A stretch of 64,000 nucleotides of DNA, taken from Rhodococcus sp. PAMC28707. GTDB taxonomy: Bacteria; Actinomycetota; Actinomycetes; Mycobacteriales; Mycobacteriaceae. Both the position numbers and the translations under genes were made by a program. The DNA lies in assembly GCF_004795915.1 (NCBI RefSeq), contig NZ_CP039253.1, positions 1,426,001 to 1,490,000 of the forward strand. Direction: 5' to 3'. The notes below the pieces were generated by a model. That model ran no database searches, was not told where the DNA came from, and saw nothing but the letters and a program-made list of their open reading frames with translations. Every line of letters begins with the position of its first letter. Within the stretch, counting starts at the first letter, position 1. Below are positions 1-64,000 of this stretch, piece by piece.

Positions 1-771
1 CAGTCGCTCCACCGCCCGGTGCAGGGTCCGCGGCAGTAGCATCCAGCCGAGCCGCCAGCCCGTCATCGAGAAGTATTTGGACACCGAACCGATCACTACC
101 GATTCCTTCGACGTCTCCCACGCGCTCGACGTTCGAGCATCACCGTAGGAGATGCCGTGATAGATCTCGTCGGAGATCAGCAACGTTCCGTGCTGCTCAC
201 ACCAGCGTGCGATCGCGGCGAGTTCGTCGGCGTCGATGATGGTGCCCGTCGGGTTGGCGGGACTGGCGATGATCAACCCTTTGGGCGGTTCCGGCAGAGC
301 GTCGAGCATGGCGACCGTCGGCTGAAATCTGGACTCGATCCCGCAGTCCAATTCCACGACGCGACATCCGAGCGCAGCGAGAGTATTTCGGTAGGCCGGG
401 TACCCGGGCCGAGCCATGACCACGGTGTCGCCGACGTCGAAGGCCGCCAGAAACAGCAGCGTGAATGCCCCCGAAGAGCCGGTCGTGACCACGACCTCGT
501 CGGCATGGACCGCGATGCCTGCCTCGTGCGCGTGATGCCGGGCGATTGCTTCGCGGAGCGGCAGGATGCCGAGTGTCTCGGTGTACCCCAGTACATGCGC
601 GTCGAGGGCCTCCCGTGCCGCCCGAAGTACCGGAGCAGGCGCCGACGTCGACGGTTGTCCGGCGGCCAGGGAAAGTACGTCGCCGTGCGTGCGCGCTCGT
701 AGGGCGGCGGCTTTGAATACGTCCATCACGTGGAACGGCTCGATCTTGGATCTGTTCGACTCTGTGCGCAC
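1..771 (-). CDS. PLP-dependent class I/II aminotransferase, C-terminus cut by window edge
   Basis: The minus-strand frame is open from the window edge and encodes a fold-type I aminotransferase. Seen: an N-terminal stretch (KAAALRARTHGDVLSLAAGQP) leading into a GY(T)ETLG substrate loop, the TTGSSGAF cofactor-phosphate loop, an SPANPTGT motif, a DEIYHGISY stretch with the PLP-ring aspartate and tyrosine, and SKYFSMTGWRLGW with the Schiff-base lysine. About 257 residues are present, and the family usually has about 380-400, so the C-terminal third is missing. The start is uncertain: GTG at 771 gives the longest plausible form, and ATG at 726 is an internal alternative. The substrate cannot be read from the sequence. 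The gene is divergent from thiM, with about 50 bp between them. Confidence 0.9.
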   Translation of the reverse strand, partial: MRTESNRSKIEPFHVMDVFKAAALRARTHGDVLSLAAGQPSTSAPAPVLRAAREALDAHVLGYTETLGILPLREAIARHHAHEAGIAVHADEVVVTTGSSGAFTLLFLAAFDVGDTVVMARPGYPAYRNTLAALGCRVVELDCGIESRFQPTVAMLDALPEPPKGLIIASPANPTGTIIDADELAAIARWCEQHGTLLISDEIYHGISYGDARTSSAWETSKESVVIGSVSKYFSMTGWRLGWMLLPRTLHRAVERL

Positions 772-820
772 ACCTCGAGGCTAGCCCGCAGTGAAAAACA
801 CCCAGTGAAAGACTGTACGA

Positions 821-1651
821 ATGCCGGAATCGACGACCTGCCCTACCGTGACCGACGTAGCGAATGCCCTCGATGCACTCCGCTCGTCGACTCCGCTGGT
901 GCAATCACTGACCAACGTGGTGTCCGCCAACTTCGTCACCAATGTTCTGCTCGCCGCCGGGGCCAGCAACGCGCACATCGACAATGTCCACGAGGCCGCC
1001 GGATTCGCCTCGATCGCTTCCGGAGTTCTCGTCAACCTGGGCACCCCCGACGATGGAACCGCTGCCGCCTTCACGCTGGCAGCGGAGGCTGCTCGTGCGG
1101 CAGGCACGCCGTGGGTTCTGGATCCGGTGGGCGTCGGCGGACTACCGTGGCGAACCGAACTCGCCGCCGGGCTCTTGACGCTCGAACCCACGGCAATTCG
1201 CGGGAACGCCTCGGAGATCATCGCGCTCGCGGGGCTCGGCAACTTCGCGCGCGGAGTCGACAGTGCTTCCGATTCCCAGGCCGCGGTTCCAGCAGCAGTG
1301 GCACTGCTCGAGTTCGCGCAGGTGGTGTCGGCGTCCGGTCCGGTCGACTACATCGTCGGACGAAGCGAAGCCGGGCCCGTGGGCGTGAAAGTCGGTGGAG
1401 GTAGCCCACTTCTGACCAAGGTCACCGCTACTGGATGTTCGCTCGCGGCGCTCGTGGCCGCGTACCTCAGCGTGTCACCGACACCGCTGATCGGCATCAC
1501 GTCGGCACACGCACACGTGGCGGTCGCATCGGAACGTGCAGCCGCAAAATCAAGCGGCCCAGGAACTTTCGCCGTCGCATATCTCGATGCGCTGGCTTCG
1601 GTGACCCCGGAAGACCTGCGTTCGGCGCTCATCGAACCGTTTACGATCTAG
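821..1651 (+). CDS. thiM: Hydroxyethylthiazole kinase ThiM
   Basis: Phosphorylates 4-methyl-5-(2-hydroxyethyl)thiazole, the salvage branch of thiamine biosynthesis in the cytoplasm. The 276 residues match the usual family length. Seen: the N-terminal NVVSANFVTNVLLAAGAS segment, LVNLGTPDD, DPVGVGGLPWR, the IRGNASEI motif and ATGCSLAALVA near the C-terminus, which is the ribokinase-like anion hole and catalytic region. The gene stands alone here. The 50-bp upstream gap is too short for a thiamine-pyrophosphate riboswitch, and no thi-box sequence is visible. Confidence 0.95.
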   Translation: MPESTTCPTVTDVANALDALRSSTPLVQSLTNVVSANFVTNVLLAAGASNAHIDNVHEAAGFASIASGVLVNLGTPDDGTAAAFTLAAEAARAAGTPWVLDPVGVGGLPWRTELAAGLLTLEPTAIRGNASEIIALAGLGNFARGVDSASDSQAAVPAAVALLEFAQVVSASGPVDYIVGRSEAGPVGVKVGGGSPLLTKVTATGCSLAALVAAYLSVSPTPLIGITSAHAHVAVASERAAAKSSGPGTFAVAYLDALASVTPEDLRSALIEPFTI

Positions 1652-1653
1652 CC

Positions 1654-1681
1654 CTATCCACAGGCACGGCACTTATCCACA
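1654..1681 (+). promoter_or_regulatory. Two DnaA-box-like nonamers
   Basis: Just after the thiM stop lie CTATCCACA (1654-1662) and TTATCCACA (1673-1681). The second fits the DnaA box consensus TTATNCACA exactly and the first differs at one base. They are in the same orientation and 19 bp apart, within the short gap before the DUF559 gene. No AT-rich unwinding region or dnaA/dnaN gene is nearby, so this is not an origin. A titration or regulatory role is only a possibility. Confidence 0.35.
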
Positions 1682-1733
1682 GATCTCGTTTCGAACCCCC
1701 GACAGTGTCTGAAACAGTGCACCGTTCTTTGGC

Positions 1734-2570
1734 ATGGGGGTGTACACACGCATGCAGCTCGAAGAATCAGGTATCGGTCGATCCGGTATCACCCGACGGA
1801 TGCGCAGCGGCAGCCTGATCCGGTTGCTGCCGGGTGTCTATTCGGACCCGGAACCTTCGTACTACGAATTATGTGTGGCGGCGAGGCTGTGGCGCGAAGA
1901 TGCAGTGTTGAGCCACCTCAGCGCCGCGTGGTTGTGGGATCTACTCGACACCGAGCCCACCGTCGTTCATGTGACCCTGCCCAGGAACTCGCGGACCACG
2001 GGGCAGGGTTGGCTGAAAGTACACCGCCGCTCGGTGTCGCCCGAAGAGCACCGAGGATTCCGGGTCGTATCGGCGGTGCAGTGCTTCGTCGATGTGGCCG
2101 CCGCGATGCAGGGTCTACCTTTGGAACAGTTCTTCGACCGGTGCATCTCCTCACGGGTGTCGTGGAGAGATGTCGTCGATCACTGTGAGTCCGCCAAGGG
2201 AATGGCGGGCATGCGAGAGGTTCGTCGGCAGCTCGAGAAATGTTGTCCGGGAACCTGGTCGGAGCCAGAGCGCCTGGTGGCGCGGGCTGTGTTGGCCCGA
2301 GGTATTCGGATGGAGATCAACACGGCGCTCGGCCGCTACATCGTCGACTTGGCCTGTCGGCTGGCGCGGGTGATCGTGGAAATCGACGGGCGCCAGTTCC
2401 ACATAGATCCGCGCACATTCGACAACGACCGCGTGCGTCAGAACACGATGGTGCTGGACGACTGGTTGGTGCTCAGATTCTCGGCAGCCACGGTGAACCG
2501 CGATCTGGACCGAGTTGCCGATCAGATAGCCGCGGTGGTGCGGCGCCGTAGAAAGAGCAGAGGTGCATAG
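1734..2570 (+). CDS. DUF559 / Vsr-like endonuclease-fold protein with AbiEi-like N-terminus
   Basis: A 278-residue actinobacterial protein of unknown role. The N-terminus (ESGIGRSGITRRMRSGSLIRLLPGVY) resembles the winged-helix AbiEi antitoxin domain. The C-terminus has the DUF559 pattern of the PD-(D/E)XK nuclease superfamily: SEPERLV, YIVDLACR, VIVEIDGRQFH and a final DDWLVLRFSA strand. Residues E, D and E-x-D of the nuclease core are all present, so activity is possible. It is flanked by two DnaA-box-like sites upstream and a perfect 19-bp inverted repeat downstream. ATG at 1752 is an alternative start. No partner toxin is adjacent, so a toxin-antitoxin role is not supported. Confidence 0.8.
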   Translation: MGVYTRMQLEESGIGRSGITRRMRSGSLIRLLPGVYSDPEPSYYELCVAARLWREDAVLSHLSAAWLWDLLDTEPTVVHVTLPRNSRTTGQGWLKVHRRSVSPEEHRGFRVVSAVQCFVDVAAAMQGLPLEQFFDRCISSRVSWRDVVDHCESAKGMAGMREVRRQLEKCCPGTWSEPERLVARAVLARGIRMEINTALGRYIVDLACRLARVIVEIDGRQFHIDPRTFDNDRVRQNTMVLDDWLVLRFSAATVNRDLDRVADQIAAVVRRRRKSRGA

Positions 2571-2571
2571 A

Positions 2572-2627
2572 GCTCCACTATTGCGCGAAATTTACGGGAT
2601 TCGGGAAGTTTCGCGCAATAGTGGAGC
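2572..2627. terminator. Perfect 19-bp inverted repeat between convergent genes
   Basis: Left arm GCTCCACTATTGCGCGAAA (2572-2590) and its exact reverse complement (2609-2627) enclose an 18-nt loop. It sits between the stop of the DUF559 gene and the stop of purD, which run towards each other. A bidirectional transcription stop is the simplest reading. There is no U-tract, so it would act by stem strength or with Rho. Confidence 0.6.
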
Positions 2628-2641
2628 AAAATTCACGGGGC

Positions 2642-3892
2642 TCACAAAGAGATTCGGCCCTCGAGGGCTGCGAGGCCGATATCGGTGCGAAAGTGGCTAC
2701 CCGGCAACCGGATCGACTCGATCTTCGAGTACGCATCAGCTCGGGCAGCGGCGAGATCCGCACCGGAACCCACGACGCTGAGTACCCGGCCACCTGCGGA
2801 GACGACCTTGCCCTCGCGCGAGGCCGTACCTGCGTGGAAAACGCCCTCGCCCTCGGCTCCGGTGATCGCATCTCCGGTGCGCGGACGGCCGGGGTAGTTC
2901 TCCGCCGCCAGGACCACGGTTACCGCAGCGCCGTCCTTCCATTGCAAAGGTGCCAACGAAACCAGCGTCCCGGTAGCTGTCGCGTTCAACGCCTCACCGA
3001 GAGGAGAATCGAGCAACTCGAGAACTGCCTGGGTCTCGGGATCGCCGAAGCGACAGTTGAACTCGACCACTGCGGGGCCGTCGACGCCGATCGCGAGGCC
3101 CGCGTACAGCAGGCCGGAGAACGGGCAGCCACGCTTGACCATCTCGGCGGCGACGGGCTCGACGACCTCGCTGACGATCTGGTCCACGACGGCCTGCGGA
3201 AGCCACGGAAGCGGGGTGTACGCCCCCATTCCGCCGGTGTTCGGTCCGGTGTCGCCGTCGCCGACACGCTTGTGGTCTTGCGCCGGCAACAGGGGCACTA
3301 CCGTCTCGCCGTCGACGAGGCAGAACAGTGACACCTCGGGTCCGTCGAGGAAGGACTCGAGCAACACCGGATGTCCGGTTTCGAGGAGTTCGGCGGCGTG
3401 ATCGCGGGCGACGAGCCGATCGGTGGTGACCACGACGCCCTTGCCTGCCGCGAGTCCGTCGTCCTTGACGACCCAGTTGGGTCCGAATCGGTCGAGTGCC
3501 GCATCGAGCTTCGCGGGTGAATCGACGATCTCACTGTGCGCGGTTCGGACGCCGGCCGCAGCCATGACGTCTTTGGCGAACGCCTTCGAGCCTTCGATAC
3601 GAGCAGCTTCTGCAGACGGTCCGAAGGTGGCGATCCCGGCCTCGCGCAATGCGTCGGCGACGCCGAGTACGAGCGGAACTTCCGGCCCGATGACGACCAG
3701 GTCCGCTTCGACCTTGCGAGCCAGTTCGGTGACCGCCGCACCCGAGGCGACATCGACGGGGTGTTGCTCGGCGAGCTTAGCCGTTCCTGCATTACCTGGA
3801 GCGACCAGCAGCTTGCTGACCTTGGGGTCCTTGCTCAGAGCAAGTAGGAGGGCGTGCTCACGAGCACCGGAACCTATGACGAGTACGCGCAC
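2642..3892 (-). CDS. purD: Phosphoribosylamine-glycine ligase PurD
   Basis: Joins 5-phosphoribosylamine and glycine with ATP hydrolysis to give GAR, the second step of purine synthesis. Seen in order: the N-terminal [16 protein letters not shown]ossmann strand, [16 protein letters not shown], the ATP-grasp segment [15 protein letters not shown], the [21 protein letters not shown] motif, and [14 protein letters not shown] with the metal ligands. About 416 residues is normal for PurD. GTG at 3892 gives the family-typical N-terminus, and a TTG at 3901 would add three residues. It converges with the DUF559 gene. Confidence 0.96.
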
Positions 3893-3933
3893 AGTGGACA
3901 AGAGTATCGGCTCGACCCGCTCCGAGCGAAAAC

Positions 3934-5889
3934 TCAGCTATTCAGGTCGTACAACGTCACGCTGTCCACCGTGGTCGCGGTGTAGTTGGCCGCCACCCAT
4001 TCCGCTATCTCGGACGAAGTTCCGGTCTTGTTTCCGCCCATCCCGCCACCTGCGATGAAGTAGTGGATTTCGCCGTCGGCAACGTACCGCTGGAATTCAG
4101 CGAGTGTCGGCGACGGATCGCTGCCGTTGAATCCACCGATCGGCATGACCGGATCCTCGGTGGCCAGTTGGTAGCCGGAGGCAGTGTTGGAGCCGACTGC
4201 TGCCGCGACCCAGGTGTACGACTGAGCGTCGGTGTCGAGCAGCGAGATGATGGCCTCGGTCGGGGTGCTGCCCTGAAGCAATCCTCCTGCGCCATCGCCG
4301 GTGCCGCCGCCACGTCCATCCGTCGTGCCGCGTTCGTCCGTGACGCCGCCGGGAACTCCCGCCGCACCCGGCGCTCGACCAGGGCCACCGCCATCACGCG
4401 TGCCGCGGTCACCGCGCATACCTCCGCCGAAACCTCCCATCCCGCCGACATCGGGTCCGGCGGTGACGATGGAACCGGTGTGCGGGGTTGCGAGCGTATC
4501 GACGGTGTACGCAGTAGGACCTGCCAGTCCTGCGAACATCATGGCGAGAATCGATGCGGCCGCCAGCTTTCCACGTGTCATGGCCGGAATCAGTACGAGC
4601 ACTGCGCCCAGGATGCCGAAGCCGAGGATCGTCCAACGAAGCCACGGCTGGAATTCTGCGCTGCGGCCCAACAGAATCCATGCCGTCGCTACCGCGACGA
4701 GGGTGGCCACCGCCATTCCGATCCGGACCCAGTATCGTTCGCGACTGCGCCAGGCGAGCACACTGCCTGCGCCGATCGAGGCGGCGATCGCAGGGGCAAG
4801 TGCAACTGTGTAATACGAATGGAAGATGCCTGCCATGAAGCTGAACGTCAACCCGGTAACCAGCAGCCACAGTCCCCATACCGCCAGTGCTGCACGTTGC
4901 GGATCTTCTCGACCAACTTTGCCGCGCAGCACGATTCCCAGTACGACAAGGAGTAGCGCGGACGGAATCAGCCACGCGATCTGACCTCCTTGGGAGGGGT
5001 CGAACATGCGGGTGATTCCGGTTTCACCCCACATGCTGCGGCCTGCTCCACCGGTCCCGTCACCTGCGTGTGCGCCACCCGGAGTGACACTGCCGGTCTC
5101 GTTGCCACTCAGGCGTCCGAGTCCGTTGTATCCGAAGGTGAGTTCGAGGATCGAATTGTTCTGCGAGCCACCGATCCACGGCCTCGACGACGCGGGCCAC
5201 AGCTCGACGATCAGCAGCCACCAGCCGGCGGATACGATCGCGGCACCGAGCGCAGCAAACAACTGCAGGAGCCGCTTACCCAGCTTCGGTGGGCCTGCGA
5301 ACAGGTAGACCAGCGCAATCGGCGGGATCACGAGCATCACTTGCAACTGCTTGGTCAAGAATCCGAAGCCGACGAATACGCCGGTGAGCACGAGCCACCG
5401 AGTGCGGCCGCCCTCGACGGCACGCATCGCCGCCCAGACTGCAGCGATCATCAGAAGTACGAGCAACGCGTCGGGGTTGTTGAAGCGGAACATCAGGGCC
5501 GCAACAGGGGTGACCGCCAGTGTCAGACCGGCAAGAAGCCCTGCTGCAGCTCCGAATTGCCTTCGAACGGTCGCCCACAGCAACGCCACGGCACCGACGC
5601 CGAGCAACGCCTGCGGGATCAGCATCGCCCACGAGTTCAGTCCGAATATTCGAACCGACAGCGCCATCAGCCATAGTGACATCGGTGGTTTGTCCACGGT
5701 GATCGAGTTGGCCGCGTCGGAGGAGCCGAAGAAGAACGCCTTCCACGACACCGACCCTGCCTGTATTGCAGCGGAGTAGAAGGAATTGGCCCAGCCGGAC
5801 GCACCGAGGCCCCAGATGTAGGCGACGGCCGTGCCGAGGAGGAGCGCGCCGAGACCGATCCACTCCCAACGGCGACCCGATGCCCTCAC
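3934..5889 (-). CDS. GT39/ArnT-like membrane glycosyltransferase
   Basis: A polytopic membrane protein of the GT-C fold, about 651 residues. Seen: a first helix followed by a periplasmic loop with [11 protein letters not shown] and [11 protein letters not shown] (the DKPP motif typical of ArnT-like enzymes), about ten more hydrophobic segments, then a glycine-rich low-complexity linker (about 4280-4470) and a soluble C-terminal domain with the [13 protein letters not shown] motif. GTG at 5889 is chosen because it overlaps the stop of the upstream GT2/GtrA gene by four bases; a longer frame runs through that gene. It probably takes a polyprenyl-phosphate sugar made by its partner and moves it to an extracytoplasmic acceptor. 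The sugar and acceptor are unknown. Confidence 0.85.
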
Positions 5890-7130
5890 TGTGCGGCTTC
5901 TTCGGCGGTACGGAAAACCCAACGGAGGGCGACGAATCGACATACCGTTGCGACGAGATTCGCCACCACGAGAACGGCAAGTTCGAGGTGCCTGGATGCT
6001 CCTGGCACCCACGCGTGCAGTATCGCCAGTGCACCACTGGTCATGAGCAGCGCGAAGGCGAAGACGATCAATCCCTGAATCTGATGCTTGCCTGCGCTCT
6101 TCGAGCCCCGAATTCCGAACGTGAAGGCTCGATTTGCTGCGGTGTTGAACACTGCAGTGATCAGTAGGCCGAAGAAGTTGGCGGCCTGCGCTCCGATCAG
6201 CGGATGCAGGATCAAGTACAGCAATGCGTACGCTGCAGTGCTCGACACCCCGATGATGGCGAACCGAACCAGCTGTCCGACCATGCCGTGCGGCACACCT
6301 GGCACCAAAGGCTCCCGCCCGAGGCTCGTGCGCAGCTCGGCGATCGGCAGGGCGCCGCAAGCGAGAGCTCTCCCGATCCGCCAGCACCCCTGCAGGTCCT
6401 TGATCGCAGTATCGACGATGTCGACGCTGCTGTCGGGGTCGTCGACCCAGTCCACCGGAACTTCATGGATACGGAGTCCGACTCTCTCGGCGAGGACGAG
6501 CAGTTCGGTGTCGAAAAACCAACCGGTGTCCTGAACCAGCGGCAGTAGCTCCTGGGCGACGTCCGTCCGGATGGCTTTGAATCCGCACTGTGCATCCGAG
6601 AAGCGTGCGCGCAGCGAGGTACGCAGAATCAGGTTGTAACTGCGTGAGATCATTTCGCGTTTCGCGCCACGCACCACCCGCGAGGATCGGTTGAGTCGTG
6701 ATCCGATCGCGAGGTCGGAGTGTCCGGACACGAGCGATGCGATGAGCGGCATCAACGCATTGAGATCGGTGGAGAGGTCGACGTCCATGTAGGCCACAAC
6801 GTCGGCTTCGGACGCGGACCACACTGCCTTCAGTGCACGCCCTCGCCCTCGGTCGTTCAGGTGATGGACGCGGACTCCATCGATGTCACCGGCGAGACGA
6901 TGTGCGACGGCGAGGGTCCCGTCCGTGCTCGCGTTGTCGGCGATCGTGATCTGGGCGCGAAAGGGAATGTTCGCATCGAGGTGCTCGTGTAGCCGCCGGA
7001 CGCACTGCTCGAGATCGTTTTCCTCGTTGTACGCGGGAATGACCACCTCGAGGGTGGCGGTGGCTGTCGAATCCGACTCTCGGCGGTTGTCTTCGTTCCG
7101 TCCGGCTCGAAGTAGTGAGTTCGCTGTCAT
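5886..7130 (-). CDS. Bifunctional GT2 / GtrA-family membrane protein
   Basis: Residues 1 to about 270 form a GT-A family 2 glycosyltransferase like polyprenyl-phosphate sugar synthases. Seen: LEVVIPAYNEENDLEQC, DNASTDGT, the metal-binding VAYMDVDLSTD, and the FSDAQCGFKAI and DTGWFFDTELL segments. The rest is a four-helix GtrA domain (VGQLVRFAIIGVSSTAAYALLY onward), which is thought to flip the lipid-linked sugar. ATG at 7130 is preferred; longer frames add an Arg-rich non-family tail. It is translationally coupled to the GT39 gene downstream, so the two genes likely make and then use one lipid-linked sugar. Confidence 0.88.
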   Translation of the reverse strand: MTANSLLRAGRNEDNRRESDSTATATLEVVIPAYNEENDLEQCVRRLHEHLDANIPFRAQITIADNASTDGTLAVAHRLAGDIDGVRVHHLNDRGRGRALKAVWSASEADVVAYMDVDLSTDLNALMPLIASLVSGHSDLAIGSRLNRSSRVVRGAKREMISRSYNLILRTSLRARFSDAQCGFKAIRTDVAQELLPLVQDTGWFFDTELLVLAERVGLRIHEVPVDWVDDPDSSVDIVDTAIKDLQGCWRIGRALACGALPIAELRTSLGREPLVPGVPHGMVGQLVRFAIIGVSSTAAYALLYLILHPLIGAQAANFFGLLITAVFNTAANRAFTFGIRGSKSAGKHQIQGLIVFAFALLMTSGALAILHAWVPGASRHLELAVLVVANLVATVCRFVALRWVFRTAEEAAQ

Positions 7131-7210
7131 GACAACAGGTTCGGGCCTCGACCTGCGACGTCCCTGCCACCGAGCTGGCAATCAGCTGTGATCCGCCTAT
7201 CCTTGCAGCT

Positions 7211-7636
7211 ATGGCATCGGTTTTCAGCAAGATAATCAGCGGTGAGATTCCGGGACGATTCGTGTGGCAGGACGAGGACGTTGTGGCATTTTTGACTATC
7301 GCCCCGGTTACTCCAGGTCACACGCTCGTCGTTCCTCGCGAAGAAATCGATCAGTGGCAGGACGTCGACGGCGCCACCTTCGCCAAGATCACGGCGGTCG
7401 CGCAGGTGATCGGCACAGCAGTGCGGTCGGCGTTCGACGCACCGAGGGCAGGGCTGTTGATTGCCGGGCTCGAGGTTCCGCACCTTCACCTGCACGTGTT
7501 CCCGGCCTACGACATGGGTAACTTCGACATCTCCGGCGCAGACCCGAACCCGTCACCGCAGTCGCAGGACGAGGCCGCAGAGAAGCTGCGTGCCGCGCTC
7601 CGCGAGGCCGGCCACGGCGCCAACGTCCCTACCTGA
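7211..7636 (+). CDS. HIT-family nucleotide hydrolase (HinT-like)
   Basis: A 141-residue histidine-triad protein of the HinT branch, which hydrolyses nucleoside phosphoramidates. Seen: the N-terminal [20 protein letters not shown] segment, [12 protein letters not shown], and the catalytic triad motif [11 protein letters not shown] close to the C-terminus. Full length for the family. The gene is divergent from the glycosyltransferase pair with about 80 bp between them, and is followed 21 bp later by an MFS gene that may be cotranscribed. Confidence 0.93.
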
Positions 7637-7657
7637 TTTCGCTCGGTCCCCACGCGG

Positions 7658-9031
7658 ATGACCATCATCGACTCTGCCGTCGACCAGCGACGGTCCCTCA
7701 CGATCGCTGCCCTCGGCACCCTGCTCACTCTCGTCGCGTTCACGTCACCGCTGGCGACGATCAACTCCACCGCCGCCACCCTCGGCAGTGACGCTGCCGG
7801 TAAGACGTGGATTCTCAGTTCCATGAGCATCGGGCTCAGTGCGGCACTGCTCACCACCGGAACGCTGGCCGACGACTTCGGGAGGCGTCGCACGTTCGTT
7901 TTCGGCGTGCTCGTGCTGGCGGTCGCCTCGGTGGTCTGCGCTGTGTCGCCGAATACCGTGATCTTCGTTCTTGCGCGCGTGCTGCAAGGACTGGGCGGCG
8001 CCGCCGTGATCGCGTCGAGCCTCGGAATCATTGCGCATACTCACCCGGCAGGCCCACGCCGTGCGCATGCCAGTGGCGTGTGGGGCGCCAGCCTCGGCGC
8101 AGGCATCGCCCTCGGCCCTCTCCTGGTCGCGACGCTCGATCGGCTGGCAACCTGGCGTGACGCGTATTGGCTGGTAGCGGTCGCCGGCGCACTGCTCGCC
8201 GTCGCCGCGCATCGATTCGTGCGGGAGTCGACGTCCGATACTCCTCGTGGACTCGATCCCGCCGGCGCGCTCCTACTGGCGTTCGGGTTGAGCGCTCTTC
8301 TCGCTGCCCTCGTCGAAGGGCGCCAAGGGTGGGTGCGGCCACTCCCGTTGATTCTCTTCGCGGTATCGGCGGTGCTACTGATCGTTTTCGTCGTCGTCGA
8401 ATACCGAAGTCGCGCAGCAATGCTCGATCTGAAACTGTTCACCCAACCCGCGTTCGTCGCAGCTACGGTCGCGGCAGTCGTCACTGGTGCGGGGATCATC
8501 GCGCTGATGTCGTTCATGTCCGGATTTCTCGGTAACGCCTACAACATCGATGCTTTGGGCGCGGCGCTGTTGCTCTTCGCCTGGTCCGCTACTTCCGTCG
8601 TGACAGCCCTTCTCGCGCGACGTATTCCAGCCCGCGTCACCGGCAGTGTGCAACTGGCAGCAGGTCTGATCGGGGTTGCGATCGGGCAGCTCGCAATGCT
8701 CGGCCTGTCGGTGGACTCGACCTGGCCTCGACTCCTCCCGGGCCTGCTGTTCGCAGGTATCGCGAGCGGAGTTCTGAACGCAGCACTAGGGCGCGAAGCC
8801 GTCGCGAGCGTCCCGGCCGGACGTGCGGGGATGGGCAGCGGCGCGAACAACACCGCCCGCTATGTCGGATCTGCGGTAGGTGTGACCGTGGTTGCGGTGT
8901 TGGCGGTGCCGCGAGGAACGAGTTCTCCTGCCGCGCTCGTCGAAGGTTGGAACTCCGCAGTCCTGTTCACCTCCGCAGTATCGGTAGTCGGCGCACTGGT
9001 CGTGCTGCTGTGCCGGGGAAAGAAGAACTAG
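7658..9031 (+). CDS. MFS efflux transporter, DHA2-like
   Basis: A 457-residue major facilitator with twelve to fourteen hydrophobic segments. Seen: the loop 2-3 signature GTLADDFGRRRTFVFG (MFS motif A), RVLQGLGGAAVIASSLGII (motif B region) and GVWGASLGAGIALGPLL (antiporter motif C), which together indicate a proton-coupled exporter. The substrate cannot be read from the sequence. It lies 21 bp after the HIT gene, with its end facing the histidine kinase gene 7 bp away. Confidence 0.9.
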   Translation: MTIIDSAVDQRRSLTIAALGTLLTLVAFTSPLATINSTAATLGSDAAGKTWILSSMSIGLSAALLTTGTLADDFGRRRTFVFGVLVLAVASVVCAVSPNTVIFVLARVLQGLGGAAVIASSLGIIAHTHPAGPRRAHASGVWGASLGAGIALGPLLVATLDRLATWRDAYWLVAVAGALLAVAAHRFVRESTSDTPRGLDPAGALLLAFGLSALLAALVEGRQGWVRPLPLILFAVSAVLLIVFVVVEYRSRAAMLDLKLFTQPAFVAATVAAVVTGAGIIALMSFMSGFLGNAYNIDALGAALLLFAWSATSVVTALLARRIPARVTGSVQLAAGLIGVAIGQLAMLGLSVDSTWPRLLPGLLFAGIASGVLNAALGREAVASVPAGRAGMGSGANNTARYVGSAVGVTVVAVLAVPRGTSSPAALVEGWNSAVLFTSAVSVVGALVVLLCRGKKN

Positions 9032-9038
9032 CGCGGCC

Positions 9039-10439
9039 CTACCCGTCGATACGTGGTAGTTCGACGCGGAAGCTCGCGCCCTGTCCCGGTGTGCTGTCTA
9101 CGGTCACGGTCCCGCCGTGTGCGCTGACCAGTGCGGCAACGATCGACAGCCCGAGTCCGCTGCCACCGCTTTCGCGTGTGCGTGAAGAGTCGGCGCGATA
9201 GAACCGCTCGAAGACGTGTATGGATTCTTCTGCCGACAGCCCGGGGCCGGTGTCGCGTACTTCCAGTAGCGTTGTCGTGTCGGTGGTTCCGACGCAGACC
9301 GTGATCTCGGCTTCCGCGGGGGTGTGCCGGATTGCGTTGCCCATCAGGTTTCCCAGTACTTGACGCAACCGTGCATCGTCTCCATTGACCTCTGGAATAC
9401 CAGGCCCAGGAAGCATTTTCAGGGAAATTGCGCGTTCGGGAGATACTGCTTTGGCATCGAGGACTGCGTCTGTCGCCAAGGACAGCAGATCGACGTTGTT
9501 CATCTCGAGGGGCCGTTGAGCATCCAACCGCGCCAACATCAGCAGATCCTCGACGAGCAGGCCCATCCTGGCCGCTTCACCTTCGATCCGTTTCATCAGC
9601 AGCGTGATATCGCTCATCGCGCCTTGGCGGTAGAGCTCGGCGAATCCTCTGATCGTCGTCAACGGCGTTCGCAACTCATGGCTCGCGTCGGCGACGAAGC
9701 GTCGCATCTTGTCCTCCGACGCGCGTGCTGCCTCCTCCGATGCCGCACTGGCTGCGAAGGCACGCTGGATTTGTGTCAGCATTCCGTTCAGCGCCGCCGA
9801 CAGTTTGCCGATCTCGGTGCGCTCACTGCGTTCGGGGACACGCTGGTGCAGGTCTCCGGCGGCAATCGCGGCGGCAGTCTCCTCGACCTCGACGAGCGGG
9901 CGCAGACTGCCGCGAACGACGAAGTATGCGACGACGGCAAGCACTGCGAGAACGACTGCGCCGATCATCGTTTGGAGCACGATCAATCTGTCGACGGTCG
10001 TTTCGACCGCGATGAGCGGCTGCGCGACCACAGTCGAACCGTTCTGGTTGCTGATCGTCAGCACACGCCATTCGGTGCCGCCGCCTTTCGATCGCACGGT
10101 AACCGTGGTTCCGATCGGGACACCGTCGGTGTCGGGAACACCGATGTCAGCATCCGGCGTCAGCACGAATCGCGACTGCCCCGCAGGGTCGGTCACATCG
10201 ACGTAGAAGTCGCTCGGCGGTCGACCTTTCGACGACGACGACGACGACGGCGGGCCGTCGAGACCCCGCGGTTCGGCCCAGGTACGGGACGCCTCGACGA
10301 GAGATTGATCGACACGTCGGACCAGCGAAGTCTGGAGAGTCGACGTCACGGCGATTCCTGACGCCAGAAGGCCGGCGGCGACGAGTAGCAGCAACGCCGC
10401 CACCAGGGTGAATCGCAGTGGAATGCTGCGAAGTCTCAC
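9039..10439 (-). CDS. Sensor histidine kinase
   Basis: A 466-residue membrane sensor kinase. Two transmembrane segments (about residues 10-30 and 165-190) flank an extracytoplasmic domain containing a poly-serine run (encoded near 10230-10250). A HAMP linker, a HisKA box with phospho-accepting His254 in DASHELRTP, and a HATPase domain with N box NLMGNAIRHTP, DTGPGLS (G1) and GSGLGLSIV (G2) follow. GTG at 10439 is chosen because it overlaps the response-regulator stop by four bases; longer frames only read back through the regulator gene. The signal is unknown. Confidence 0.94.
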   Translation of the reverse strand: MRLRSIPLRFTLVAALLLLVAAGLLASGIAVTSTLQTSLVRRVDQSLVEASRTWAEPRGLDGPPSSSSSSKGRPPSDFYVDVTDPAGQSRFVLTPDADIGVPDTDGVPIGTTVTVRSKGGGTEWRVLTISNQNGSTVVAQPLIAVETTVDRLIVLQTMIGAVVLAVLAVVAYFVVRGSLRPLVEVEETAAAIAAGDLHQRVPERSERTEIGKLSAALNGMLTQIQRAFAASAASEEAARASEDKMRRFVADASHELRTPLTTIRGFAELYRQGAMSDITLLMKRIEGEAARMGLLVEDLLMLARLDAQRPLEMNNVDLLSLATDAVLDAKAVSPERAISLKMLPGPGIPEVNGDDARLRQVLGNLMGNAIRHTPAEAEITVCVGTTDTTTLLEVRDTGPGLSAEESIHVFERFYRADSSRTRESGGSGLGLSIVAALVSAHGGTVTVDSTPGQGASFRVELPRIDG

Positions 10440-11134
10440 CGCGGCTTCCGCATGACGTAGCCGACGCCCCGCAGGGTGTGGATGAGAGGCTTGTCCCCGG
10501 TGTCGACTTTGCGGCGCAAGTAGGACACGTACGATTCGACGACCCCGACCTCGCCGCCGAAGTCGTAGTGCCACACGTGATCGAGGATCCGCGGCTTACT
10601 GAGCACCGTGCCCGCATTGATCATGAAGTAACGCAGGAGTGTGAACTCGGTGGGTGAGAGCGAAACCGGTTCGCCGGCCTTCCACACTTCGTGCGTGTCG
10701 TCGTCGAGTTCGATGTCCGCGAAAGAGATTCGCGACGGTTCTGCCTCTTCTGTTTTACCCGACCGCCGAAGTATGACGCGTAGGCGAGCAACGACCTCTT
10801 CGAGGCTGAACGGCTTGGTGACGTAGTCGTCGGCACCGAGCGTCAGTCCAGTCACCTTGTCCTCGACGGAATCCCGGGCTGTGAGAAACAGCGCTGGCGC
10901 GTCGACGCCGTCTGCTCGTAGTCGGCGAAGGAGCCCGAAGCCGTCCATTCCTGGCATCATGACGTCGAGGATCACCGCTTCGGGGCGAAATGTTCTCGCC
11001 TTGTCCAGGCCTTCCGGACCCGAAGCGGCAGTCTGGACGTCGAAGCCCTGGAATCGGAGACTGACCGACAGCAGTTCCCGAATCGTCGGTTCGTCGTCGA
11101 CAACCAGTACGCGCGCTCGCGGTGGATGGCTCAC
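10436..11134 (-). CDS. OmpR-family response regulator
   Basis: A two-domain DNA-binding response regulator of about 232 residues. The receiver domain has the acidic pair in VVDDEP, phospho-acceptor Asp57 in ILDVMMPGMDG, Thr in FLTARD and Lys in YVTKPFS. The C-terminal winged helix ends in VVESYVSYLRRKVD and LRGVGYVMRKP, typical of the MprA/TcrX/PrrA group in mycobacteria. It is the first gene of a pair with the overlapping kinase. GTG at 11134 is the likely start; an upstream in-frame start would add about ten residues. Its targets are unknown. Confidence 0.94.
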   Translation of the reverse strand: MSHPPRARVLVVDDEPTIRELLSVSLRFQGFDVQTAASGPEGLDKARTFRPEAVILDVMMPGMDGFGLLRRLRADGVDAPALFLTARDSVEDKVTGLTLGADDYVTKPFSLEEVVARLRVILRRSGKTEEAEPSRISFADIELDDDTHEVWKAGEPVSLSPTEFTLLRYFMINAGTVLSKPRILDHVWHYDFGGEVGVVESYVSYLRRKVDTGDKPLIHTLRGVGYVMRKPR

Positions 11135-11235
11135 ACCACCATCATGAACCGGACGCCTGCGCACTTACTGGGCGCTCGCTGTGATGTTCCTGTGAACCTG
11201 TACGTTGCGGTACCGTCGTACCGGTCTCTTCATGA

Positions 11236-11279
11236 CTAGCGGACGAGCGCACCGTACCCGGCCTGCGACAAGACGGTGC
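11236..11279 (+). promoter_or_regulatory. Guanidine-III (ykkC-III) riboswitch
   Basis: The segment contains the hallmark elements of the ykkC-III class in order: GGACGAG (11241-11247), CGCACCGTACCCGG (11248-11261) and GACAAGACGGTGC (11267-11279). A 7-bp stem pairs GCACCGT (11249-11255) with ACGGTGC (11273-11279), and the upstream CGG can pair with CCG (11058-11060 offset, that is 11258-11260) as the pseudoknot. It ends at the ribosome-binding sequence AAGGGAG (11280-11286), so control is probably at translation initiation. The downstream gene is a Gdx-type guanidinium exporter, the expected target. Confidence 0.9.
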
Positions 11280-11296
11280 AAGGGAGTGTTGTACGC

Positions 11297-11611
11297 GTGG
11301 CTTGGTTGATTTTGGTCGTCTCCGGCGCCTTCGAAGCGGTCTGGGCAACGGCCCTCGGCAAGTCCGACGGATTCTCCAAACTTGGTCCGACGATCGTGTT
11401 CGCCGTCGCTCTCGTGATCAGCATGGGCGGTCTCGCACTCGCGATGCGCACGTTACCGACCGGCACCGCCTACGCGGTCTGGGTCGCGATCGGCGCGGCA
11501 CTCACCGTCACCTACGCGATGATCACCGGCGACGAGGCCGCGTCGTGGATCAAGGTTGCGCTGTTGATGGGCATCGTCGGCTGCGTGGTCGGCTTGAAGG
11601 TCCTTCCATGA
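11297..11611 (+). CDS. gdx: Small multidrug resistance protein, SugE/Gdx-type guanidinium exporter
   Basis: A four-helix SMR transporter of 104 residues. Seen: helix 1 with the essential glutamate in SGAFEAVWATAL (the Gdx-type pattern, where Trp and Ala follow), LPTGTAYAVWVAIGAALT in helix 3, and a final VVGLKVLP. GTG at 11297 is selected because AAGGGAG lies 10 bases upstream; an upstream GTG at 11276 would fall inside the riboswitch. It works as an antiparallel dimer exchanging guanidinium for protons. The guanidine-III riboswitch in front supports this over a general drug-efflux role. Confidence 0.92.
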   Translation: MAWLILVVSGAFEAVWATALGKSDGFSKLGPTIVFAVALVISMGGLALAMRTLPTGTAYAVWVAIGAALTVTYAMITGDEAASWIKVALLMGIVGCVVGLKVLP

Positions 11612-11636
11612 TGTCTCCAGCGGTTACAGTAAAACC

Positions 11637-12437
11637 ATGAACTGGGTGTCGGCGATCACATTCCCTGCGCGTGCCGGGATCGCGATGACGGAAACTGCGC
11701 TGCAAGTGACCAGCACGGTCCTCTCCACCACGCGATTCGTCCTGGAATCTGGCGCCGTCAACCCGATGAGCCTCGCGGCGGTAGCCAATCCTCGCGGCGG
11801 CACCATGCAGTTGCTCACACAACTCGGCCAGCTGACTTCGGACGACCGTGCCTTCGGTAACGCCCTCCGCGAAGGTGGGCCACTGGACCGGCTCCTCGCA
11901 CCCGGTGGCGTAGTCGATCGGTTGACCGCGGAGGAAGGCACGCTGGAAAGGCTGCTGGCCGACGGCGGCCCGGTCGATCGGGTGACGGCCACGGGCGGGC
12001 CACTCGACAGGTTGCTCGCCGAGGACGGCCCTCTCGAACGGCTGCTTGCCGAGGGCGGGCTTCTCGATCGGATCACCGCCGTCGAAGGTCCGCTCGAGCG
12101 GCTCACCGCGACCGATGGTCCCCTCGAATTGCTGACGAGGGAGGGCGGAATCATCGAACGGGCACTCGAGGAAGGCGGCCTGCTCGAACAACTACTCTCC
12201 GAGGGCGGCGCCATCGAACGACTGACCGCCAAGGGCGGTCCCCTCGATCAGCTCGTCAGCCTGTCCGAAACGTTGTCTTCGCTTGCCCCGAACCTCGAAC
12301 GTATGGGTGTCAGTGTCGACATCCTGCAGGATTCGGTCGAGATACTCTCTGCTGCCGTAAATCCGCTGGGCGAACTGGTCGGACGGCTCCCCAACCGCTG
12401 GCTCAAAGGGAAGCAGCCCGTGTCCGAGCTTCAGTGA
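11637..12437 (+). CDS. Decapeptide-repeat protein of unknown function
   Basis: The 266-residue product has about 13 tandem ten-residue units between residues 79 and 210, with consensus G-P-L-(D/E)-R-L-(L/T)-A-x-(G/D). Each unit would make one short amphipathic turn or helix, with leucines on one face and alternating charge on the other. The N-terminus (ITFPARAGIAMTETALQVTS) is hydrophobic-amphipathic, and the C-terminus (residues 211-266) resembles a helical tail with PLGELVGRLPNRWLK. I recognise no named domain. It begins 25 bp after gdx and could be cotranscribed; the end overlaps the convergent hydrolase gene by 7 bp. Confidence 0.75.
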   Translation: MNWVSAITFPARAGIAMTETALQVTSTVLSTTRFVLESGAVNPMSLAAVANPRGGTMQLLTQLGQLTSDDRAFGNALREGGPLDRLLAPGGVVDRLTAEEGTLERLLADGGPVDRVTATGGPLDRLLAEDGPLERLLAEGGLLDRITAVEGPLERLTATDGPLELLTREGGIIERALEEGGLLEQLLSEGGAIERLTAKGGPLDQLVSLSETLSSLAPNLERMGVSVDILQDSVEILSAAVNPLGELVGRLPNRWLKGKQPVSELQ

Positions 12438-13132
12438 AGGTGCCGACCGAAGAAGTCGAACACCCGAGCAAAGGCGTCTTCGGCCTGCTCCTCTTTGAAT
12501 CCGAGGCCGCTGATACGCCGGAGAACCGCAGCCGTCTTGTTGCCGGGGAGTGCGTTCGCGAAACTGTGACCGGCGCCCGGGTACGTCTTGACGTCGTGTG
12601 GAATTCCTTTGTCGGACAGTACTTTTTCGAGTTTCCTACCCGCACCGATCAAACTCGGATCGTTCTTTCCGTACGAGGCGACGATCGGGCATGCGCCGTC
12701 GAGCGCCTCCTCCATATCCTTCGGCGAGACTCCGTAGAACGGCGCGCTCGCCCCGAACCCTCTCGGCGACAACAGCAGCGCGAATCCGCCGCCCATACAG
12801 AACCCGACTATCCCGACGCTGTCGGTCGCGTCCTCACGCGCGAACAGATACTCCCGAGCCCCCAGCAGATCGTCCACGGCGACGCCGCTCTGCCCGAGAA
12901 GCGCTCGGAAGACACCGACAACACACTTGCGCATTCCGCCTCGGCTGTACAAGTCGGGCGCCAGCGCCAGGTAGCCCTGATCGGCGAACCGGCGCGCGAT
13001 GGCTACGGTATCCGAGTTCAGGCCGAATGCGTCGTGCACGATCACGACACCCGGCCACGGCCCTTCCCCAGCGGGCATTTCCAGTACAGCGGCAATCGGG
13101 CCTGCGGGGGTGTCGACCTGGATGTCAGCCAT
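12431..13132 (-). CDS. Dienelactone hydrolase family protein
   Basis: An alpha/beta hydrolase of about 233 residues. Seen: VVIVHDAFGLNSDTVAIARRFADQGY near the N-terminus, the nucleophile elbow GFCMGGGFALL with cysteine as in dienelactone hydrolases, an aspartate in YGKNDPSLI and the histidine in PGAGHSFAN, giving a complete Cys-Asp-His triad. ATG at 13132 gives the family start. It shares orientation with the acyl-CoA dehydrogenase 9 bp upstream, so the two are likely one transcript under the TetR regulator. The natural ester or lactone substrate is unknown. Confidence 0.92.
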   Translation of the reverse strand: MADIQVDTPAGPIAAVLEMPAGEGPWPGVVIVHDAFGLNSDTVAIARRFADQGYLALAPDLYSRGGMRKCVVGVFRALLGQSGVAVDDLLGAREYLFAREDATDSVGIVGFCMGGGFALLLSPRGFGASAPFYGVSPKDMEEALDGACPIVASYGKNDPSLIGAGRKLEKVLSDKGIPHDVKTYPGAGHSFANALPGNKTAAVLRRISGLGFKEEQAEDAFARVFDFFGRHLH

Positions 13133-13141
13133 CACCGAAGA

Positions 13142-14287
13142 TTAACCCACCGACCGCAGTCCCCGCGCGATCACGAGACGCTGAATCTGGTTGGTGCCCT
13201 CGAATATCTGCGTGATCTTTGCATCCCGCATGTACCGCTCGACCCGGAAGTCGCGGGTATATCCGTATCCACCGAACACCTGGACGGCGTCGGTGGTCAC
13301 CTTCATCGCGGCATCGGTGGCGATGAGCTTGGCGACGGATGCGCTTCGCGAATAGTCGAGCCCGCTGTCGCGGCGTCGGGCGGCGTCGATATACATAGCG
13401 CGGGCAGAATCGACGGCGGCTGCCATGTCGGCCAGCAGGAATCCAAGCCCCTGATGGTCGACGATCTTCTTGCCGAACGTCGTACGTTCGTTCGCGTAGG
13501 CCACCGCGTCGTCGAGGGCCGCTTGGGCGATTCCGACGGCGACCGCGGCAATACCGAGACGCCCGGAATCGAGTGCACTGAAAGCGATCTGCAGGCCCTG
13601 CCCCTCGGTACCGATACGTCGTTCGGTTGGAAGGTAGGCGCCGTCGTAATGAGCCGAGGTCGTCGGTACCGAGTGCAGTCCCATCTTCTCCTCGGGTTTG
13701 CCGAACGTGAGCCCGTCGAGGTTCTTGGGCACCAGGAAGCAGGAGATACCCTTCGACCCCTCACCGGTGCGTGCGAAGAGGTTGTAGAAGTCGGCGATGC
13801 CGCCGTGGGTGATCCACGCTTTCGCTCCCGTGACAGAGTATCCGTCACCGGATGGCACTGCCTTGCAGGTCAGGGCGGCGGCGTCGGATCCGGCCTGCGG
13901 CTCGGACAGGGAGTAGGCACCGATCTGCGAGCCACCGAGCATCTCCGGCAACCAGCGTTGCTTCTGCTCCTCGGTTCCGAATGCCAGTAACGGCGAGCAG
14001 GCGAGGCTGTGCACGCTGACGGCTACCGCGACCGCGGCCCATCGGGACGCCAACTCTTCGAGGACCTGCAGGTAGACCTCGTACGGCTGCGCTCCGCCGC
14101 CCCATTCCTCGGGAAACGGCAGACTGAGCAACCCTGCCTCGCCGAGCTGAGCGAACACGCCGTCCGGGTACGTCTCGGCTTTTTCGTGTGCGTCGACGAT
14201 CGGGTCGAGCACTTTGTCCGCGACGTCACGGGTGAGCTGGATGAGATCTTTGGCTTCCTCGGTGGGCAGCAGGCGATCGACGGGCAC
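13142..14287 (-). CDS. Acyl-CoA dehydrogenase
   Basis: A 381-residue FAD-dependent acyl-CoA dehydrogenase. Seen: an N-terminal helical domain, YSLSEPQAGSDAAAL and AKAWITHGG around the flavin, MGLHSVPT, and a C-terminal domain with ERTTFGKKIVDHQG, QVFGGYGYTRDFRVERYMRDAKI and catalytic glutamate in QIFEGTNQIQR. The arrangement fits the short/branched-chain group rather than very-long-chain enzymes. GTG at 14287 has an AGGAG about 7 bases upstream. The gene is divergent from a TetR regulator across a repeat array and is followed by the dienelactone hydrolase. Confidence 0.95.
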   Translation of the reverse strand: MPVDRLLPTEEAKDLIQLTRDVADKVLDPIVDAHEKAETYPDGVFAQLGEAGLLSLPFPEEWGGGAQPYEVYLQVLEELASRWAAVAVAVSVHSLACSPLLAFGTEEQKQRWLPEMLGGSQIGAYSLSEPQAGSDAAALTCKAVPSGDGYSVTGAKAWITHGGIADFYNLFARTGEGSKGISCFLVPKNLDGLTFGKPEEKMGLHSVPTTSAHYDGAYLPTERRIGTEGQGLQIAFSALDSGRLGIAAVAVGIAQAALDDAVAYANERTTFGKKIVDHQGLGFLLADMAAAVDSARAMYIDAARRRDSGLDYSRSASVAKLIATDAAMKVTTDAVQVFGGYGYTRDFRVERYMRDAKITQIFEGTNQIQRLVIARGLRSVG

Positions 14288-14312
14288 TGGGCACTCCTCA
14301 CGAAACCACGGA

Positions 14313-14372
14313 CAGTACTGGAATCACGTTCACAGTACTGCACACAGTACTGTGGCGTCGAGTGCAGTACTC
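14313..14372. promoter_or_regulatory. Four CAGTACTG operator half-sites
   Basis: In the divergent gap between the acyl-CoA dehydrogenase and TetR genes, the palindromic octamer CAGTACTG occurs at 14313, 14333 and 14345, and as CAGTACTC at 14365. The start-to-start spacing is 20, 12 and 20, a symmetric layout. The third copy is part of the 12-bp palindrome CACAGTACTGTG (14343-14354). This is the expected form of an operator for the TetR protein encoded alongside, which would control both genes. Confidence 0.75.
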
Positions 14373-14381
14373 TTTCGCGGT

Positions 14382-14951
14382 ATGACCGCAGCTCACGCGA
14401 CTATCCGACGCGCCCAGCTCTTCGACCAACTGGTCGCGTTGTTCCTCGACGAAGGATTCGCGCACCTGACGCTCGAGGACATCGCGGCCCGTCTGCGATG
14501 CAGCAAATCGACGCTGTACACATTGGCGGGGAGCAAGGATGAGCTCGTGCGGACCGCGACCGTTCATTTCTTCCGTGGCGCGACCGACCGAGTCGAGGCA
14601 TCCATCGCTACCGTCGAGGGGACCGGCGCGCGACTGACCGAGTACCTGTCGGCGGTCGGCATTGCACTGCAACCCGCGTCGGCGCAGTTCATGGACGATC
14701 TCGCAGCGTTCCCCCCTGCCCGCGAGGTCTACGAGCAGAACACCGCTATTGCCGCTGCACGCGTGCAGCAACTGATCGACGAAGGCACTTCGGCCGGGGA
14801 CGTCCGCGGAGTCCATGCCGTTTTCGTTGCCGATGTGGCTGCGACGACGATGGCTCGAATCCAGAGCCGCGAGGTGGCCGAGCGCACCGGGCTCGAAGAC
14901 TCGCAGGCCTACGCCGAACTGGCCGCGCTGCTCACGACCGGCATCACCTGA
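14382..14951 (+). CDS. TetR-family regulator
   Basis: A 189-residue one-component repressor. The N-terminal helix-turn-helix reads LFLDEGFAHLTLEDIAARLRCSKSTLYTLAGSKDELV in family order (shown here as the recognisable pattern T-L-E-D-I-A...S-T-L-Y). The rest is a helical ligand-binding domain without a named family. ATG at 14382 follows the operator array directly; a longer frame from 14214 only reads through the array and the divergent gene. It most likely represses itself and the acyl-CoA dehydrogenase-hydrolase pair, responding to an acyl-CoA or a related acid (inference). Confidence 0.9.
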   Translation: MTAAHATIRRAQLFDQLVALFLDEGFAHLTLEDIAARLRCSKSTLYTLAGSKDELVRTATVHFFRGATDRVEASIATVEGTGARLTEYLSAVGIALQPASAQFMDDLAAFPPAREVYEQNTAIAAARVQQLIDEGTSAGDVRGVHAVFVADVAATTMARIQSREVAERTGLEDSQAYAELAALLTTGIT

Positions 14952-16583
14952 TCAATCGTGCCGCGGCAGAAGTCGGAGCTGAATCTCCATCAGCACCCGC
15001 TCGTCAGGATCGGAAAGGTCGGCTCCGAGAATCTGCTCGACGCGAGCTATCCGGTACCTCAGCGTATTCGGGTGCACACCCAGTTCCGCTGCAGCACTAC
15101 GAATCTCGCCGAAGCGCGAAAGATAGACGGCCAGACTCGACACCATCGCCGAGGAGTGCCTCGCGTCGTAACTCCTGAGCGTCTCCATTCGCGGGTCGAG
15201 CAACTGCGGGTGATGGGAGACGAGTTCTACGATTTCGCCCAGCAGAACGGACGTACGTGACTCGGCGAGCGAGGTGACCCGATGCTCACCCATGGTGCGG
15301 TCGAGCACTCGATCGACTTCGAATCGAGCTGCCGGGACGTCGGTGAGTGACGCGACGGGAACGGTCAGTGCCGCACGCAGCGCGACGCCGGTCCGCTCTT
15401 CGATCCGAACGATCACTTCCCGCGTCCAGGATTCCACGGCCTTCACCGAGGTGATCGCCGGGAACAGTACGTAGATACGGTCACCGATTTTCGTCGCCAA
15501 GGAGAGGCGATGAAAGGCACTGGCATGCAACCGAACCGCGGGCGCAACCTCGCCGATCGGGCGGCTGTCGACCGCGGCGAATCCGATCGTCGCGGCCGGC
15601 CCCGACGTCGGAATCGACAGTGCCGCAGCAAGCGACGGGATGTCGACGCCTCCCCCTCGCGCGCCGAGCAATCGCTGAATCTGCACGGCCTCGTTGCTCG
15701 GCGCATCCAGAATGCGTGTGATCAACCGCGCCGCGACGGCAGCGGCACCGGTCAGGACGCCATCCGCGTCCTCGGATATGGGTCGATTGCCTTCTTGAAT
15801 CCAGATCGAGCCCAGGTTGGCGATGGTGCCGGACGCGTCGGGAATCGATCTGATCCCCACGACGAGTCGACGCCGAATGCCGAGGTCGGGGGCGGCGGGC
15901 ACTTCGAGAACGTCGTCGCTGGTTCTGATGCGTTCGAATACGCCCCAGTCGGTGAGGGTGCGCAGGTAGTCGGCCGGGCCTTCGCGACCGAGAATGGACA
16001 GTGTTCGGAGTTCGTCGGCCGCGCTCTCCGACGCCGAGTACGCCAGCACGTGCGATCGCTCGTCCTCGATACTCACCATTCCCTTGGTCAGGGATGCGAC
16101 AGTGCGCGCGAGACCGTAAAGGTCGGTGTCGGCACCGAAACGTCCTTCGTCGACATCATCGGTGTCGAGGCGCCGAAGCGAATGATCGAGCACTCCACGA
16201 ACGATCGACAGCAACCGTTCCCAGTTCGTCTGCGGGTGGACGGCGATCAGCGCGATCCCGCACTGCCGCGCCGCGTGTTGGATCGGCACCGAATCGCCGA
16301 CGCCCTTGGCCATCACTGCCCGTGGCCGCGTGTGCGGCCGCGCCAACTCCAGATCGTCGAACCATGCCAGAAGTCCGGATTCGGAGGCACCGACCACCAG
16401 GGCCAGGTCGGCGACCGCGTTGTCGGACAGGTCGCTGCCGTCGAGCAACGCTACCGAGCGGATGTCGGTGTGTCCCCCGGCCGGGCTCACGACGAGTTCG
16501 ACGAACGCACCGGGTAAGGCGTCGAGCAGTGTCGCCAGCTCGACTCTGGAATCTTCGTCCATCTGGACAAGTAGAGCACACAC
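14952..16583 (-). CDS. PucR/CdaR-family activator, likely of proline catabolism
   Basis: A 543-residue regulator with a long N-terminal sensory region and the PucR-type C-terminal helix-turn-helix: LAVYLSRFGEIRSAAAELGVHPNTLRYRIARVEQILG. A central GGDEF-like or CdaR linker region lies around residues 300-430. It is divergent from the P5C dehydrogenase-proline dehydrogenase pair, an arrangement known in actinobacteria where a PucR protein activates proline use. The start is uncertain: GTG at 16583 gives MCALLVQMDEDS, and ATG at 16562 is an alternative. Its 3' end abuts the TetR gene. Confidence 0.88.
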   Translation of the reverse strand: MCALLVQMDEDSRVELATLLDALPGAFVELVVSPAGGHTDIRSVALLDGSDLSDNAVADLALVVGASESGLLAWFDDLELARPHTRPRAVMAKGVGDSVPIQHAARQCGIALIAVHPQTNWERLLSIVRGVLDHSLRRLDTDDVDEGRFGADTDLYGLARTVASLTKGMVSIEDERSHVLAYSASESAADELRTLSILGREGPADYLRTLTDWGVFERIRTSDDVLEVPAAPDLGIRRRLVVGIRSIPDASGTIANLGSIWIQEGNRPISEDADGVLTGAAAVAARLITRILDAPSNEAVQIQRLLGARGGGVDIPSLAAALSIPTSGPAATIGFAAVDSRPIGEVAPAVRLHASAFHRLSLATKIGDRIYVLFPAITSVKAVESWTREVIVRIEERTGVALRAALTVPVASLTDVPAARFEVDRVLDRTMGEHRVTSLAESRTSVLLGEIVELVSHHPQLLDPRMETLRSYDARHSSAMVSSLAVYLSRFGEIRSAAAELGVHPNTLRYRIARVEQILGADLSDPDERVLMEIQLRLLPRHD

Positions 16584-16681
16584 TTCTCGTTCGATCAGCT
16601 GAATACAAACGGCTGTTCACAGGCTTGGATTGGTCCCACGTAGCCCGAATAGTTCAGCGAGTGCGGTCAGGAGGAGTCTTC

Positions 16682-18331
16682 ATGGACGCCGTCACTTCGG
16701 TACCCGTTCCGATCAACGAACCGGTCAATACCTATGCTCCCGGCAGCCCTGAACGTGCTCGCCTGCGCGCTCGATTGGACGACCTTTCCTCGAATCCATC
16801 CCACCTTCACCAGGTCATCGGAGGCGTACATCGCTCCGGTACCGGACCCGGACAGCACGTCGTGCAACCCCACCGGCACTCGTCCGTCATCGGCATCTTC
16901 ACCAGCGCCACACACCAGGACGTCCGCGACGCAATCGACGCAGCCATCACGGCCGCACCGGCATGGCGTGATCGCTCGTTCGACGATCGGGCCGCGGTGT
17001 TCCTGCGGGCCGCGGACCTTCTTGCCGGACCCTGGCGTGAAACAGTGGCGGCGGCAACGATGTTGGGCCAGTCGAAGTCCGTCTACCAGGCCGAGATCGA
17101 CGCGCCGTGCGAGCTGGTCGACTTCTGGAGATTCAACGTCTCTTTCGCGCGGCACATTCTGGCAGACCAGCCGGTGAGTTCCCCAGGAGTATGGAATCGG
17201 GTGGACTATCGCCCGCTCGAAGGGTTCGTCTACGCCATCACTCCGTTCAACTTCACGGCGATCGCCGGTAATCTGCCCACGGCGCCCGCGCTGATGGGCA
17301 ACACCGTGCTGTGGAAGCCGTCGCCGACTCAGTCCGTCGCCGCATATCTGACTCTGCAACTGCTCGAAGCGGCGGGACTTCCACCCGGAGTGATCAACCT
17401 GGTGCTCGGGGACGGTCCACTCGTATCCGAGCACGCATTGAGCGACCCACGGCTGGCAGGGATCCACTTCACCGGTTCGACGGCGACGTTTCAGCACCTC
17501 TGGCGTGAGGTGGGAAACAACATCGCCCGGTACAACTCCTATCCGAGGCTGGTCGGCGAAACGGGGGGCAAGGACTTCGTTCTCGCACACAGTTCGGCCG
17601 ATCCTGACGTCCTCACCACTGCGCTGATCCGGGGAGCGTTCGACTACCAGGGACAAAAGTGCTCCGCCGCATCACGGGCTTTCGTACCGAGGTCCCTCTG
17701 GAACCGGATGGGAGATCCGTTCGTCGAACAGGTGTCGCAATTGAAATTCGGCGATGTGAGCGACCTGTCCAATTTCGGTGGCGCAGTCATCGACCAGCGG
17801 GCCTTCGACCGCAATGCCGCCGCGCTCGATCGCGCCAGGTCCACGCCGGGCCTCACCATCGCGACAGGTGGAACGTGTGACGACTCCGAAGGTTACTTCG
17901 TCTCTCCCACAGTTCTTCTCGGTGACGACCCGACGGACGAAGCATTCGCCACCGAGTACTTCGGTCCGATCCTGACGGTGCACGTGTACGAGGATTCTGC
18001 GCGGAATTCCTACCAGGACATCCTGAGCAAAATCGACTGCGGATCGAAGTACGCACTCACCGGAGCAGTCGTTGCGAAAGATCGGACGGCCATCGAGCAG
18101 GCGCACTCGGCATTGAGATTCGCAGCAGGCAATTTCTATGTGAACGACAAGCCGTCCGGCGCCGTCGTGGGTCAGCAACCGTTCGGCGGAGCGCGAGCGT
18201 CCGGGACGAACGACAAGGCCGGGTCTGCGCAAAACCTGCTGCGGTGGGCCTCCGCGCGCACGGTCAAGGAGACATTCGTTCCGCCTACCGATCACCACTA
18301 CCCCCACCAGGCGGGCAAGGGTTCGACGTGA
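16682..18331 (+). CDS. pruA: L-glutamate gamma-semialdehyde (P5C) dehydrogenase
   Basis: Oxidises glutamate semialdehyde to glutamate with NAD, the second step of proline breakdown. The 549 residues fit this aldehyde dehydrogenase subfamily. Seen: ITPFNFTAIAGNLP and PALMGNTVLWKPSPTQ in the nucleotide-binding domain, IHFTGSTATF, general-base glutamate in VGETGGKDFV, catalytic Cys327 in YQGQKCSAASR, EYFGPILTVHVY and QQPFGGARASGTNDKAG. ATG at 16682 has AGGAGGAGT about 7 bases upstream; a much longer frame from 16001 runs antisense through the regulator and is rejected. Its stop overlaps the start of the proline dehydrogenase gene. Confidence 0.96.
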   Translation: MDAVTSVPVPINEPVNTYAPGSPERARLRARLDDLSSNPSHLHQVIGGVHRSGTGPGQHVVQPHRHSSVIGIFTSATHQDVRDAIDAAITAAPAWRDRSFDDRAAVFLRAADLLAGPWRETVAAATMLGQSKSVYQAEIDAPCELVDFWRFNVSFARHILADQPVSSPGVWNRVDYRPLEGFVYAITPFNFTAIAGNLPTAPALMGNTVLWKPSPTQSVAAYLTLQLLEAAGLPPGVINLVLGDGPLVSEHALSDPRLAGIHFTGSTATFQHLWREVGNNIARYNSYPRLVGETGGKDFVLAHSSADPDVLTTALIRGAFDYQGQKCSAASRAFVPRSLWNRMGDPFVEQVSQLKFGDVSDLSNFGGAVIDQRAFDRNAAALDRARSTPGLTIATGGTCDDSEGYFVSPTVLLGDDPTDEAFATEYFGPILTVHVYEDSARNSYQDILSKIDCGSKYALTGAVVAKDRTAIEQAHSALRFAAGNFYVNDKPSGAVVGQQPFGGARASGTNDKAGSAQNLLRWASARTVKETFVPPTDHHYPHQAGKGST

Positions 18332-19275
18332 GTGCGGTGGTTGCCAATCCGCTCCGACCTGCGCTTCTGGCCGCGGCACGATCCGCGAGACTCGAGGCGA
18401 TGGTGAGCCGATTTCCACTCACCAGAACGTTGGTGGACCGTTTCGTAGCAGGGGAATCGGAGTCCGACGCGATGGCGGCAGTGCGTTCGTTGTTGGCTTC
18501 CGGCCGGAAGGTCAGTGTCGACTACCTCGGGGAGGACACCACCGACGTAGCGACGGCGAAGGCCACGGTCGATGCGTATCTTTCTTTGCTGCAGTCTTGT
18601 TCGGCCTTGCGAACCGAACAACACGACGCCCTCGAGGTGTCGGTGAAATTATCGGCGCTCGGGCAGGGCATCGCTCGTTCGCTCGCACTCGACGGCGCAC
18701 GCACCATCTGTTCCGCCGCCGCCCGGGCAGGTATGTGGGTGACAGTGGATGCGGAGGACCACACGACTACGGATGCGAGGTTGTCCGTCGTAAGGGAATT
18801 ACGGCAGGAGTTTTCCGACGTCGGCACCGTGCTGCAGGCCTATCTCATGCGCACCGCGGACGACTGCCGCGAGTTCTCCGGCCCCCACTCTCGGATTCGC
18901 TTGTGCAAGGGCGCATACAACGAACCACTTGCGGTCGCCTACGGAAGCCCTGGTGACGTCGCCGACTCGTATGTGCGGTGTCTCCGAATCCTCATGGATG
19001 GCGACGGCTACCCGATGGTTGCGTCCCACGACCCCGAGATGATCCACGCTGCAGCACGATGTGCCGAATCTTCCGGTCGGACAGAAGTCGACTACGAATA
19101 CCAGATGCTGTTCGGAATCCGCGAGGCCGAACAACTTCGCCTGGCAGCCGAAGGGAAGAACCTTCGGGTCTACGTTCCCTACGGCAATCAGTGGTACGGC
19201 TACTTCATGCGCCGCCTGGCCGAGCGGCCTGCGAACCTCATGTTCTTCCTTCGCTCACTGCTCACGCGCAAGTAA
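18328..19275 (+). CDS. pruB: Proline dehydrogenase
   Basis: FAD-dependent oxidation of proline to P5C, feeding the upstream dehydrogenase. The monofunctional form has 315 residues, as in other actinobacteria. Seen: SVKLSALGQ, WVTVDAEDHTTTDARL, LQAYLMRTADDC, IRLCKGAYNEP, YPMVASHDPEMI, YEYQMLFGIRE, and the C-terminal LRVYVPYGNQWYGYFMRRLAERPANL that forms the active-site lid. GTG at 18328 overlaps the pruA stop by four bases (GTGA), which decides the start. Divergent PucR-type control is likely. Confidence 0.96.
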   Translation: MSAVVANPLRPALLAAARSARLEAMVSRFPLTRTLVDRFVAGESESDAMAAVRSLLASGRKVSVDYLGEDTTDVATAKATVDAYLSLLQSCSALRTEQHDALEVSVKLSALGQGIARSLALDGARTICSAAARAGMWVTVDAEDHTTTDARLSVVRELRQEFSDVGTVLQAYLMRTADDCREFSGPHSRIRLCKGAYNEPLAVAYGSPGDVADSYVRCLRILMDGDGYPMVASHDPEMIHAAARCAESSGRTEVDYEYQMLFGIREAEQLRLAAEGKNLRVYVPYGNQWYGYFMRRLAERPANLMFFLRSLLTRK

Positions 19276-19800
19276 GGCCGCTCGTTCGCGCACTTCCTGC
19301 ACGGCCGAGCGGATGAGATCGGAGTCGGAACCGTCTGCCCTCGAACCGATTTCGAGCTCGATGACGTCGTTCAGCATTCGCGCGGGCAAGCTCTGCACGA
19401 GCTGTGGACGCACGGGGAGTATGCCCACCACAAAAATTTGCTCGACCGTCTCGGTGTCGTACATTTCGGCGACGATCTCGACGACGGTCTTCTCCCCTGC
19501 GCGGTGTCGTGGCGCAGTTCCGGACTCGACCGTAATCGAACTCGTCGCGACGCCCCGGGCATCGAAGGTGTCGATATCGGCGCCGCGTTGATCCACCGAT
19601 ACGACGACATAGGGTCCTGCGTCGTCGAGCGGATCGGATTCGGTGTCCACTCTCGGCACACCGACGAATCGGGCCTCGGTCGGCTCGGCCCCCGGCTCCC
19701 AGTCGGACGCGTCCCGCGCGGCCTCGACAGGCGCCCCTGCGGACACCGCATCGTGCACCGAATCTGTCTGCATATGCTCGCGCTCACTGCTCGTCGACAT
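19255..19800 (-). CDS. Short eRF1-like (baeRF2/Rv2629-type) protein
   Basis: About 181 residues. The stretch AGPYVVVSVDQRGADIDTF looks like the central eRF1-type strand of the bacterial archaeo-eukaryotic release-factor-like family 2, and the C-terminus (QIFVVGILPVRPQLVQSLPARM...VIELEIGSRADGSDSDLIRSAVQEV) fits its third domain. The usual first domain and the segment between the two blocks are missing, so it is about half the usual length. That suggests an internal deletion or a minimal derivative. The start is unsure (ATG 19800, 19773, or a GTG at 19857). It converges on proline dehydrogenase with a 21-bp overlap. Function unknown. Confidence 0.5.
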   Translation of the reverse strand: MSTSSEREHMQTDSVHDAVSAGAPVEAARDASDWEPGAEPTEARFVGVPRVDTESDPLDDAGPYVVVSVDQRGADIDTFDARGVATSSITVESGTAPRHRAGEKTVVEIVAEMYDTETVEQIFVVGILPVRPQLVQSLPARMLNDVIELEIGSRADGSDSDLIRSAVQEVRERAALLAREQ

Positions 19801-19877
19801 CTGAAGGGGGTGCCCAGGTCTCCGCGCACCAAACATCACGACCGTTGTGTCTTTCACCGAGACGTACCGTAGGGCTC

Positions 19878-21479
19878 ATGACACTTCGTTCTGCGGACGC
19901 CGTGGTGATCGGCGCCGGACACAACGGACTCGTAGCGGCTGCTGCATTGGCAGACGCAGGCTGGGACGTAGTAATTCTGGAGGCCGGCCCCGAAGCCGGA
20001 GGCGCTGTCCGCAGTGCCGAGCTCATACCAGGATTCAGCAGTGATCTCTTCAGTGCTTTCTATCCGTTGGGCGCCGCGTCACCCGTGATGACCTCACTCG
20101 ACCTCGAGCATCATGGCCTGCGGTGGTCGCGTTCGCCCACCGTCTACGGCCACGCACGCTCCTCGATGGACGAGTCCGCCCCCGTCGTCCACAACGACGT
20201 CGCCGATACCGCCGCGGCGTTGGCCCAATACGACAGTCGCGATGGCGATGCCTGGTTCGACCTGTTCGATCAGTGGACGAAGATCCGGAAGCCGATGCTC
20301 GACGCCTTCTTCGGACCGTTCCCGCCGGTGCGCGCCGCTGCGTCGTTGGCCAGAACCTTGGGTGCCGCGGACGTTCTGCGGTTCGGGCGGTTCATGGCTC
20401 TACCGGCACGCGTCATGGCGCACGAGCTCTTCCGAAGCGAGGCCGCCAGGTGCCTCCTGCTGGGCAATGCCATGCACGGTGACGCCCCTTCCGACGCGCC
20501 CGTCAGTGGTGCGATGGGCTATCTGCTGACGATGTTGGCGCAGGACGTCGGATATCCGGTGCCTACGGGTGGCGCGAGCAAGCTCGCCGATGCGCTCGTG
20601 AGCCGTGCAGGCAAGGCGGAACTGCGCTGCGGCAGCCCGGTCGATCGCATCGATGTCGCCGGCGGACGTGTGTCAGCGGTTCATACGGAGGGTGGGGATA
20701 CGGTGTTCGTCCGTCGGGCCGTCATAGCCGACGTCTCCGCACCGATGCTCTACGGTTCCTTGCTTCCGGTTGACGCGGTACCCCGACGGGTGCACGAGGA
20801 TCTCCGCAACTTCGAATGGGATACCCCAGTGGTCAAGGTCAACTACGCCCTCGACCGCCCCATCCCGTGGCGCTCGGCAAGCCTCTCGGGTGCCGGGACC
20901 GTGCATCTGGGCGCCGACGACGACGGCCTGGTCCGATGGTTGGCCGATCTGACCACCGGGGTGCTCCCGGAACGTCCGTTCATGCTGTTCGGGCAGATGA
21001 CCACGGCAGACGCCTCCAGATCACCGGCGGGCACCGAGAGCGCCTGGGCGTACACGCATTTGCCGCGCGGAGTGACCGACGACGCGTCAGCCGATACTGT
21101 CGCCGACCGGGTACGCGAGGTGCTCGAAGAACACGCCCCCGGGTTCAGCGGGTCGATCATCGCCGAGGTGGTCCAGCGACCGTCCGATCTGATGGGCGAG
21201 AACGGCAATCTCTACGGCGGCGCGGTCAACGGCGGAACCGCACAGTTGCAGCAGCAGTTGATCTTTCGGCCGACACCCGGACTCGGACGTTCGGAAACCG
21301 TCGTCGAGGGACTGTTTCTCGGTAGCTCTTCTGCGCATCCCGGCGGAGGAGTTCACGGGGCAGCAGGGATGAACGCTGCGCGAGCGGCATTGGGTCAGCA
21401 GGGTCCGCTCGGCCGGATACGAAAAAAGGTGACCAGCTCCTTGCTGGAGCTGGTCACCCGAGACCGAGAAGAACGTTAG
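19878..21479 (+). CDS. Phytoene-desaturase-like NAD(P)/FAD oxidoreductase
   Basis: A 533-residue flavoprotein of the CrtI-like amine-oxidase superfamily. Seen: the dinucleotide motif VIGAGHNGLVAAAALADAGWDVVILEAGPEAGGAVRS (given by its G-x-G-x-x-G and the following acidic residue), a substrate region rich in hydrophobic residues, and the C-terminal flavin motif VEGLFLGSSSAHPGGGVHGAAGMNAARAAL. No carotenoid genes are nearby, so the substrate is open. ATG at 19878 has AGGG a short distance upstream. The end of the gene also carries the terminator of the opposing STAS gene. Confidence 0.88.
   Translation: MTLRSADAVVIGAGHNGLVAAAALADAGWDVVILEAGPEAGGAVRSAELIPGFSSDLFSAFYPLGAASPVMTSLDLEHHGLRWSRSPTVYGHARSSMDESAPVVHNDVADTAAALAQYDSRDGDAWFDLFDQWTKIRKPMLDAFFGPFPPVRAAASLARTLGAADVLRFGRFMALPARVMAHELFRSEAARCLLLGNAMHGDAPSDAPVSGAMGYLLTMLAQDVGYPVPTGGASKLADALVSRAGKAELRCGSPVDRIDVAGGRVSAVHTEGGDTVFVRRAVIADVSAPMLYGSLLPVDAVPRRVHEDLRNFEWDTPVVKVNYALDRPIPWRSASLSGAGTVHLGADDDGLVRWLADLTTGVLPERPFMLFGQMTTADASRSPAGTESAWAYTHLPRGVTDDASADTVADRVREVLEEHAPGFSGSIIAEVVQRPSDLMGENGNLYGGAVNGGTAQLQQQLIFRPTPGLGRSETVVEGLFLGSSSAHPGGGVHGAAGMNAARAALGQQGPLGRIRKKVTSSLLELVTRDREER
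21428..21458 (-). terminator. Rho-independent terminator for the STAS gene, inside the opposing CDS
   Basis: A perfect 13-bp stem GGTGACCAGCTCC / GGAGCTGGTCACC with a 5-nt loop (21441-21445). Read on the minus strand it is followed by six T residues (A-tract at 21422-21427 on plus), so it is an intrinsic terminator for transcription of the STAS gene. It lies entirely within codons of the convergent oxidoreductase gene. Confidence 0.85.
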
Positions 21480-21928
21480 CGCTTCGATGCCGCTTCGACG
21501 GCGTCGGCAACTCGATCGAAGACCTGCACGGCAGGTTGGAGCGACGCAGCTTCCAACAACCGATGCACCGGGTGTCCTTCTACTAGCGACCAGCTCGACC
21601 CTGCTTCTTCGGTCCCACTGTCGAGGGCGCTGAAGACGGTAAGGCCGGCGATGCCGAAGAAGCCGACATCGGACAGGTCGAGTACGAGGTGCCGGTGCGC
21701 GTCGATGTGGGTGGATGCGAACTCGGCCAGCATCGGTGCACTGCGGATATCGATGTCGCCGTGCACGCTGACAACGAGCGCGGCCGAGCCGAACGGTACG
21801 GCTCGAAATATTGCGCCGGTAGCAGCCACGGACACCGAGGTATCTGCTGTGGCATGAGTATTCATTGCGGCCTGGTTGTGTGCGGTTGCGTCGTCTTCGA
21901 CACCGCGCGGAGTAACAGTCATAGCCAT
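21476..21928 (-). CDS. STAS-domain protein (anti-sigma-factor antagonist-like)
   Basis: About 150 residues with one STAS domain in the C-terminal two thirds: VVSVHGDIDIRSAPMLAEF, LVLDLSDVGFFGIAGLTVFSAL, and SWSLVEGHPVHRLLEAASL. In SpoIIAA-type antagonists the loop after the DLS strand normally carries a phosphorylated Ser or Thr before the final Gly-Leu. Here the loop reads F-F-G-I-A-G-L without one, so switching by a kinase anti-sigma is doubtful. The start could be ATG 21928 or 21922; a frame open to 22087 adds a segment without family features. Confidence 0.8.
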   Translation of the reverse strand: MAMTVTPRGVEDDATAHNQAAMNTHATADTSVSVAATGAIFRAVPFGSAALVVSVHGDIDIRSAPMLAEFASTHIDAHRHLVLDLSDVGFFGIAGLTVFSALDSGTEEAGSSWSLVEGHPVHRLLEAASLQPAVQVFDRVADAVEAASKR

Positions 21929-22114
21929 CCCATCGTCTTTTCGATCGGGAGGGAAACGGTACGAGAGCGGTGACAGTCGAATGTGAACTTGAGTTCCGCT
22001 AACGGCTGAGACAGCCAGGGCGTCTCCCCCGACAACGGCTGTTAGCTCAACCTCGGTCAATCCTACGTTACTCGGGCCGTCCGGCATAGTGAAGACGAAT
22101 CGAACACCGAGATC

Positions 22115-22591
22115 TCAGGTGATCCGTGGAAGGAGTTCCTCGTGATGCCCGCGCATCGAGTCGATCAAAGCGACGAAAACTCGATGCGCCGCAGCAAGAT
22201 CCGAGTCGGGCACATCGGCAAGCGCGGAATTGGTACGCATACCGAGCGGACCGAAGAATTCACGTGCGACGGCCATGCCGTGGTCGGCATAGCGGAGAAT
22301 CACTTTTCGACGGTCACGTTCGTCTTTTTCTCGTCGTATATGACCCGACTCGATCATCCGCTCGACCAAGTACGTCATAGCTGCGGACGACAACCCGAGC
22401 CGGGCGCCGAGTTCGCCCGTCGTCAGCGGCGTGCCTTCGACGTCGGCGACCATGATCAGGAGCAGTGCACGAAAATCGTTGTGTCGCAGTTCGTGTTGCG
22501 CGCTGAATGCGCGCCCGATCTCCTCGGAGACGGCGGACAGCGCACGTACGTCGGACGAGATTTTCGATTCCAGCTCGCTTCGATCGGCCAC
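22115..22591 (-). CDS. MarR-family regulator
   Basis: A 158-residue winged-helix repressor. Seen: HNDFRALLLIMVADVEGTPLTTGELGARLGLSSAAMTYLVERMIESGHIRREKDERDRRKVILR, with the MarR order of helices and the DxRD wing (pattern only). It is divergent from the MMPL-lipocalin unit, and a dyad lies in the gap, so it probably controls that export unit and itself. Ligand unknown. Confidence 0.9.
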   Translation of the reverse strand: MADRSELESKISSDVRALSAVSEEIGRAFSAQHELRHNDFRALLLIMVADVEGTPLTTGELGARLGLSSAAMTYLVERMIESGHIRREKDERDRRKVILRYADHGMAVAREFFGPLGMRTNSALADVPDSDLAAAHRVFVALIDSMRGHHEELLPRIT

Positions 22592-22665
22592 TGCGGTCCT
22601 CTCTCTTCGAAGATGCGCTCAGACTATCCGCATGGCCGGCGCCTGATCTTGCCGGTTGATTAATG

Positions 22666-22680
22666 TCTCAGTTAGTGAGA
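22666..22680. promoter_or_regulatory. MarR operator candidate upstream of MMPL gene
   Basis: TCTCA-GTTAG-TGAGA is an inverted repeat with 5-bp arms, just upstream of the MMPL start and in the divergent gap with the MarR gene. Size and place fit a MarR-dimer site. Confidence 0.5.
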
Positions 22681-22690
22681 TTGTTTGCCT

Positions 22691-24796
22691 GTGGACAGCT
22701 CACGCCGCGAAGACGGCTTCTGGATCGGATTCGCCCGGATTGTCACCTCACGCCGGTCGTGGGCAGTCGCGCTGGCCGTCCTGGTGCTCTCGCTAGGGTT
22801 CATGGCGCTCGTCGGCGAGAACGACTCGGCCGGAAGCGCACCGTCCTCGGTGCCACCCGCAGCTGAGTCCGCCCAGGTCACCGAGCTGTTGACCCAATTC
22901 CCCGGCGCAGACACCGCACCGGCGATACTCGTCGTCAGTCGATCCGATGGCGAGGTGTTGTCCGAAGCCGATCTGGCCGCCGCGCAGCAAGCCCTCGATC
23001 GGACCGCGGTCGCCGCGGGCACCGACACCGGTTCGCCTCCGCTCGTGCCGGCACCCGACGGCAAAGCAACGCTCGGCCTGGTTCCGATAGACAGTTCGCT
23101 GTCCGGGTTCACTCTCGACGACCTCGTCACCTCGCTGCGCACCGCTGCCGTCGACGGCCTTCCCGACGGCCTCGACGCGCAGGTGACCGGCGGACCGGCA
23201 TTCGGCGCCGACATCGCGAACTCCTTCTCCGGCGCAAACTTCACCCTCCTCGCGGTCACCGCACTCGTGGTCGCGATCCTTCTCATCGTGACGTACAGAT
23301 CGCCTGTTCTGTGGCTGGTTCCGCTCCTCGTCATCGGCTTCGGCGATCGCGTCGCCACCTCCGTCGGAACGGCGCTCGCCGAGGTGACCGGCCTGTCGTT
23401 CGACGGTTCCACCTCCGGCATCACCAGCGTTCTCGTCTTCGGAGCGGGTACGAACTACGCGTTGCTGTTGATTTCGAGATATCGGGAAGAGTTGCGGGCC
23501 GAGCCCGATCATCGACGTGCACTTGCCCGAGCCGTCCGCCACGCCGGGCCTGCAATTCTCGCCAGCAACGCCACCGTCGTGCTGGCATTGTTGACACTGC
23601 TACTGGCGATCCTGCCCAGCACCCGCAGCCTGGGTGCACTCGCGGCAGCAGGCCTCGTCGTCGCAGCCGTGTTCGTCCTCCTCGTTCTTCCCCCGCTGCT
23701 GGCATTGTTCGGACGAAAGCTGTTCTGGCCCTTCATCCCAGGACCTGACGATCGCGATACCGCCACCTCGGGGGCCTGGTTCTCCATCGCCGCCGCAGTA
23801 TCACGACATCCAGCACGCACGGCGTCGATCACGATCGTCGCGCTCCTCGCCTGTGCCGGTGCTCTTTTCGGAACCGGTATCGGCTTGTCACAGACCGAGC
23901 AGTTCCGCGTGACCGCCGAATCCGTCGAAGGCTTCGACACCCTCTCCGAGCACTTCCCCGCAGGTCTCGCCGATCCGACGACAGTGGTCGGAAAGACGGA
24001 TTCGGCCGCCGAGATCGAGTCCGTCCTGGCAGCCAACGCCGCCGTCACCTCGTTCACTCGTGGCGCCGACTCCGGCACCGGCCTGACTCGATGGTCCGTC
24101 GTATCCGACTCGCCGCCTGCGTCCGAGGAAGCGTTCGCCGTCATCGAGGATCTACGCGGTTCGCTGGAGGACATTCCAGATGCCGAGGCGCTCGTCGGCG
24201 GCAGTGACGCCCAAGCCCTCGACACCAGTGACGCCGCCGCCAGGGACCGGCTCGTCGTCGTGCCCGCCATTCTGATCGTCGTTCTCGCTGTGCTGCTCGT
24301 ATTGTTGCGCGCCATCGTCGCCCCGCTGGTGCTCGTCGGCACGACAGTGCTGAGCGCCCTGGCGGCCCTTGGCATCGGTAGCTGGGTGAGCTTGCACATC
24401 TTCGGATTCCCGGCTCTCGACGACAACGTTCCGCTGTTCGCCTTCCTGTTCTTGGTTGCCCTCGGCGTCGACTACACGATCTTCCTCGTCACGCGTACCC
24501 GGGAGGAGACGCCCGGCCATGGCACTCGCTCGGCCATCGTGCGGGCGGTGGGCGCCACGGGTGGTGTCATCACGAGTGCTGGCATCGTGCTGGCCGCGGT
24601 GTTCTGTGTGCTCGGTGTACTTCCGCTCATCACGCTCACTCAGCTGGGTATCATCGTCGGCCTCGGCATTCTGCTGGATACCTTCGTGGTGCGCACGTTG
24701 GTCATTCCAGCCCTGTTCACCCTCATCGGCCCGGGGATATGGTGGCCGAACACATTCGATTCCAGCAGTACCGAACTGGTGGGACAAAAGGAGTGA
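22691..24796 (+). CDS. MMPL/RND-family membrane transporter
   Basis: About 701 residues with the MMPL architecture: a first helix (WAVALAVLVLSLGFMALVG), a large extracytoplasmic domain, five helices, a second helix and extracytoplasmic domain from about residue 360, then five more helices. Seen: GTNYALLLISRYREEL and VDYTIFLVTRTREE, the matching cytoplasmic motifs after TM4 and TM10 (D-Y pairs used for proton relay in MmpL3-type pumps; the first copy has N-Y). GTG at 22691 is preferred to TTG at 22685. Followed 5 bp later by a secreted lipocalin, so the unit probably moves a lipid or hydrophobic compound. Confidence 0.92.
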   Translation: MDSSRREDGFWIGFARIVTSRRSWAVALAVLVLSLGFMALVGENDSAGSAPSSVPPAAESAQVTELLTQFPGADTAPAILVVSRSDGEVLSEADLAAAQQALDRTAVAAGTDTGSPPLVPAPDGKATLGLVPIDSSLSGFTLDDLVTSLRTAAVDGLPDGLDAQVTGGPAFGADIANSFSGANFTLLAVTALVVAILLIVTYRSPVLWLVPLLVIGFGDRVATSVGTALAEVTGLSFDGSTSGITSVLVFGAGTNYALLLISRYREELRAEPDHRRALARAVRHAGPAILASNATVVLALLTLLLAILPSTRSLGALAAAGLVVAAVFVLLVLPPLLALFGRKLFWPFIPGPDDRDTATSGAWFSIAAAVSRHPARTASITIVALLACAGALFGTGIGLSQTEQFRVTAESVEGFDTLSEHFPAGLADPTTVVGKTDSAAEIESVLAANAAVTSFTRGADSGTGLTRWSVVSDSPPASEEAFAVIEDLRGSLEDIPDAEALVGGSDAQALDTSDAAARDRLVVVPAILIVVLAVLLVLLRAIVAPLVLVGTTVLSALAALGIGSWVSLHIFGFPALDDNVPLFAFLFLVALGVDYTIFLVTRTREETPGHGTRSAIVRAVGATGGVITSAGIVLAAVFCVLGVLPLITLTQLGIIVGLGILLDTFVVRTLVIPALFTLIGPGIWWPNTFDSSSTELVGQKE

Positions 24797-24801
24797 AATC
24801 C

Positions 24802-25428
24802 ATGAAGGTACATTCGATGCTCACACGCGCGCTCGTTGCGGGCGCATGCGCCACGGGGATGCTGCTCGCCGGCGGAATCGCGCAGGCAGCACCTGCCCCG
24901 TCCGGTTCGGCCGGATTCGAACCCCTCGCCCCCGTCCCGTCCCTCGATGTCGCTGAATACCAGGGCACCTGGAATCAAATTGCCGCCGTACCGCAGCCGT
25001 TCAACCTCGAATGCGCGCGCGACACACAAGCCAAATACACCCTGCTCGATCCGGCGAACGTGCGCGTGGAGAACACGTGCACCACCTGGAACGGGGAGCA
25101 GAACTACATTCTCGGCAACGCCCGCGTCAACGACACGGTGACGAATGCCCAGCTGCACGTGAGCTTTCCGGGCGTACCGACCCAGGAGAACCCGGAAGGG
25201 CCGACCAACTACATCGTCGCCTACATCGCGGACGACTACTCCTGGGCGTTCGTCGGAGATCCGTTCCGGACTTCGGGCTTCGTCCTGTCCCGCTCATCCG
25301 AAGCGAGCCCGGAAACATTCCGCGAAATCCGCGCCGTCGCCGAATCGCTCGGCTACAACTCGTGCCTGATTCTCACCTCGCCCACACCAGGCGGAGCAAC
25401 GGGCGTTCAGCCACTCTGCACCGTGTAG
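24802..25428 (+). CDS. Secreted lipocalin-family protein
   Basis: A 208-residue protein with a cleavable signal peptide (hydrophobic core GACATGMLLAGGIAQAAPA). The lipocalin signature follows: VAEYQGTWNQIAAVPQPFNLEC, with G-x-W on the first strand. Later come NYIVAYIADDYSWAFVGDPFRTSGFVLSR and conserved cysteines, as in bacterial Blc-type lipocalins that bind lipids. ATG at 24802 is set by AAAGGAG 10 bases upstream. It is cotranscribed with the MMPL gene and could act as its extracytoplasmic lipid carrier (inference). A perfect inverted repeat follows the stop. Confidence 0.9.
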   Translation: MKVHSMLTRALVAGACATGMLLAGGIAQAAPAPSGSAGFEPLAPVPSLDVAEYQGTWNQIAAVPQPFNLECARDTQAKYTLLDPANVRVENTCTTWNGEQNYILGNARVNDTVTNAQLHVSFPGVPTQENPEGPTNYIVAYIADDYSWAFVGDPFRTSGFVLSRSSEASPETFREIRAVAESLGYNSCLILTSPTPGGATGVQPLCTV

Positions 25429-25433
25429 GCGCC

Positions 25434-25484
25434 TCGCATGTGAGTGGAATCAGCTCTCATCGAGGACGTTCCACTCACATGCGA
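25434..25484. terminator. 16-bp perfect inverted repeat between convergent genes
   Basis: TCGCATGTGAGTGGAA (25434-25449) and its exact reverse complement (25469-25484), with a 19-nt loop, lie between the lipocalin and a convergent MarR gene. A bidirectional terminator is likely. There is no U-tract. Confidence 0.6.
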
Positions 25485-25493
25485 AGAGTCGCG

Positions 25494-25994
25494 TTACTCG
25501 ATCTCGAGCGCTACCTTCCGTAGCAGGTGTGCCAACGCCTCTGTTTCATCCTGGCTCAGCCCGTCGAGCAGTTCACGATCACGCGCGAGTCGCAGCGGAA
25601 AGACGGTGTCGACCAATTCGACGCCGGCAGCGGTGAGTTGTAACAGCACGACTCGCGCATCGCGGTCCAAGCCGCGGCGCTCGACCAAGCCTTCCTTCAC
25701 CAGGCGTTCCGAGATCTTCGTGGTGGATGCCCCACTGAGCATCGTCACCGAGGTTACTTCGCTCGCTCGTAGTGGTCGTTGAGCCCGGCGCAGTGCGCTC
25801 AAGACGTCGAATTCGGCCCGCGACACCCCACTCGGCGCGAGTGTGGAATCGAGTAAGTGGTTGGCCTGCGCAGCGATCCTTCCGATCCGTGCGAGAACTT
25901 CGATCGGCGAAGTGTCGATGTCCGGAAAGAGGGCGCCCCACTCACGGCGGACCTGATCCACGAAGTCTCCGCCAGATTTCTGCACCGAGGTCAT
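25494..25994 (-). CDS. MarR-family regulator of the FUSC gene
   Basis: A 166-residue MarR protein: IGRIAAQANHLLDSTLAPSGVSRAEFDVLSALRR, LRASEVTSVTMLSGASTTKISERLVKEGLVERR and the DRDARVVLLQLT wing (pattern only). It is divergent from the FUSC transporter, with an operator-like dyad covering the FUSC promoter. ATG at 25994 is used; GTG at 26003 would add three residues. Confidence 0.9.
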   Translation of the reverse strand: MTSVQKSGGDFVDQVRREWGALFPDIDTSPIEVLARIGRIAAQANHLLDSTLAPSGVSRAEFDVLSALRRAQRPLRASEVTSVTMLSGASTTKISERLVKEGLVERRGLDRDARVVLLQLTAAGVELVDTVFPLRLARDRELLDGLSQDETEALAHLLRKVALEIE

Positions 25995-26031
25995 GCTCTT
26001 CACCCTACGGCCCAGGTCACAGATGGCGACA

Positions 26032-26061
26032 TTTACTTTACTAGTGAAATACCTGTAAAGT
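26032..26061 (+). promoter_or_regulatory. Operator and -10 box of the FUSC gene
   Basis: CTTTAC (26036-26041) and GTAAAG (26055-26060) are inverted around TTTACTAGTGAAA (26037-26049), itself nearly symmetric about ACTAGT. A TAAAGT -10-like hexamer (26056-26061) ends 6 bp before the GTG start at 26068, so the FUSC mRNA may be leaderless. The MarR protein encoded divergently is the natural ligand of this site. Confidence 0.5.
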
Positions 26062-26067
26062 ATTAAC

Positions 26068-27468
26068 GTGCCCGTTCCCGTGATTCGACTCGACCACACC
26101 CGTTCGGCGCTCGCTCACGCCACTTCGCGAGCGGCCTGGCGCCAGGCGATGACGCTCGGGCACGCCGATGCGACTATCGCTCCAGCCCTCCGGGTCGGTG
26201 CAGCAATCGCCGTCGTACTCGTCGGTGGAGGCATTCTCGGCAGGCCCGAACTCGCAGGCTTCGCTGCCCTGGGCGCCCTGTGCAGCGCATTCACGCGCTA
26301 CGAGCCGTACCCACGGCGCGCAGGCAAGCTGGCGCTGGTCGGCGGCTCGATAGTGCTTTGGGCAACACTGGGCGCCGTGGTCGGCACGATAACGTCCTCC
26401 TCTGCTATCCACATCTTCGCGATCTCCCTGGCAGCCGGAGTCGCCGCCCTTGCACTGTCTGCCTTCTCCATCACCGGACCCGGCCCTGTCATCCTCGTGT
26501 TCGCTTCGACCGCGGCTGTCGGGTTCGCGAGCGCCGCCGGGGACGTGGTCGAAGTTTTCGTTTCGGTGTCCATCGGTGCTGCCATCGGATGGGTAGCGGC
26601 AATGCTGCCGGCGTTGCTCCACCCTGTCGGGCCCGGCCAACTCGCGGTCGCCCGCGCTCTCGCGGCCACCGACTCGAGACAAGACGGCATCGCCCGAGCG
26701 TCGATCGAACACGCTCGCGTGATCGTTGCACTCAATACCCGGCCGACCTCGCGCGATCACAGCCTCGGACTGACCACTCTCCTCGACGACGCCGAGCAGG
26801 TGCTCGACGCCTGGGCACGTGGCGAAAATCCTTCTCATGCAGCAGAAATCCTCGCTCACGAACGCGCACTGCGAAAGATGCGCAGGTACGACGCGTTGCC
26901 GGTGCGCGCTGCCGAGCTCGCCACTACACCTGAAAACTTCTTTGCCGTCGGCGTGCGCATGTTGACCTCACGGGCACTTGTGATCAATGCGGCACGCATC
27001 GCCGTGGCATCATTGTTGGCCGCTTGGTGCGCAACTGCTTTCGGCTTCGAGCATCCTTTGTGGGCGACTATGGGCGCGATGGCCGCCCTGCAGGGCATCA
27101 CTTTTCACACGACGGTCGAGCGCGGCATACAGCGGCTACTCGGGAATGTCGGCGGCGCTGTCATCGCCGCCGCACTGATTGCAGGTGCGTTCGGATACTG
27201 GCAGACAACGCTCGCCATCATCGTTCTGCAGATCGTTGCCGAACTCCTCGTCATGAAGAACTACGGCCTCACCACGATCGCCGTCACACCGATGGCGCTG
27301 CTTCTGACCGGCATAGCCGGACAGCTGTCCCCAGCCGTCGCGATCAGTCGGGTCGGCGACACCCTCATCGGTGTTCTGATCGGGATCGTCGTCGCTGCCC
27401 TCACGATCGGGATCGGAGACAAGCCAGCACGAGAACTCACTGGCGTAGAGCGACACTGCGTCCGGTGA
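26068..27468 (+). CDS. FUSC-family membrane transporter
   Basis: A 466-residue protein with two blocks of six hydrophobic segments (about residues 30-190 and 310-455) separated by a soluble helical part, as in aromatic-acid/fusaric-acid exporters. Seen: FAALGALCSAFTRYEPYPRR near the start and FEHPLWATMGAMAALQG in the second block, the conserved W/A-T-x-x-A-x-x region. GTG at 26068 directly follows a -10-like box and has no Shine-Dalgarno sequence, which fits leaderless translation. It is probably controlled by the divergent MarR. Confidence 0.88.
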   Translation: MPVPVIRLDHTRSALAHATSRAAWRQAMTLGHADATIAPALRVGAAIAVVLVGGGILGRPELAGFAALGALCSAFTRYEPYPRRAGKLALVGGSIVLWATLGAVVGTITSSSAIHIFAISLAAGVAALALSAFSITGPGPVILVFASTAAVGFASAAGDVVEVFVSVSIGAAIGWVAAMLPALLHPVGPGQLAVARALAATDSRQDGIARASIEHARVIVALNTRPTSRDHSLGLTTLLDDAEQVLDAWARGENPSHAAEILAHERALRKMRRYDALPVRAAELATTPENFFAVGVRMLTSRALVINAARIAVASLLAAWCATAFGFEHPLWATMGAMAALQGITFHTTVERGIQRLLGNVGGAVIAAALIAGAFGYWQTTLAIIVLQIVAELLVMKNYGLTTIAVTPMALLLTGIAGQLSPAVAISRVGDTLIGVLIGIVVAALTIGIGDKPARELTGVERHCVR

Positions 27469-27501
27469 GACGGTGTTACCGTGCAGTTCGAATCGACGAG
27501 C

Positions 27502-29565
27502 ATGGGGGCAATCGTAGTGAATTCAGGACTCGGTAGACGATCATTTCTCGCCGCCACCGGGGTCGCGGCCCTCGGGGCTGCAACCCTTGGGAGTGCGACA
27601 CTTGGGAGTGCGGGGCGGGCGTGGGCGGCACCGGGGGGTCTCGAAGTCGGCCGAGGCATCGGCGACATGACAGGTGAACCGCTCGGTGCCGGAATGAACG
27701 GGTACGCAGTCCTGGAACAGTCCTCAGCGGGCCTGCACCTGCGGCAGCGGGCGCGGGCGTTCGTGTTCGTCGACGCCGCTTCGGCCCAGCGACTCGTGCA
27801 TGTGACGTGCGAGGTCGGCCTCATGTTCGAGAGCATTCTCGAAGAAGTGCTCCGGCGCCTTGCCGTTCGATTCGGCGATCTCTATCACCGAGGGAACGTC
27901 CTGCTCTCGGCAACCCACACCCATGCCGCCCCCGGCGGAACCGACGGCCATCTCTTGGTGGACATCACCACGCTGGGGTTCCGGCCGATCACCTTCGAGT
28001 CCAACGTCGCGGGCATCGTGGACGCGATCGGACGGGCACACGACGACGTGCAACCCGGTCAGGTCTCCATCACCACCGGCTCCTTGACCGATGCCGGAGT
28101 CAACCGCTCTCCCAAAGCATTCGATCGAGATCCGATCTCGGACACCTCTCGATTCCCGGGCAAGATCGATCCGCGATCGGTCAACCTACAGGTGATGCGG
28201 GACGGGGAACTGACAGGCATCATCAACTGGTTCGCCACCCACGGCACGTCGATGAAGGCCACGAACACATTGATCAGCACCGATAACAAGGGATATGCAG
28301 CATGGCACTGGGAGCGGGAGGTCGAGAAGGTCGACTACCGCAACCCCACCTTCGTCGCCGCATTCTGCCAAAGCACCCCCGGCGACATCACCCCCAACCT
28401 GGACAGGCAGCCTGGAACAGGTCCGACGACTGACGAATTCGAGAACACCCGCATCATCGGCATGCGCCAATTCGATACTGCGCGTGCGCAAACCGAGTCC
28501 GCTGCGAGCGCAGTCGGCACCGGAATCGATGTCAGGTGGGTGTACGCAGACTTCTCCGGCTTCACCGTCCGACCGGAGTTCACCGGCGATGGCCGCACCC
28601 ATACCACCAGCCCCGCGGCGCTCGGTGCCGCCTTCGCGGCGTCGAGTCAGGAGGATGGCGGCGGACTACCGGAACTCGGACTTCAAGAGGGCGAGCGTGG
28701 CGGCAATCCCGCTCTGGCAGCTCTCGGTTCGGTGGTGATGCCGCAGTGGCTACGCGATGCACATGCTCCGAAGGACATCCTTCTCCCCGTCGGATTGATA
28801 CCAGGAATCGTGCAGCAGCAGCTTCCTTTTCACCTCGCGCGGCTGGGCGGGTTCTTCCTGTTCTCCTGCCCGTTCGAGCCGACCATCGTCGCAGGCTCGC
28901 GCTTGCGAACAGCCCTGGCCGACACGCTCGGCGTCGATTCCGATCAGATCGTCGTGCAGGGGTACACCAACGGCTACGGCCACTACCTGACCACACCCGA
29001 GGAATACGATCAGCAGGATTACGAAGGCGGTGCGACCCCGTTCGGTCGCTGGCAACTCCCGGCAACCGTTCAAATCGCCGTCGACCTCGCATCCGCCATG
29101 CGAGATGGCCGGACGATCGACAACGGAACTTCGCAACCGGACCTGACCGGCGCGATACCGAACTCTCCCAGCGGTATCGCGTTCGTCGATCTTCCGGCCC
29201 CCGGCAGGGCATTCGGCGACGTGTTGAGTCAACCGTCCCCGCAGTACGACGTCGGCGCACATGTCGCAGTGCGGTTTTCCGGTACGAACCCGAACTCGAA
29301 TTTGCGACGTGACGACACATATTTGGCCGTGGAGCGGGCCGACGGTGCGAGCTGGGTTCGAGAGTACGACGACAGCGACTGGTACACGACCATCGTCTTC
29401 GACAACTCTGGGCCGATCACCGACACCACGATCGCGTGGGATGTTCCGGCCTCTCAGCAAGCCGGGCGCTACCGCATCGTGTATTTCGGCGATGCCCGGG
29501 CGATCGATGGCCGGCTCACACCGTTCACGGGGACTTCTGCTGAATTCGAAATCTTGCCGTCGTGA
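27502..29565 (+). CDS. Neutral ceramidase, Tat-exported
   Basis: About 687 residues of the neutral/alkaline non-lysosomal ceramidase family, which hydrolyses ceramide to sphingosine and a fatty acid outside the cell. Seen: a twin-arginine signal (GRRSFLAATG then a hydrophobic stretch to AWAAPGG), GIGDMTGEPLGAGMNGYA, zinc-ligand motif LLSATHTHAAPGGTDGH, the nucleophile serine in NRSPKAF, NWFATHGTSM, FVAAFCQSTPGDITPN, TNGYGHYLTTPEEYDQQDYEGG, and a C-terminal immunoglobulin-like domain. Starts at 27481, 27502 or 27517 are possible; GTG 27517 would place the RR pair closest to the N-terminus. Bacteria of this type make no ceramide, so the substrate is presumably from a host or environment. Confidence 0.92.
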   Translation: MGAIVVNSGLGRRSFLAATGVAALGAATLGSATLGSAGRAWAAPGGLEVGRGIGDMTGEPLGAGMNGYAVLEQSSAGLHLRQRARAFVFVDAASAQRLVHVTCEVGLMFESILEEVLRRLAVRFGDLYHRGNVLLSATHTHAAPGGTDGHLLVDITTLGFRPITFESNVAGIVDAIGRAHDDVQPGQVSITTGSLTDAGVNRSPKAFDRDPISDTSRFPGKIDPRSVNLQVMRDGELTGIINWFATHGTSMKATNTLISTDNKGYAAWHWEREVEKVDYRNPTFVAAFCQSTPGDITPNLDRQPGTGPTTDEFENTRIIGMRQFDTARAQTESAASAVGTGIDVRWVYADFSGFTVRPEFTGDGRTHTTSPAALGAAFAASSQEDGGGLPELGLQEGERGGNPALAALGSVVMPQWLRDAHAPKDILLPVGLIPGIVQQQLPFHLARLGGFFLFSCPFEPTIVAGSRLRTALADTLGVDSDQIVVQGYTNGYGHYLTTPEEYDQQDYEGGATPFGRWQLPATVQIAVDLASAMRDGRTIDNGTSQPDLTGAIPNSPSGIAFVDLPAPGRAFGDVLSQPSPQYDVGAHVAVRFSGTNPNSNLRRDDTYLAVERADGASWVREYDDSDWYTTIVFDNSGPITDTTIAWDVPASQQAGRYRIVYFGDARAIDGRLTPFTGTSAEFEILPS

Positions 29566-29707
29566 CCTTGCCGTGACCATTGCGTGACAGATACGTAATG
29601 GCCGCTTGGGTTCGCTGTGTCCCAGAGAGAGGAACGTAGAGGAGGGTGCTGCGAGGAACCAGTTCCACGTTGCCCACCATTACCAACGACCTATCGGGAG
29701 GCTCGAC

Positions 29708-30202
29708 ATGTCCACAGCCAGCATGACAGCAGTGAAGAGAAGTCTCGGCGGCGTAGCAGCCATCGGCACAGCACTGGCGTTCGCCGCACTCGTTCCCGCG
29801 ACGGCGTCCGCCGCCCCGGTCGGATGTACGACTGCACCGGGCGGCAACGCTGCAGCGTCGCTGGTCGGAAACTCCCAGTGCGACAGTCAGGCCGATGCCA
29901 CGAGCGCGGCAGCCGGATACGGTTTCGACGGCTGGGGATCTGCCAACGCCATGGCCAACGCAGCAGCACTCGCTCTAGGATTCAACGGCGGCATCGCGGT
30001 AGCGGACGGCACGGCGGGCGGAGGACCGGCTGCGATCGCATTCGGACCGGGCAGCCTCGCGGAAAACTCGGCCGTCGGACTGGGGCTGTCCATCGCGATT
30101 GCCGGCCCGGGTGCCACCGTCACGCTGACCCCCACCGGTGCCTTATGCCAGGGACCCGGCATCGCGGGGAGCTTCACCACCCTGCAGGGCTGCATCGGCT
30201 GA
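29708..30202 (+). CDS. Small secreted Gly/Ala-rich protein, unknown
   Basis: A 164-residue protein with a clear Sec signal peptide (VAAIGTALAFAALVPATASAAP) and a mature part of about 130 residues rich in Gly and Ala, with four cysteines (VGCTT, SQCDS, ALCQG, QGCIG) that could pair. I recognise no family. ATG at 29708 has a GGGAGG about 8 bases upstream. A strong stem-loop follows the stop, so it is its own transcription unit. Confidence 0.8.
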   Translation: MSTASMTAVKRSLGGVAAIGTALAFAALVPATASAAPVGCTTAPGGNAAASLVGNSQCDSQADATSAAAGYGFDGWGSANAMANAAALALGFNGGIAVADGTAGGGPAAIAFGPGSLAENSAVGLGLSIAIAGPGATVTLTPTGALCQGPGIAGSFTTLQGCIG

Positions 30203-30232
30203 CCTGATCTCAGCGCAGGTTTCACGTTGAAC

Positions 30233-30273
30233 ACTACGTTCTCGCGCTCCGCACCCGAGCGCGAGAACGTAGT
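30233..30273 (+). terminator. 17-bp stem-loop after the small secreted protein gene
   Basis: ACTACGTTCTCGCGCTC (30233-30249) and its perfect complement (30257-30273) with a 7-nt loop. It is followed by TGTATT rather than a long U-tract. It most likely ends the transcript of the secreted protein. Confidence 0.75.
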
Positions 30274-30343
30274 TGTATTCACGCAGGTCCAGCGGCGATT
30301 AAGCTATCAGGATGCGTACCGACGGCGTGCAGCAGGCGGATAG

Positions 30344-30814
30344 ATGAGCACCTCGGAGTTCAGCGAGGCGATGCTCGCTTTGACGAGAAGGTTGCGCAAG
30401 CAGCGCCCGGTGCCCTACCTGACGCCGAGTCAGATGCAGATTCTCGGCGACGTCGAGCGAAGCGGCGGATCGAGCGCCCCCGTAGATCTCGCTGCGATGC
30501 AGGGCGTGCGGATCCAGTCGCTGACAAGTAATCTCAACGCCCTCGAAGCAGAGGGTTTGGTGACCCGCACCCCGGACACCTCCGATCGGCGACGATTGTT
30601 GATCGTGGTGACCGCCGAAGGAACGACTCTCGTCGCAGCGGACCGTGCACAGCGCGACAAGTGGCTCGCCGACGCGATGGACGAGGAGCTCACTCAGCTC
30701 GAACGCGACGTCCTTCATCTATCGGCTCCCATCCTCTGGAAACTCGCCCGACGGGCGGATTCCGCCGGGGTGATTGACCTTCCAGCGAGGCTCGTGAACC
30801 ATGTAGAGCGTTAA
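30344..30814 (+). CDS. MarR-family regulator
   Basis: A 156-residue winged-helix protein: LTPSQMQILGDVERSGG, VDLAAMQGVRIQSLTSNLNALEAEGLVTRTPDTSDRRRLLIVVTAEG (family order of recognition helix and wing). It has no divergent partner; the next features downstream are a small ORF and a terminator on the same strand. Target unknown. Confidence 0.88.
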   Translation: MSTSEFSEAMLALTRRLRKQRPVPYLTPSQMQILGDVERSGGSSAPVDLAAMQGVRIQSLTSNLNALEAEGLVTRTPDTSDRRRLLIVVTAEGTTLVAADRAQRDKWLADAMDEELTQLERDVLHLSAPILWKLARRADSAGVIDLPARLVNHVER

Positions 30815-30861
30815 CCCCTGAAGTGGCGCCTGTGCCGCGAACAACGAGGAGCTCGAGCGAG

Positions 30862-30957
30862 ATGATGTCCTACCTTCTGTATGACCTGTTACTCCCCCAG
30901 GTCGGCCACGACGTTGCCACGTATTGGGCAACGCTGCTGGTCATCAATCCAATCTGA
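30862..30957 (+). CDS. Small ORF of 31 residues with own terminator
   Basis: ATG-ATG start, 31 codons, TGA at 30955-30957. AGGAG (30847-30851) lies 10 bases upstream and an intrinsic terminator begins 18 bases after the stop. The peptide (MMSYLLYDLLLPQVGHDVAT then YWATLLVINPI) is hydrophobic at both ends with a polar centre, so membrane association is plausible. I recognise no family. The ribosome-binding site, ORF and terminator in sequence argue for a real small protein rather than chance. It could be cotranscribed with the MarR gene ending 47 bp upstream. Confidence 0.6.
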   Translation: MMSYLLYDLLLPQVGHDVATYWATLLVINPI

Positions 30958-30975
30958 AACGCTCGAGAAACAACC

Positions 30976-31020
30976 ACTCGGCCCTCGCGGGACATACGAC
31001 GGCGAGGGCCGAGTTCTTTT
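30976..31020 (+). terminator. Rho-independent terminator
   Basis: ACTCGGCCCTCGC (30976-30988) pairs with GCGAGGGCCGAGT (31002-31014), a perfect 13-bp GC-rich stem, directly followed by TCTTTTTT. It is oriented to stop plus-strand transcription from the MarR/small-ORF side, before the convergent CorC-like genes. Confidence 0.92.
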
Positions 31021-31047
31021 TTGTTCTCATGCCTTCGGGAGTTGTCT

Positions 31048-32055
31048 TCAGCCGGGCAAGGTGGCAGTCGGCAACAGCCACGAGAGGACATCGGACAGCG
31101 TCACCACGCCGAGCGTCTGCTGTCCATCGACGACAAGCGCAAGATGATTGCTCGTCTCGCGCATCGAAGCCAGTGCGACGTACACCGGAGTTTCTACCTG
31201 CAAGGTGAGTACGGGGCGAGTGATCTCGGAGAGGGTGACATCGCCGTTGAGGGTGTCGCGAACATGGACTACACCGCTGACGATCTCATCGTCGCGCACG
31301 AGAATGCGCAGGTGCCCCGACTCGATCGACGCCGCTCGGACGTCTGCGATCGTTGCTGCCGAGGACACCGACACGGGCAGACCCGGCGACATCAGCAGGT
31401 CACGAACCACCAGCTTCTGCAAGTCCAGCGCACCGGAGATCTGCGCCGAGTAGCTGATGTCCAGCGCCCCGACATTGACGGAATGTTCCACCAGCTGGCG
31501 CAGGTCCTCGGCGTTCTGTCCCGAGGCGAGCTGTTCCGATGGTTCGACGCCGACCTTGCGTAGGCACCAGTTCGCCATACCGTTGAGAGCGATGAGTATC
31601 GGGCGAGTCAGCCACATGAACCCGCGCATCGGAATGGCCAGCAACGTCGCGGACCGTTCCGGATGAGCGATGGCCCACGACTTCGGTGCCATTTCGCCGA
31701 CCACGAGATGAAGAAAGGTGACGATGATGAGCGCGAGCACGAAGCCGGCCACGTCCGACACCCAGTACGCGATACCCCAGGACTCGAAAGCCGGTGTGAG
31801 CCAATGGTGAACGGCGGGTTTGGTGGTGGCGCCGAGTGCCAACGTGCACAGGGTGATGCCGAGCTGTGAACCTGCCAGCAGCACCGTCAGCTCACTCGAA
31901 CTACGCAGGGCCGCTCGTGCCGACCTGCTGATGCTCGCCGCATCCTCGAGCCGGTGACGCTTTGCCGCAAGCAACGCGAACTCCACGGCGACGAAGAATG
32001 CACTTGCAGCGATCAGTCCGACGGTGACCGCCAGCACGATCCACGGATCGCTCAT
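31048..32055 (-). CDS. CNNM/CorC-like membrane protein
   Basis: A 335-residue protein with an N-terminal DUF21/CNNM transmembrane domain (residues about 1-190; FFVAVEFALLAAKRHRLED and AGSQLGITLCTLALG, VVGEMAPKSWAIAHPE) and a C-terminal CBS pair (about 205-330; GVVHVRDTLNG, HLALVVDGQQTLGVVTLSDVLSWLL). It lacks the CorC_HlyC domain seen in its neighbour. The family is linked to divalent-cation (Mg or Co) transport and membrane integrity. ATG at 32055 overlaps the stop of the upstream paralogue by four bases, so the two are made together and may form a heteromer. Confidence 0.92.
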   Translation of the reverse strand: MSDPWIVLAVTVGLIAASAFFVAVEFALLAAKRHRLEDAASISRSARAALRSSSELTVLLAGSQLGITLCTLALGATTKPAVHHWLTPAFESWGIAYWVSDVAGFVLALIIVTFLHLVVGEMAPKSWAIAHPERSATLLAIPMRGFMWLTRPILIALNGMANWCLRKVGVEPSEQLASGQNAEDLRQLVEHSVNVGALDISYSAQISGALDLQKLVVRDLLMSPGLPVSVSSAATIADVRAASIESGHLRILVRDDEIVSGVVHVRDTLNGDVTLSEITRPVLTLQVETPVYVALASMRETSNHLALVVDGQQTLGVVTLSDVLSWLLPTATLPG

Positions 32056-33476
32056 CGGTGGGAATCCTTTTCTCGGTCATCGGAGCGGTGAGTATCGTCG
32101 GGATGGTCACTGCTACGCGAATCGCGTTGTCTCAGTTGAAGTCTGACCGTCGAAGGGACGTAGTTGTCGATCTCGAGCACCTCGAGAACTACGTACCGCT
32201 CCGGAACTTCGTCGTCGTCGTTCACCAGGTCGGCCGAATCGGCGGGCAGCTCGACTTCCACTACGGTTCCGACGCTGGGCAAAGCTCCATGATGGGAGAT
32301 GATCAAACCGGCGATCGTTTCGTAGTCACCGCCGGGCAGATCATGATCGATGGAACGTTCGACCTCATCGATATGAACCTCACCGCCCATCGTCCAGGTA
32401 CCGTCCTCGGCTGAGATCGGTGTCGGATCGACTTCGCCGGCGTCGTGCTCGTCGGTAATCTCCCCGACGAGCTCCTCGGCCAAGTCCTCGATGGTGACGA
32501 CACCCGTCAATCCGCCGTATTCATCGATCACACAGGCGAGCTGATTCTTCGATGACTGCAATTCGAGAACAGCATCGGGAAGTGCCTGCGTCTCCGGCAG
32601 AATCAATGCCGGGCGAACGAACTCGCGGACTTCGGCGTCCGGCCGATCTACCGCAATCAGAATGTCCTGCAGATGCACCACACCCACGATGCCGTCATCT
32701 TCGTCCAGCACTGGATAACGTGAATGCTCGTGTCCCATCAAAGCCGTGACACTTGCCAGCGAATCGTGGGCACGCACAGTCGCGGCGCGAGATCGCGGAA
32801 TCATCGCATGCTCGACGGTTCGCGTCGGGAAGTCGAGAATCCGATCGAGGAGATCGGACAACTCGTCGGGCAGATCGCCGGAACCCCGCGACTCGGCAAC
32901 GATGTGTTCGAGGTCGCGAAGTGTCGCAGAATGTTCGACGTCGTGGACCGGCTCGATCTTCAGCGCTTTCAGCAGCAGATTCGATGACTGGTCGAAGATG
33001 GTGATGAGCCATCCGAACAACTTCAGATACATCGTTGTCGACAAGGACAACCAGCGTGCGACCGGCTCGGGCCGGGCGATTGCGAAGTTCTTGGGAAACA
33101 GCTCGCCGAACAACATCTGGATGAAGGTCGAGAACAGCAGCGCTACTACGGCGCCGATACCTATTCCGACCGCGGTCGGAATACCGACCCCGCCGAGCAG
33201 TGTGCCCAGGGATTGTCCGATGAGCGGCTCTGCCACGTAACCGACGAGAAGTCCGGTCACCGTGATACCGAGTTGCGCGCCGGACAGCATGAACGAGGTG
33301 CGCTTGGTGACCTCGAGAGTGCGCCGCGCGCCTGTGTCACCGGCCTCTGCGCGAGCTTTGAGTCGAGACCGATCCACGGTCATGTAAGCAAATTCCTGCG
33401 CCACGAAATAGCCGGTGACGACCGTGATAAGGAAGACGACGAGGATGCCGAGAAGGAGGGCGAGCACTTCGCTCAT
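32052..33476 (-). CDS. CNNM/CorC-like membrane protein with CBS and CorC_HlyC domains
   Basis: A 474-residue paralogue of the next gene. N-terminal CNNM domain (FVAQEFAYMTVDRSRLKARAE, LSGAQLGITVTGLLVGYVAEPL, LFGELFPKNFAIARPEPVARWLS), CBS pair (TVEHAMIPRSRAATV, SRYPVLDEDDGIVGVVHLQDIL, QLACVIDEYGGLTGVVTIEDLAEELVGEI), then a CorC_HlyC domain (about 355-445) and a charged tail rich in Asp, Ser and Arg. ATG at 33476 gives the family start; an earlier in-frame start would add seven Arg-rich residues. First gene of the pair. Confidence 0.93.
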   Translation of the reverse strand: MSEVLALLLGILVVFLITVVTGYFVAQEFAYMTVDRSRLKARAEAGDTGARRTLEVTKRTSFMLSGAQLGITVTGLLVGYVAEPLIGQSLGTLLGGVGIPTAVGIGIGAVVALLFSTFIQMLFGELFPKNFAIARPEPVARWLSLSTTMYLKLFGWLITIFDQSSNLLLKALKIEPVHDVEHSATLRDLEHIVAESRGSGDLPDELSDLLDRILDFPTRTVEHAMIPRSRAATVRAHDSLASVTALMGHEHSRYPVLDEDDGIVGVVHLQDILIAVDRPDAEVREFVRPALILPETQALPDAVLELQSSKNQLACVIDEYGGLTGVVTIEDLAEELVGEITDEHDAGEVDPTPISAEDGTWTMGGEVHIDEVERSIDHDLPGGDYETIAGLIISHHGALPSVGTVVEVELPADSADLVNDDDEVPERYVVLEVLEIDNYVPSTVRLQLRQRDSRSSDHPDDTHRSDDREKDSHR

Positions 33477-33853
33477 TCGCCGGACACCGCCTCGCACATT
33501 GTCGACATCGTGCGTGGAGCCGCGTCCGGCCCGGGTCTATCGCTGTCCATGAATCCTCTGCTTGTGGGCGGGGTGTTTTGTTCAACTATACCTGCCCACT
33601 CGAATGCGAGATCGGTAACGAGCCGATACTTTCGATCACCGGGATTTCATAGCTTCCGGCGCTACCGCTCTCCCCCTACTCTCGATTCGGTGAAGACGCT
33701 CAGGTACGGAAGCAGCGCAGTGTGCGCCGCCGGATGCTCCGCTAGGGCCGAGTGTTGTCTCGGGTCGATTCCCTTCATCCACTCTCGCTGATTCTTGTTC
33801 GGCGCCTATCGCCGATTGTCCGGCCATGTCCGGAAAACCAGTAAGGACTTCTC
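33477..33853 (+). other. Intergenic region holding a leader peptide before the sulfonate operon
   Basis: This 377-bp gap separates the CorC pair (minus) from the sulfonate-type ABC operon (plus). Its left part looks unremarkable. Its right part holds a -10-like TACTCT (33677-33682) and the cysteine-rich small ORF at 33690-33791, then a 62-bp stretch with AAGGA (33842-33847) before the binding-protein ATG. No SAM riboswitch pattern was seen. Confidence 0.6.
33690..33791 (+). CDS. Cys-rich leader peptide, putative cysteine attenuator
   Basis: GTG-initiated ORF of 33 codons ending in TGA 62 bp before the binding-protein gene. It encodes VCAAGCSARAECCLG in its middle, with four cysteines and a tandem Cys-Cys (TGT TGT). 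TACTCT (33677-33682) lies about 7 bp before the GTG, the spacing expected if transcription starts at the GTG itself, so it may be translated without a leader. Poly-cysteine leaderless ORFs that attenuate sulfur genes are known in mycobacteria. The downstream operon for sulfonate uptake is a fitting target. Confidence 0.6.
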   Translation: MKTLRYGSSAVCAAGCSARAECCLGSIPFIHSR

Positions 33854-34924
33854 ATGCCTCTCCATACCCATTCTTCTGCAACGCTTGACAGACGATTGTT
33901 CATTCGTGGGCTCATCGGTGGTGCCGCCGCACTAGGACTCGCGGCTTGCACTGGAACCGCCCGCCCTGCAACACTTCTCACGAGCAAGAGCGCCATCCCT
34001 ACCGAGTTTGCACCCGATACCACGCTGAAGATCTCGTCCCCGCTGGGATCGGTGGCGCTGGCGTTGGGCTTGTCTTCACTGAAAAACGAACTGCGCTTCC
34101 AAGTTCCGGAGTGGCCCAACGTCACTGCAGGACCCGACGTCATCAATGCATTCCGCTCCAAGTCCCTCGATGTCGCAACGAATGCCGGACTACCTCCGAT
34201 CCAAGCCGAGTATCAGGGACTCGATGCAAAAATCGTGGCAGTGCAGTTGACGCGAACTCCCAACTACGCCTTTGCAACCAAGCCGGGGTCCGACATCGAG
34301 ACCGTGAAGGACTTCGCCGGAAAGACGCTCGCATTTTCACAGGGACAAGCCCAAGGCGCAGTCCTGCTGCGTGCCTTGGAAGAAGCCGGAATCGCTCAGT
34401 CGGAGGTGACGCTGACAAATCTGACCAGCAACCAGTTTCTCACTGCATTGCAGTCCGGGCAGGTCGACGTGGCAGTGTTGGGCAACTCCCAGGTGCCCAA
34501 GTATCTGGAGCAGTACCGGGCCGACGGCGCCAGGGTCATCACTACCGACGTGGTCGATCTGCTCAGCATCCTGTGGGCACCGACCACCGTGCTCGAAGAC
34601 GGCGACAAGGCGGCGGCACTCGCGTCCTACATCCCTATCTGGGCGCGCGCCAACATCTGGATCTGGGAGAACCCGGAGATCTGGGCGCAGAAGTTCTACG
34701 TCGAAACTCAGAATCTGGCGCCGGCCGACGCCCGAGCAGTGATCGCGCTGGCCAACCGGCCCATCTATCCGCCCACCTGGGACGAGGCCATCGGGTGGCA
34801 GCAGAAGAATATCGAACTGCTCTCCGCTGCAGGCTTCGTCGATTCGTTCGACGCCGAGACACTGTTCGACCGGCGATTCGAGAACATCCTCGCCGACGCG
34901 ATCGACACCGAGTACCGGAGCTGA
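33854..34924 (+). CDS. Sulfonate/nitrate-type ABC transporter substrate-binding lipoprotein
   Basis: A 356-residue binding protein of the SsuA/TauA/NitT type. Seen: a twin-arginine-like and lipobox signal (DRRLFIRGLIGGAAALGLAAC, with the cysteine as lipid anchor; shown in parts), LKISSPLGSVALALGL, DVINAFRSKSLDVATNAGLPPI, FAGKTLAFSQGQAQGAVLLRAL, and QSGQVDVAVLGNSQVPKYLEQY. ATG at 33854 has AAGGA 7 bases upstream. It is the first structural gene of a four-gene operon with permease, ATPase and monooxygenase, which points to an organosulfur compound, not nitrate. Confidence 0.9.
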   Translation: MPLHTHSSATLDRRLFIRGLIGGAAALGLAACTGTARPATLLTSKSAIPTEFAPDTTLKISSPLGSVALALGLSSLKNELRFQVPEWPNVTAGPDVINAFRSKSLDVATNAGLPPIQAEYQGLDAKIVAVQLTRTPNYAFATKPGSDIETVKDFAGKTLAFSQGQAQGAVLLRALEEAGIAQSEVTLTNLTSNQFLTALQSGQVDVAVLGNSQVPKYLEQYRADGARVITTDVVDLLSILWAPTTVLEDGDKAAALASYIPIWARANIWIWENPEIWAQKFYVETQNLAPADARAVIALANRPIYPPTWDEAIGWQQKNIELLSAAGFVDSFDAETLFDRRFENILADAIDTEYRS

Positions 34925-34925
34925 A

Positions 34926-35783
34926 ATGACGACTCTCTCGCTACGCCCCACCCGCGCCACCACCGAACAAGCTGCACCGACCGCCATCCCTACGCCCCCG
35001 ACCGCTCGCCGAAAACGGCTGGTACCGAGACGATCCCCGCGGTGGGCACCGATTGCCGGGCCGGTCCTGATTCTCGGGCTCTGGAGCATCTCCTCGACCT
35101 ACGAGTTGATCGACACTCGTATGTTGCCTGCCCCGTGGACCATCGCCGCGACCTTTCTCGACCTGTGGACGACCGGCACCCTCGTGGGTGACATCGCGAC
35201 CTCGCTGCAACGGGCAGCGATCGGGTTCGGGCTCGGTCTTGCATTCGCGCTGGTGCTGTCGTTGCTGGCCGGTCTCACCCGAGTCGGCGACACCCTGATC
35301 GACGGCACGGTCCAGCTCAAGCGCGCGATTCCCACGCTCGGCCTCATTCCGCTGCTGATCCTGTGGCTCGGAATCGGTGAGAGCTTCAAGATCGTCATCA
35401 TCGCGTTGAGCGTGTTCGTGCCGATCTACATCAATCTCGTTGCAGCACTGCAGGGTATCGACCACCGCTATGTCGAACTCGCGCAGGTGCTTCGACTGAA
35501 CCGAACCCAGTTCATTCGACAGGTGGTATTCCCCGGTGCGCTACCAGGGTTGTTCATCGGACTTCGATTGGCGGTCAACATCTCCTGGCTCTCGCTCGTC
35601 GTACTCGAACAGATCAACGCCACGAGCGGACTCGGCTACATGATGTTCCAAGCGCAGAACTACGGCCAGATGGACGTCATCGTGGTCGGGCTCGTCATCT
35701 ACGGAGTGTTCGGATTCTTCACCGACACCATCATTCGAACAATTGAAAGGAAGGCACTGTCATGGCGTCGCGGACTGCACTAG
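34926..35783 (+). CDS. ABC transporter permease, SsuC/TauC type
   Basis: A 285-residue permease with an Arg/Pro-rich cytoplasmic N-terminus (residues 1-40) and six hydrophobic helices. Seen: MLPAPWTIAATFLDLW, DIATSLQRAAIGFGLGLAFALVLSLLAG, LKRAIPTLGLIPLLILWLGIGESFKI and the EAA-like loop ALQGIDHRYVELAQVLRLNRTQFIRQVVFPGALPGLFIG (pattern: G-I-D-x-x-Y-V-E-L-A...G...L-P). It begins one base after the binding-protein stop and overlaps the ATPase gene by 22 bp. Confidence 0.92.
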   Translation: MTTLSLRPTRATTEQAAPTAIPTPPTARRKRLVPRRSPRWAPIAGPVLILGLWSISSTYELIDTRMLPAPWTIAATFLDLWTTGTLVGDIATSLQRAAIGFGLGLAFALVLSLLAGLTRVGDTLIDGTVQLKRAIPTLGLIPLLILWLGIGESFKIVIIALSVFVPIYINLVAALQGIDHRYVELAQVLRLNRTQFIRQVVFPGALPGLFIGLRLAVNISWLSLVVLEQINATSGLGYMMFQAQNYGQMDVIVVGLVIYGVFGFFTDTIIRTIERKALSWRRGLH

Positions 35784-36526
35784 AGACCCTTGGGCAACTC
35801 GAAACTGGGAAACTTGGATTGAAGATCAGTGGATTGGTGCGAGAGTTCGGCACTCGGACCGTGCTCGACCACCTCGACATCGACATTCCGGCGGGGCAAT
35901 TCGTCGCCCTGCTCGGCCGCAGCGGATCAGGGAAGAGCACGCTGCTGCGCGCCGTCGCCGAACTGGACGACGATGTGGTCGGTTCCGGCACAATCACCAC
36001 CCCTGATCGAATCTCCATGGTGTTTCAGGACTCTCGGCTTCTGCCCTGGAAGCGCGTCCTCGACAACGTGCTGCTCGGCGCCCCCGGGAGCGAAGTTCGT
36101 GCACGTGGAGTCGCCGCCCTCGCCGAGGTCGGACTCGGCGGGCGGGAGCGCGCATGGCCGTCGGAGCTGTCCGGCGGCGAGGCCCAACGCGCTGCGCTGG
36201 CTCGATCACTGGTGTGGGACCCCCAGCTCCTGCTCGCCGACGAACCCTTCGGAGCACTCGACGCCCTGACCCGCATCCGGATGCACAAATTGATCCAAGA
36301 ACTGTGCCACCGACACCGCCCCACCGTTCTCCTCGTCACCCACGATGTCGACGAGGCAGTATCGCTCGCCGACCGCGTAGTGGTGCTCGAAGACGGCCGA
36401 ATCGGACTCGATCTCACCATCGAACTCGACCGCCCCCGTGACCGAAAAAATCCACTGTTCGGCACCTATCGCGACGAGTTGCTCGCAGCCCTGGGTGTCG
36501 TCGATTCCATCGAGGTGTCCGCATGA
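35762..36526 (+). CDS. ABC transporter ATPase, SsuB/TauB type
   Basis: A 254-residue ATP-binding subunit. Seen: Walker A GRSGSGKST, Q-loop VFQDSRLLPW, signature LSGGEAQRAALARSL, Walker B LLLADEPFGALDALTR and switch His in VLLVTHDVDEAV. The Q-loop sequence and short length are typical for the nitrate/sulfonate/taurine group. Its stop overlaps the monooxygenase start by four bases. Confidence 0.94.
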   Translation: MASRTALETLGQLETGKLGLKISGLVREFGTRTVLDHLDIDIPAGQFVALLGRSGSGKSTLLRAVAELDDDVVGSGTITTPDRISMVFQDSRLLPWKRVLDNVLLGAPGSEVRARGVAALAEVGLGGRERAWPSELSGGEAQRAALARSLVWDPQLLLADEPFGALDALTRIRMHKLIQELCHRHRPTVLLVTHDVDEAVSLADRVVVLEDGRIGLDLTIELDRPRDRKNPLFGTYRDELLAALGVVDSIEVSA

Positions 36527-37860
36527 CCAAGCAGCTGCATCTGAACGCTTTTCTGATGTCAACCGGCCATCACGAGGCCTCGTGGCGTCTGCCCGAGAGC
36601 GATCCCGACGCCAACGGAAGCCTCGAGCATTACGTTCGACTGACACGGACAGCCGAGCGTGGCCTGTTCGATTCCATCTTCTTCGCAGATGGCCCGGTCC
36701 TGTATGCCGATGTCGGTCGCCGCCCTTCCGGCGGTTTCGAACCACTGACCCTGCTGTCGGCATTGGCCGTGGTCAGCGACAAGATCGGTCTCATCGCGAC
36801 GGCGTCGACGTCGTACAACAGCCCGTACAACCTGGCGCGCAGGTTCGCCTCCATCGACCACCTCAGCGGTGGACGCGCAGGATGGAACATCGTCACCACT
36901 GCCGGCGGCGACGCAGCTCGCAATTTCGGTCTCACCGATCAACCTTCGCACGCCGAACGTTATCGTCGCGCAAGAGAATTCGTCGAGGTAGCCCAGAAGC
37001 TATGGGACAGTTGGGAAGACGACGTGCAGGTCGCCGACAAGGCGTCGGGCATCTGGGGTGACGCGAAGAAGATCCACCCACCACACCACCACGGTGAATT
37101 CTATTCCGTGGACGGTGCGCTCAACGTCGCTCGTAGCCCGCAGGGCTATCCGCTGCTCGTGCAAGCGGGATCTTCCACGGATGGACGCGCCTTTGCCGCG
37201 CAGTACGCCGAGGCCATCTTCACCGCCCAACAGACGCTCGCCGACGCTCAGGAGTTCTATGCCGACATCAAAACGCGGACGGCGAGGTTCGGGCGCGATC
37301 CGGACGCCACCAAGGTGCTCCCCGGCATCGTCCCGGTCCTCGGGAGCACCGAAGCAGAAGCCGAGGCCAAGGCTGCTGAATTGGAGAGCTACATCGTCCA
37401 CGAATTCGCCCACGGCCAACTCGCCGACCTGTTGAAGGTCCCGATCGCAGACTTACCTCTCGACGAGCAACTACCGTCCGACCTGCTACCCGAGGACGCT
37501 ATCGAGGGTGCCAAGAGTCGCTATACCTTGATCGTCGATCTCGCTCGTCGAGAGAAGCTGACCGTCCGCCAACTGATCGGCCGACTCGGCGGTGGACGTG
37601 GTCACCGTACGTTCACCGGGACTCCCGACCAGGTCGCCGATGCACTCGAGTCGTGGTTCGTCAGCGGCGCTGCAGATGGCTTCAACATCATGCCGCCCGT
37701 CCTCCCGTCGGGTCTGGACCTCTTCGTCGACCACGTCGTGCCGATCCTGCAGGCTCGGGGTTTGTTCCGTACCGAATACACCGCGGACACTCTGCGCGGG
37801 CATTACGGACTCCCCAGGCCGGAAAACAGCAACGCTGTTGCAGGGCTGAAACTGGCCTGA
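36523..37860 (+). CDS. NtaA/DszA-family FMNH2-dependent monooxygenase
   Basis: A 445-residue luciferase-like monooxygenase of the NtaA/SnaA/DszA group. Seen: MTKQLHLNAFLMSTGHHEASWRLP, FDSIFFADGPVLYADVG, FEPLTLLSALAVVSDKIGLIATASTSYNSPYNLARRFASIDHLSGGRAGWNIVTT (split motifs), FYSVDGALNVARSPQGYPLLVQAGSSTDGR and a C-terminal G-T-P-D-Q-V-A segment. Members use reduced FMN and O2 to cut C-S or C-N bonds. With the ABC genes and the Cys leader, desulfurisation of an imported sulfonate or sulfone is the likely job. No flavin reductase is in the operon. Confidence 0.9.
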   Translation: MTKQLHLNAFLMSTGHHEASWRLPESDPDANGSLEHYVRLTRTAERGLFDSIFFADGPVLYADVGRRPSGGFEPLTLLSALAVVSDKIGLIATASTSYNSPYNLARRFASIDHLSGGRAGWNIVTTAGGDAARNFGLTDQPSHAERYRRAREFVEVAQKLWDSWEDDVQVADKASGIWGDAKKIHPPHHHGEFYSVDGALNVARSPQGYPLLVQAGSSTDGRAFAAQYAEAIFTAQQTLADAQEFYADIKTRTARFGRDPDATKVLPGIVPVLGSTEAEAEAKAAELESYIVHEFAHGQLADLLKVPIADLPLDEQLPSDLLPEDAIEGAKSRYTLIVDLARREKLTVRQLIGRLGGGRGHRTFTGTPDQVADALESWFVSGAADGFNIMPPVLPSGLDLFVDHVVPILQARGLFRTEYTADTLRGHYGLPRPENSNAVAGLKLA

Positions 37861-37934
37861 GAGGAATAGGCTCGATCGCTTCGGGTACATACGTGCGCGA
37901 GAGGTAACGCCACCAGACTGGAAGCGAGCTCCCT

Positions 37935-38402
37935 TTGACCGAACAACTGACGGTCCGACGCGTGATCGACGCCCCCGCAGCATCGATCTTCGCGGCCCTG
38001 GCGAATCCGGAACTACAGGCCGAGCTGGATGGATCGGAGATGTTGCAGGGCGCAATCGACCCGATGCCGCTCACCGCTGTGGGCGAAATGTTCGCGATGG
38101 AGATGTACCAGCCTGCGATCGGTGAGTACGTCATGGAGAACACCGTGTTCGTCTTCGAGCAGGATCGCCGGATCGGGTGGATTCCCAACCGGGCGGGTAT
38201 GGAGCCGCGCGGAACCCGCTGGTCATGGGAGCTCGATGCTGTTACCGACGACCGGACCGCGCTCACCCAGGTCTACGACTGGTCACGCGTCACCGATCCG
38301 GAGTTCCGCAGGGCTGCCGGGTTTCCGCGAGTGAAAGAAGAGCAGATCGTCCACACGATGCGCAAGCTCGCCCGGCATCTCGGAGTGCCGATCGAGGATT
38401 GA
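37935..38402 (+). CDS. SRPBCC/START-like protein
   Basis: A 155-residue protein of the polyketide cyclase/START-like fold: LTVRRVIDAPAASIFAALANPELQ at the start (the D-A-P-x-x-x-I-F-x-x-L-A-x-P family signature), a beta-rich centre, and a long C-terminal helix VKEEQIVHTMRKLARHLGVPI. It likely binds a hydrophobic ligand. The start is TTG at 37935. It sits 74 bp after the monooxygenase gene and might belong to that operon, or stand alone before the alkB promoter. Confidence 0.8.
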   Translation: MTEQLTVRRVIDAPAASIFAALANPELQAELDGSEMLQGAIDPMPLTAVGEMFAMEMYQPAIGEYVMENTVFVFEQDRRIGWIPNRAGMEPRGTRWSWELDAVTDDRTALTQVYDWSRVTDPEFRRAAGFPRVKEEQIVHTMRKLARHLGVPIED

Positions 38403-38467
38403 GAAGAGGGCTTCACTGCGTCGACAAATCTCCCCATTTGTCCACCGGGTTTACATATCTGCTGTAT

Positions 38468-38486
38468 TGTCATTTACTAAGTGACA
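38468..38486. promoter_or_regulatory. Near-palindromic operator upstream of alkB
   Basis: TGTCATTTACTAAGTGACA is a 19-bp palindrome with one mismatch pair around a central C. It lies 40 bp before the alkB GTG, and a TATTGT -10-like hexamer (38465-38470) overlaps its left edge. It would suit the TetR-family AlkU protein encoded at the end of the operon. Confidence 0.6.
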
Positions 38487-38526
38487 TGCACCACTTGTGA
38501 TCCGCGTCAGATGAGGAGTTTGCGTC

Positions 38527-39759
38527 GTGGCAACCCAGATGAGTCCCCAGTCGAGCACCCCCGTCGAGGAGTGGCACGACAAGAAGCGTTACCTATGGCT
38601 GATGGGTCTCGTCCCGCCCACCGCCGTCTTCTTCGCCACCGCGATGATCTGGGTCTTCAACCAACTCGGCTGGTCTGCGGTCTCCCCGGCGCTGTGGTGG
38701 ATCGGGCCGATCCTCGTCTACGGACTCTTGCCTGCGCTCGATCTGTTCTTCGGTCCGGACGGTCAAAATCCGCCCGACGAGGTCATGGAGCGTCTGGAGA
38801 ACGACAAGTACTACCGCTACTGCACGTACATCTACATCCCCTTCCAGCTCGCGAGCCTCGTCTTCGCCTGCTACCTGTGGACAGCAGAGAACCTCAGCTG
38901 GCTCGGGATCGACGGCGGCCTCGGGCTCGCATCGAAGATCGGACTCGCCATCAGCATCGGCGTCGTGGGCGGAGTAGGAATCAACACGGCACACGAAATG
39001 GGGCACAAGAAGCCGAGCCTCGAACGCTGGCTGTCGAAAGTCACATTGGCGCAAACGTTCTACGGACACTTCTTCATCGAGCACAACCGCGGCCACCACG
39101 TTCGGGTCGCTACGCCGGAAGACCCGGCGAGCTCGAAGTTCGGCGAGAGCTTCTGGCGCTTCCTCCCCCGCAGTGTGTGGGGAAGCCTGCGCTCGTCGTG
39201 GGAGCTGGAAAAGACTCGGATGGATCGACTCGGCAAATCCACGTGGAACATTCGCAACGACGTCCTCAACGCCTGGCTGATGTCGGTCGTGTTGTTCGGT
39301 GGACTCATCGCCGTGTTCGGCATCGGTATCGCGCCATACCTGATTCTGCAGGCCGTCTACGGATTCGCGCTCCTCGAAACCGTCAACTACCTGGAGCATT
39401 ACGGGCTGCTTCGCGGTAAGACCGCCTCGGGCCGATACGAGCGGTGCGCACCGGAACACAGTTGGAACTCCGATCACATCGTCACCAACATCTTTCTTTA
39501 TCACCTTCAGCGGCACAGCGATCACCACGCGAACCCGACCCGCAGGTACCAGACCCTGCGCAGTATGGAAGGTGCACCGAACCTCCCCAGCGGCTACGCA
39601 AGCATGATCGCCCTCGCTTACTTCCCACCGATCTGGCGAAAGGTGATGGACCACAGGGTGTTGGAGCATTACCTCGGTGACATCACCAACGTCAACATCG
39701 AACCGAGCAAGCGCGCGAAGATCCTTGCTCGCTACGGTGCGACTGAGGAGGCACAGTGA
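38527..39759 (+). CDS. alkB: Alkane 1-monooxygenase AlkB
   Basis: A 410-residue integral-membrane diiron hydroxylase that oxidises n-alkanes at the terminal carbon with electrons from rubredoxin. Six hydrophobic segments and the histidine boxes are present: [16 protein letters not shown] (HE(M)GHK), [19 protein letters not shown] (EHxxGHH), NYLEHYGL and [19 protein letters not shown] (LQRHSDHHA). GTG at 38527 has GAGGAG about 9 bases upstream. Its stop shares one base with the first rubredoxin ATG (TGATG), so the four genes to 40751 form one operon. Confidence 0.97.
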
Positions 39760-39926
39760 TGACCAGCTACCAATGTCCCGTGTGCAACTTCGTCTACGAC
39801 GAGTCCGTCGGCGCACCGCGTGAGGGATTTCCGGCCGGCACCCCGTGGACCGACATCGCCGAAGACTGGCCGTGCCCGGATTGTGGCGTGCGAGAAAAGA
39901 TCGACTTCGAACAGAAAGCAGACTGA
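39759..39926 (+). CDS. rubA1: Rubredoxin (first)
   Basis: A 55-residue iron protein with both Cys pairs: [10 protein letters not shown] and [13 protein letters not shown], and [17 protein letters not shown] between. It carries electrons to AlkB. This copy has the Arg-containing CPDCGVR form often seen in AlkG1-type rubredoxins, which in other species cannot always replace the AlkG2 type. It starts within the alkB stop and ends one base before the second rubredoxin. Confidence 0.96.
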
Positions 39927-39927
39927 T

Positions 39928-40113
39928 ATGTCCACCGATTTCAAGCTCTACCAATGCATCCAATGCGGATTCGAGTACGACGAGGAAATCGGCTGGCCCG
40001 ATGATGGCATCGAGCCAGGGACCAAATGGGAGGACATTCCGGAGGACTGGAGCTGCCCCGATTGTGGTGCCGCCAAGGCCGACTTCTTCATGGTCGAGAT
40101 CAGCAGGCCGTGA
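39928..40113 (+). CDS. rubA2: Rubredoxin (second, AlkG2-type)
   Basis: A 61-residue rubredoxin: [46 protein letters not shown] (two CxxCG pairs, given as the pattern). This is the AlkG2 type, the direct donor to alkane hydroxylase. It begins one base after the first rubredoxin and overlaps the following TetR gene by four bases. Confidence 0.96.
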
Positions 40114-40751
40114 CGGCGGGCGGTACAGTCGACGAAGTGACTGTGCGACCGGAGACGACCAGCCCTTTCAAGAGCGCTGTGACCAGCCTGATGCGCACCA
40201 CCATCCTCGATGCGCTCCACTCCCTACTGCTCGAGCACACCTGGTCGAACGTCAACATGACGGACGTCGCCAAGACTGCGGGGGTCAGTCGCCAAACCCT
40301 CTACAAAGAGTTCGGCACCAGAAAGGGTTTGGCCCAGGGCTACGCGTTGCGCCTCACCGACACCTTCGTCTCGGCCGTCGACAGCGCAATCTACGCCAAC
40401 GAGAACGACAGCCTCCGCACGTTGTATCTGGCCTTCACCCAGTTCTTCGGGCGGAGCGCCTCCGACCCACTCGTGTTGTCGATACTGACCGACGACCCAC
40501 CTCCGGATCTACTTCGCCTCGTCACCACCGAAAGTGGCATTCTGCTCGAACATGCAGCATCTCGACTTGCCGAGACCTTCGAGCACAGCTGGATTCGGGC
40601 CTCACCGCACAACGCCGACGTCCTCGGCCGCGCCATCGTCCGGCTGGCATTGAGCTATATATCGATGCCACCGTCGAATTCCGCCGACGTCGCCGCCGAC
40701 ATGGCATTACTGCTCGCCCCCTTCGTCGACACCGTCAAGGATTCGGCCTGA
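40110..40751 (+). CDS. alkU: TetR-family regulator AlkU
   Basis: A 213-residue TetR protein: [48 protein letters not shown] (helix-turn-helix, pattern only), then a helical effector domain. The alkB-rubA1-rubA2-alkU order is the standard Rhodococcus alkB1 cluster, and the last gene represses it until alkanes or their products are present. The start is GTG at 40110, set by a GTGA overlap with the second rubredoxin. Its end overlaps the convergent E1 gene by 45 bp. Confidence 0.92.
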
Positions 40752-42893
40752 CGCGTCGATGATGCTGTCCTCGGACAGCAGAACCTCGAGCGCCGCGTCG
40801 CCCAGGGGAATGAAGCTGTCCTTGCTCGCCACCCTGCCGACGATGCCGTCGAAGCCTGCGTCGGCCAGCGCCGCGATCACTCCTTCACCGACTCCGCCCG
40901 TGCTGCGAGTCTCGTCGACCACCAGGACTCGGCCGGTCGCCCGAGCATGATGTTCGATGTCCGCGATGGGCAGCGGAGCGATCCAGCGCATATCCACCAC
41001 GCGTACACCGATGTCGACTCTTTCGAGCTCCCGAGCACAGCGCAGGCTCATCCGGACACCGTTACCGAACGTGACGATCGTCAGATCGTTTCCCTCGCCG
41101 TACACCCGCACGCGGCCCACCTCCACGGGCTCGGTCGGGTAGCTACTCATCCACTCCCCATCACCGTCCTCGTACAGATCTTTGGTGTGGGACAACGCAA
41201 TCGGCTCGAGAAAGATGCACACCGCACCGTGACGAACCGCGGCGTCGGCACAGGCCAGCATCATTGCGGCAGCATCGTCCGGCCGCGACGGCGACGCTAT
41301 GACGATCCCGGGGATATCCCTCAGCGCTGCAACAGAATTGTCGTTGTGAAAGTGCCCGCCGAAGCCCTTCTGATAGCCGTATGCAGCGATACGGACCACC
41401 ATCGGGTTTCGGTACTGCCGATTCGAAAAGAACTGCAGTGTCGCCGCTTCACCCCGAATCTGATCGGCAGCATTGTGCAGGTACGCCAGGTACTGAATCT
41501 CCGCAATCGGCAGTAATCCTGAAAAACCCGCTCCCGCAGCGAGTCCGAGTATCGCCTGCTCGTCGAGAACGGTGTCGAACACACGCGCAGGCCCCACTCT
41601 GTCCAGCAACCCACGCGTGACGCCGTAGACACCACCCTTCCTGGCGACATCCTCACCGAACAGAACAGCCTGCCGATAGCGTTCGAGAACCTCGAGCAAC
41701 GCTCGATTCACCGCCTGCGCAAATGTCAGCGGAGCCCCTGCCCCTGCCCCCGCGACAGTCGCTGCCGCAGACGATATAGGGCCTGCCTGCGGCGTCGAGG
41801 CGATGTCGCGCATCATCTCCGACAGCGGCTTCATCACCTCGGCCGCGGAACCGAGGTGCGGTAGTTCCGCGATCTCGCGCGCGGCCCCGATCACCTGAGC
41901 ACGCTTGGCTTCGTAGCGCTCCAGCACGTCCTCGGCAGTGAGAGCGCCATTCTCGATCAACCACCGTGCCGTGCAGAGAACCGGATCTCGCGCATAGTCG
42001 GCAGATATTTCCGAAGCTCCACGGTACGCAGATTCGACGTCGGATCCGGCGTGGCCCATCAAGCGGACGGTCCGCAGATGCAGAAAAGCAGGCTTGCGGT
42101 GCGTGCGCACCCAGGTCGATGCCGCCGTCGCCGTCGCGAGAACCTCGTGCAGGTCACTGCCGTCGGCGAAGAAGTATTCGAGTCCGCGGCGTTCGGCGAA
42201 GTTGGACGCGATCCAACCCGCCGGTGTCCGCACGCTGATTCCGATGCCGTTGTCCTCGCAGACGAACAGCAGCGGCAACGGCACGCCCTGGTAAGCCGAG
42301 TGAACAGCGGTGTTGACGGCACCCAGTGCCGTCGAATGGTTGGCCGACGCGTCGCCGAAACTGCAGATCACGACGGCATCCCCAGGCCACGGTGAGGGCA
42401 CACCGAGCTTTTTCGCTCGTGGAATCGAGAATGCGACGCCGACTGCGCGGGGAAGATGCGAGGCTATGGTCGAGGTCTGTGGAATGACGGCAAGGTCGGC
42501 TCGGCCGAACACTTTGTGACGGCCACCGGACATCGGCTCGCTCGTCGCCGCGACGAGGCCTTCGAGGACGTCGCGTATCGGATCGCTGCCGCCGCCCTGG
42601 CGTGCACGTTCGAGGTAGAAGGCCCCTGAGCGGTAGTGCAACAACGCCGGGTCCGTCGGTCGTAGTGCACCGGCAACCGCTGCGTTGCTCTCGTGTCCCG
42701 CGCTACCGATCGTGTAGAAACCGCGCCCGATCGAGCGGAGCCAGCGCGCTACGAGATCGAGATGTCTGCTGCCGAGCTGGGCGTCGAACAGCTCGAGGAT
42801 GCGGTCGGTCGTCGCTGACCGGTTCACCGAGCTCCTGCCTGAGCAGAGGGAACCGATTCGATCCAGAAAGTGCTCGTCGATCGGTTCGGCCAT
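40707..42893 (-). CDS. Fused alpha/beta E1 of a 2-oxoacid dehydrogenase (TPP-dependent)
   Basis: A 728-residue single-chain E1. The alpha half (residues 1 to about 350) has the TPP/Mg motif CSFGDASANHSTALGAVNTA and LPLLFVCEDNGIGISVRTPAGWI, and the beta half (from about 380) has FAQAVNRALLEVLERY, VLFGEDVARKGGVYGVT, FDTVLDEQAILGLAAGAGFSGLLPIAEIQYL and VVDETRSTGGVGEGVIAAL. Such fused E1s act on branched-chain or other 2-oxoacids with a separate E2 and E3, none of which is nearby. It starts 8 bp after the dioxygenase stop, so it is the last gene of the mycosporine operon, or read through from it. Confidence 0.9.
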   Translation of the reverse strand: MAEPIDEHFLDRIGSLCSGRSSVNRSATTDRILELFDAQLGSRHLDLVARWLRSIGRGFYTIGSAGHESNAAVAGALRPTDPALLHYRSGAFYLERARQGGGSDPIRDVLEGLVAATSEPMSGGRHKVFGRADLAVIPQTSTIASHLPRAVGVAFSIPRAKKLGVPSPWPGDAVVICSFGDASANHSTALGAVNTAVHSAYQGVPLPLLFVCEDNGIGISVRTPAGWIASNFAERRGLEYFFADGSDLHEVLATATAASTWVRTHRKPAFLHLRTVRLMGHAGSDVESAYRGASEISADYARDPVLCTARWLIENGALTAEDVLERYEAKRAQVIGAAREIAELPHLGSAAEVMKPLSEMMRDIASTPQAGPISSAAATVAGAGAGAPLTFAQAVNRALLEVLERYRQAVLFGEDVARKGGVYGVTRGLLDRVGPARVFDTVLDEQAILGLAAGAGFSGLLPIAEIQYLAYLHNAADQIRGEAATLQFFSNRQYRNPMVVRIAAYGYQKGFGGHFHNDNSVAALRDIPGIVIASPSRPDDAAAMMLACADAAVRHGAVCIFLEPIALSHTKDLYEDGDGEWMSSYPTEPVEVGRVRVYGEGNDLTIVTFGNGVRMSLRCARELERVDIGVRVVDMRWIAPLPIADIEHHARATGRVLVVDETRSTGGVGEGVIAALADAGFDGIVGRVASKDSFIPLGDAALEVLLSEDSIIDASGRILDGVDEGGEQ

Positions 42894-42901
42894 GGCTGAT
42901 T

Positions 42902-43693
42902 CTAGCTATCGACGCGATGGTCCACGCTTGTCTCGAACTCGGCCACCATTCCGCGGTGCATGACGCGGTCACCGACGACACCGCTGTGGTCCGCGCGGTG
43001 CATGACGCAGCGGTTGTCCCAGATGACGAGGTCACCGGGTGACCACGAGTGCTCGAGTACGTTCTCCGGTCGTGTCGAGTGCTCCACGAGATACCGGATC
43101 AGCGTTGCTGCTTCGGCTTCCGTTTTGCCAGTCACCGCCACACAGCGGGCGGGCGCGGAAAGATACAGAGCCTTCCGTCCGGAGATCGGATGCACTCGGA
43201 CCAGCGGATGCTTCGCTGACACATCCTCGAATCCATCGAGTCCGGTCACCACGTGCGTGACAGTTCGCCCGTCGATGTCGGCGCGGATCTCGGCAGGCAA
43301 GGAGTCGTAGGCCTCGTACTGGTCACTGAACAGCGTCTGGCCGCCCGTGGTCGGGACTTCCACTGCTCGCAGCGAGGTGTAGGCAGGCGGATGCTCGATG
43401 TAGGTGGTGTCGACGTGAAACGTCGACTTCGGTCGGGTCGCTCTTCCGACATTGCTGATCACGTTGAGATCGGGATAGCCGTCGAGCGGGCTCTCCCCTT
43501 CGGTGAACATCAGGTCACCGAAGGAACGAAGAAACGCCAGGAACTGGTCGTCGTCGATCTCGCGATCGGGCATGACTGCGACGCCGTGCCGAGCAAGAAG
43601 CGTCGCGAACTCCTCGACGTCTTCGGCGGTCAAACGGGCGGGGTCGACTTCGGTGATGCGGACCCCGATGGGGTGCAGAACCTCGTGTTTCAT
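42902..43693 (-). CDS. TauD-type Fe(II)/2-oxoglutarate dioxygenase of the MAA operon
   Basis: A 263-residue TauD/TfdA-family oxygenase. Facial-triad HxD in STFHVDTTYIE, distal His in DLVIWDNRCVMHRADH, and the 2-oxoglutarate-binding Arg in RVMHRGMV are all present. ATG at 43693 overlaps the mysD stop by four bases. In cyanobacteria, MysH, a 2-oxoglutarate dioxygenase of the PhyH family, turns disubstituted mycosporines into palythines. This enzyme belongs to a different branch of the same superfamily and could do a similar C-N or hydroxylation reaction. That role is inferred from position only. Confidence 0.88.
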   Translation of the reverse strand: MKHEVLHPIGVRITEVDPARLTAEDVEEFATLLARHGVAVMPDREIDDDQFLAFLRSFGDLMFTEGESPLDGYPDLNVISNVGRATRPKSTFHVDTTYIEHPPAYTSLRAVEVPTTGGQTLFSDQYEAYDSLPAEIRADIDGRTVTHVVTGLDGFEDVSAKHPLVRVHPISGRKALYLSAPARCVAVTGKTEAEAATLIRYLVEHSTRPENVLEHSWSPGDLVIWDNRCVMHRADHSGVVGDRVMHRGMVAEFETSVDHRVDS

Positions 43694-44727
43694 CGGTTCC
43701 CCTCCTCTATCGCCAGGGCGAACAGTTCGTCGAGAGGAATGCCTGCCGCCGCGGCCATGACGGCGATGACACTGCTCGGGGAGTACGAGCAGTAGAGACC
43801 GGCTTCGAGGAACCACGGGTTTCCGTCTCGATCGATGCGGAAATCGAACAGGCTGTACTGACGGCACCCCAGCGCGACATGGCATGCCCTGGCGGCATCG
43901 AAGACTTTCTCGGTGATGGGATCGTCGCTGTCGACTATCCAGGCGCGAGTGGCCTCCTTGGCAACGAGGTACAGCTCACCGTCGTCGGTCCGGTCGAGTT
44001 TGTCGGCGCGGCCACGGATCGGGTTCGACACCTCGTCGACGGCGTACTCCTCCAACGGTAGGCACACCAGGTCGCCGTCGCGGACGATGATCCCGCAGCG
44101 CACCTCGCGGCCCAATTCGATATACGACTCGATGAGTGCCGATTGCGAGTACTGCAACGCCTCGTTCACGGCGGCGGCGAGTTCTCTCGGATCGCGAACC
44201 AGTGTCACCCCCATCGAATTGTCGGAATCGACGGGCTTGACCACGACCGGCACCATCGCTCTCGACGATTCCGTTTTCGTCAGGTCGCCGCGGGAGACTA
44301 AGACCCCGTCTGGAACTGCGACGCCGGCTGCCGCGACGATAGCCCGGGCAATGTTCTTCTCTGCCGTCATCGCCATCACTTCCGGCCGGTTCCCCACGTA
44401 TGGAACGCCGAGCAGTTCGAACAGCGAGCGGTATGTTGTCATCCCGGGCCGACAGAACATCTGGGGAACGACGACATCGATATGCCGGCTGGATATTTCC
44501 GAGATTGCGTGGCTCAGTGAAATAGGTTTCGCTGCAGCGATACTCGACGACTCGAGGCTTTCCGGAAAGCGCCAGCATCCGTCCGGTGAGACGAATGCGA
44601 TTCGAAGACTGTAGGCCGGGTTACCCGCGAACGCATCGAGGAATCCCCCGGCGTAGACGCGCGACAGATCGGCGTTGAAGTCGTCGACCGCCGAGCCCAC
44701 CAGGACCAGTACCGATGTCGGCGACAT
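43690..44727 (-). CDS. mysD: MysD, D-Ala-D-Ala-ligase-like mycosporine synthase
   Basis: A 345-residue ATP-grasp enzyme that attaches a second amino acid (serine or threonine in known cases) to mycosporine-glycine as an imine. The sequence follows cyanobacterial MysD: VLVLVGSAVDDFNADLSRVYA, FVSPDGCWRFPESL, PQMFCRPGMTTYRSLFELLGVPYVGN, VVKPVDSDNSMGVTLV, SALIESYIELGREVRCGII and YSLFDFRIDRDGNPWFLEAGLYCSYSPSSV. ATG at 44727 shares one base with the mysC stop (TGATG), which decides the start; the frame open to 44940 is out of the family. It is followed by the dioxygenase with a 4-base overlap. Confidence 0.94.
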   Translation of the reverse strand: MSPTSVLVLVGSAVDDFNADLSRVYAGGFLDAFAGNPAYSLRIAFVSPDGCWRFPESLESSSIAAAKPISLSHAISEISSRHIDVVVPQMFCRPGMTTYRSLFELLGVPYVGNRPEVMAMTAEKNIARAIVAAAGVAVPDGVLVSRGDLTKTESSRAMVPVVVKPVDSDNSMGVTLVRDPRELAAAVNEALQYSQSALIESYIELGREVRCGIIVRDGDLVCLPLEEYAVDEVSNPIRGRADKLDRTDDGELYLVAKEATRAWIVDSDDPITEKVFDAARACHVALGCRQYSLFDFRIDRDGNPWFLEAGLYCSYSPSSVIAVMAAAAGIPLDELFALAIEEGNR

Positions 44728-46025
44728 CAGTCCCCTCCATTCTCGACGAGTTTGCCGATGTTGAAATCTATTCGCGTCCAGCCTCGCCCGGACTTCAGGT
44801 TCTTCAGCAGCAGTGAAGGAATCTGCAGGTGATGAACCAGCAAGTAGGGCAACGGGTCCCAACGTTCGTACACCGCATCGGTTCCGCGCAGAATCACTCC
44901 GAGTCGATGTCGGCGCTGCGACTCGGTGAGCAGCCGCCACAGTTCGTGATAGATCCAGTACGTCGGGCGCGAGGACTGGGTGGGTTCGACGACCGAGTGA
45001 CCGTCCTCGAGGTACGCAGCAGCGAGATCCGGGTGGTCGTAGAACATGGTGATGGCCGAGTGCGTGCGCGGATTACATTCGATCGCGTAGACCTGCCCGT
45101 CCGAAGCCTCGATGAAATCGAACGACAACTGGCCGGTGACACCGAGCGTTTCCACGAATGTCTCTACCCAGGAACGAATCTCGGGCTTATCGCTCATCTC
45201 GTAGTTGACCTGGAATGCCGAGGACTCGCAGCAAGCGTAGACCTGCAGCGCACCGCCGCGCACGGTTCCGTGGGTACAGTACTCCTGACCGGAGATGAAC
45301 TCCTGCAGTATCCACGGGTCGTCCTCGTCGATACCGAGGCTGCGCGCGAAAGCAGCATTCCGCTCCGGGGTGCTCCGGGACAGGCGTGTCAGATCCATAC
45401 GCCCGACGGGGTTGTAGGCGATGCGTTTGAGAATGTACTCACGACCGGGAGCGAAATCGAAAGTATCGATCTGCTGCGGGTCGGTGATCCGCTTCCAGTC
45501 TGGAACTCCAAGTCCCATCGACTCCGCCATCCGAGAGAACCGCGATTTGTCGTCGAGCATGCGCACGGTCTCGGAGTCTGCGTGCACGACTTCGCAGTAT
45601 CCGTCGAGTATGTTCCGCGCGTCGGCATCGTGAATGCTCGCCGCTGGACTCGCCACCGGAACGAACACGTCGACACCTTCACGGACGACCACGTCGCGCA
45701 AGGCTTTTGCGTACCCGGGGTCGGTGGGCTCGGGCACGCAGTAGAAGCGATCGACTGCCCGAGAGAACCGATGCCCGGTGAACCGATACTTGGGTGATTC
45801 GACGAGGACCACTCGGTGACCTGCCAGGTGGAACGACCGTGCCAGTTGAAGCGCTTTGGTCATCTTTCCGCCACTGATCAGAATTGTCCGGCTCGATGAA
45901 CCCTGTGCGTCGAAGGGTGGATCGAATCGCCGGGCAACGGCGTATCCCACTACGGCAAGGTCGAGTGGCAGCGTGGCGATCAAACCTGCCAGGGCCCCGA
46001 CCGTGCGCACTGCCGAAGACACCAT
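44727..46025 (-). CDS. mysC: MysC, ATP-grasp 4-deoxygadusol-glycine ligase
   Basis: A 432-residue enzyme that uses ATP to join glycine to 4-deoxygadusol, giving mycosporine-glycine. It matches cyanobacterial MysC throughout: a hydrophobic N-terminal helix (TVGALAGLIATLPLDLAVVG), LISGGKMTKALQLARSFHLAGH, RFSRAVDRFYCVPEP, YCEVVHADSETVRMLDDKSRF, ILKRIAYNPVGRMDLTRL, WILQEFISGQEYCTHGTVRGG, CCESSAFQVNYE and YAIECNPRTHSAITMFYDHP. ATG at 46025 is 5 bp after mysB. The hydrophobic start suggests loose membrane association. Confidence 0.95.
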   Translation of the reverse strand: MVSSAVRTVGALAGLIATLPLDLAVVGYAVARRFDPPFDAQGSSSRTILISGGKMTKALQLARSFHLAGHRVVLVESPKYRFTGHRFSRAVDRFYCVPEPTDPGYAKALRDVVVREGVDVFVPVASPAASIHDADARNILDGYCEVVHADSETVRMLDDKSRFSRMAESMGLGVPDWKRITDPQQIDTFDFAPGREYILKRIAYNPVGRMDLTRLSRSTPERNAAFARSLGIDEDDPWILQEFISGQEYCTHGTVRGGALQVYACCESSAFQVNYEMSDKPEIRSWVETFVETLGVTGQLSFDFIEASDGQVYAIECNPRTHSAITMFYDHPDLAAAYLEDGHSVVEPTQSSRPTYWIYHELWRLLTESQRRHRLGVILRGTDAVYERWDPLPYLLVHHLQIPSLLLKNLKSGRGWTRIDFNIGKLVENGGD

Positions 46026-46030
46026 GTCCG

Positions 46031-46846
46031 CTACACCGCTATCCGTCGAATGAGCGTCACACCGTCTCGCAACGGCAGAAGGACCTGCTCGACGCGGGGG
46101 TCCTTCGCGACGTAGTGGTTGAAGTCCGCGATCGCGTCGCCGTTGCCGGTCCGACCATCCGCCGGCGCGTAGGGCTGGCCCTGCATCAACGTGTTGTCCA
46201 CGACGATGACTGCGTTCGCGGTCAGCAGATCGGTATCGAGCAGCGTCCGGTAGTAGTCGAGATATCCGGTTTTGTCCGCATCCAGGAATACGAGGTCGAA
46301 GGGACGTGAGGTTCCGTTGAGCCGACGCAGAGTCTCCGAGGCCGGTCCGACTTCGACGACGATGCGCGCACCCGCTGCCGACTCTGCAAAGCTTTCCCGC
46401 GCGAAGCCGGCCACGTACTCGTCGATCTCACAGGCCACCACTTCCCCGTGCGGCGGGAGAGCTTCTGCCATGGCCAGCGCGGAGTAGCCGGTGAACATGC
46501 CGATCTCGAGCACTCGCGTTGCTCCGGTCATGTGCACCAGGAACTTCAGCAACTGGCCCTCGACCTGCCCGGACAACATTTCCTGCTCCACTGGCCGCGA
46601 AGCCCAGTCGGCAGTATGCGTCCGCTGCGACAACGCTGCCAGAGCCGAAGACTCTTCCGTGGTGCAGCGTTCGAGGTACGGATCCAGCCCTGCGGCCAGA
46701 TCTCGCATCCGGGTGATCCTGCTCATCAGCTCGTGGGGAATCGACGCCACATCTGCCAGCAGTTCGGTCACCTCCCGCAATTCCGCGGCAAGGATGGTCG
46801 ACGGTGTGACCGGGCGCGGTTCCGTTCGAGAGTCGATGTCACTCAC
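46031..46846 (-). CDS. mysB: MysB, O-methyltransferase of 4-deoxygadusol synthesis
   Basis: A 271-residue SAM-dependent O-methyltransferase, which methylates the cyclised product of MysA to 4-deoxygadusol. Seen: [32 protein letters not shown] (motif I, V-L-E-I-G-x-F-T-G), [52 protein letters not shown] and [14 protein letters not shown]. It belongs to the class I, cation-dependent (CCoAMT-like) type usual for MysB. GTG at 46846 overlaps the mysA stop by four bases; longer frames from 46972 read through mysA. Confidence 0.92.
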
Positions 46847-48057
46847 CGACTCCGGTCGGAGGTGAACATGTCTACTCCCTCTCCGCCGCGGTCGAAGTCC
46901 AAGCAGATCTTCTTGTGCAACGTCAACACGTCGGCGAGTTCTGCCGTCGTCACATCGTTGAGGAATCGACACGCTCCGATCGGGTCGGGAACTGCGGCAC
47001 GCAGGATGCCATCGCGAGTCTTGAGGATCGAACTCGTTGCCTCGGAGAGTAGTTCGGACGTCAGGTAGTCGCTGTCGAGCGCGAGGCCGAGGCGGGACAT
47101 GGTCCAGAGTACTCGATCGCGCTCTTCGGAGGTGATGTGCCCGCGCTGCTCGGCGAGAGTGGTCGACAATGCCATATCGATATTGATTGCATGTCCGTGG
47201 AAGAACGGCGCCGGTGGCGTCAATTCCAGCGTCGGGCTCCAGGTGTGACCGAAGGCGATGACGCGATCCAGTTCGATCTCGTGTAGATTCGGCGCCTCGA
47301 GTTCGAGCATGGTGTCGATGGCCTGATACGTCAGACTGTCTGCAACAGCGCGTAATTCGGCTGTCCCATCGAGGTGACCGAATCTGGTGCGGAGCAGTTC
47401 CGGGCCGTGTTCGTCGAGCATGTCGAAAATTGCACTGTTACCGACTACGGAGATCTTGATCAACTCCGCCATGCCGTTCCGGACCTGATCTTCCGGTAGC
47501 GAACGAAGGAAAGAAAAGTCCAGCAGGACCTTCTGCGAAGCGTGGTAGGCGCCCAGACGATTCTTGTGCTTTCCGAAATTCACCGCGACCTTGATGGACA
47601 CACTTGCATCGATCAGCCCGATCAGCGTCGTCGGGATTCTGATGTACGGCGTGTTGCGTCGGTAGCTTGCGCACGCGTACCCGGCGACGTCGGTAGTGAG
47701 CCCGCCGCCGACGACCAGGACCGGTTCGGTGCGCACCAGCCCGAACCGGTCGAATTCGCCCACGATCTGCTCGAACGTCTCGAGCGACTTGGCGGTCTCG
47801 GCGATCTTCACCGGCAGCACGGTCAAGGCAATGTCGTGGTGTTGGAAATACGCACGGATCTGCTCACCGTAGATCGAGTAGACGACCTCGTCTACGACCA
47901 TGAGCGCCCGCCCGTACTGCCGGTAGCTGTCCGCCAGTTCGGTATTGCCCACCGAGAAGACACCATCCACATAGAGAAGGTCGTACTCGATCTTCTCGTA
48001 TCCCTCGACATGGAAGGCACGTTCGGTCGCAGTCACCTTTGCTTGCATGCTGCTCAT
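46843..48057 (-). CDS. mysA: MysA, sedoheptulose-7-phosphate cyclase (DDGS type)
   Basis: A 404-residue member of the sugar-phosphate cyclase family (dehydroquinate synthase-like, NAD and Zn dependent). Seen: [68 protein letters not shown] (given as its core blocks), [14 protein letters not shown] with the Lys, and zinc ligands E, H in [13 protein letters not shown] and [13 protein letters not shown]. Its DASVSIK sequence and the mysB/C/D neighbours favour 2-demethyl-4-deoxygadusol synthase over the EEVS type (DAGIGAK-like in antibiotic producers). ATG at 48057 overlaps the HAD gene stop by four bases. Confidence 0.92.
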
Positions 48058-48722
48058 CGGTTGCCTTCGGTCAGCGAGCGGAGCCGATCCGCGTCGAGAT
48101 GATCGACGGTTTCCACCGCCGCGGAGAAGTCGCCCCCTACCGTGTTCGCGTTGGGGAACGCGACGCAGCGAACGTGTGCAGCTACAGCGGCACCGACGCC
48201 ACCGACGTTGTCCTCGATAGCAACGCAGTTCTTTGCGTTCTCGCCGAGGCGCCCGAGGGCGAACATGTACGCCGCCCGATCCGGCTTGCCTTGCGAGACA
48301 CTCGCGGAATCGACTACTACGTCGAACAAGTCGACGTCGACAGCCGTCAGAGCGCCGAGCAAAGCATTGACGTTTTCTGGGGAGGTGGTGGTCACGAGAC
48401 CGACCTTGATGTCGTACTTCTTCGCATCGGCGATGGTCTCGACGACGCCGGGGCGCGGGTCTACGTCGGAGTTGGCCAGCAGCTTCTGAAAGATCTCCGA
48501 CTTCGTGGAATGCACTGCTGCGGAGTCGACTTCCTCACCGCGTGAGTGTGCATATTCGGCGATGCGAGCCGCGCCGCCGTTGCTCGCCAGCATCTCGATG
48601 TAGTCCTGACGCTCCCAGGTCCAGCCCAGATCGTGCGCGGCAAAGGCGTCGTTGAATGCTTGTCGTTGAATTTCGGACGTATCGGCAAGCGTGCTGATCG
48701 ATCCGAACAGGATGGCAGCCAT
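48054..48722 (-). CDS. HAD-fold protein lacking the catalytic aspartates
   Basis: A 222-residue beta-phosphoglucomutase/CbbY-like protein, first in the mycosporine operon. Where active HAD enzymes have D-x-D-G-T-L, this protein reads [17 protein letters not shown], so both the nucleophile and the acid/base aspartate are gone (Gly and Ile). Motif II ([12 protein letters not shown]), the lysine in [16 protein letters not shown] and motif IV ([13 protein letters not shown]) remain, as does the four-helix cap. ATG at 48722 with GGAAGGAA upstream is the start. It is unlikely to be a normal phosphatase; binding or regulation of a phospho-sugar, or an unusual mechanism, is possible. Confidence 0.85.
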
Positions 48723-48818
48723 CGGGTTCCTTCCGCGAAATGTGGTGACGTGCTTGGGGACTTGTTGCAAGTGTGGTGACGGCAAGTGTCATCCAGCCCG
48801 GCGCGCGCATCACGAATA

Positions 48819-48845
48819 AGTAACGGAAAGTAACAGAACAGTAAC
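48819..48845 (-). promoter_or_regulatory. Three AGTAAC direct repeats in the mycosporine promoter region
   Basis: On plus, AGTAAC occurs at 48819, 48829 and 48840, with about one helical turn between copies (10 and 11 bp); read in the operon direction it is GTTACT. They lie about 100 bp upstream of the HAD ATG in the 176-bp gap that must hold the operon promoter. Helical-phase direct repeats are typical for OmpR/PhoP-type or SARP-type activators. No cognate regulator gene is adjacent. Confidence 0.5.
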
Positions 48846-48898
48846 GCCGTTCATCGAGGCAAGAGCGATCGATCGACCACCTGCGCCGGGTGAAAGTC

Positions 48899-49465
48899 TT
48901 ACGCGAACGGGCACCCTACGGTGTAGTTCCACTCGGTTCCGCCGGGGCCGATGACCTTGACCAGGACATTCGTGTCGATGCCGGGAGGAAGGTCGATCAC
49001 GGCAGAACCGGTTCCCTCGTTCGTGTCATCGCCCACGTATCCCGTGCTGAAGACGAGCGCACCCTGGTAGAACACGTCGATGTTGTCCGGGATGTCGAGG
49101 GTTTCCCAGCGAAGCTCGAATGAAGCCGGTCCGCTACGTCCGAGGTCATGGAGGGTCTGCGTCACCCCCGGACCACCTGCCAGTGTGTCCTGGTTGCAGA
49201 ACTGGCGCGGCGCGATCGAGCCTGTGCCGGGAAGGCTGTTGATCATGGAGCTACCGCTGTTCAGAATGCCGATAGCGCCGTCGACGATGCTGCCGCCGTC
49301 GAGAATGCTACTTCCATTGTCGAGAGCGGCGCTCCCACTGGCGATTACGCCGTCGACGCTTCCTGTCGAGGGCTGTGCCGACGCGACCCCGGGCAGTGCG
49401 AGGGACGCGGCAACCAAAGTCGCAACAACCGTGATCGATTTCAATATTGCATTACTACTCAACAT
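48899..49465 (-). CDS. Secreted protein with Gly/Ser-rich repeat, unknown
   Basis: A 188-residue protein with a Sec signal (ITVVATLVAASLALPGVASAQPS) and then an internally repetitive stretch (SVDGVIASGSAALDNGSS, ILDGGSIVDGAIGILNSGSSM) followed by a beta-rich domain with two cysteines near FCNQD and VGCPFA. I recognise no family. It is read in the same direction as the mycosporine operon and ends 176 bp before it, so it likely has its own transcript. ATG at 49465 has GGAG 6 bases upstream. Confidence 0.75.
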   Translation of the reverse strand: MLSSNAILKSITVVATLVAASLALPGVASAQPSTGSVDGVIASGSAALDNGSSILDGGSIVDGAIGILNSGSSMINSLPGTGSIAPRQFCNQDTLAGGPGVTQTLHDLGRSGPASFELRWETLDIPDNIDVFYQGALVFSTGYVGDDTNEGTGSAVIDLPPGIDTNVLVKVIGPGGTEWNYTVGCPFA

Positions 49466-49708
49466 GATTGCTCCAGAGGGAGAGGGAAAGTCCGTCGGAA
49501 GCAATCTTCACACCGTGCCGGCAGATCGAGTATCGGTCGTTCGAACTAATTCAAGGGCCGCGTCGTCGAGACCGAGTAGCTCTGTGATCGAAAGCGAGCT
49601 TGTTCTTCGGCGCTGGACGCGGAACTCTATTGTCGAGACCGACACGACATGGTGCACTGGCGTGCAGCAGAAGCGTGCAGGGGAACGACAAGGGGAAGAG
49701 GTTCGACG

Positions 49709-51373
49709 ATGGATGCGGACGTAATCGTGGTCGGCGCTGGTCTGGCAGGCCTGGTGGCCACCGCCGAACTGGCCGACGCGGGCAAACGGGTACTTCTGCT
49801 CGATCAGGAACCGGAACAGAATCTCGGTGGCCAGGCCTTCTGGTCACTCGGTGGCCTGTTCATGATCGATACCCCCGAGCAGCGCAGGATGGGCATCAAG
49901 GATTCCCCCGAATTGGCATTGCAGGACTGGCTCGGCACCGCGACGTTCGACCGTGGCATCGACGACCCCAAGGGTGAGGACTACTGGGGTTACCAGTGGG
50001 CACAGGCCTACTTGGAGTTTGCGTCGGGCGAGAAACGATCGTGGCTGCACGCGCAGGGAATGCGATGGGTTCCCATCGTCGGTTGGGCCGAACGCGGCGG
50101 CTACCTCGCCGAGGGCCACGGCAACTCGGTGCCACGCTTCCACCTCACCTGGGGAACGGGCCCCGGCGTTCTCGCCCCATTCGAACGGCGTGTCCGCGAG
50201 GCTGCCACGAAAGGCTTGGTGCGCTTCGGGTTCCGCCATCGCGTGGACGAGCTCACCATCACCGACGATGGCGTCGACGGCGTCCGAGGATCGGTTCTCG
50301 AGCCCAGCGCCTCGGTCCGGGGTTCGGGAAGCACGCGGGTCGAGGTCGAGGAGTTCGAGTTCCATGCCGGTGCGGTGTTGGTCACCGCCGGTGGAATCGG
50401 CGCCAATCACGATCTGGTGCGGGAAAATTGGCCCGTTCGATTGGGCACACCCCCCACGTCGATGATCTCCGGAGTACCCGAGCACGTCGACGGACGCATG
50501 CTCGGTATCACCGAGCGTGCGGGTGGCCGGTTGGTCAACAAGGACCGGATGTGGCACTACACCGAGGGAATCAAGAACTGGGATCCCATCTGGAAGAACC
50601 ATGGGATTCGCATCATCCCCGGCCCGTCTTCGATGTGGTTCGACGCACGCGGACAACGCTTCCCGGTCCCGAACTTCCCCGGCTTCGACACTCTCGGCAC
50701 GCTGAAAACAATTCAAGACAGCGGATACGACTACTCGTGGTTCGTTCTCACGCAGAAAATCATCGAGAAGGAATTCGCACTCTCGGGATCCGAGCAGAAC
50801 CCCGATATCACGGACAAGAACCTCAAACTCGTTCTCGGGCGGGTACTACCCGGAGCGAGCGGACCGGTCGAGGCATTCAAAGAGCACGGCGAGGACTTCG
50901 TCGTCGCAAAAACGTTGTCCGAGTTGGTCGCAGGCATGAACAAGATCACCGGTGACAATCTCATCGATGCCCGCGATCTGGAGCGGCAGATCACCGCACG
51001 AGACCGTGAAACGGACAACCCGTTCACCAAGGACCTGCAAGTCTCCGCAATTCACAATTCTCGACGCTCCCGTGGCGAGCGGATAGCTCGTACTGCGTCG
51101 CTGCACAAAATTCTCGATCCCAAGTCCGGTCCGTTGATCGCAGTGCGACTGAACATCATCACCCGTAAGACCCTCGGCGGAATTCAGACCGATCTCGACG
51201 GTCGCGTGCAGAATTCGGACGGGAATACGGTGCCGGGACTGTGGGCGGCCGGTGAGATCGCCGGGTTCGGCGGCGGCGGTGTGCACGGATATCGATCGCT
51301 GGAGGGCACCTTCCTCGGCGGCTGCATATTCAGTGGTCGGCAAGCCGGACGTGCATTGGCACAGGGAGTGTGA
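49709..51373 (+). CDS. FAD-binding dehydrogenase (KstD-like family)
   Basis: A 554-residue flavoprotein of the fumarate reductase/3-ketosteroid dehydrogenase superfamily: DVIVVGAGLAGLVATAELADAGKRVLLLDQEPEQNLGGQAFWS (dinucleotide motif, pattern), VLVTAGGIGANHDLV, GGRLVNKDRMWHYTEGI, and C-terminal GLWAAGEIAGFGGGGVHGYRSLEGTFLGGCIFSGRQAGRAL. It resembles the Actinobacteria-wide group named simply FAD-binding dehydrogenase rather than a proven KstD; no steroid genes lie nearby. ATG at 49709 has GGGGAAGAGG about 8 bases upstream. Confidence 0.88.
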   Translation: MDADVIVVGAGLAGLVATAELADAGKRVLLLDQEPEQNLGGQAFWSLGGLFMIDTPEQRRMGIKDSPELALQDWLGTATFDRGIDDPKGEDYWGYQWAQAYLEFASGEKRSWLHAQGMRWVPIVGWAERGGYLAEGHGNSVPRFHLTWGTGPGVLAPFERRVREAATKGLVRFGFRHRVDELTITDDGVDGVRGSVLEPSASVRGSGSTRVEVEEFEFHAGAVLVTAGGIGANHDLVRENWPVRLGTPPTSMISGVPEHVDGRMLGITERAGGRLVNKDRMWHYTEGIKNWDPIWKNHGIRIIPGPSSMWFDARGQRFPVPNFPGFDTLGTLKTIQDSGYDYSWFVLTQKIIEKEFALSGSEQNPDITDKNLKLVLGRVLPGASGPVEAFKEHGEDFVVAKTLSELVAGMNKITGDNLIDARDLERQITARDRETDNPFTKDLQVSAIHNSRRSRGERIARTASLHKILDPKSGPLIAVRLNIITRKTLGGIQTDLDGRVQNSDGNTVPGLWAAGEIAGFGGGGVHGYRSLEGTFLGGCIFSGRQAGRALAQGV

Positions 51374-51484
51374 GCGCGGCCGTCAGACAGTGCGCCGAGA
51401 GGTAGCCCGTCGGTCGCGAAGTGCACACTCTGTACCGTGGAGCGGAGGACTTCGACCACGGAACACCGATTGGGAAGGATCTTT

Positions 51485-52726
51485 ATGTCTCAGCCTGCAC
51501 GGCTCGAGAAGAATCCGGACACGGGCTACGTAGCACTACTCGGCTGGAGCTTGCCGGCTGTGGAAGCCCTCGACAAGTTCGACCGCAGGTATGTCGTCGT
51601 GGCACCGGATTGGGCCGAGCAATACTGCACTGAGCACGATATTCCCTATCTTCCGTGGAACTTCGAACGTCTCAACGACCGTTCGCTCGAGATCGCCGAA
51701 ACACTGCGCGATATGGGTGTCGACGTCGCGATCCCGCTGTACGAGGAAACTGTCGAGTGGGCCGGCGCCATCAACTCGGTACTGCTGGGCAACCCACGCC
51801 TGTTCGGGCAGGCGATGTTGTTGCGAGACAAGTCCCTGATGAAGCGTCGTGCACAGCTCGGTGGGATTCGCGTCGGGATCTTCGAGGAGGCTCACGACCG
51901 TGAAGATGTGATCCGCTTCCTCAAACGCGTCAACCAAACTCTCCTCAAACTCGACGGCGATCCCAACGACCCGATTCACGTCAAAGCGTTCGACAAGGCA
52001 GGCTGCCTCGGCCACCGGGTGATCAGGACACCTGACGATGTCGACTCGATCCCCGACGAGGAATTCCCGGCTCTGATGGAATCGCATCTCGACGGCTGGG
52101 AGTTCGCCGTCGAAGCCTGGATCCACAACGGAAAGATCAAGTTCCTCAACATCTCCGAGTACGTGACCCTCGGATACTCGGTGTTCGTACCCGCCACCCC
52201 CGAGCTCGAGAAGTACCGCGATCAGATCACCGTGCAGATCGAGAAGCTGATCAAGACCTTCGAGATCGAATTCGGGTTCATCCACCCCGAGTACTTCGTC
52301 ACCAGCGACGGCGAGATGTACTTCGGCGAAGTTGCTTACCGGCCACCAGGTTTCAAAGTTTTCGAGCTACTCGAGCGCGCCTACGGCTTCAATGCTTACC
52401 AAGGCCTGGTACTGGCGTTCGACCCGAAGACCACCGAGGAAGAGATCGACGCCTTCTTCCCCAAGGAGGTCGTCGACGCCACCGGTGTTGCCGGCTGCTT
52501 CGGTGTGTACCCCCGTCGACGCGTCGTCAGCAACCTCGTCATCCCCGACGTCACGTTGGACGACGACTACTACGAGACGAACGACCTCTCGGCGCCCGTC
52601 GAGGAGACCGTCACCAAGCGTACGGCTTTCGGTACGCACTGGGGATTGCTGTACTTCTTCGGCGAAGATCCGTACCGGATGCGTGATCTGCTCAAACAAC
52701 AGGAAGAATTGGACTTCTACGTGTGA
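51485..52726 (+). CDS. ATP-grasp ligase of unknown substrate
   Basis: A 413-residue ATP-grasp protein. Seen: a preATP-grasp strand (GYVALLGWSLPAVEALDKFD), FDKAGCLGHRVI, MESHLDGWEFAVEAWIHNGKI, FLNISEYV and GEVAYRPPGFKVFELLERAYGFNAYQG, the last corresponding to the metal-binding E-x-x-x-R-x-x-G of carboxylate-amine ligases. It is only distantly related to MysC. ATG at 51485 has GGAAGGA 5 bases upstream. Its stop overlaps the start of the next gene by four bases, so the two form a unit. Substrates cannot be read from the sequence. Confidence 0.88.
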   Translation: MSQPARLEKNPDTGYVALLGWSLPAVEALDKFDRRYVVVAPDWAEQYCTEHDIPYLPWNFERLNDRSLEIAETLRDMGVDVAIPLYEETVEWAGAINSVLLGNPRLFGQAMLLRDKSLMKRRAQLGGIRVGIFEEAHDREDVIRFLKRVNQTLLKLDGDPNDPIHVKAFDKAGCLGHRVIRTPDDVDSIPDEEFPALMESHLDGWEFAVEAWIHNGKIKFLNISEYVTLGYSVFVPATPELEKYRDQITVQIEKLIKTFEIEFGFIHPEYFVTSDGEMYFGEVAYRPPGFKVFELLERAYGFNAYQGLVLAFDPKTTEEEIDAFFPKEVVDATGVAGCFGVYPRRRVVSNLVIPDVTLDDDYYETNDLSAPVEETVTKRTAFGTHWGLLYFFGEDPYRMRDLLKQQEELDFYV

Positions 52727-54789
52727 GGCAGGAACTCGGGGACGACCACACGCCACCGGCACAGTCGACGGAAGAACCGTCGGTCACCGATGCGGCCACA
52801 GCGGCCGATCGAGCATTGGCTTCGCGCCTCGCGCAGCTCGATCACGCAACCGAAGCGTTCGCAACTGCTCCGGAGTTCACCAAGAGCAGCAAGCTCCGAC
52901 GCGTCCTCGACTCTTTGCATCGTGTGCTGTCTCAACCCGGCGGCTGTGCAGCGATTCGGGAGCGTGCCGAACTCCTCGAGAACGCGGGACTGTTCGCCGG
53001 ATCGGACTGGGCGCAGCCGGACATCCTCGTTCCGGCGTTCGTCGGCCCGAGCCTGCGAAGCGGCAACAACGACACCGTAGTGCTCGAGGCGACGAGCGAA
53101 CTTCGGATGGTGGCGATCGTTGCCGGCGAATACGACCACCCGGCGGTGACGCCGGAAAATGCTCGCCGGTTCCTGTCCCAGGTCCTCGCCATGAACCTCG
53201 AAGTGTTGTTCACAGCGCCGTCGGAGGCAGAGCGAGTTCGACTCGGGCGCACGGCTCATCTCATTCGCGATCTGTTCGGCTACGTAGCCGAACAGATCGG
53301 TTACGACAGCGTTCTCGACGAACTCCTCGAAGAGATCTGGCGTGTGTTGCGTCAACGCCCGATTCAGGTGGACAACGTCAAGGCGATGGTCACCCGCATC
53401 GCGATCTACCGCGACGACCCCACCGTGGATCTCGGTACGTCCGGGCAGGGTCTCGACCGGTTGATCACGGCGCTGTTCGGCACTACCGAAGCGTGTCGGG
53501 AGGACCCCGGGGTCGACGTCTATCGGTCGCGGCTCGCGGTCATGGATTCGGAAGCGCTGCAGTTCGAGGCACGCGGTTTCGCCCGGGCAATGCACGACAC
53601 CGGGTTGGTCTCGCCTTATCACGCGACCCTCATGCGTTACCTGGTCGAGCACAACAGTTACGTACTGGCCGAGGCGCTCGGACTGTCCGACACCGGCAGG
53701 ACCTGTCTGCAGCGATATCCGGAACTCGTTCAGCGGCTCGTTTCCGAGACCGTGTATCCGGAGACAGCACAGTGCCTGTACGGCCTGGCGCTGCTTCTCG
53801 ACCGAGGGACTCTGTACGAGCCACCGGTAGTCCCTTCCCTGTGGCGGCAGATTTCACTGAAGCTGTCACCGAAGGTGCGCGAGAAAATGCTTGTCGCATT
53901 CGGTCCGGGTCCCGATCCGGAGTCGCGGTTGCTCGGTGGACTGTTGTCGATGCTCGGCCAACCACTCGGTGTCGGCCAAGGTGACAATCCCACGTGCCAG
54001 TCTGCGCGAGCACTGTCCATGTGGGCGTACAACGATCCCGACTATCTGCTGCAGATGGTCGTCTGGGCTGCACGTGACGACGAGATCGTCATGCACTTCG
54101 AGGGTCGACCGATTTCCTCGACCGATAGCGTGGGCGGCGTCGCGACCACCGATCCGATCGACCTCGATCCGGTTTCGTTGCTGCTGGTGCCGCACCTCGA
54201 CCGAATTTACGCAGAGATGGTCCGACGCTGCGCCGACCGTGAAGGCGACCCGCATCGCTGGGTCAATCCCGAGTTCCACGGCTGGTGGTCTGCTCGGGAA
54301 TTCCACATCAACGTCGACGTCGCGACCGGAAATCTGATCGACCTCGACGGCTTCATTCGGCAGTTTCACGCCTCCTATCACCCTGCGTACAACGGTGGTC
54401 AGCCGCTGATTCACCCGCAACCGGCCGGCGTCGCCGTCACCGACAGTGCGGCCCGCTACATCGGCTGGCATGCGATCGCCATCCTGCGTGTCACCGCCGA
54501 TCCCGACGGCATCATGCGGGTCTATTTTTTCAATCCGAACAACGACAGCGGCCAGGATTGGGGTGACGGCGTCGTCGTCGGGACCGCAGGAAATGGTGAA
54601 CGAGCCGGTGAAGGATCCCTGCCGTTCGACCAGTTCGCCTCTCGCCTCTACATCTTTCACGCCGATCCGCTCGAGGAAGGTGAGCCGGACAAGATTCCGG
54701 CGGAAGATGTCGAAAACATCATCGGATTCATCGAACGCAGTTGGGGCGCAGAAAGGCTGCCTCGGGGCGCGATCGAGGAAGATCGGTAG
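52723..54789 (+). CDS. Large protein of unknown family, possible Cys-His-Asn hydrolase domain
   Basis: A 688-residue soluble protein without signal peptide or membrane segment. I recognise no named family. The first 400 residues are helical. The C-terminal third has GDNPTCQSARALSMWAYND with Cys425, YIGWHAIAILRV with His583, and YFFNPNNDSGQDWGDG with Asn604, the order and spacing of a papain-fold Cys-His-Asn triad. This is a hypothesis from pattern. It begins in the stop of the ATP-grasp gene (GTGA overlap at 52723-52726), so both are made together: a ligase and a possible amidase or peptidase. Confidence 0.65.
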   Translation: MRQELGDDHTPPAQSTEEPSVTDAATAADRALASRLAQLDHATEAFATAPEFTKSSKLRRVLDSLHRVLSQPGGCAAIRERAELLENAGLFAGSDWAQPDILVPAFVGPSLRSGNNDTVVLEATSELRMVAIVAGEYDHPAVTPENARRFLSQVLAMNLEVLFTAPSEAERVRLGRTAHLIRDLFGYVAEQIGYDSVLDELLEEIWRVLRQRPIQVDNVKAMVTRIAIYRDDPTVDLGTSGQGLDRLITALFGTTEACREDPGVDVYRSRLAVMDSEALQFEARGFARAMHDTGLVSPYHATLMRYLVEHNSYVLAEALGLSDTGRTCLQRYPELVQRLVSETVYPETAQCLYGLALLLDRGTLYEPPVVPSLWRQISLKLSPKVREKMLVAFGPGPDPESRLLGGLLSMLGQPLGVGQGDNPTCQSARALSMWAYNDPDYLLQMVVWAARDDEIVMHFEGRPISSTDSVGGVATTDPIDLDPVSLLLVPHLDRIYAEMVRRCADREGDPHRWVNPEFHGWWSAREFHINVDVATGNLIDLDGFIRQFHASYHPAYNGGQPLIHPQPAGVAVTDSAARYIGWHAIAILRVTADPDGIMRVYFFNPNNDSGQDWGDGVVVGTAGNGERAGEGSLPFDQFASRLYIFHADPLEEGEPDKIPAEDVENIIGFIERSWGAERLPRGAIEEDR

Positions 54790-54860
54790 TTTCGGAGGCG
54801 TTTCCGGGCCGATTCCTGGACTCCCCGTGGCCAGGCACCTGCCCTGCTATCGTCACCCTC

Positions 54861-55865
54861 GTGCCGATCCCACGTTCCGCCGGCCTGGCGCTTCGCGTCG
54901 GTGTGCTGGCCATGATGTTCTTCGCCATGGTCGCTTCGCCGGTGTCCGCCGACCCTGCTCCCGCAGCGACCACGACCTGGCTGTGTCAGCCCGGCCAGCA
55001 AGGTGACCCGTGCGGCGGTGGGTCGGGCGCTCCGGTGGACTGCTTCTACGTCTACCCCACCGCGTCACTGCAGCAGAGCACCAACGCGAACTTCGACACC
55101 TCTCCCGAGTTGCGCGCTGTGGCAGCCTTGCAGGCCGCGCCCTTCGGGGAGAACTGCAACGTGTGGGCGCCGATATACCGGCAGACCACCCTCCGCGCAT
55201 TGTTCGCTGGGACGGCGGAAGAACGCACCGCTGCCGGGAACCTCGCATACGCCGACATCGAGAACGCCTGGAACGACTACCTCGAGCACCACAACAACGG
55301 CCGTGGTGTGGTCCTCATCGGACACTCCCAGGGCACTTTCGTCCTTCGAAAACTGATCGCCGATCACATCGATGGTCAGCCCATCCAATCGCAACTGGTC
55401 TCGGCGCTGCTGATCGGCGGGAACGTGCTCGTCCGCAAGGGCGAAGGTGTGGGAGGCGACTTCGATTCCGTGCCCGCCTGCACCGAGTCCACGCAGACCG
55501 GATGTGTAGTCGCCTATTCGGCATTCTCGAATCCCGCACCTGAAGACGCGAGATTCGGTCTGCCGCCGAATACGGCCGGACCCGACGTCGAGGTGCTGTG
55601 CACCAATCCGGGGTCGTTGCGCGAGAACGCCGACGCTCCCATCCACGGAATTCTCGCGGGTCAGGAAGTCGACGGCCTCCATGCTCGGTGCACAACCGAC
55701 GAGGGCCCACGCGTTCTCATGGTAGACGGGCCCGGGGCCTCGCTCATCCCGGCAGTGCCGGCCCCGAACTGGGGAATTCATCAGGTGGACATGAACGTCG
55801 CCCAGCGAGACCTGGTAGATCTCGTCGGTGTTCAAGGCGCGGCATACGACGCCGCCGGTCGATAG
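54861..55865 (+). CDS. Secreted DUF3089 alpha/beta-hydrolase
   Basis: A 334-residue exported protein with a signal peptide (LALRVGVLAMMFFAMVASPVSAD). The DUF3089 pattern is seen: WLCQPG, DPC, VDCFYVYPTASL near the mature N-terminus, nucleophile elbow VVLIGHSQGTFVLRKLI with the serine, and a C-terminal HQVDMN region with a candidate histidine. The family resembles lipases/cutinases. GTG at 54861 is used because it sets the signal peptide; an in-frame start at 54741 would run into the preceding gene. Substrate unknown. Confidence 0.85.
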   Translation: MPIPRSAGLALRVGVLAMMFFAMVASPVSADPAPAATTTWLCQPGQQGDPCGGGSGAPVDCFYVYPTASLQQSTNANFDTSPELRAVAALQAAPFGENCNVWAPIYRQTTLRALFAGTAEERTAAGNLAYADIENAWNDYLEHHNNGRGVVLIGHSQGTFVLRKLIADHIDGQPIQSQLVSALLIGGNVLVRKGEGVGGDFDSVPACTESTQTGCVVAYSAFSNPAPEDARFGLPPNTAGPDVEVLCTNPGSLRENADAPIHGILAGQEVDGLHARCTTDEGPRVLMVDGPGASLIPAVPAPNWGIHQVDMNVAQRDLVDLVGVQGAAYDAAGR

Positions 55866-55889
55866 CGAGCAACGCTGTACCGGTTCGCC

Positions 55890-57536
55890 TCAGTCGACGA
55901 CCTGATAGATGCGCCAATTCGGTTGATCTGCACCCGTAGTGGGGACCTCGAATGCAAGTGTGGAGATGGTGGCACCGTTGTCGTAGATCGTCGGATACCT
56001 GCGGTTGACGGCGTCGGATTCGCCACGCCCGGTGTTGGGAACCGTCAGCAGATACTTCACTCCGGCTGCACCCGGATCGTTGAGAATCGTGGTGAAATCC
56101 TGGTCGGAGGGCACGACGAACTGCGAGGGATTCGACGACGCGGCGACCACCGCAAACCCGTAGACGGTGTCGACGAGAACCGATCCTTCGGGCAGATTCT
56201 GTGCGTCCAGATATGCGGCGAGTTCGCGTTCGGTGGCGAACGAGTCGATGATCGTGCGAGCTGCGACTGCATCGGCATCGTCGGCCGAGGGGGTCGGGTC
56301 GAGTAGATATCCCAGCGCATATTCCTGGGGAGCCAGCTTCGGCTGAACCATCGCCCAGCCGGTGACCGGCACTGCCAGCACCGACAACACCACCAGCCCG
56401 ACGCCGACCCCTGCCGGCACCATCGCACGAACCGGCCGGGGACGGTGGAACGCACCTTCTCGCCGCGTGTGCGGATTGCCTCGCGGCGGAACCAATTGCA
56501 CCAATGCGACCACGGCGAGCGGTATCGCGCAGATATAGAACCTCAGAAAACCGAAGGTGGAGCCGCCGATGAAGCTGACGGCCTGGAATGCGAGGACCGC
56601 CCCGAACACGACCGGGCCGACCAAGAATTCCAGATCGCGTCGCCGTAATGCGAGGACCGCCGATACCGGCAGGGCCACCAACAGCGCAGGCCCCAGCACG
56701 ACAATGGCCGTCACCGCGAACACGGTGTTGCCCAGCGCGGTTCCCGTCGAACCGCCGGACTGCGCAAGAATCGCGGCATTGCCGTAGCCCGAGGACAATT
56801 GGGCCAACGCTTCCCCGGTGATCAACCAACTCGTACCGGTCCACACCACGAACGCGGCGAAGCCTGGCCCTGCCACGAGCACCCCGTCGAGCACGGCGCG
56901 GCGAATCATCTGCCGCCACTGCGCTCTTCCGCGTCGCATCAGCGTGATCGCCGCGACCAGCACAGCGGCACCGGCAATAGCGACGACGCCGTCGTAGCGG
57001 GTCAGGTAGGCCAGTGCCAGTGCGATACCCGCAACGACCAGATCGTGGACGTCGTCGGTATGTACCCAGCGGATCAAGCGCCGCACCGCCCAGCAGACGA
57101 AGAACAGAAAGACTGCTTCGCTCATGCCGTTCGCACCGTAGAAAACGATCATCGGGTTGATCGCGAACACCACCGTGACGATCGTGCAATACCGGGTCGA
57201 GAGACCCCGATCCCGACAGATTCCGTACACCATCACGACAACACCTGCCATGAACGCCGCCGAGACCAGGATCCCGGAGATGTTCCACCGGGTGATCGCC
57301 GGCCACCACGAAGACAACGCAACGATCGGCAACTGTGCCAACGCAGTCAACGGGGTGAAGATGAATCCGATGGCGGACACATGTGGGTCGCGGCTCAGGA
57401 GAACCGACTGTGCAGCCGAGGTCCGTGACAATGCGTCGCCGAGCAGGTAGCCGAACCTCAGGCTCAGCGTCAACCCGATCGCAACGTAGCCCGCCAACGA
57501 TGCGGTGAAGACGATCCATGGTGCGCGAGAGCTCAC
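55890..57536 (-). CDS. GT-C-like polytopic membrane glycosyltransferase
   Basis: A 548-residue membrane protein with a dozen hydrophobic segments and a C-terminal extracytoplasmic domain of about 150 residues. The first loop (RFGYLLGDALSRTSAAQSVLLSRDPHVSAIGFIF, pattern G-D-A-x-x-R) fits the GT-C catalytic aspartate region of dolichol-phosphate-mannose-type enzymes. GTG at 57536 overlaps the upstream GT2 stop by four bases; the frame open to 57980 reads through that gene. It is the last gene of a four-gene polysaccharide operon. Confidence 0.8.
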   Translation of the reverse strand: MSSRAPWIVFTASLAGYVAIGLTLSLRFGYLLGDALSRTSAAQSVLLSRDPHVSAIGFIFTPLTALAQLPIVALSSWWPAITRWNISGILVSAAFMAGVVVMVYGICRDRGLSTRYCTIVTVVFAINPMIVFYGANGMSEAVFLFFVCWAVRRLIRWVHTDDVHDLVVAGIALALAYLTRYDGVVAIAGAAVLVAAITLMRRGRAQWRQMIRRAVLDGVLVAGPGFAAFVVWTGTSWLITGEALAQLSSGYGNAAILAQSGGSTGTALGNTVFAVTAIVVLGPALLVALPVSAVLALRRRDLEFLVGPVVFGAVLAFQAVSFIGGSTFGFLRFYICAIPLAVVALVQLVPPRGNPHTRREGAFHRPRPVRAMVPAGVGVGLVVLSVLAVPVTGWAMVQPKLAPQEYALGYLLDPTPSADDADAVAARTIIDSFATERELAAYLDAQNLPEGSVLVDTVYGFAVVAASSNPSQFVVPSDQDFTTILNDPGAAGVKYLLTVPNTGRGESDAVNRRYPTIYDNGATISTLAFEVPTTGADQPNWRIYQVVD

Positions 57537-59029
57537 GTGAGAGTCTCTTCGGTCTCGACTGCTGCTGTGGTCGGCGTGTTCAGTCCGTGAAATGTCTTCT
57601 CCCAGTAGGACGGGTTCCGAATGAGCTGCCAGCATCCCTTGATAGCAGCAACGCTCATCATCACCCAGTACAGCGGCATGGTCAGGCTCGGAACGAGAAG
57701 GTAGGCGTTGTCGCTTTCCCGACTGGCGATCAGGTACATGTAGATGGTGGCGACGTTGCCGATGATCAGTGACACCAGCGAGAAGTAGTAGATGTACGGC
57801 GGGAACAGCGCGGCTATGAGGTCTGGTTGCCCGAGAATCCAAGCGGCCGTGGTGAACCAGAAGATCATGTTGATGCAGGCACTGATCGGAGTACCTGCCA
57901 ACAACAACGTCAGTCGGTAGGTGCCGACCGGGCCCAATGCACGCACGGTAGCGAGAGGTCGACGCATATGCACCAACCACGTCTGAAGGTAACCCTTGTA
58001 CCAGCGTGAACGCTGTCTGACCCAGTTGATCGGGTCACTGTTCGCTTCCTCGAGTGTGATCGAATCCAGTACCGCGGTGGAGTAACCGGATGCGGCGATA
58101 CGCACTCCGAGATCGGCATCCTCGGTGACGTTGAAGCCGTCCCACGCGCCCACCTGCTCGATGACGTCGCGCCGGAGATGATTGGATGTGCCGCCCAGCG
58201 GAATCGGTGAGGTGCTGCGCATCAAACCGGGGAGCAAGTAGCCGAACCACAGCGCGTAGTCCGCGGTGAACCATCCGGTCAGCAGATTCTGAGAGCCGTT
58301 GTGGAATGCCAACTTTGCTTGGACGCAGGCCACGGTATCGGGCAGACGGTCGAACGCGGCGATGACCCTACGCAGCTGCAGAGGTTCGGGGAGATCTTCG
58401 GCGTCGAAGATCGTGACAATGGTTCCGGTCGCAAAATGCAGTCCGTAGTTGCAGGCCTTCGGTTTGGTACGAGGGTCTCCGGCAGGGACGAGGATTACCT
58501 CCACGATCTGGCTGACTCCGCTGCGCGCCGCCGCGTCGATGGTGACGTCGTCGTCCTCTTCCAACAGCAGCAGAACTTGTAGTTTGTCCGGCGGATAGTT
58601 CAGGTTGGTCATGGCGGCGATGAGGTCGCCGACAACCTCGGGCTCGTTGTATGCCGGGACCAAGATCGTGTACGCGGGAAGAAGTTCGTCCGGAATCGCG
58701 AGCGCTTGCTCATCGGTGACCGTCACGATCGCTGTCGCATCCAACCCCCGAGAGAAGATCAACAGGCGGTCGAACATCATCGCCAGATAGCCCAGCGTGC
58801 ACAACACCGTCAATACCAGCAGTGTCGGAACAGGATTCAGTAGAGCGCTCACCAGAGTGAGAACGGCGATGGAGATGGCGGTGTACTTCTGCCACGGCAC
58901 GAAGGCGATCGCAGCCGACGCCAATGGATTTCGTCGGGCGAGTCCGTTGATGGCGTCGTCGAGCGCCGCTGCGCGAAACTCCGCTGTCTCCTCCCCGACG
59001 CGCGGCGGAATCCGCGGCGTGCTGCTCAC
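57533..59029 (-). CDS. Processive family-2 glycosyltransferase (BcsA-like synthase)
   Basis: A 498-residue membrane glycosyltransferase. Seen in order: two N-terminal helices, YTILVPAYNEPEVVGDLI, FDAEDLPEPLQL (the D-x-E/D metal site), GGTSNHLRRDVI, NVTEDADLGVR (catalytic Asp), and QRSRWYKGYLQTW (the Q/R-x-x-R-W acceptor motif of processive beta-glycan synthases), then four C-terminal helices. There is no PilZ domain, so no direct c-di-GMP control as in BcsA. GTG at 59029 overlaps the upstream stop by four bases. With a BcsB-like partner upstream it likely makes and extrudes a polysaccharide. Confidence 0.92.
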   Translation of the reverse strand: MSSTPRIPPRVGEETAEFRAAALDDAINGLARRNPLASAAIAFVPWQKYTAISIAVLTLVSALLNPVPTLLVLTVLCTLGYLAMMFDRLLIFSRGLDATAIVTVTDEQALAIPDELLPAYTILVPAYNEPEVVGDLIAAMTNLNYPPDKLQVLLLLEEDDDVTIDAAARSGVSQIVEVILVPAGDPRTKPKACNYGLHFATGTIVTIFDAEDLPEPLQLRRVIAAFDRLPDTVACVQAKLAFHNGSQNLLTGWFTADYALWFGYLLPGLMRSTSPIPLGGTSNHLRRDVIEQVGAWDGFNVTEDADLGVRIAASGYSTAVLDSITLEEANSDPINWVRQRSRWYKGYLQTWLVHMRRPLATVRALGPVGTYRLTLLLAGTPISACINMIFWFTTAAWILGQPDLIAALFPPYIYYFSLVSLIIGNVATIYMYLIASRESDNAYLLVPSLTMPLYWVMMSVAAIKGCWQLIRNPSYWEKTFHGLNTPTTAAVETEETLT

Positions 59030-60588
59030 TGTCCACCTCTGGTATCGATATTCCATTGCGCCCGAACGAGACCGGTGCCGAACGAGGTCAGCAGCGTGCG
59101 GTCTTTGTACTCCGGGTCGGTGTCGGCGACGATGGAATTGCCGCGTAGGAAGGTCGCGAGGCTGGTACCGATATTCGACGCCATCGACGGTATCGGCCTG
59201 GGGAACGAAGCGCCGTCCTCGTGATTGTCCACGCTGATGATCGTCACTCGCTGGGTGACGTCGCCGCGTACCCAGGTGAAGACCAATTTTGTCCAGGTCA
59301 ACAACAATGCGTCGCTGACCGAGGTGTACAGGGTTCCGGTGACTCCGTGCCCGAGGGGCACCTGCAGTGGAGCGCTGGTGCGGGTATTGCTCAGCCGATA
59401 CAGAGTGCTTTCCGGATAGATCGCCAAGCTGGCTCGGTTGGTGGTGGAGAGGACGTCCACGACCACAGTTCGTGGTCGTGATTGGATGTCCCACTCGGGG
59501 TTTCCGTCTTCGGCTTTCATCGTCTGCCGGTTCAGCGTGGCTGTTTGCCCGAAGTACGAGCGCACCCAGTCGTACGATTGGATCGCTGTCCGGTTCCACC
59601 CGGTCGGCGGAGCCAACGGTACGGACGTCGATCCCGGAGGGCCGGCGGTATCCGGGATGACCGTTGTCTCGGGCAGCGGGAGAAAGAGCAGGATCACCGC
59701 AGCAACGATCACCATGATCGCCGAACTCGGCGAACGTTTCGCCGAGGACGAGGACATGCCCTTCGGCAACGGTTTCTTGCTCTCACCGCGCCTGGAGAGC
59801 AGATAGAACCCCACCCCGATCACCATCGAGGCACCGACCGTCGGGATCAGCTGCATCAGAACGATGTCGATTCGAGGCCAGAGGGCCAAGATGAACGCCA
59901 GCACCGCAAACCCCGTCGCCACCGTGCAGACGAATCCGAGCCACGCCCTACGCCGAGTACGACCGACAGCTATCGCGCCTGCGACCCCGCCCAACACCAC
60001 CAGCACTGCGCCGTAGGCGAATCGGCTTCCACCGACGTTGATGGCGACCAACCGATACATCAACGGGCTCAATGCCAGCAGCAGCAACCACACCGACCAG
60101 AATCGGCCGACCGGCCGAAGACCGAACAACAGGATCGCGCCGCCGAAGAAGAACACCAACGCCGACAGGACATCGAGGTGCGCGAGTGCGTACTGCTCGG
60201 AGTAACGCGGCAACCACAAGGCTTTGACGGCGATCGACGCCAGTAACGCGAGACCGCCGACAATGACGTCGGTCTGTCGATCGTGAATCGGCAGCTCTCC
60301 GGCCCGGCGGCGAGCCAGCCCCTGCGCGGCCACAGCCGCCAGGAACGGGAGCACGAAGATGTATGCGGTAATGGCGCCGTTCGTGGCTTCCTCCAACACC
60401 CGCTTCCAGGTGGGAAAGAACGCGACCACGACGCACCCGGTGAGCAGAAGCCACCGAAGCACGATCACCGTGGCCGGGTGCGCCGTCCATCCCGTTTTCT
60501 CCGGTGCTGAATCGAGATGTTCGACGTCCTCGCTGCCCGAGTCCCCTTCCCCGGTGTGGTCGGGTCCGGCCTCGGCATCGGCAGTCAT
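59026..60588 (-). CDS. Polytopic membrane protein of the polysaccharide operon, unknown
   Basis: A 520-residue protein with an acidic cytoplasmic N-terminus, about eight to ten hydrophobic segments (residues 40-310) and a 200-residue extracytoplasmic C-terminal part (from VIPDTAGPPG). It recalls the layout of exosortase/EpsI-like proteins, but I cannot see the exosortase catalytic Cys-Arg-His set, so I leave it unassigned. ATG at 60588 overlaps the stop of the BcsB-like gene by four bases, and its stop overlaps the GT2 start, so it is part of the polymer synthesis or export machine. Confidence 0.75.
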   Translation of the reverse strand: MTADAEAGPDHTGEGDSGSEDVEHLDSAPEKTGWTAHPATVIVLRWLLLTGCVVVAFFPTWKRVLEEATNGAITAYIFVLPFLAAVAAQGLARRRAGELPIHDRQTDVIVGGLALLASIAVKALWLPRYSEQYALAHLDVLSALVFFFGGAILLFGLRPVGRFWSVWLLLLALSPLMYRLVAINVGGSRFAYGAVLVVLGGVAGAIAVGRTRRRAWLGFVCTVATGFAVLAFILALWPRIDIVLMQLIPTVGASMVIGVGFYLLSRRGESKKPLPKGMSSSSAKRSPSSAIMVIVAAVILLFLPLPETTVIPDTAGPPGSTSVPLAPPTGWNRTAIQSYDWVRSYFGQTATLNRQTMKAEDGNPEWDIQSRPRTVVVDVLSTTNRASLAIYPESTLYRLSNTRTSAPLQVPLGHGVTGTLYTSVSDALLLTWTKLVFTWVRGDVTQRVTIISVDNHEDGASFPRPIPSMASNIGTSLATFLRGNSIVADTDPEYKDRTLLTSFGTGLVRAQWNIDTRGGQ

Positions 60589-62627
60589 GACGGCGGTGAA
60601 TCGTCGCGGCGGCGGTGGCGACGGCGACCAGAGCGGCGAGAGCGCACAACGAGGACGACCGCACCTACGAGAGCGACGAGCAATACTGCGCCGGCAATTC
60701 CGAGGATCGTCACGCTCAGGCGATCGACGCCGGACCCGTTGGCCTGCGTCGACTCCCCCGATGACTCCTTTGCCAGGTCACCGCTCGACAACGACACCGG
60801 CTCGATTCCCGGTACAGCGAAGAGAATGTCACCGCTGCGGCCGAACCAACGCGACGGATCGGCGTCGAGCCAACCCAGAAGTGCGTCGAGCCGGCCCCCC
60901 TTGCCTGTCGACGATGCCACCAACAATGCCTGGTTGTTCGCGGTCGTAGTCACCTGCAAGCTGGCGTAAGGCACCCCCGGATCGACGGTGAGCGAGGAGC
61001 CTGTGTCCGAGTCTGATTCGGAGTCTGTGGATTCCGGCGTTGCGATCGAGAACGTGGTAGCGCCGGACGAGGACAGCGGCAATGAAAGCGAGTCCGGTAG
61101 AGCGCCGTCGGCGGCAATCACGACGGCCGGGTCGGAGCTGGCGAGCGCGTCGTCGAGAGAAACGACCTGCAGCATGATCGGCCTGGCGGACAGGCGCTGC
61201 AGTCCGGTCACGACCGAGACGGCACGGACGGTATCGGCGAAGGTTTCCTGGGTCATCGCTACGTCGAACTGCGGCATCAAGGCTTGCGGCAGCGATCCGA
61301 ATCCCAGCGGAGCCGGCGTCGAGGAAGGTCCGGATCGGACGACAGTGGAACCGTCGACCGTGATCGTCGACGCTGCCTGCGTGCCACATCCGGCGGCCGA
61401 ATCCGAGGGGTGCTCGACGCTGACGTCGAGGGTGGTAGCTTTCCGCAGCTCGGCGTTCGGGATCTCGACCCACTCATCCAACCGACCCGAATCGTCGGCG
61501 GACCACGATGCGATCGTCTTACCTCCCACCCCGGCAGTGATCGATCCGACGCCCGGGGTGTAATTTCCGGTCAGATGCACCGACACATCCGAGACCGAGC
61601 GGCCCAGGCGTGCTTGATCGAGCGTGAGCGACGCAGTCGCGGTGGAGTCGCCTTTCCCGGTGACAGTCCCGATTCCGAGATCGTCGAGGGTCGTCGAATC
61701 GGGTGCGAGAACAGCACGAGGAGCCGACGCCCCCGCGAGTGCTTTGGTCGTCACCGCCAAGTCGGCAATGTTGCTGGTGATCAATCGAACCTGGTCGGTC
61801 AGTGCCGTATCGCTACCGGTGACGAACAGCCGTGGAGGTGATTGATCGGCCGGAAAGATCAGTTCTGCTGAGGCGTCGTTGTTCTCGGACACCACGACGG
61901 ACCGTTCGAATGTCTGGTCCGGTTGCGAACCCTGCAATTCGGTGTCCGGGCGCACGACGACCCGAACGGGCTGCGCGCCGTAGTAGTCGATCACCGACGT
62001 CGTCAACGTCAACACTGCCGAGATCATGTCGCGGTTCGGCTGGGCAGGCATGAATACTGTGAGCTGTCGGAGCACCGGTGGCAGGAACTCGGAGATCGTT
62101 CGCGGTATCGACGGCGCCCCGGTGTAATCGACTCGGGCGTCGAGGAGTCGCAGCTGCGCGTCGACGGCATTCGGGCAGAAGCCGGCGTCGGGAATCAGCG
62201 TCGACGCGAGATCGAGGGTCACCGCTCCGCCGACAACTGGAACTGCCGCCAGCGGGATGGAGATAGGGATCGTCGGCGCGTCGCGCGCGAGCGCGACGCG
62301 TGAGATGGGCCGGTTGCCGGACTCCACATCGATCCAACCTCGATCGAGCCAGGCCGGGACGGTGAGCACGGCGTTCAACGACGACGGCGTGGTACCCGGT
62401 GGCACCGGCACGGTGACCTGAGCACGGCCACTCTGCCCATTCAGTGCAATCGGACCACCTAGGCCGGTTTCGCTGAGGGACAGCGAGATCGGGGCTGTCT
62501 CTTCCGAGTCCGCGTCCTGCGCTTGCGCGATTCCAGGTACGGAGGAAAGGACCATAATCGCAACGATCCCACTGATTGCGGCTATTCGAGCAGTACAGCG
62601 TGAAGGCACACCAATAGTCGACGACAT
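60585..62627 (-). CDS. BcsB-like secreted, membrane-anchored polysaccharide export protein
   Basis: A 680-residue exported protein with signal peptide (IAAISGIVAIMVLSSVPGIAQAQDA), two repeated extracytoplasmic beta-rich modules as in cellulose synthase subunit B (ISLSLSETGLGGPIALNGQSGRAQVTVPVP start; FPADQSPPRLFVTGSD and similar), and one C-terminal helix (VTILGIAGAVLLVALVGAVVLVV) followed by an Arg-rich tail. BcsB guides the emerging glucan across the membrane and is needed for BcsA activity. ATG at 62627 is the likely start. It is the first gene of the operon, divergent from the GH5-like gene. Confidence 0.82.
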   Translation of the reverse strand: MSSTIGVPSRCTARIAAISGIVAIMVLSSVPGIAQAQDADSEETAPISLSLSETGLGGPIALNGQSGRAQVTVPVPPGTTPSSLNAVLTVPAWLDRGWIDVESGNRPISRVALARDAPTIPISIPLAAVPVVGGAVTLDLASTLIPDAGFCPNAVDAQLRLLDARVDYTGAPSIPRTISEFLPPVLRQLTVFMPAQPNRDMISAVLTLTTSVIDYYGAQPVRVVVRPDTELQGSQPDQTFERSVVVSENNDASAELIFPADQSPPRLFVTGSDTALTDQVRLITSNIADLAVTTKALAGASAPRAVLAPDSTTLDDLGIGTVTGKGDSTATASLTLDQARLGRSVSDVSVHLTGNYTPGVGSITAGVGGKTIASWSADDSGRLDEWVEIPNAELRKATTLDVSVEHPSDSAAGCGTQAASTITVDGSTVVRSGPSSTPAPLGFGSLPQALMPQFDVAMTQETFADTVRAVSVVTGLQRLSARPIMLQVVSLDDALASSDPAVVIAADGALPDSLSLPLSSSGATTFSIATPESTDSESDSDTGSSLTVDPGVPYASLQVTTTANNQALLVASSTGKGGRLDALLGWLDADPSRWFGRSGDILFAVPGIEPVSLSSGDLAKESSGESTQANGSGVDRLSVTILGIAGAVLLVALVGAVVLVVRSRRSGRRRHRRRDDSPPS

Positions 62628-62910
62628 CAAATAGTCCGGCCCTTTAGGTGGAAGTGGCATCTCTCGAGAATTATTATGACCGATCAGGAGTGAACAGTCC
62701 TCGATGTTTATCGAATTTATCGTTACCCGCGATGACCAGGTGAAGGGACCCCTGAAAGCGCGCAGATAAACAATCCCCGCGACCAGTATGGTTGGAATTG
62801 CGGGGTGGAAGAATAATTTCGACGGAGATTTCCCGATAAGTGCCGGTCGATATGCCATTCAACGGGAGCGAATGTACCGGTTGTCAATACACAGGCCTAT
62901 CATCTGCGTT
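62628..62910 (+). other. Divergent intergenic region of the polysaccharide operon and glycanase
   Basis: A 283-bp gap, distinctly richer in A and T than its surroundings, that must hold promoters for both sides. A small stem CCCCGC (62775-62780) / GCGGGG (62800-62805) is visible. No c-di-GMP (GEMM) riboswitch pattern was found. Confidence 0.5.
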
Positions 62911-64000
62911 ATGCCCAGCACGGTTCGTTTTCGTCGAGTCGCCGCCGCGGCACTCGCTGGACTACTCGTCACCGTCACCGGTGCAGTACCGACAGACGCT
63001 GCGCCGTCGCCGGAAGCTCGGGTGAGCGCGGACGCCGACGGTCTGACACTCGACGGCGCACCGTGGTGGCCGACGGGATTCAATGCCTACCAGCTGGCGA
63101 CGGATTGGTCGGTCAATGCCGGGTGCGGGGCCATGGTCGATCTCGACAGCTACTTCGCGGCCCTGCCTGCACACTCGCTGACGCGCTTCGACGCGTTTCA
63201 AGCTCTCGCGATCAACCGCTTCACCGGCACCCTCGACTTCGGTCCCATGGACGCAGTCTTCGCCGCGGCCGAAGCGCACGATCAACTTCTGATCCCAGTC
63301 TTGTCACCGCAGGACGGGGCGTGCGAAGACAACGCCTTCAAGGACCGACAGTGGTACATCGACGGCTGGACGACACCACCGCCCTCCCCCACCCCAACTG
63401 CACTTCTGAGCTTCGAGGAGTGGGCCGACACTGCCGTCACGCGCTGGAAGGCCTCACCCGCACTTGCCGCGTGGGAACTCGTCGGCGAACCGGAAACGAG
63501 CACCTGTACGGACGCGAACTGCTCCTGGGACAAACGAACCTGCGCCTCCGACGCAGATGACGTTCTACGCAATTTCTTCGATACCGCCGGCGCACGGGTG
63601 CGCACCCTCGATTCTCGAACCTTGATCACCGCCGGGCTCACGGGCGGTGGCCAATGTGGAAGCCAAGGCGACGAATACCGTTATCTGGCAGAGTCACCCA
63701 ACGTCGATGTTCTCCAGTACCACGACTACGGCGCCGACGGGGTAGCACTGCCCGGCGATCAGTGGAACGGACTCCAGCGTCGGATCACGCAAACGGCAGA
63801 GGTCGGCAAGCCCCTCGTGGTGGCCGAGATCGGCGAACTCGCGGGGTCCTGCGCGGCGACGGCAGATCGTGCCGCACACATCGGTGCGAAGATGGACGGT
63901 CAACGGGCTGCAGGTACCGCTGGGGCACTGCTGTGGGCATTCGTTCCGGATGCGAGACCGACAGAGTGCACGTTCGACATCGGGCCGAGCGATCCACTGT
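62911..64000 (+). CDS. Secreted GH5-like glycanase, C-terminus cut by window edge
   Basis: At least 363 residues, open at the right edge. Seen: signal peptide (VAAAALAGLLVTVTGAVPTDAAP), then DGLTLDGAPWWPTGFNAYQLATDW at the start of a (beta/alpha)8 domain, AWELVGEPETSTC with the acid/base glutamate in the position of the NEP motif (here G-E-P), VDVLQYHDYG and LVVAEIGELAGSC with the nucleophile glutamate. The family attacks beta-glucans or mannans. Divergent from the BcsB-like operon, it may trim or release that polymer. ATG at 62911. Confidence 0.8.
   Translation, partial: MPSTVRFRRVAAAALAGLLVTVTGAVPTDAAPSPEARVSADADGLTLDGAPWWPTGFNAYQLATDWSVNAGCGAMVDLDSYFAALPAHSLTRFDAFQALAINRFTGTLDFGPMDAVFAAAEAHDQLLIPVLSPQDGACEDNAFKDRQWYIDGWTTPPPSPTPTALLSFEEWADTAVTRWKASPALAAWELVGEPETSTCTDANCSWDKRTCASDADDVLRNFFDTAGARVRTLDSRTLITAGLTGGGQCGSQGDEYRYLAESPNVDVLQYHDYGADGVALPGDQWNGLQRRITQTAEVGKPLVVAEIGELAGSCAATADRAAHIGAKMDGQRAAGTAGALLWAFVPDARPTECTFDIGPSDPL

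Follow-up and report, generated by a model that had tools for sequence, protein, structure and literature searches.

Results

Organization of the locus

The window analysed here is a 64-kb stretch (bases 1426001-1490000) of a single-contig 4.73-Mb Rhodococcus genome. The seven ORFs of interest all lie on its minus strand between 40707 and 48722 and are present exactly as first described. The fold assignments of all seven products are backed by Pfam/NCBIfam domain scans. In transcriptional order, the features are:

48809..48845, minus strand: four direct repeats GT[TG]A[CT] with spacing 11/10/11, a candidate response-regulator site
48054..48722, minus strand: HAD-fold protein, a CbbY relative whose motif I (FGSIS) lacks the catalytic Asp pair (Pfam PF00702/PF13419); probable pseudo-phosphatase
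46843..48057, minus strand: mysA, desmethyl-4-deoxygadusol synthase (DDGS), 4-bp overlap with the HAD gene (PDB 5tpr match and tree)
46031..46846, minus strand: mysB, O-methyltransferase (PF01596), GTG start, 4-bp overlap with mysA
44727..46025, minus strand: mysC, ATP-grasp mycosporine-glycine synthetase (NF005315), 5-bp gap after mysB
43690..44727, minus strand: mysD, D-Ala-D-Ala-ligase-like (PF07478), loop L254/A262, 1-bp overlap with mysC
42902..43693, minus strand: tauD-family Fe(II)/2-oxoglutarate dioxygenase (PF02668, 195 bits), 4-bp overlap with mysD
40707..42893, minus strand: fused E1 alpha/beta ThDP enzyme (PF00676, PF02779 and PF02780), 8-bp gap after tauD

The junctions, read 5' to 3', are -4, -4, +5, -1, -4 and +8 bp. 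The initial annotation had described mysA, mysB, mysC and mysD in pathway order, joined by overlaps or a 5-bp gap, with the HAD gene in front, tauD overlapping mysD by 4 bp and E1 8 bp further on, and the coordinates agree. This spacing suggests that the seven genes share one transcript. No terminator-like site was found on the coding strand in a scan of 40500-43200, and sigma-70 promoter scans of two stretches returned no site. A further ATP-grasp gene in the window (51437-52726) was considered as a gene for mycosporine-like amino acids (MAAs) and rejected; 30 of the 37 genomes of the genus have it, among them all six that lack mysA.

The core enzymes MysA to MysD

The window MysA scored 551 bits against PDB chain 5tpr and 273 bits against 4p53; we take these to be the cyanobacterial DDGS and the EEVS ValA, respectively (the chains are labelled '3-dehydroquinate synthase' and 'Cyclase'). 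A tree was built from 75 rows. In it, a group of 73 comprising 5tpr, the window protein and 71 MysA rows had support of 100/100, and both 4p53 and the DHQS of the same genome fell outside it. The contrast in this tree consists of one EEVS row and one DHQS row whose branches are very long (4.85 and about 10); only their separation from the MysA group is therefore used here. The tree excluded L072 and L075, in which MysA is partial, and two rows labelled cyanobacterial (L008 and L013) are Rhodococcus by title and by tree position. MysA thus passes the phylogenetic check set out in the initial annotation, and with this one EEVS and one DHQS as contrast, its reading as an EEVS or DHQS is rejected.

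The other three core products were compared with their cyanobacterial counterparts in the MysA loci. The mysB product is 53-57% identical to the cyanobacterial copies, the mysC product is 51-58% identical to cyanobacterial MysC and the mysD product is 52-54% identical to two cyanobacterial MysD proteins. Furthermore, the mysC product scored 420 bits against NF005315, a model named 'hypothetical protein' with a cut-off of 406. The identities of MysA to MysD, which had previously been proposed from motifs, are supported. When loop positions were assigned through alignment to the two cyanobacterial MysD proteins, the window MysD had the Leu-Ala pair L254/A262, a pattern present in 59 of 63 aligned MysD rows and tied to shinorine makers (PMC11983340).

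HAD and TauD are standard parts of the actinobacterial operon

Searching GTDB genomes with MysA as query gave 73 distinct loci from the best 80 of 81 stretches, 12 of them cyanobacterial and 61 actinobacterial. The HAD gene was found in 59 of the 61 actinobacterial loci, being absent from L055 and from L072, which ends at a contig end. In all 59 it lay upstream of mysA at a distance of -4 to 134 bp. A TauD match was found in 58 of 61 (absent from L024, which is cut by the contig, L034 and L055), which supports tauD as a conserved operon gene. Three of the 58 matches are partial (L033 is contig-cut, L043 decayed and L066 in two pieces), and in L051, L053 and L066 tauD is located between mysB and mysC. 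Most of the actinobacterial loci share the order HAD-mysA-B-C-D-tauD, which is therefore not due to chance. L034 has the HAD gene and no TauD match genome-wide, and L055 has mysABCD with neither gene; these exceptions indicate that neither HAD nor TauD is needed for the core. The cyanobacterial clusters share mysA, mysB and mysC with the window, whereas a tblastn match to mysD was present in only 2 of 12 and, unlike in the window, none had a HAD or TauD match in the sampled stretches, some of which were short. A HAD match at E 1e-20 was also lacking in the genomes of 5 of these 12 loci.

The same picture emerged within the genus. Of 37 genomes (including that of the window), 31 carried mysA (E 1e-100). 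HAD (E 1e-25) was found in all 31 of these and TauD (E 1e-50) in 30, the exception being G020, which matches Rhodococcus sp. 1168. Both were absent from all six genomes without mysA, a useful point in its own right. The Fisher value for co-occurrence of HAD and mysA (4e-7) is overstated because the genomes are related, and co-occurrence counts across them are not independent events.

As HAD immediately precedes mysA and tauD belongs to the same gene run, the window has the ordinary actinobacterial MAA operon, HAD-mysABCD-tauD, of a kind that is already in print. Clusters described with GATOR-GC (PMC11888242), including those of R. fascians D188 and Pseudonocardia alni, likewise bring together HAD, mysA-D and TauD, and that work already reported HAD and TauD as conserved in such actinobacterial clusters; the window clade differs from them in having E1 after tauD. 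Together with MysI (PMC10510106), these clusters contradict the earlier statement that no known cluster extends beyond mysD, mysE or mysH.

The HAD protein lacks the catalytic aspartates

HAD phosphatases require both aspartates of motif I. Motif I of the window HAD reads FGSIS, where wild-type CbbY has LFDVDGTLAET, and all 60 aligned rows have Gly and Ile at the two catalytic Asp positions (columns 7 and 9). The GSIS motif was present in the best 120 of 1603 HAD homologues. Nevertheless, the pocket residues T111, T113, K146, E170 and D171 are kept despite G7/I9, and these five, along with G49, G50 and R53, are invariant across the 60 rows. In a profile search of solved structures CbbY came first (E < 1e-52), followed by plant CbbY (7e-35), with the rest at 3e-17 and above. 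The AF2 model (pLDDT 94.3, pTM 0.90) had as its best fold match CbbY D10N with xylulose 1,5-bisphosphate, at a TM score of 0.89 and 35% identity. The HAD protein is thus like CbbY (PDB 4uar/4uat/4uau) in fold, closest solved relative and motif II-IV residues, and differs in the motif-I Asp pair, which is replaced by Gly and Ile; without that pair we do not file it as a CbbY phosphatase. In addition, the cap Lys that follows the GG pair in CbbY is Ala in the window HAD and in the family consensus.

The loss of the Asp pair is a new point, overlooked by the initial annotation. No mention of it was found in searches of one open-access library, nor in the passages of PMC11888242 that deal with these clusters.

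Since motifs II-IV and parts of the cap are invariant, the protein probably still binds a ligand. The same invariance could be taken to favour a phosphatase that remains active by means of an unorthodox nucleophile, working on a sugar phosphate or a phosphorylated MAA intermediate. We consider such an enzyme very unlikely: both motif-I aspartates are gone in every one of the 60 rows, and DDGS, whose substrate is sedoheptulose 7-phosphate, includes dephosphorylation in its own reaction (PMC4426668), which makes an extra phosphatase unnecessary for that step. The HAD protein is instead probably a pseudo-phosphatase tied to MysA, and we infer from its sequence and position that it would act as a non-catalytic partner of the first pathway step. 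The substrate of CbbY enzymes is xylulose 1,5-bisphosphate (PMC10212915). The more specific idea that a CbbY-type sugar-bisphosphate phosphatase was disarmed and that the actinobacterial DDGS came to depend on it as an obligate, non-catalytic partner is one that we put forward tentatively, as somewhat less than an even bet. On that reading it might, for example, hold sedoheptulose 7-phosphate for MysA or gate MysA activity.

TauD and the likely products

The window TauD has H93-x-D95...H232 and R247 intact, and these residues are invariant in all 56 rows of at least 235 aa (three short rows were left out). We take HxD...H to be the metal triad and the Arg to be the 2-oxoglutarate residue of the TauD family; both features of an Fe(II)/2-oxoglutarate dioxygenase are therefore present. 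A natural defect was found in Rhodococcus sp. 1168 (L043), in which tauD has decayed with the loss of about residues 52-101, including H93 and D95, and the best remaining full-length TauD match in that genome is a 33% paralogue. This strain, whose near relatives include strains 1163, BP22 and H36-A4, would offer a natural test for product comparison. Oxygenases are also known from other MAA clusters, among them MysH, of the phytanoyl-CoA dioxygenase family. MysI of cyanobacteria is described as a TauD-family protein, like that of the window (a likeness by family description), and is proposed to act on the C3 glycine (PMC10510106).

By analogy with MysI, the window TauD might hydroxylate or trim another position, such as the C3 residue, to give a product other than palythine. 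We regard this as rather unlikely, as the R. fascians D188 operon, with HAD and TauD, is listed as making shinorine, palythine and palythine-serine in Streptomyces coelicolor (PMC11888242, second-hand from a 2018 meeting abstract). The likely products of the window operon would be shinorine and then, through TauD, palythine-type compounds.

E1 is a neighbour, probably through rearrangement

The initial annotation had also counted the fused E1 as a pathway gene. E1 lies beside the operon in the window and in only 4 of the 61 actinobacterial loci (L003, L004, L043 and L068), all of one clade. The gap between tauD and E1 is 8 bp in four of the five clade members and 68 bp in L004; retention of the 8-bp gap makes co-transcription of E1 likely, even if its role is not in MAA synthesis.

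Across the 37 genus genomes, E1 shows no positive association with mysA. Matches at E 1e-60 were found in 27 genomes and fall into identity groups: five clade genomes at 94-100%, 11 at 70-75% and 11 at 55-57%. The count of all matches, which pools the 16 genomes of at least 70% with the 11 of about 55%, gave 22 genomes with both genes, nine of the 31 mysA genomes with mysA only, five with E1 only and one with neither (p = 1.0). When E1 was limited to at least 70% identity, 11 genomes had both, 20 of the 31 had mysA only, five had E1 only and one had neither, which places E1 in 11 of 31 mysA genomes versus 5 of 6 without mysA (p = 0.066). Outside the clade, the corresponding fractions were 6 of 26 and 5 of 6 (p = 0.011), in the opposite direction to an association.

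The gene context of E1 elsewhere in the genus points the same way. In the 11 genomes of the 70-75% group, five of which lack mysA, none of the stretches read shows E1 next to mys genes. In 10 of these 11 genomes a TetR gene resembling the one at 40128-40751 of the window lies within 1.5 kb of E1, and TetR, rubredoxin and alkB genes are near E1 in 11 of 11 larger stretches. Another TetR gene and an MFS gene lie upstream of E1 in 9 of 11 sister-genome stretches; the exceptions are G028 (L110), without the pair, and L116, which ends at a contig end. In clade member L068, these same TetR (6568-7140) and MFS (7327-8889) genes directly precede HAD (9336) and E1 (15177) follows tauD, so that the MAA operon sits between the MFS gene and E1. 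Gene calls in these neighbourhoods are crude (length x GC3 bias), with TetR and MFS confirmed by Pfam and tblastn. The window genome has no TetR-MFS pair left at the locus, and an MFS C-terminal remnant of about 84% identity lies at 3.97 Mb. The simplest reading, in which the direction of change is our own inference, is that insertion of the operon separated the MFS gene from E1 in this clade, with later loss or relocation of the MFS gene.

The 55% group has a different arrangement: in L118 an E1 beta gene and an E2 gene precede it (Pfam), and on visual inspection L117 and L119 resemble L118. R. fascians carries E1-like genes on its fas plasmid; a search of E1 against plasmids found no place of at least 60% identity.

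The case for E1 as a tailoring enzyme, making a new mycosporine with TauD in the window clade, is that it has all three catalytic domains, lies on the same strand with the 8-bp gap in four of five members and is kept in all five clade genomes. Set against this are the 70-75% orthologues away from mys genes, the usual TetR-MFS-E1 order, the lack of a positive association with mysA by either count and the lack of an E2 gene in the operon. We consider a tailoring role very unlikely. On gene context and co-occurrence, E1 is rejected as a conserved operon member; it is a neighbour, probably through rearrangement, and nothing ties it to the pathway.

Upstream repeats

The GT[TG]A[CT] repeats start 123 bp ahead of the HAD gene. 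Of 60 upstream regions, each of 350 bp, 14 contained a perfect four-repeat set and the remaining 46 scored 13/18 or less. No second site with a score of 15 or more was found in the 64-kb window except its own reverse complement. The background rate of 0.0025 was drawn from site-bearing loci and is contaminated, so it is not usable as a probability. MtrA sites are described as such motifs in direct repeat at a distance of 5-6 nt, and under osmotic stress MtrA activates ectoine genes (PMC13189361). Control of the operon by MtrA through these candidate repeats is a guess by analogy.

Discussion

Taken as a whole, we think it probable that the window holds a standard actinobacterial MAA operon with a non-catalytic HAD partner, a TauD leading to palythine-type products and an E1 neighbour without a shown role in the pathway. 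In this scheme, MysA would convert sedoheptulose 7-phosphate to desmethyl-4-deoxygadusol, which MysB would methylate; MysC would then add glycine and MysD serine to give shinorine. TauD would probably oxidise the glycine-derived side chain, leading to loss of the chain and to palythine-type products. The HAD protein, encoded directly upstream of mysA, would serve as a conserved partner of the first step and is probably not a phosphatase. Finally, the arrival of the operon between the MFS gene and E1 in the window clade would explain why E1 follows tauD after 8 bp. Of the initial annotation, the identities and order of MysA to MysD and the place of TauD in the operon are supported; the statement on where known clusters end and the place of E1 in the pathway are not.

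These results separate the genes of the actinobacterial sunscreen pathway (HAD and TauD) from a rearrangement neighbour (E1), so an E1-modified mycosporine need not be chased. They also sharpen a question already in print on the role of the HAD protein, which in the actinobacterial copies examined has lost its Asp pair and kept both its binding pocket and its place before mysA. This loss hints at an unrecognised helper role in the production of the UV sunscreen. If the disarmed-phosphatase reading is true, natural sunscreen synthesis would have a pseudoenzyme of its own.

Genes around E1 in the window clade

Among the five genomes in which E1 (the fused 2-oxoacid dehydrogenase E1) lies beside the MAA operon, strain H36-A4 (L068) has retained the TetR and MFS genes before HAD, the CbbY relative upstream of mysA, and carries E1 behind tauD. 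The order TetR-MFS-HAD...tauD-E1 thus places the MAA operon between MFS and E1. At a further locus (L123), a remnant shares ~84% identity with the C-terminal portion of the MFS gene found before E1 in sister genomes. Another clade member, Rhodococcus sp. 1168, has a decayed tauD, in contrast to its full-length matches for HAD and mysABCD.

L068:6568-8889, TetR and MFS genes immediately before HAD (H36-A4)
L123:9005-9670 (G000:C1:3970998-3971669), MFS remnant
L043:14368-14850, decayed tauD in Rhodococcus sp. 1168, which has lost the metal ligands H93 and D95

Elements upstream of HAD and near the operon

window 48809-48845, four direct repeats GT[TG]A[CT], spacing 11/10/11, upstream of the HAD gene
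window 51437-52726, ATP-grasp-like protein
window 52723-54789, 688-aa ORF

The repeat set looks like a candidate OmpR-family (MtrA-like) site; of the 59 upstream regions besides the window's, 13 also carry it, and these come from Rhodococcus, Rhodococcoides and Williamsia. The ATP-grasp-like gene lies <10 kb from the MAA operon both in the window clade and at six further loci; its product is 90-100% identical in 30 of the 37 genus genomes, and the gene is also found in all six that lack mysA. The 688-aa ORF shows 96-98% identity at the four clade loci, and Pfam and NCBIfam scans gave zero matches to it.

MAA loci with other gene content

At the Kineosporia babensis MAA locus (L055), neither HAD nor TauD was found, a 1.5-kb stretch separates mysA from mysB, and MysD has an F-S pattern. 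Three mycobacterial MAA loci (L030, L032 and L046) have no mysB, and a search of the rest of their genomes, two of which are MAGs, gave no match to MysB with an E value of 1e-20 or better. The product of these three loci may be without the O-methyl group.
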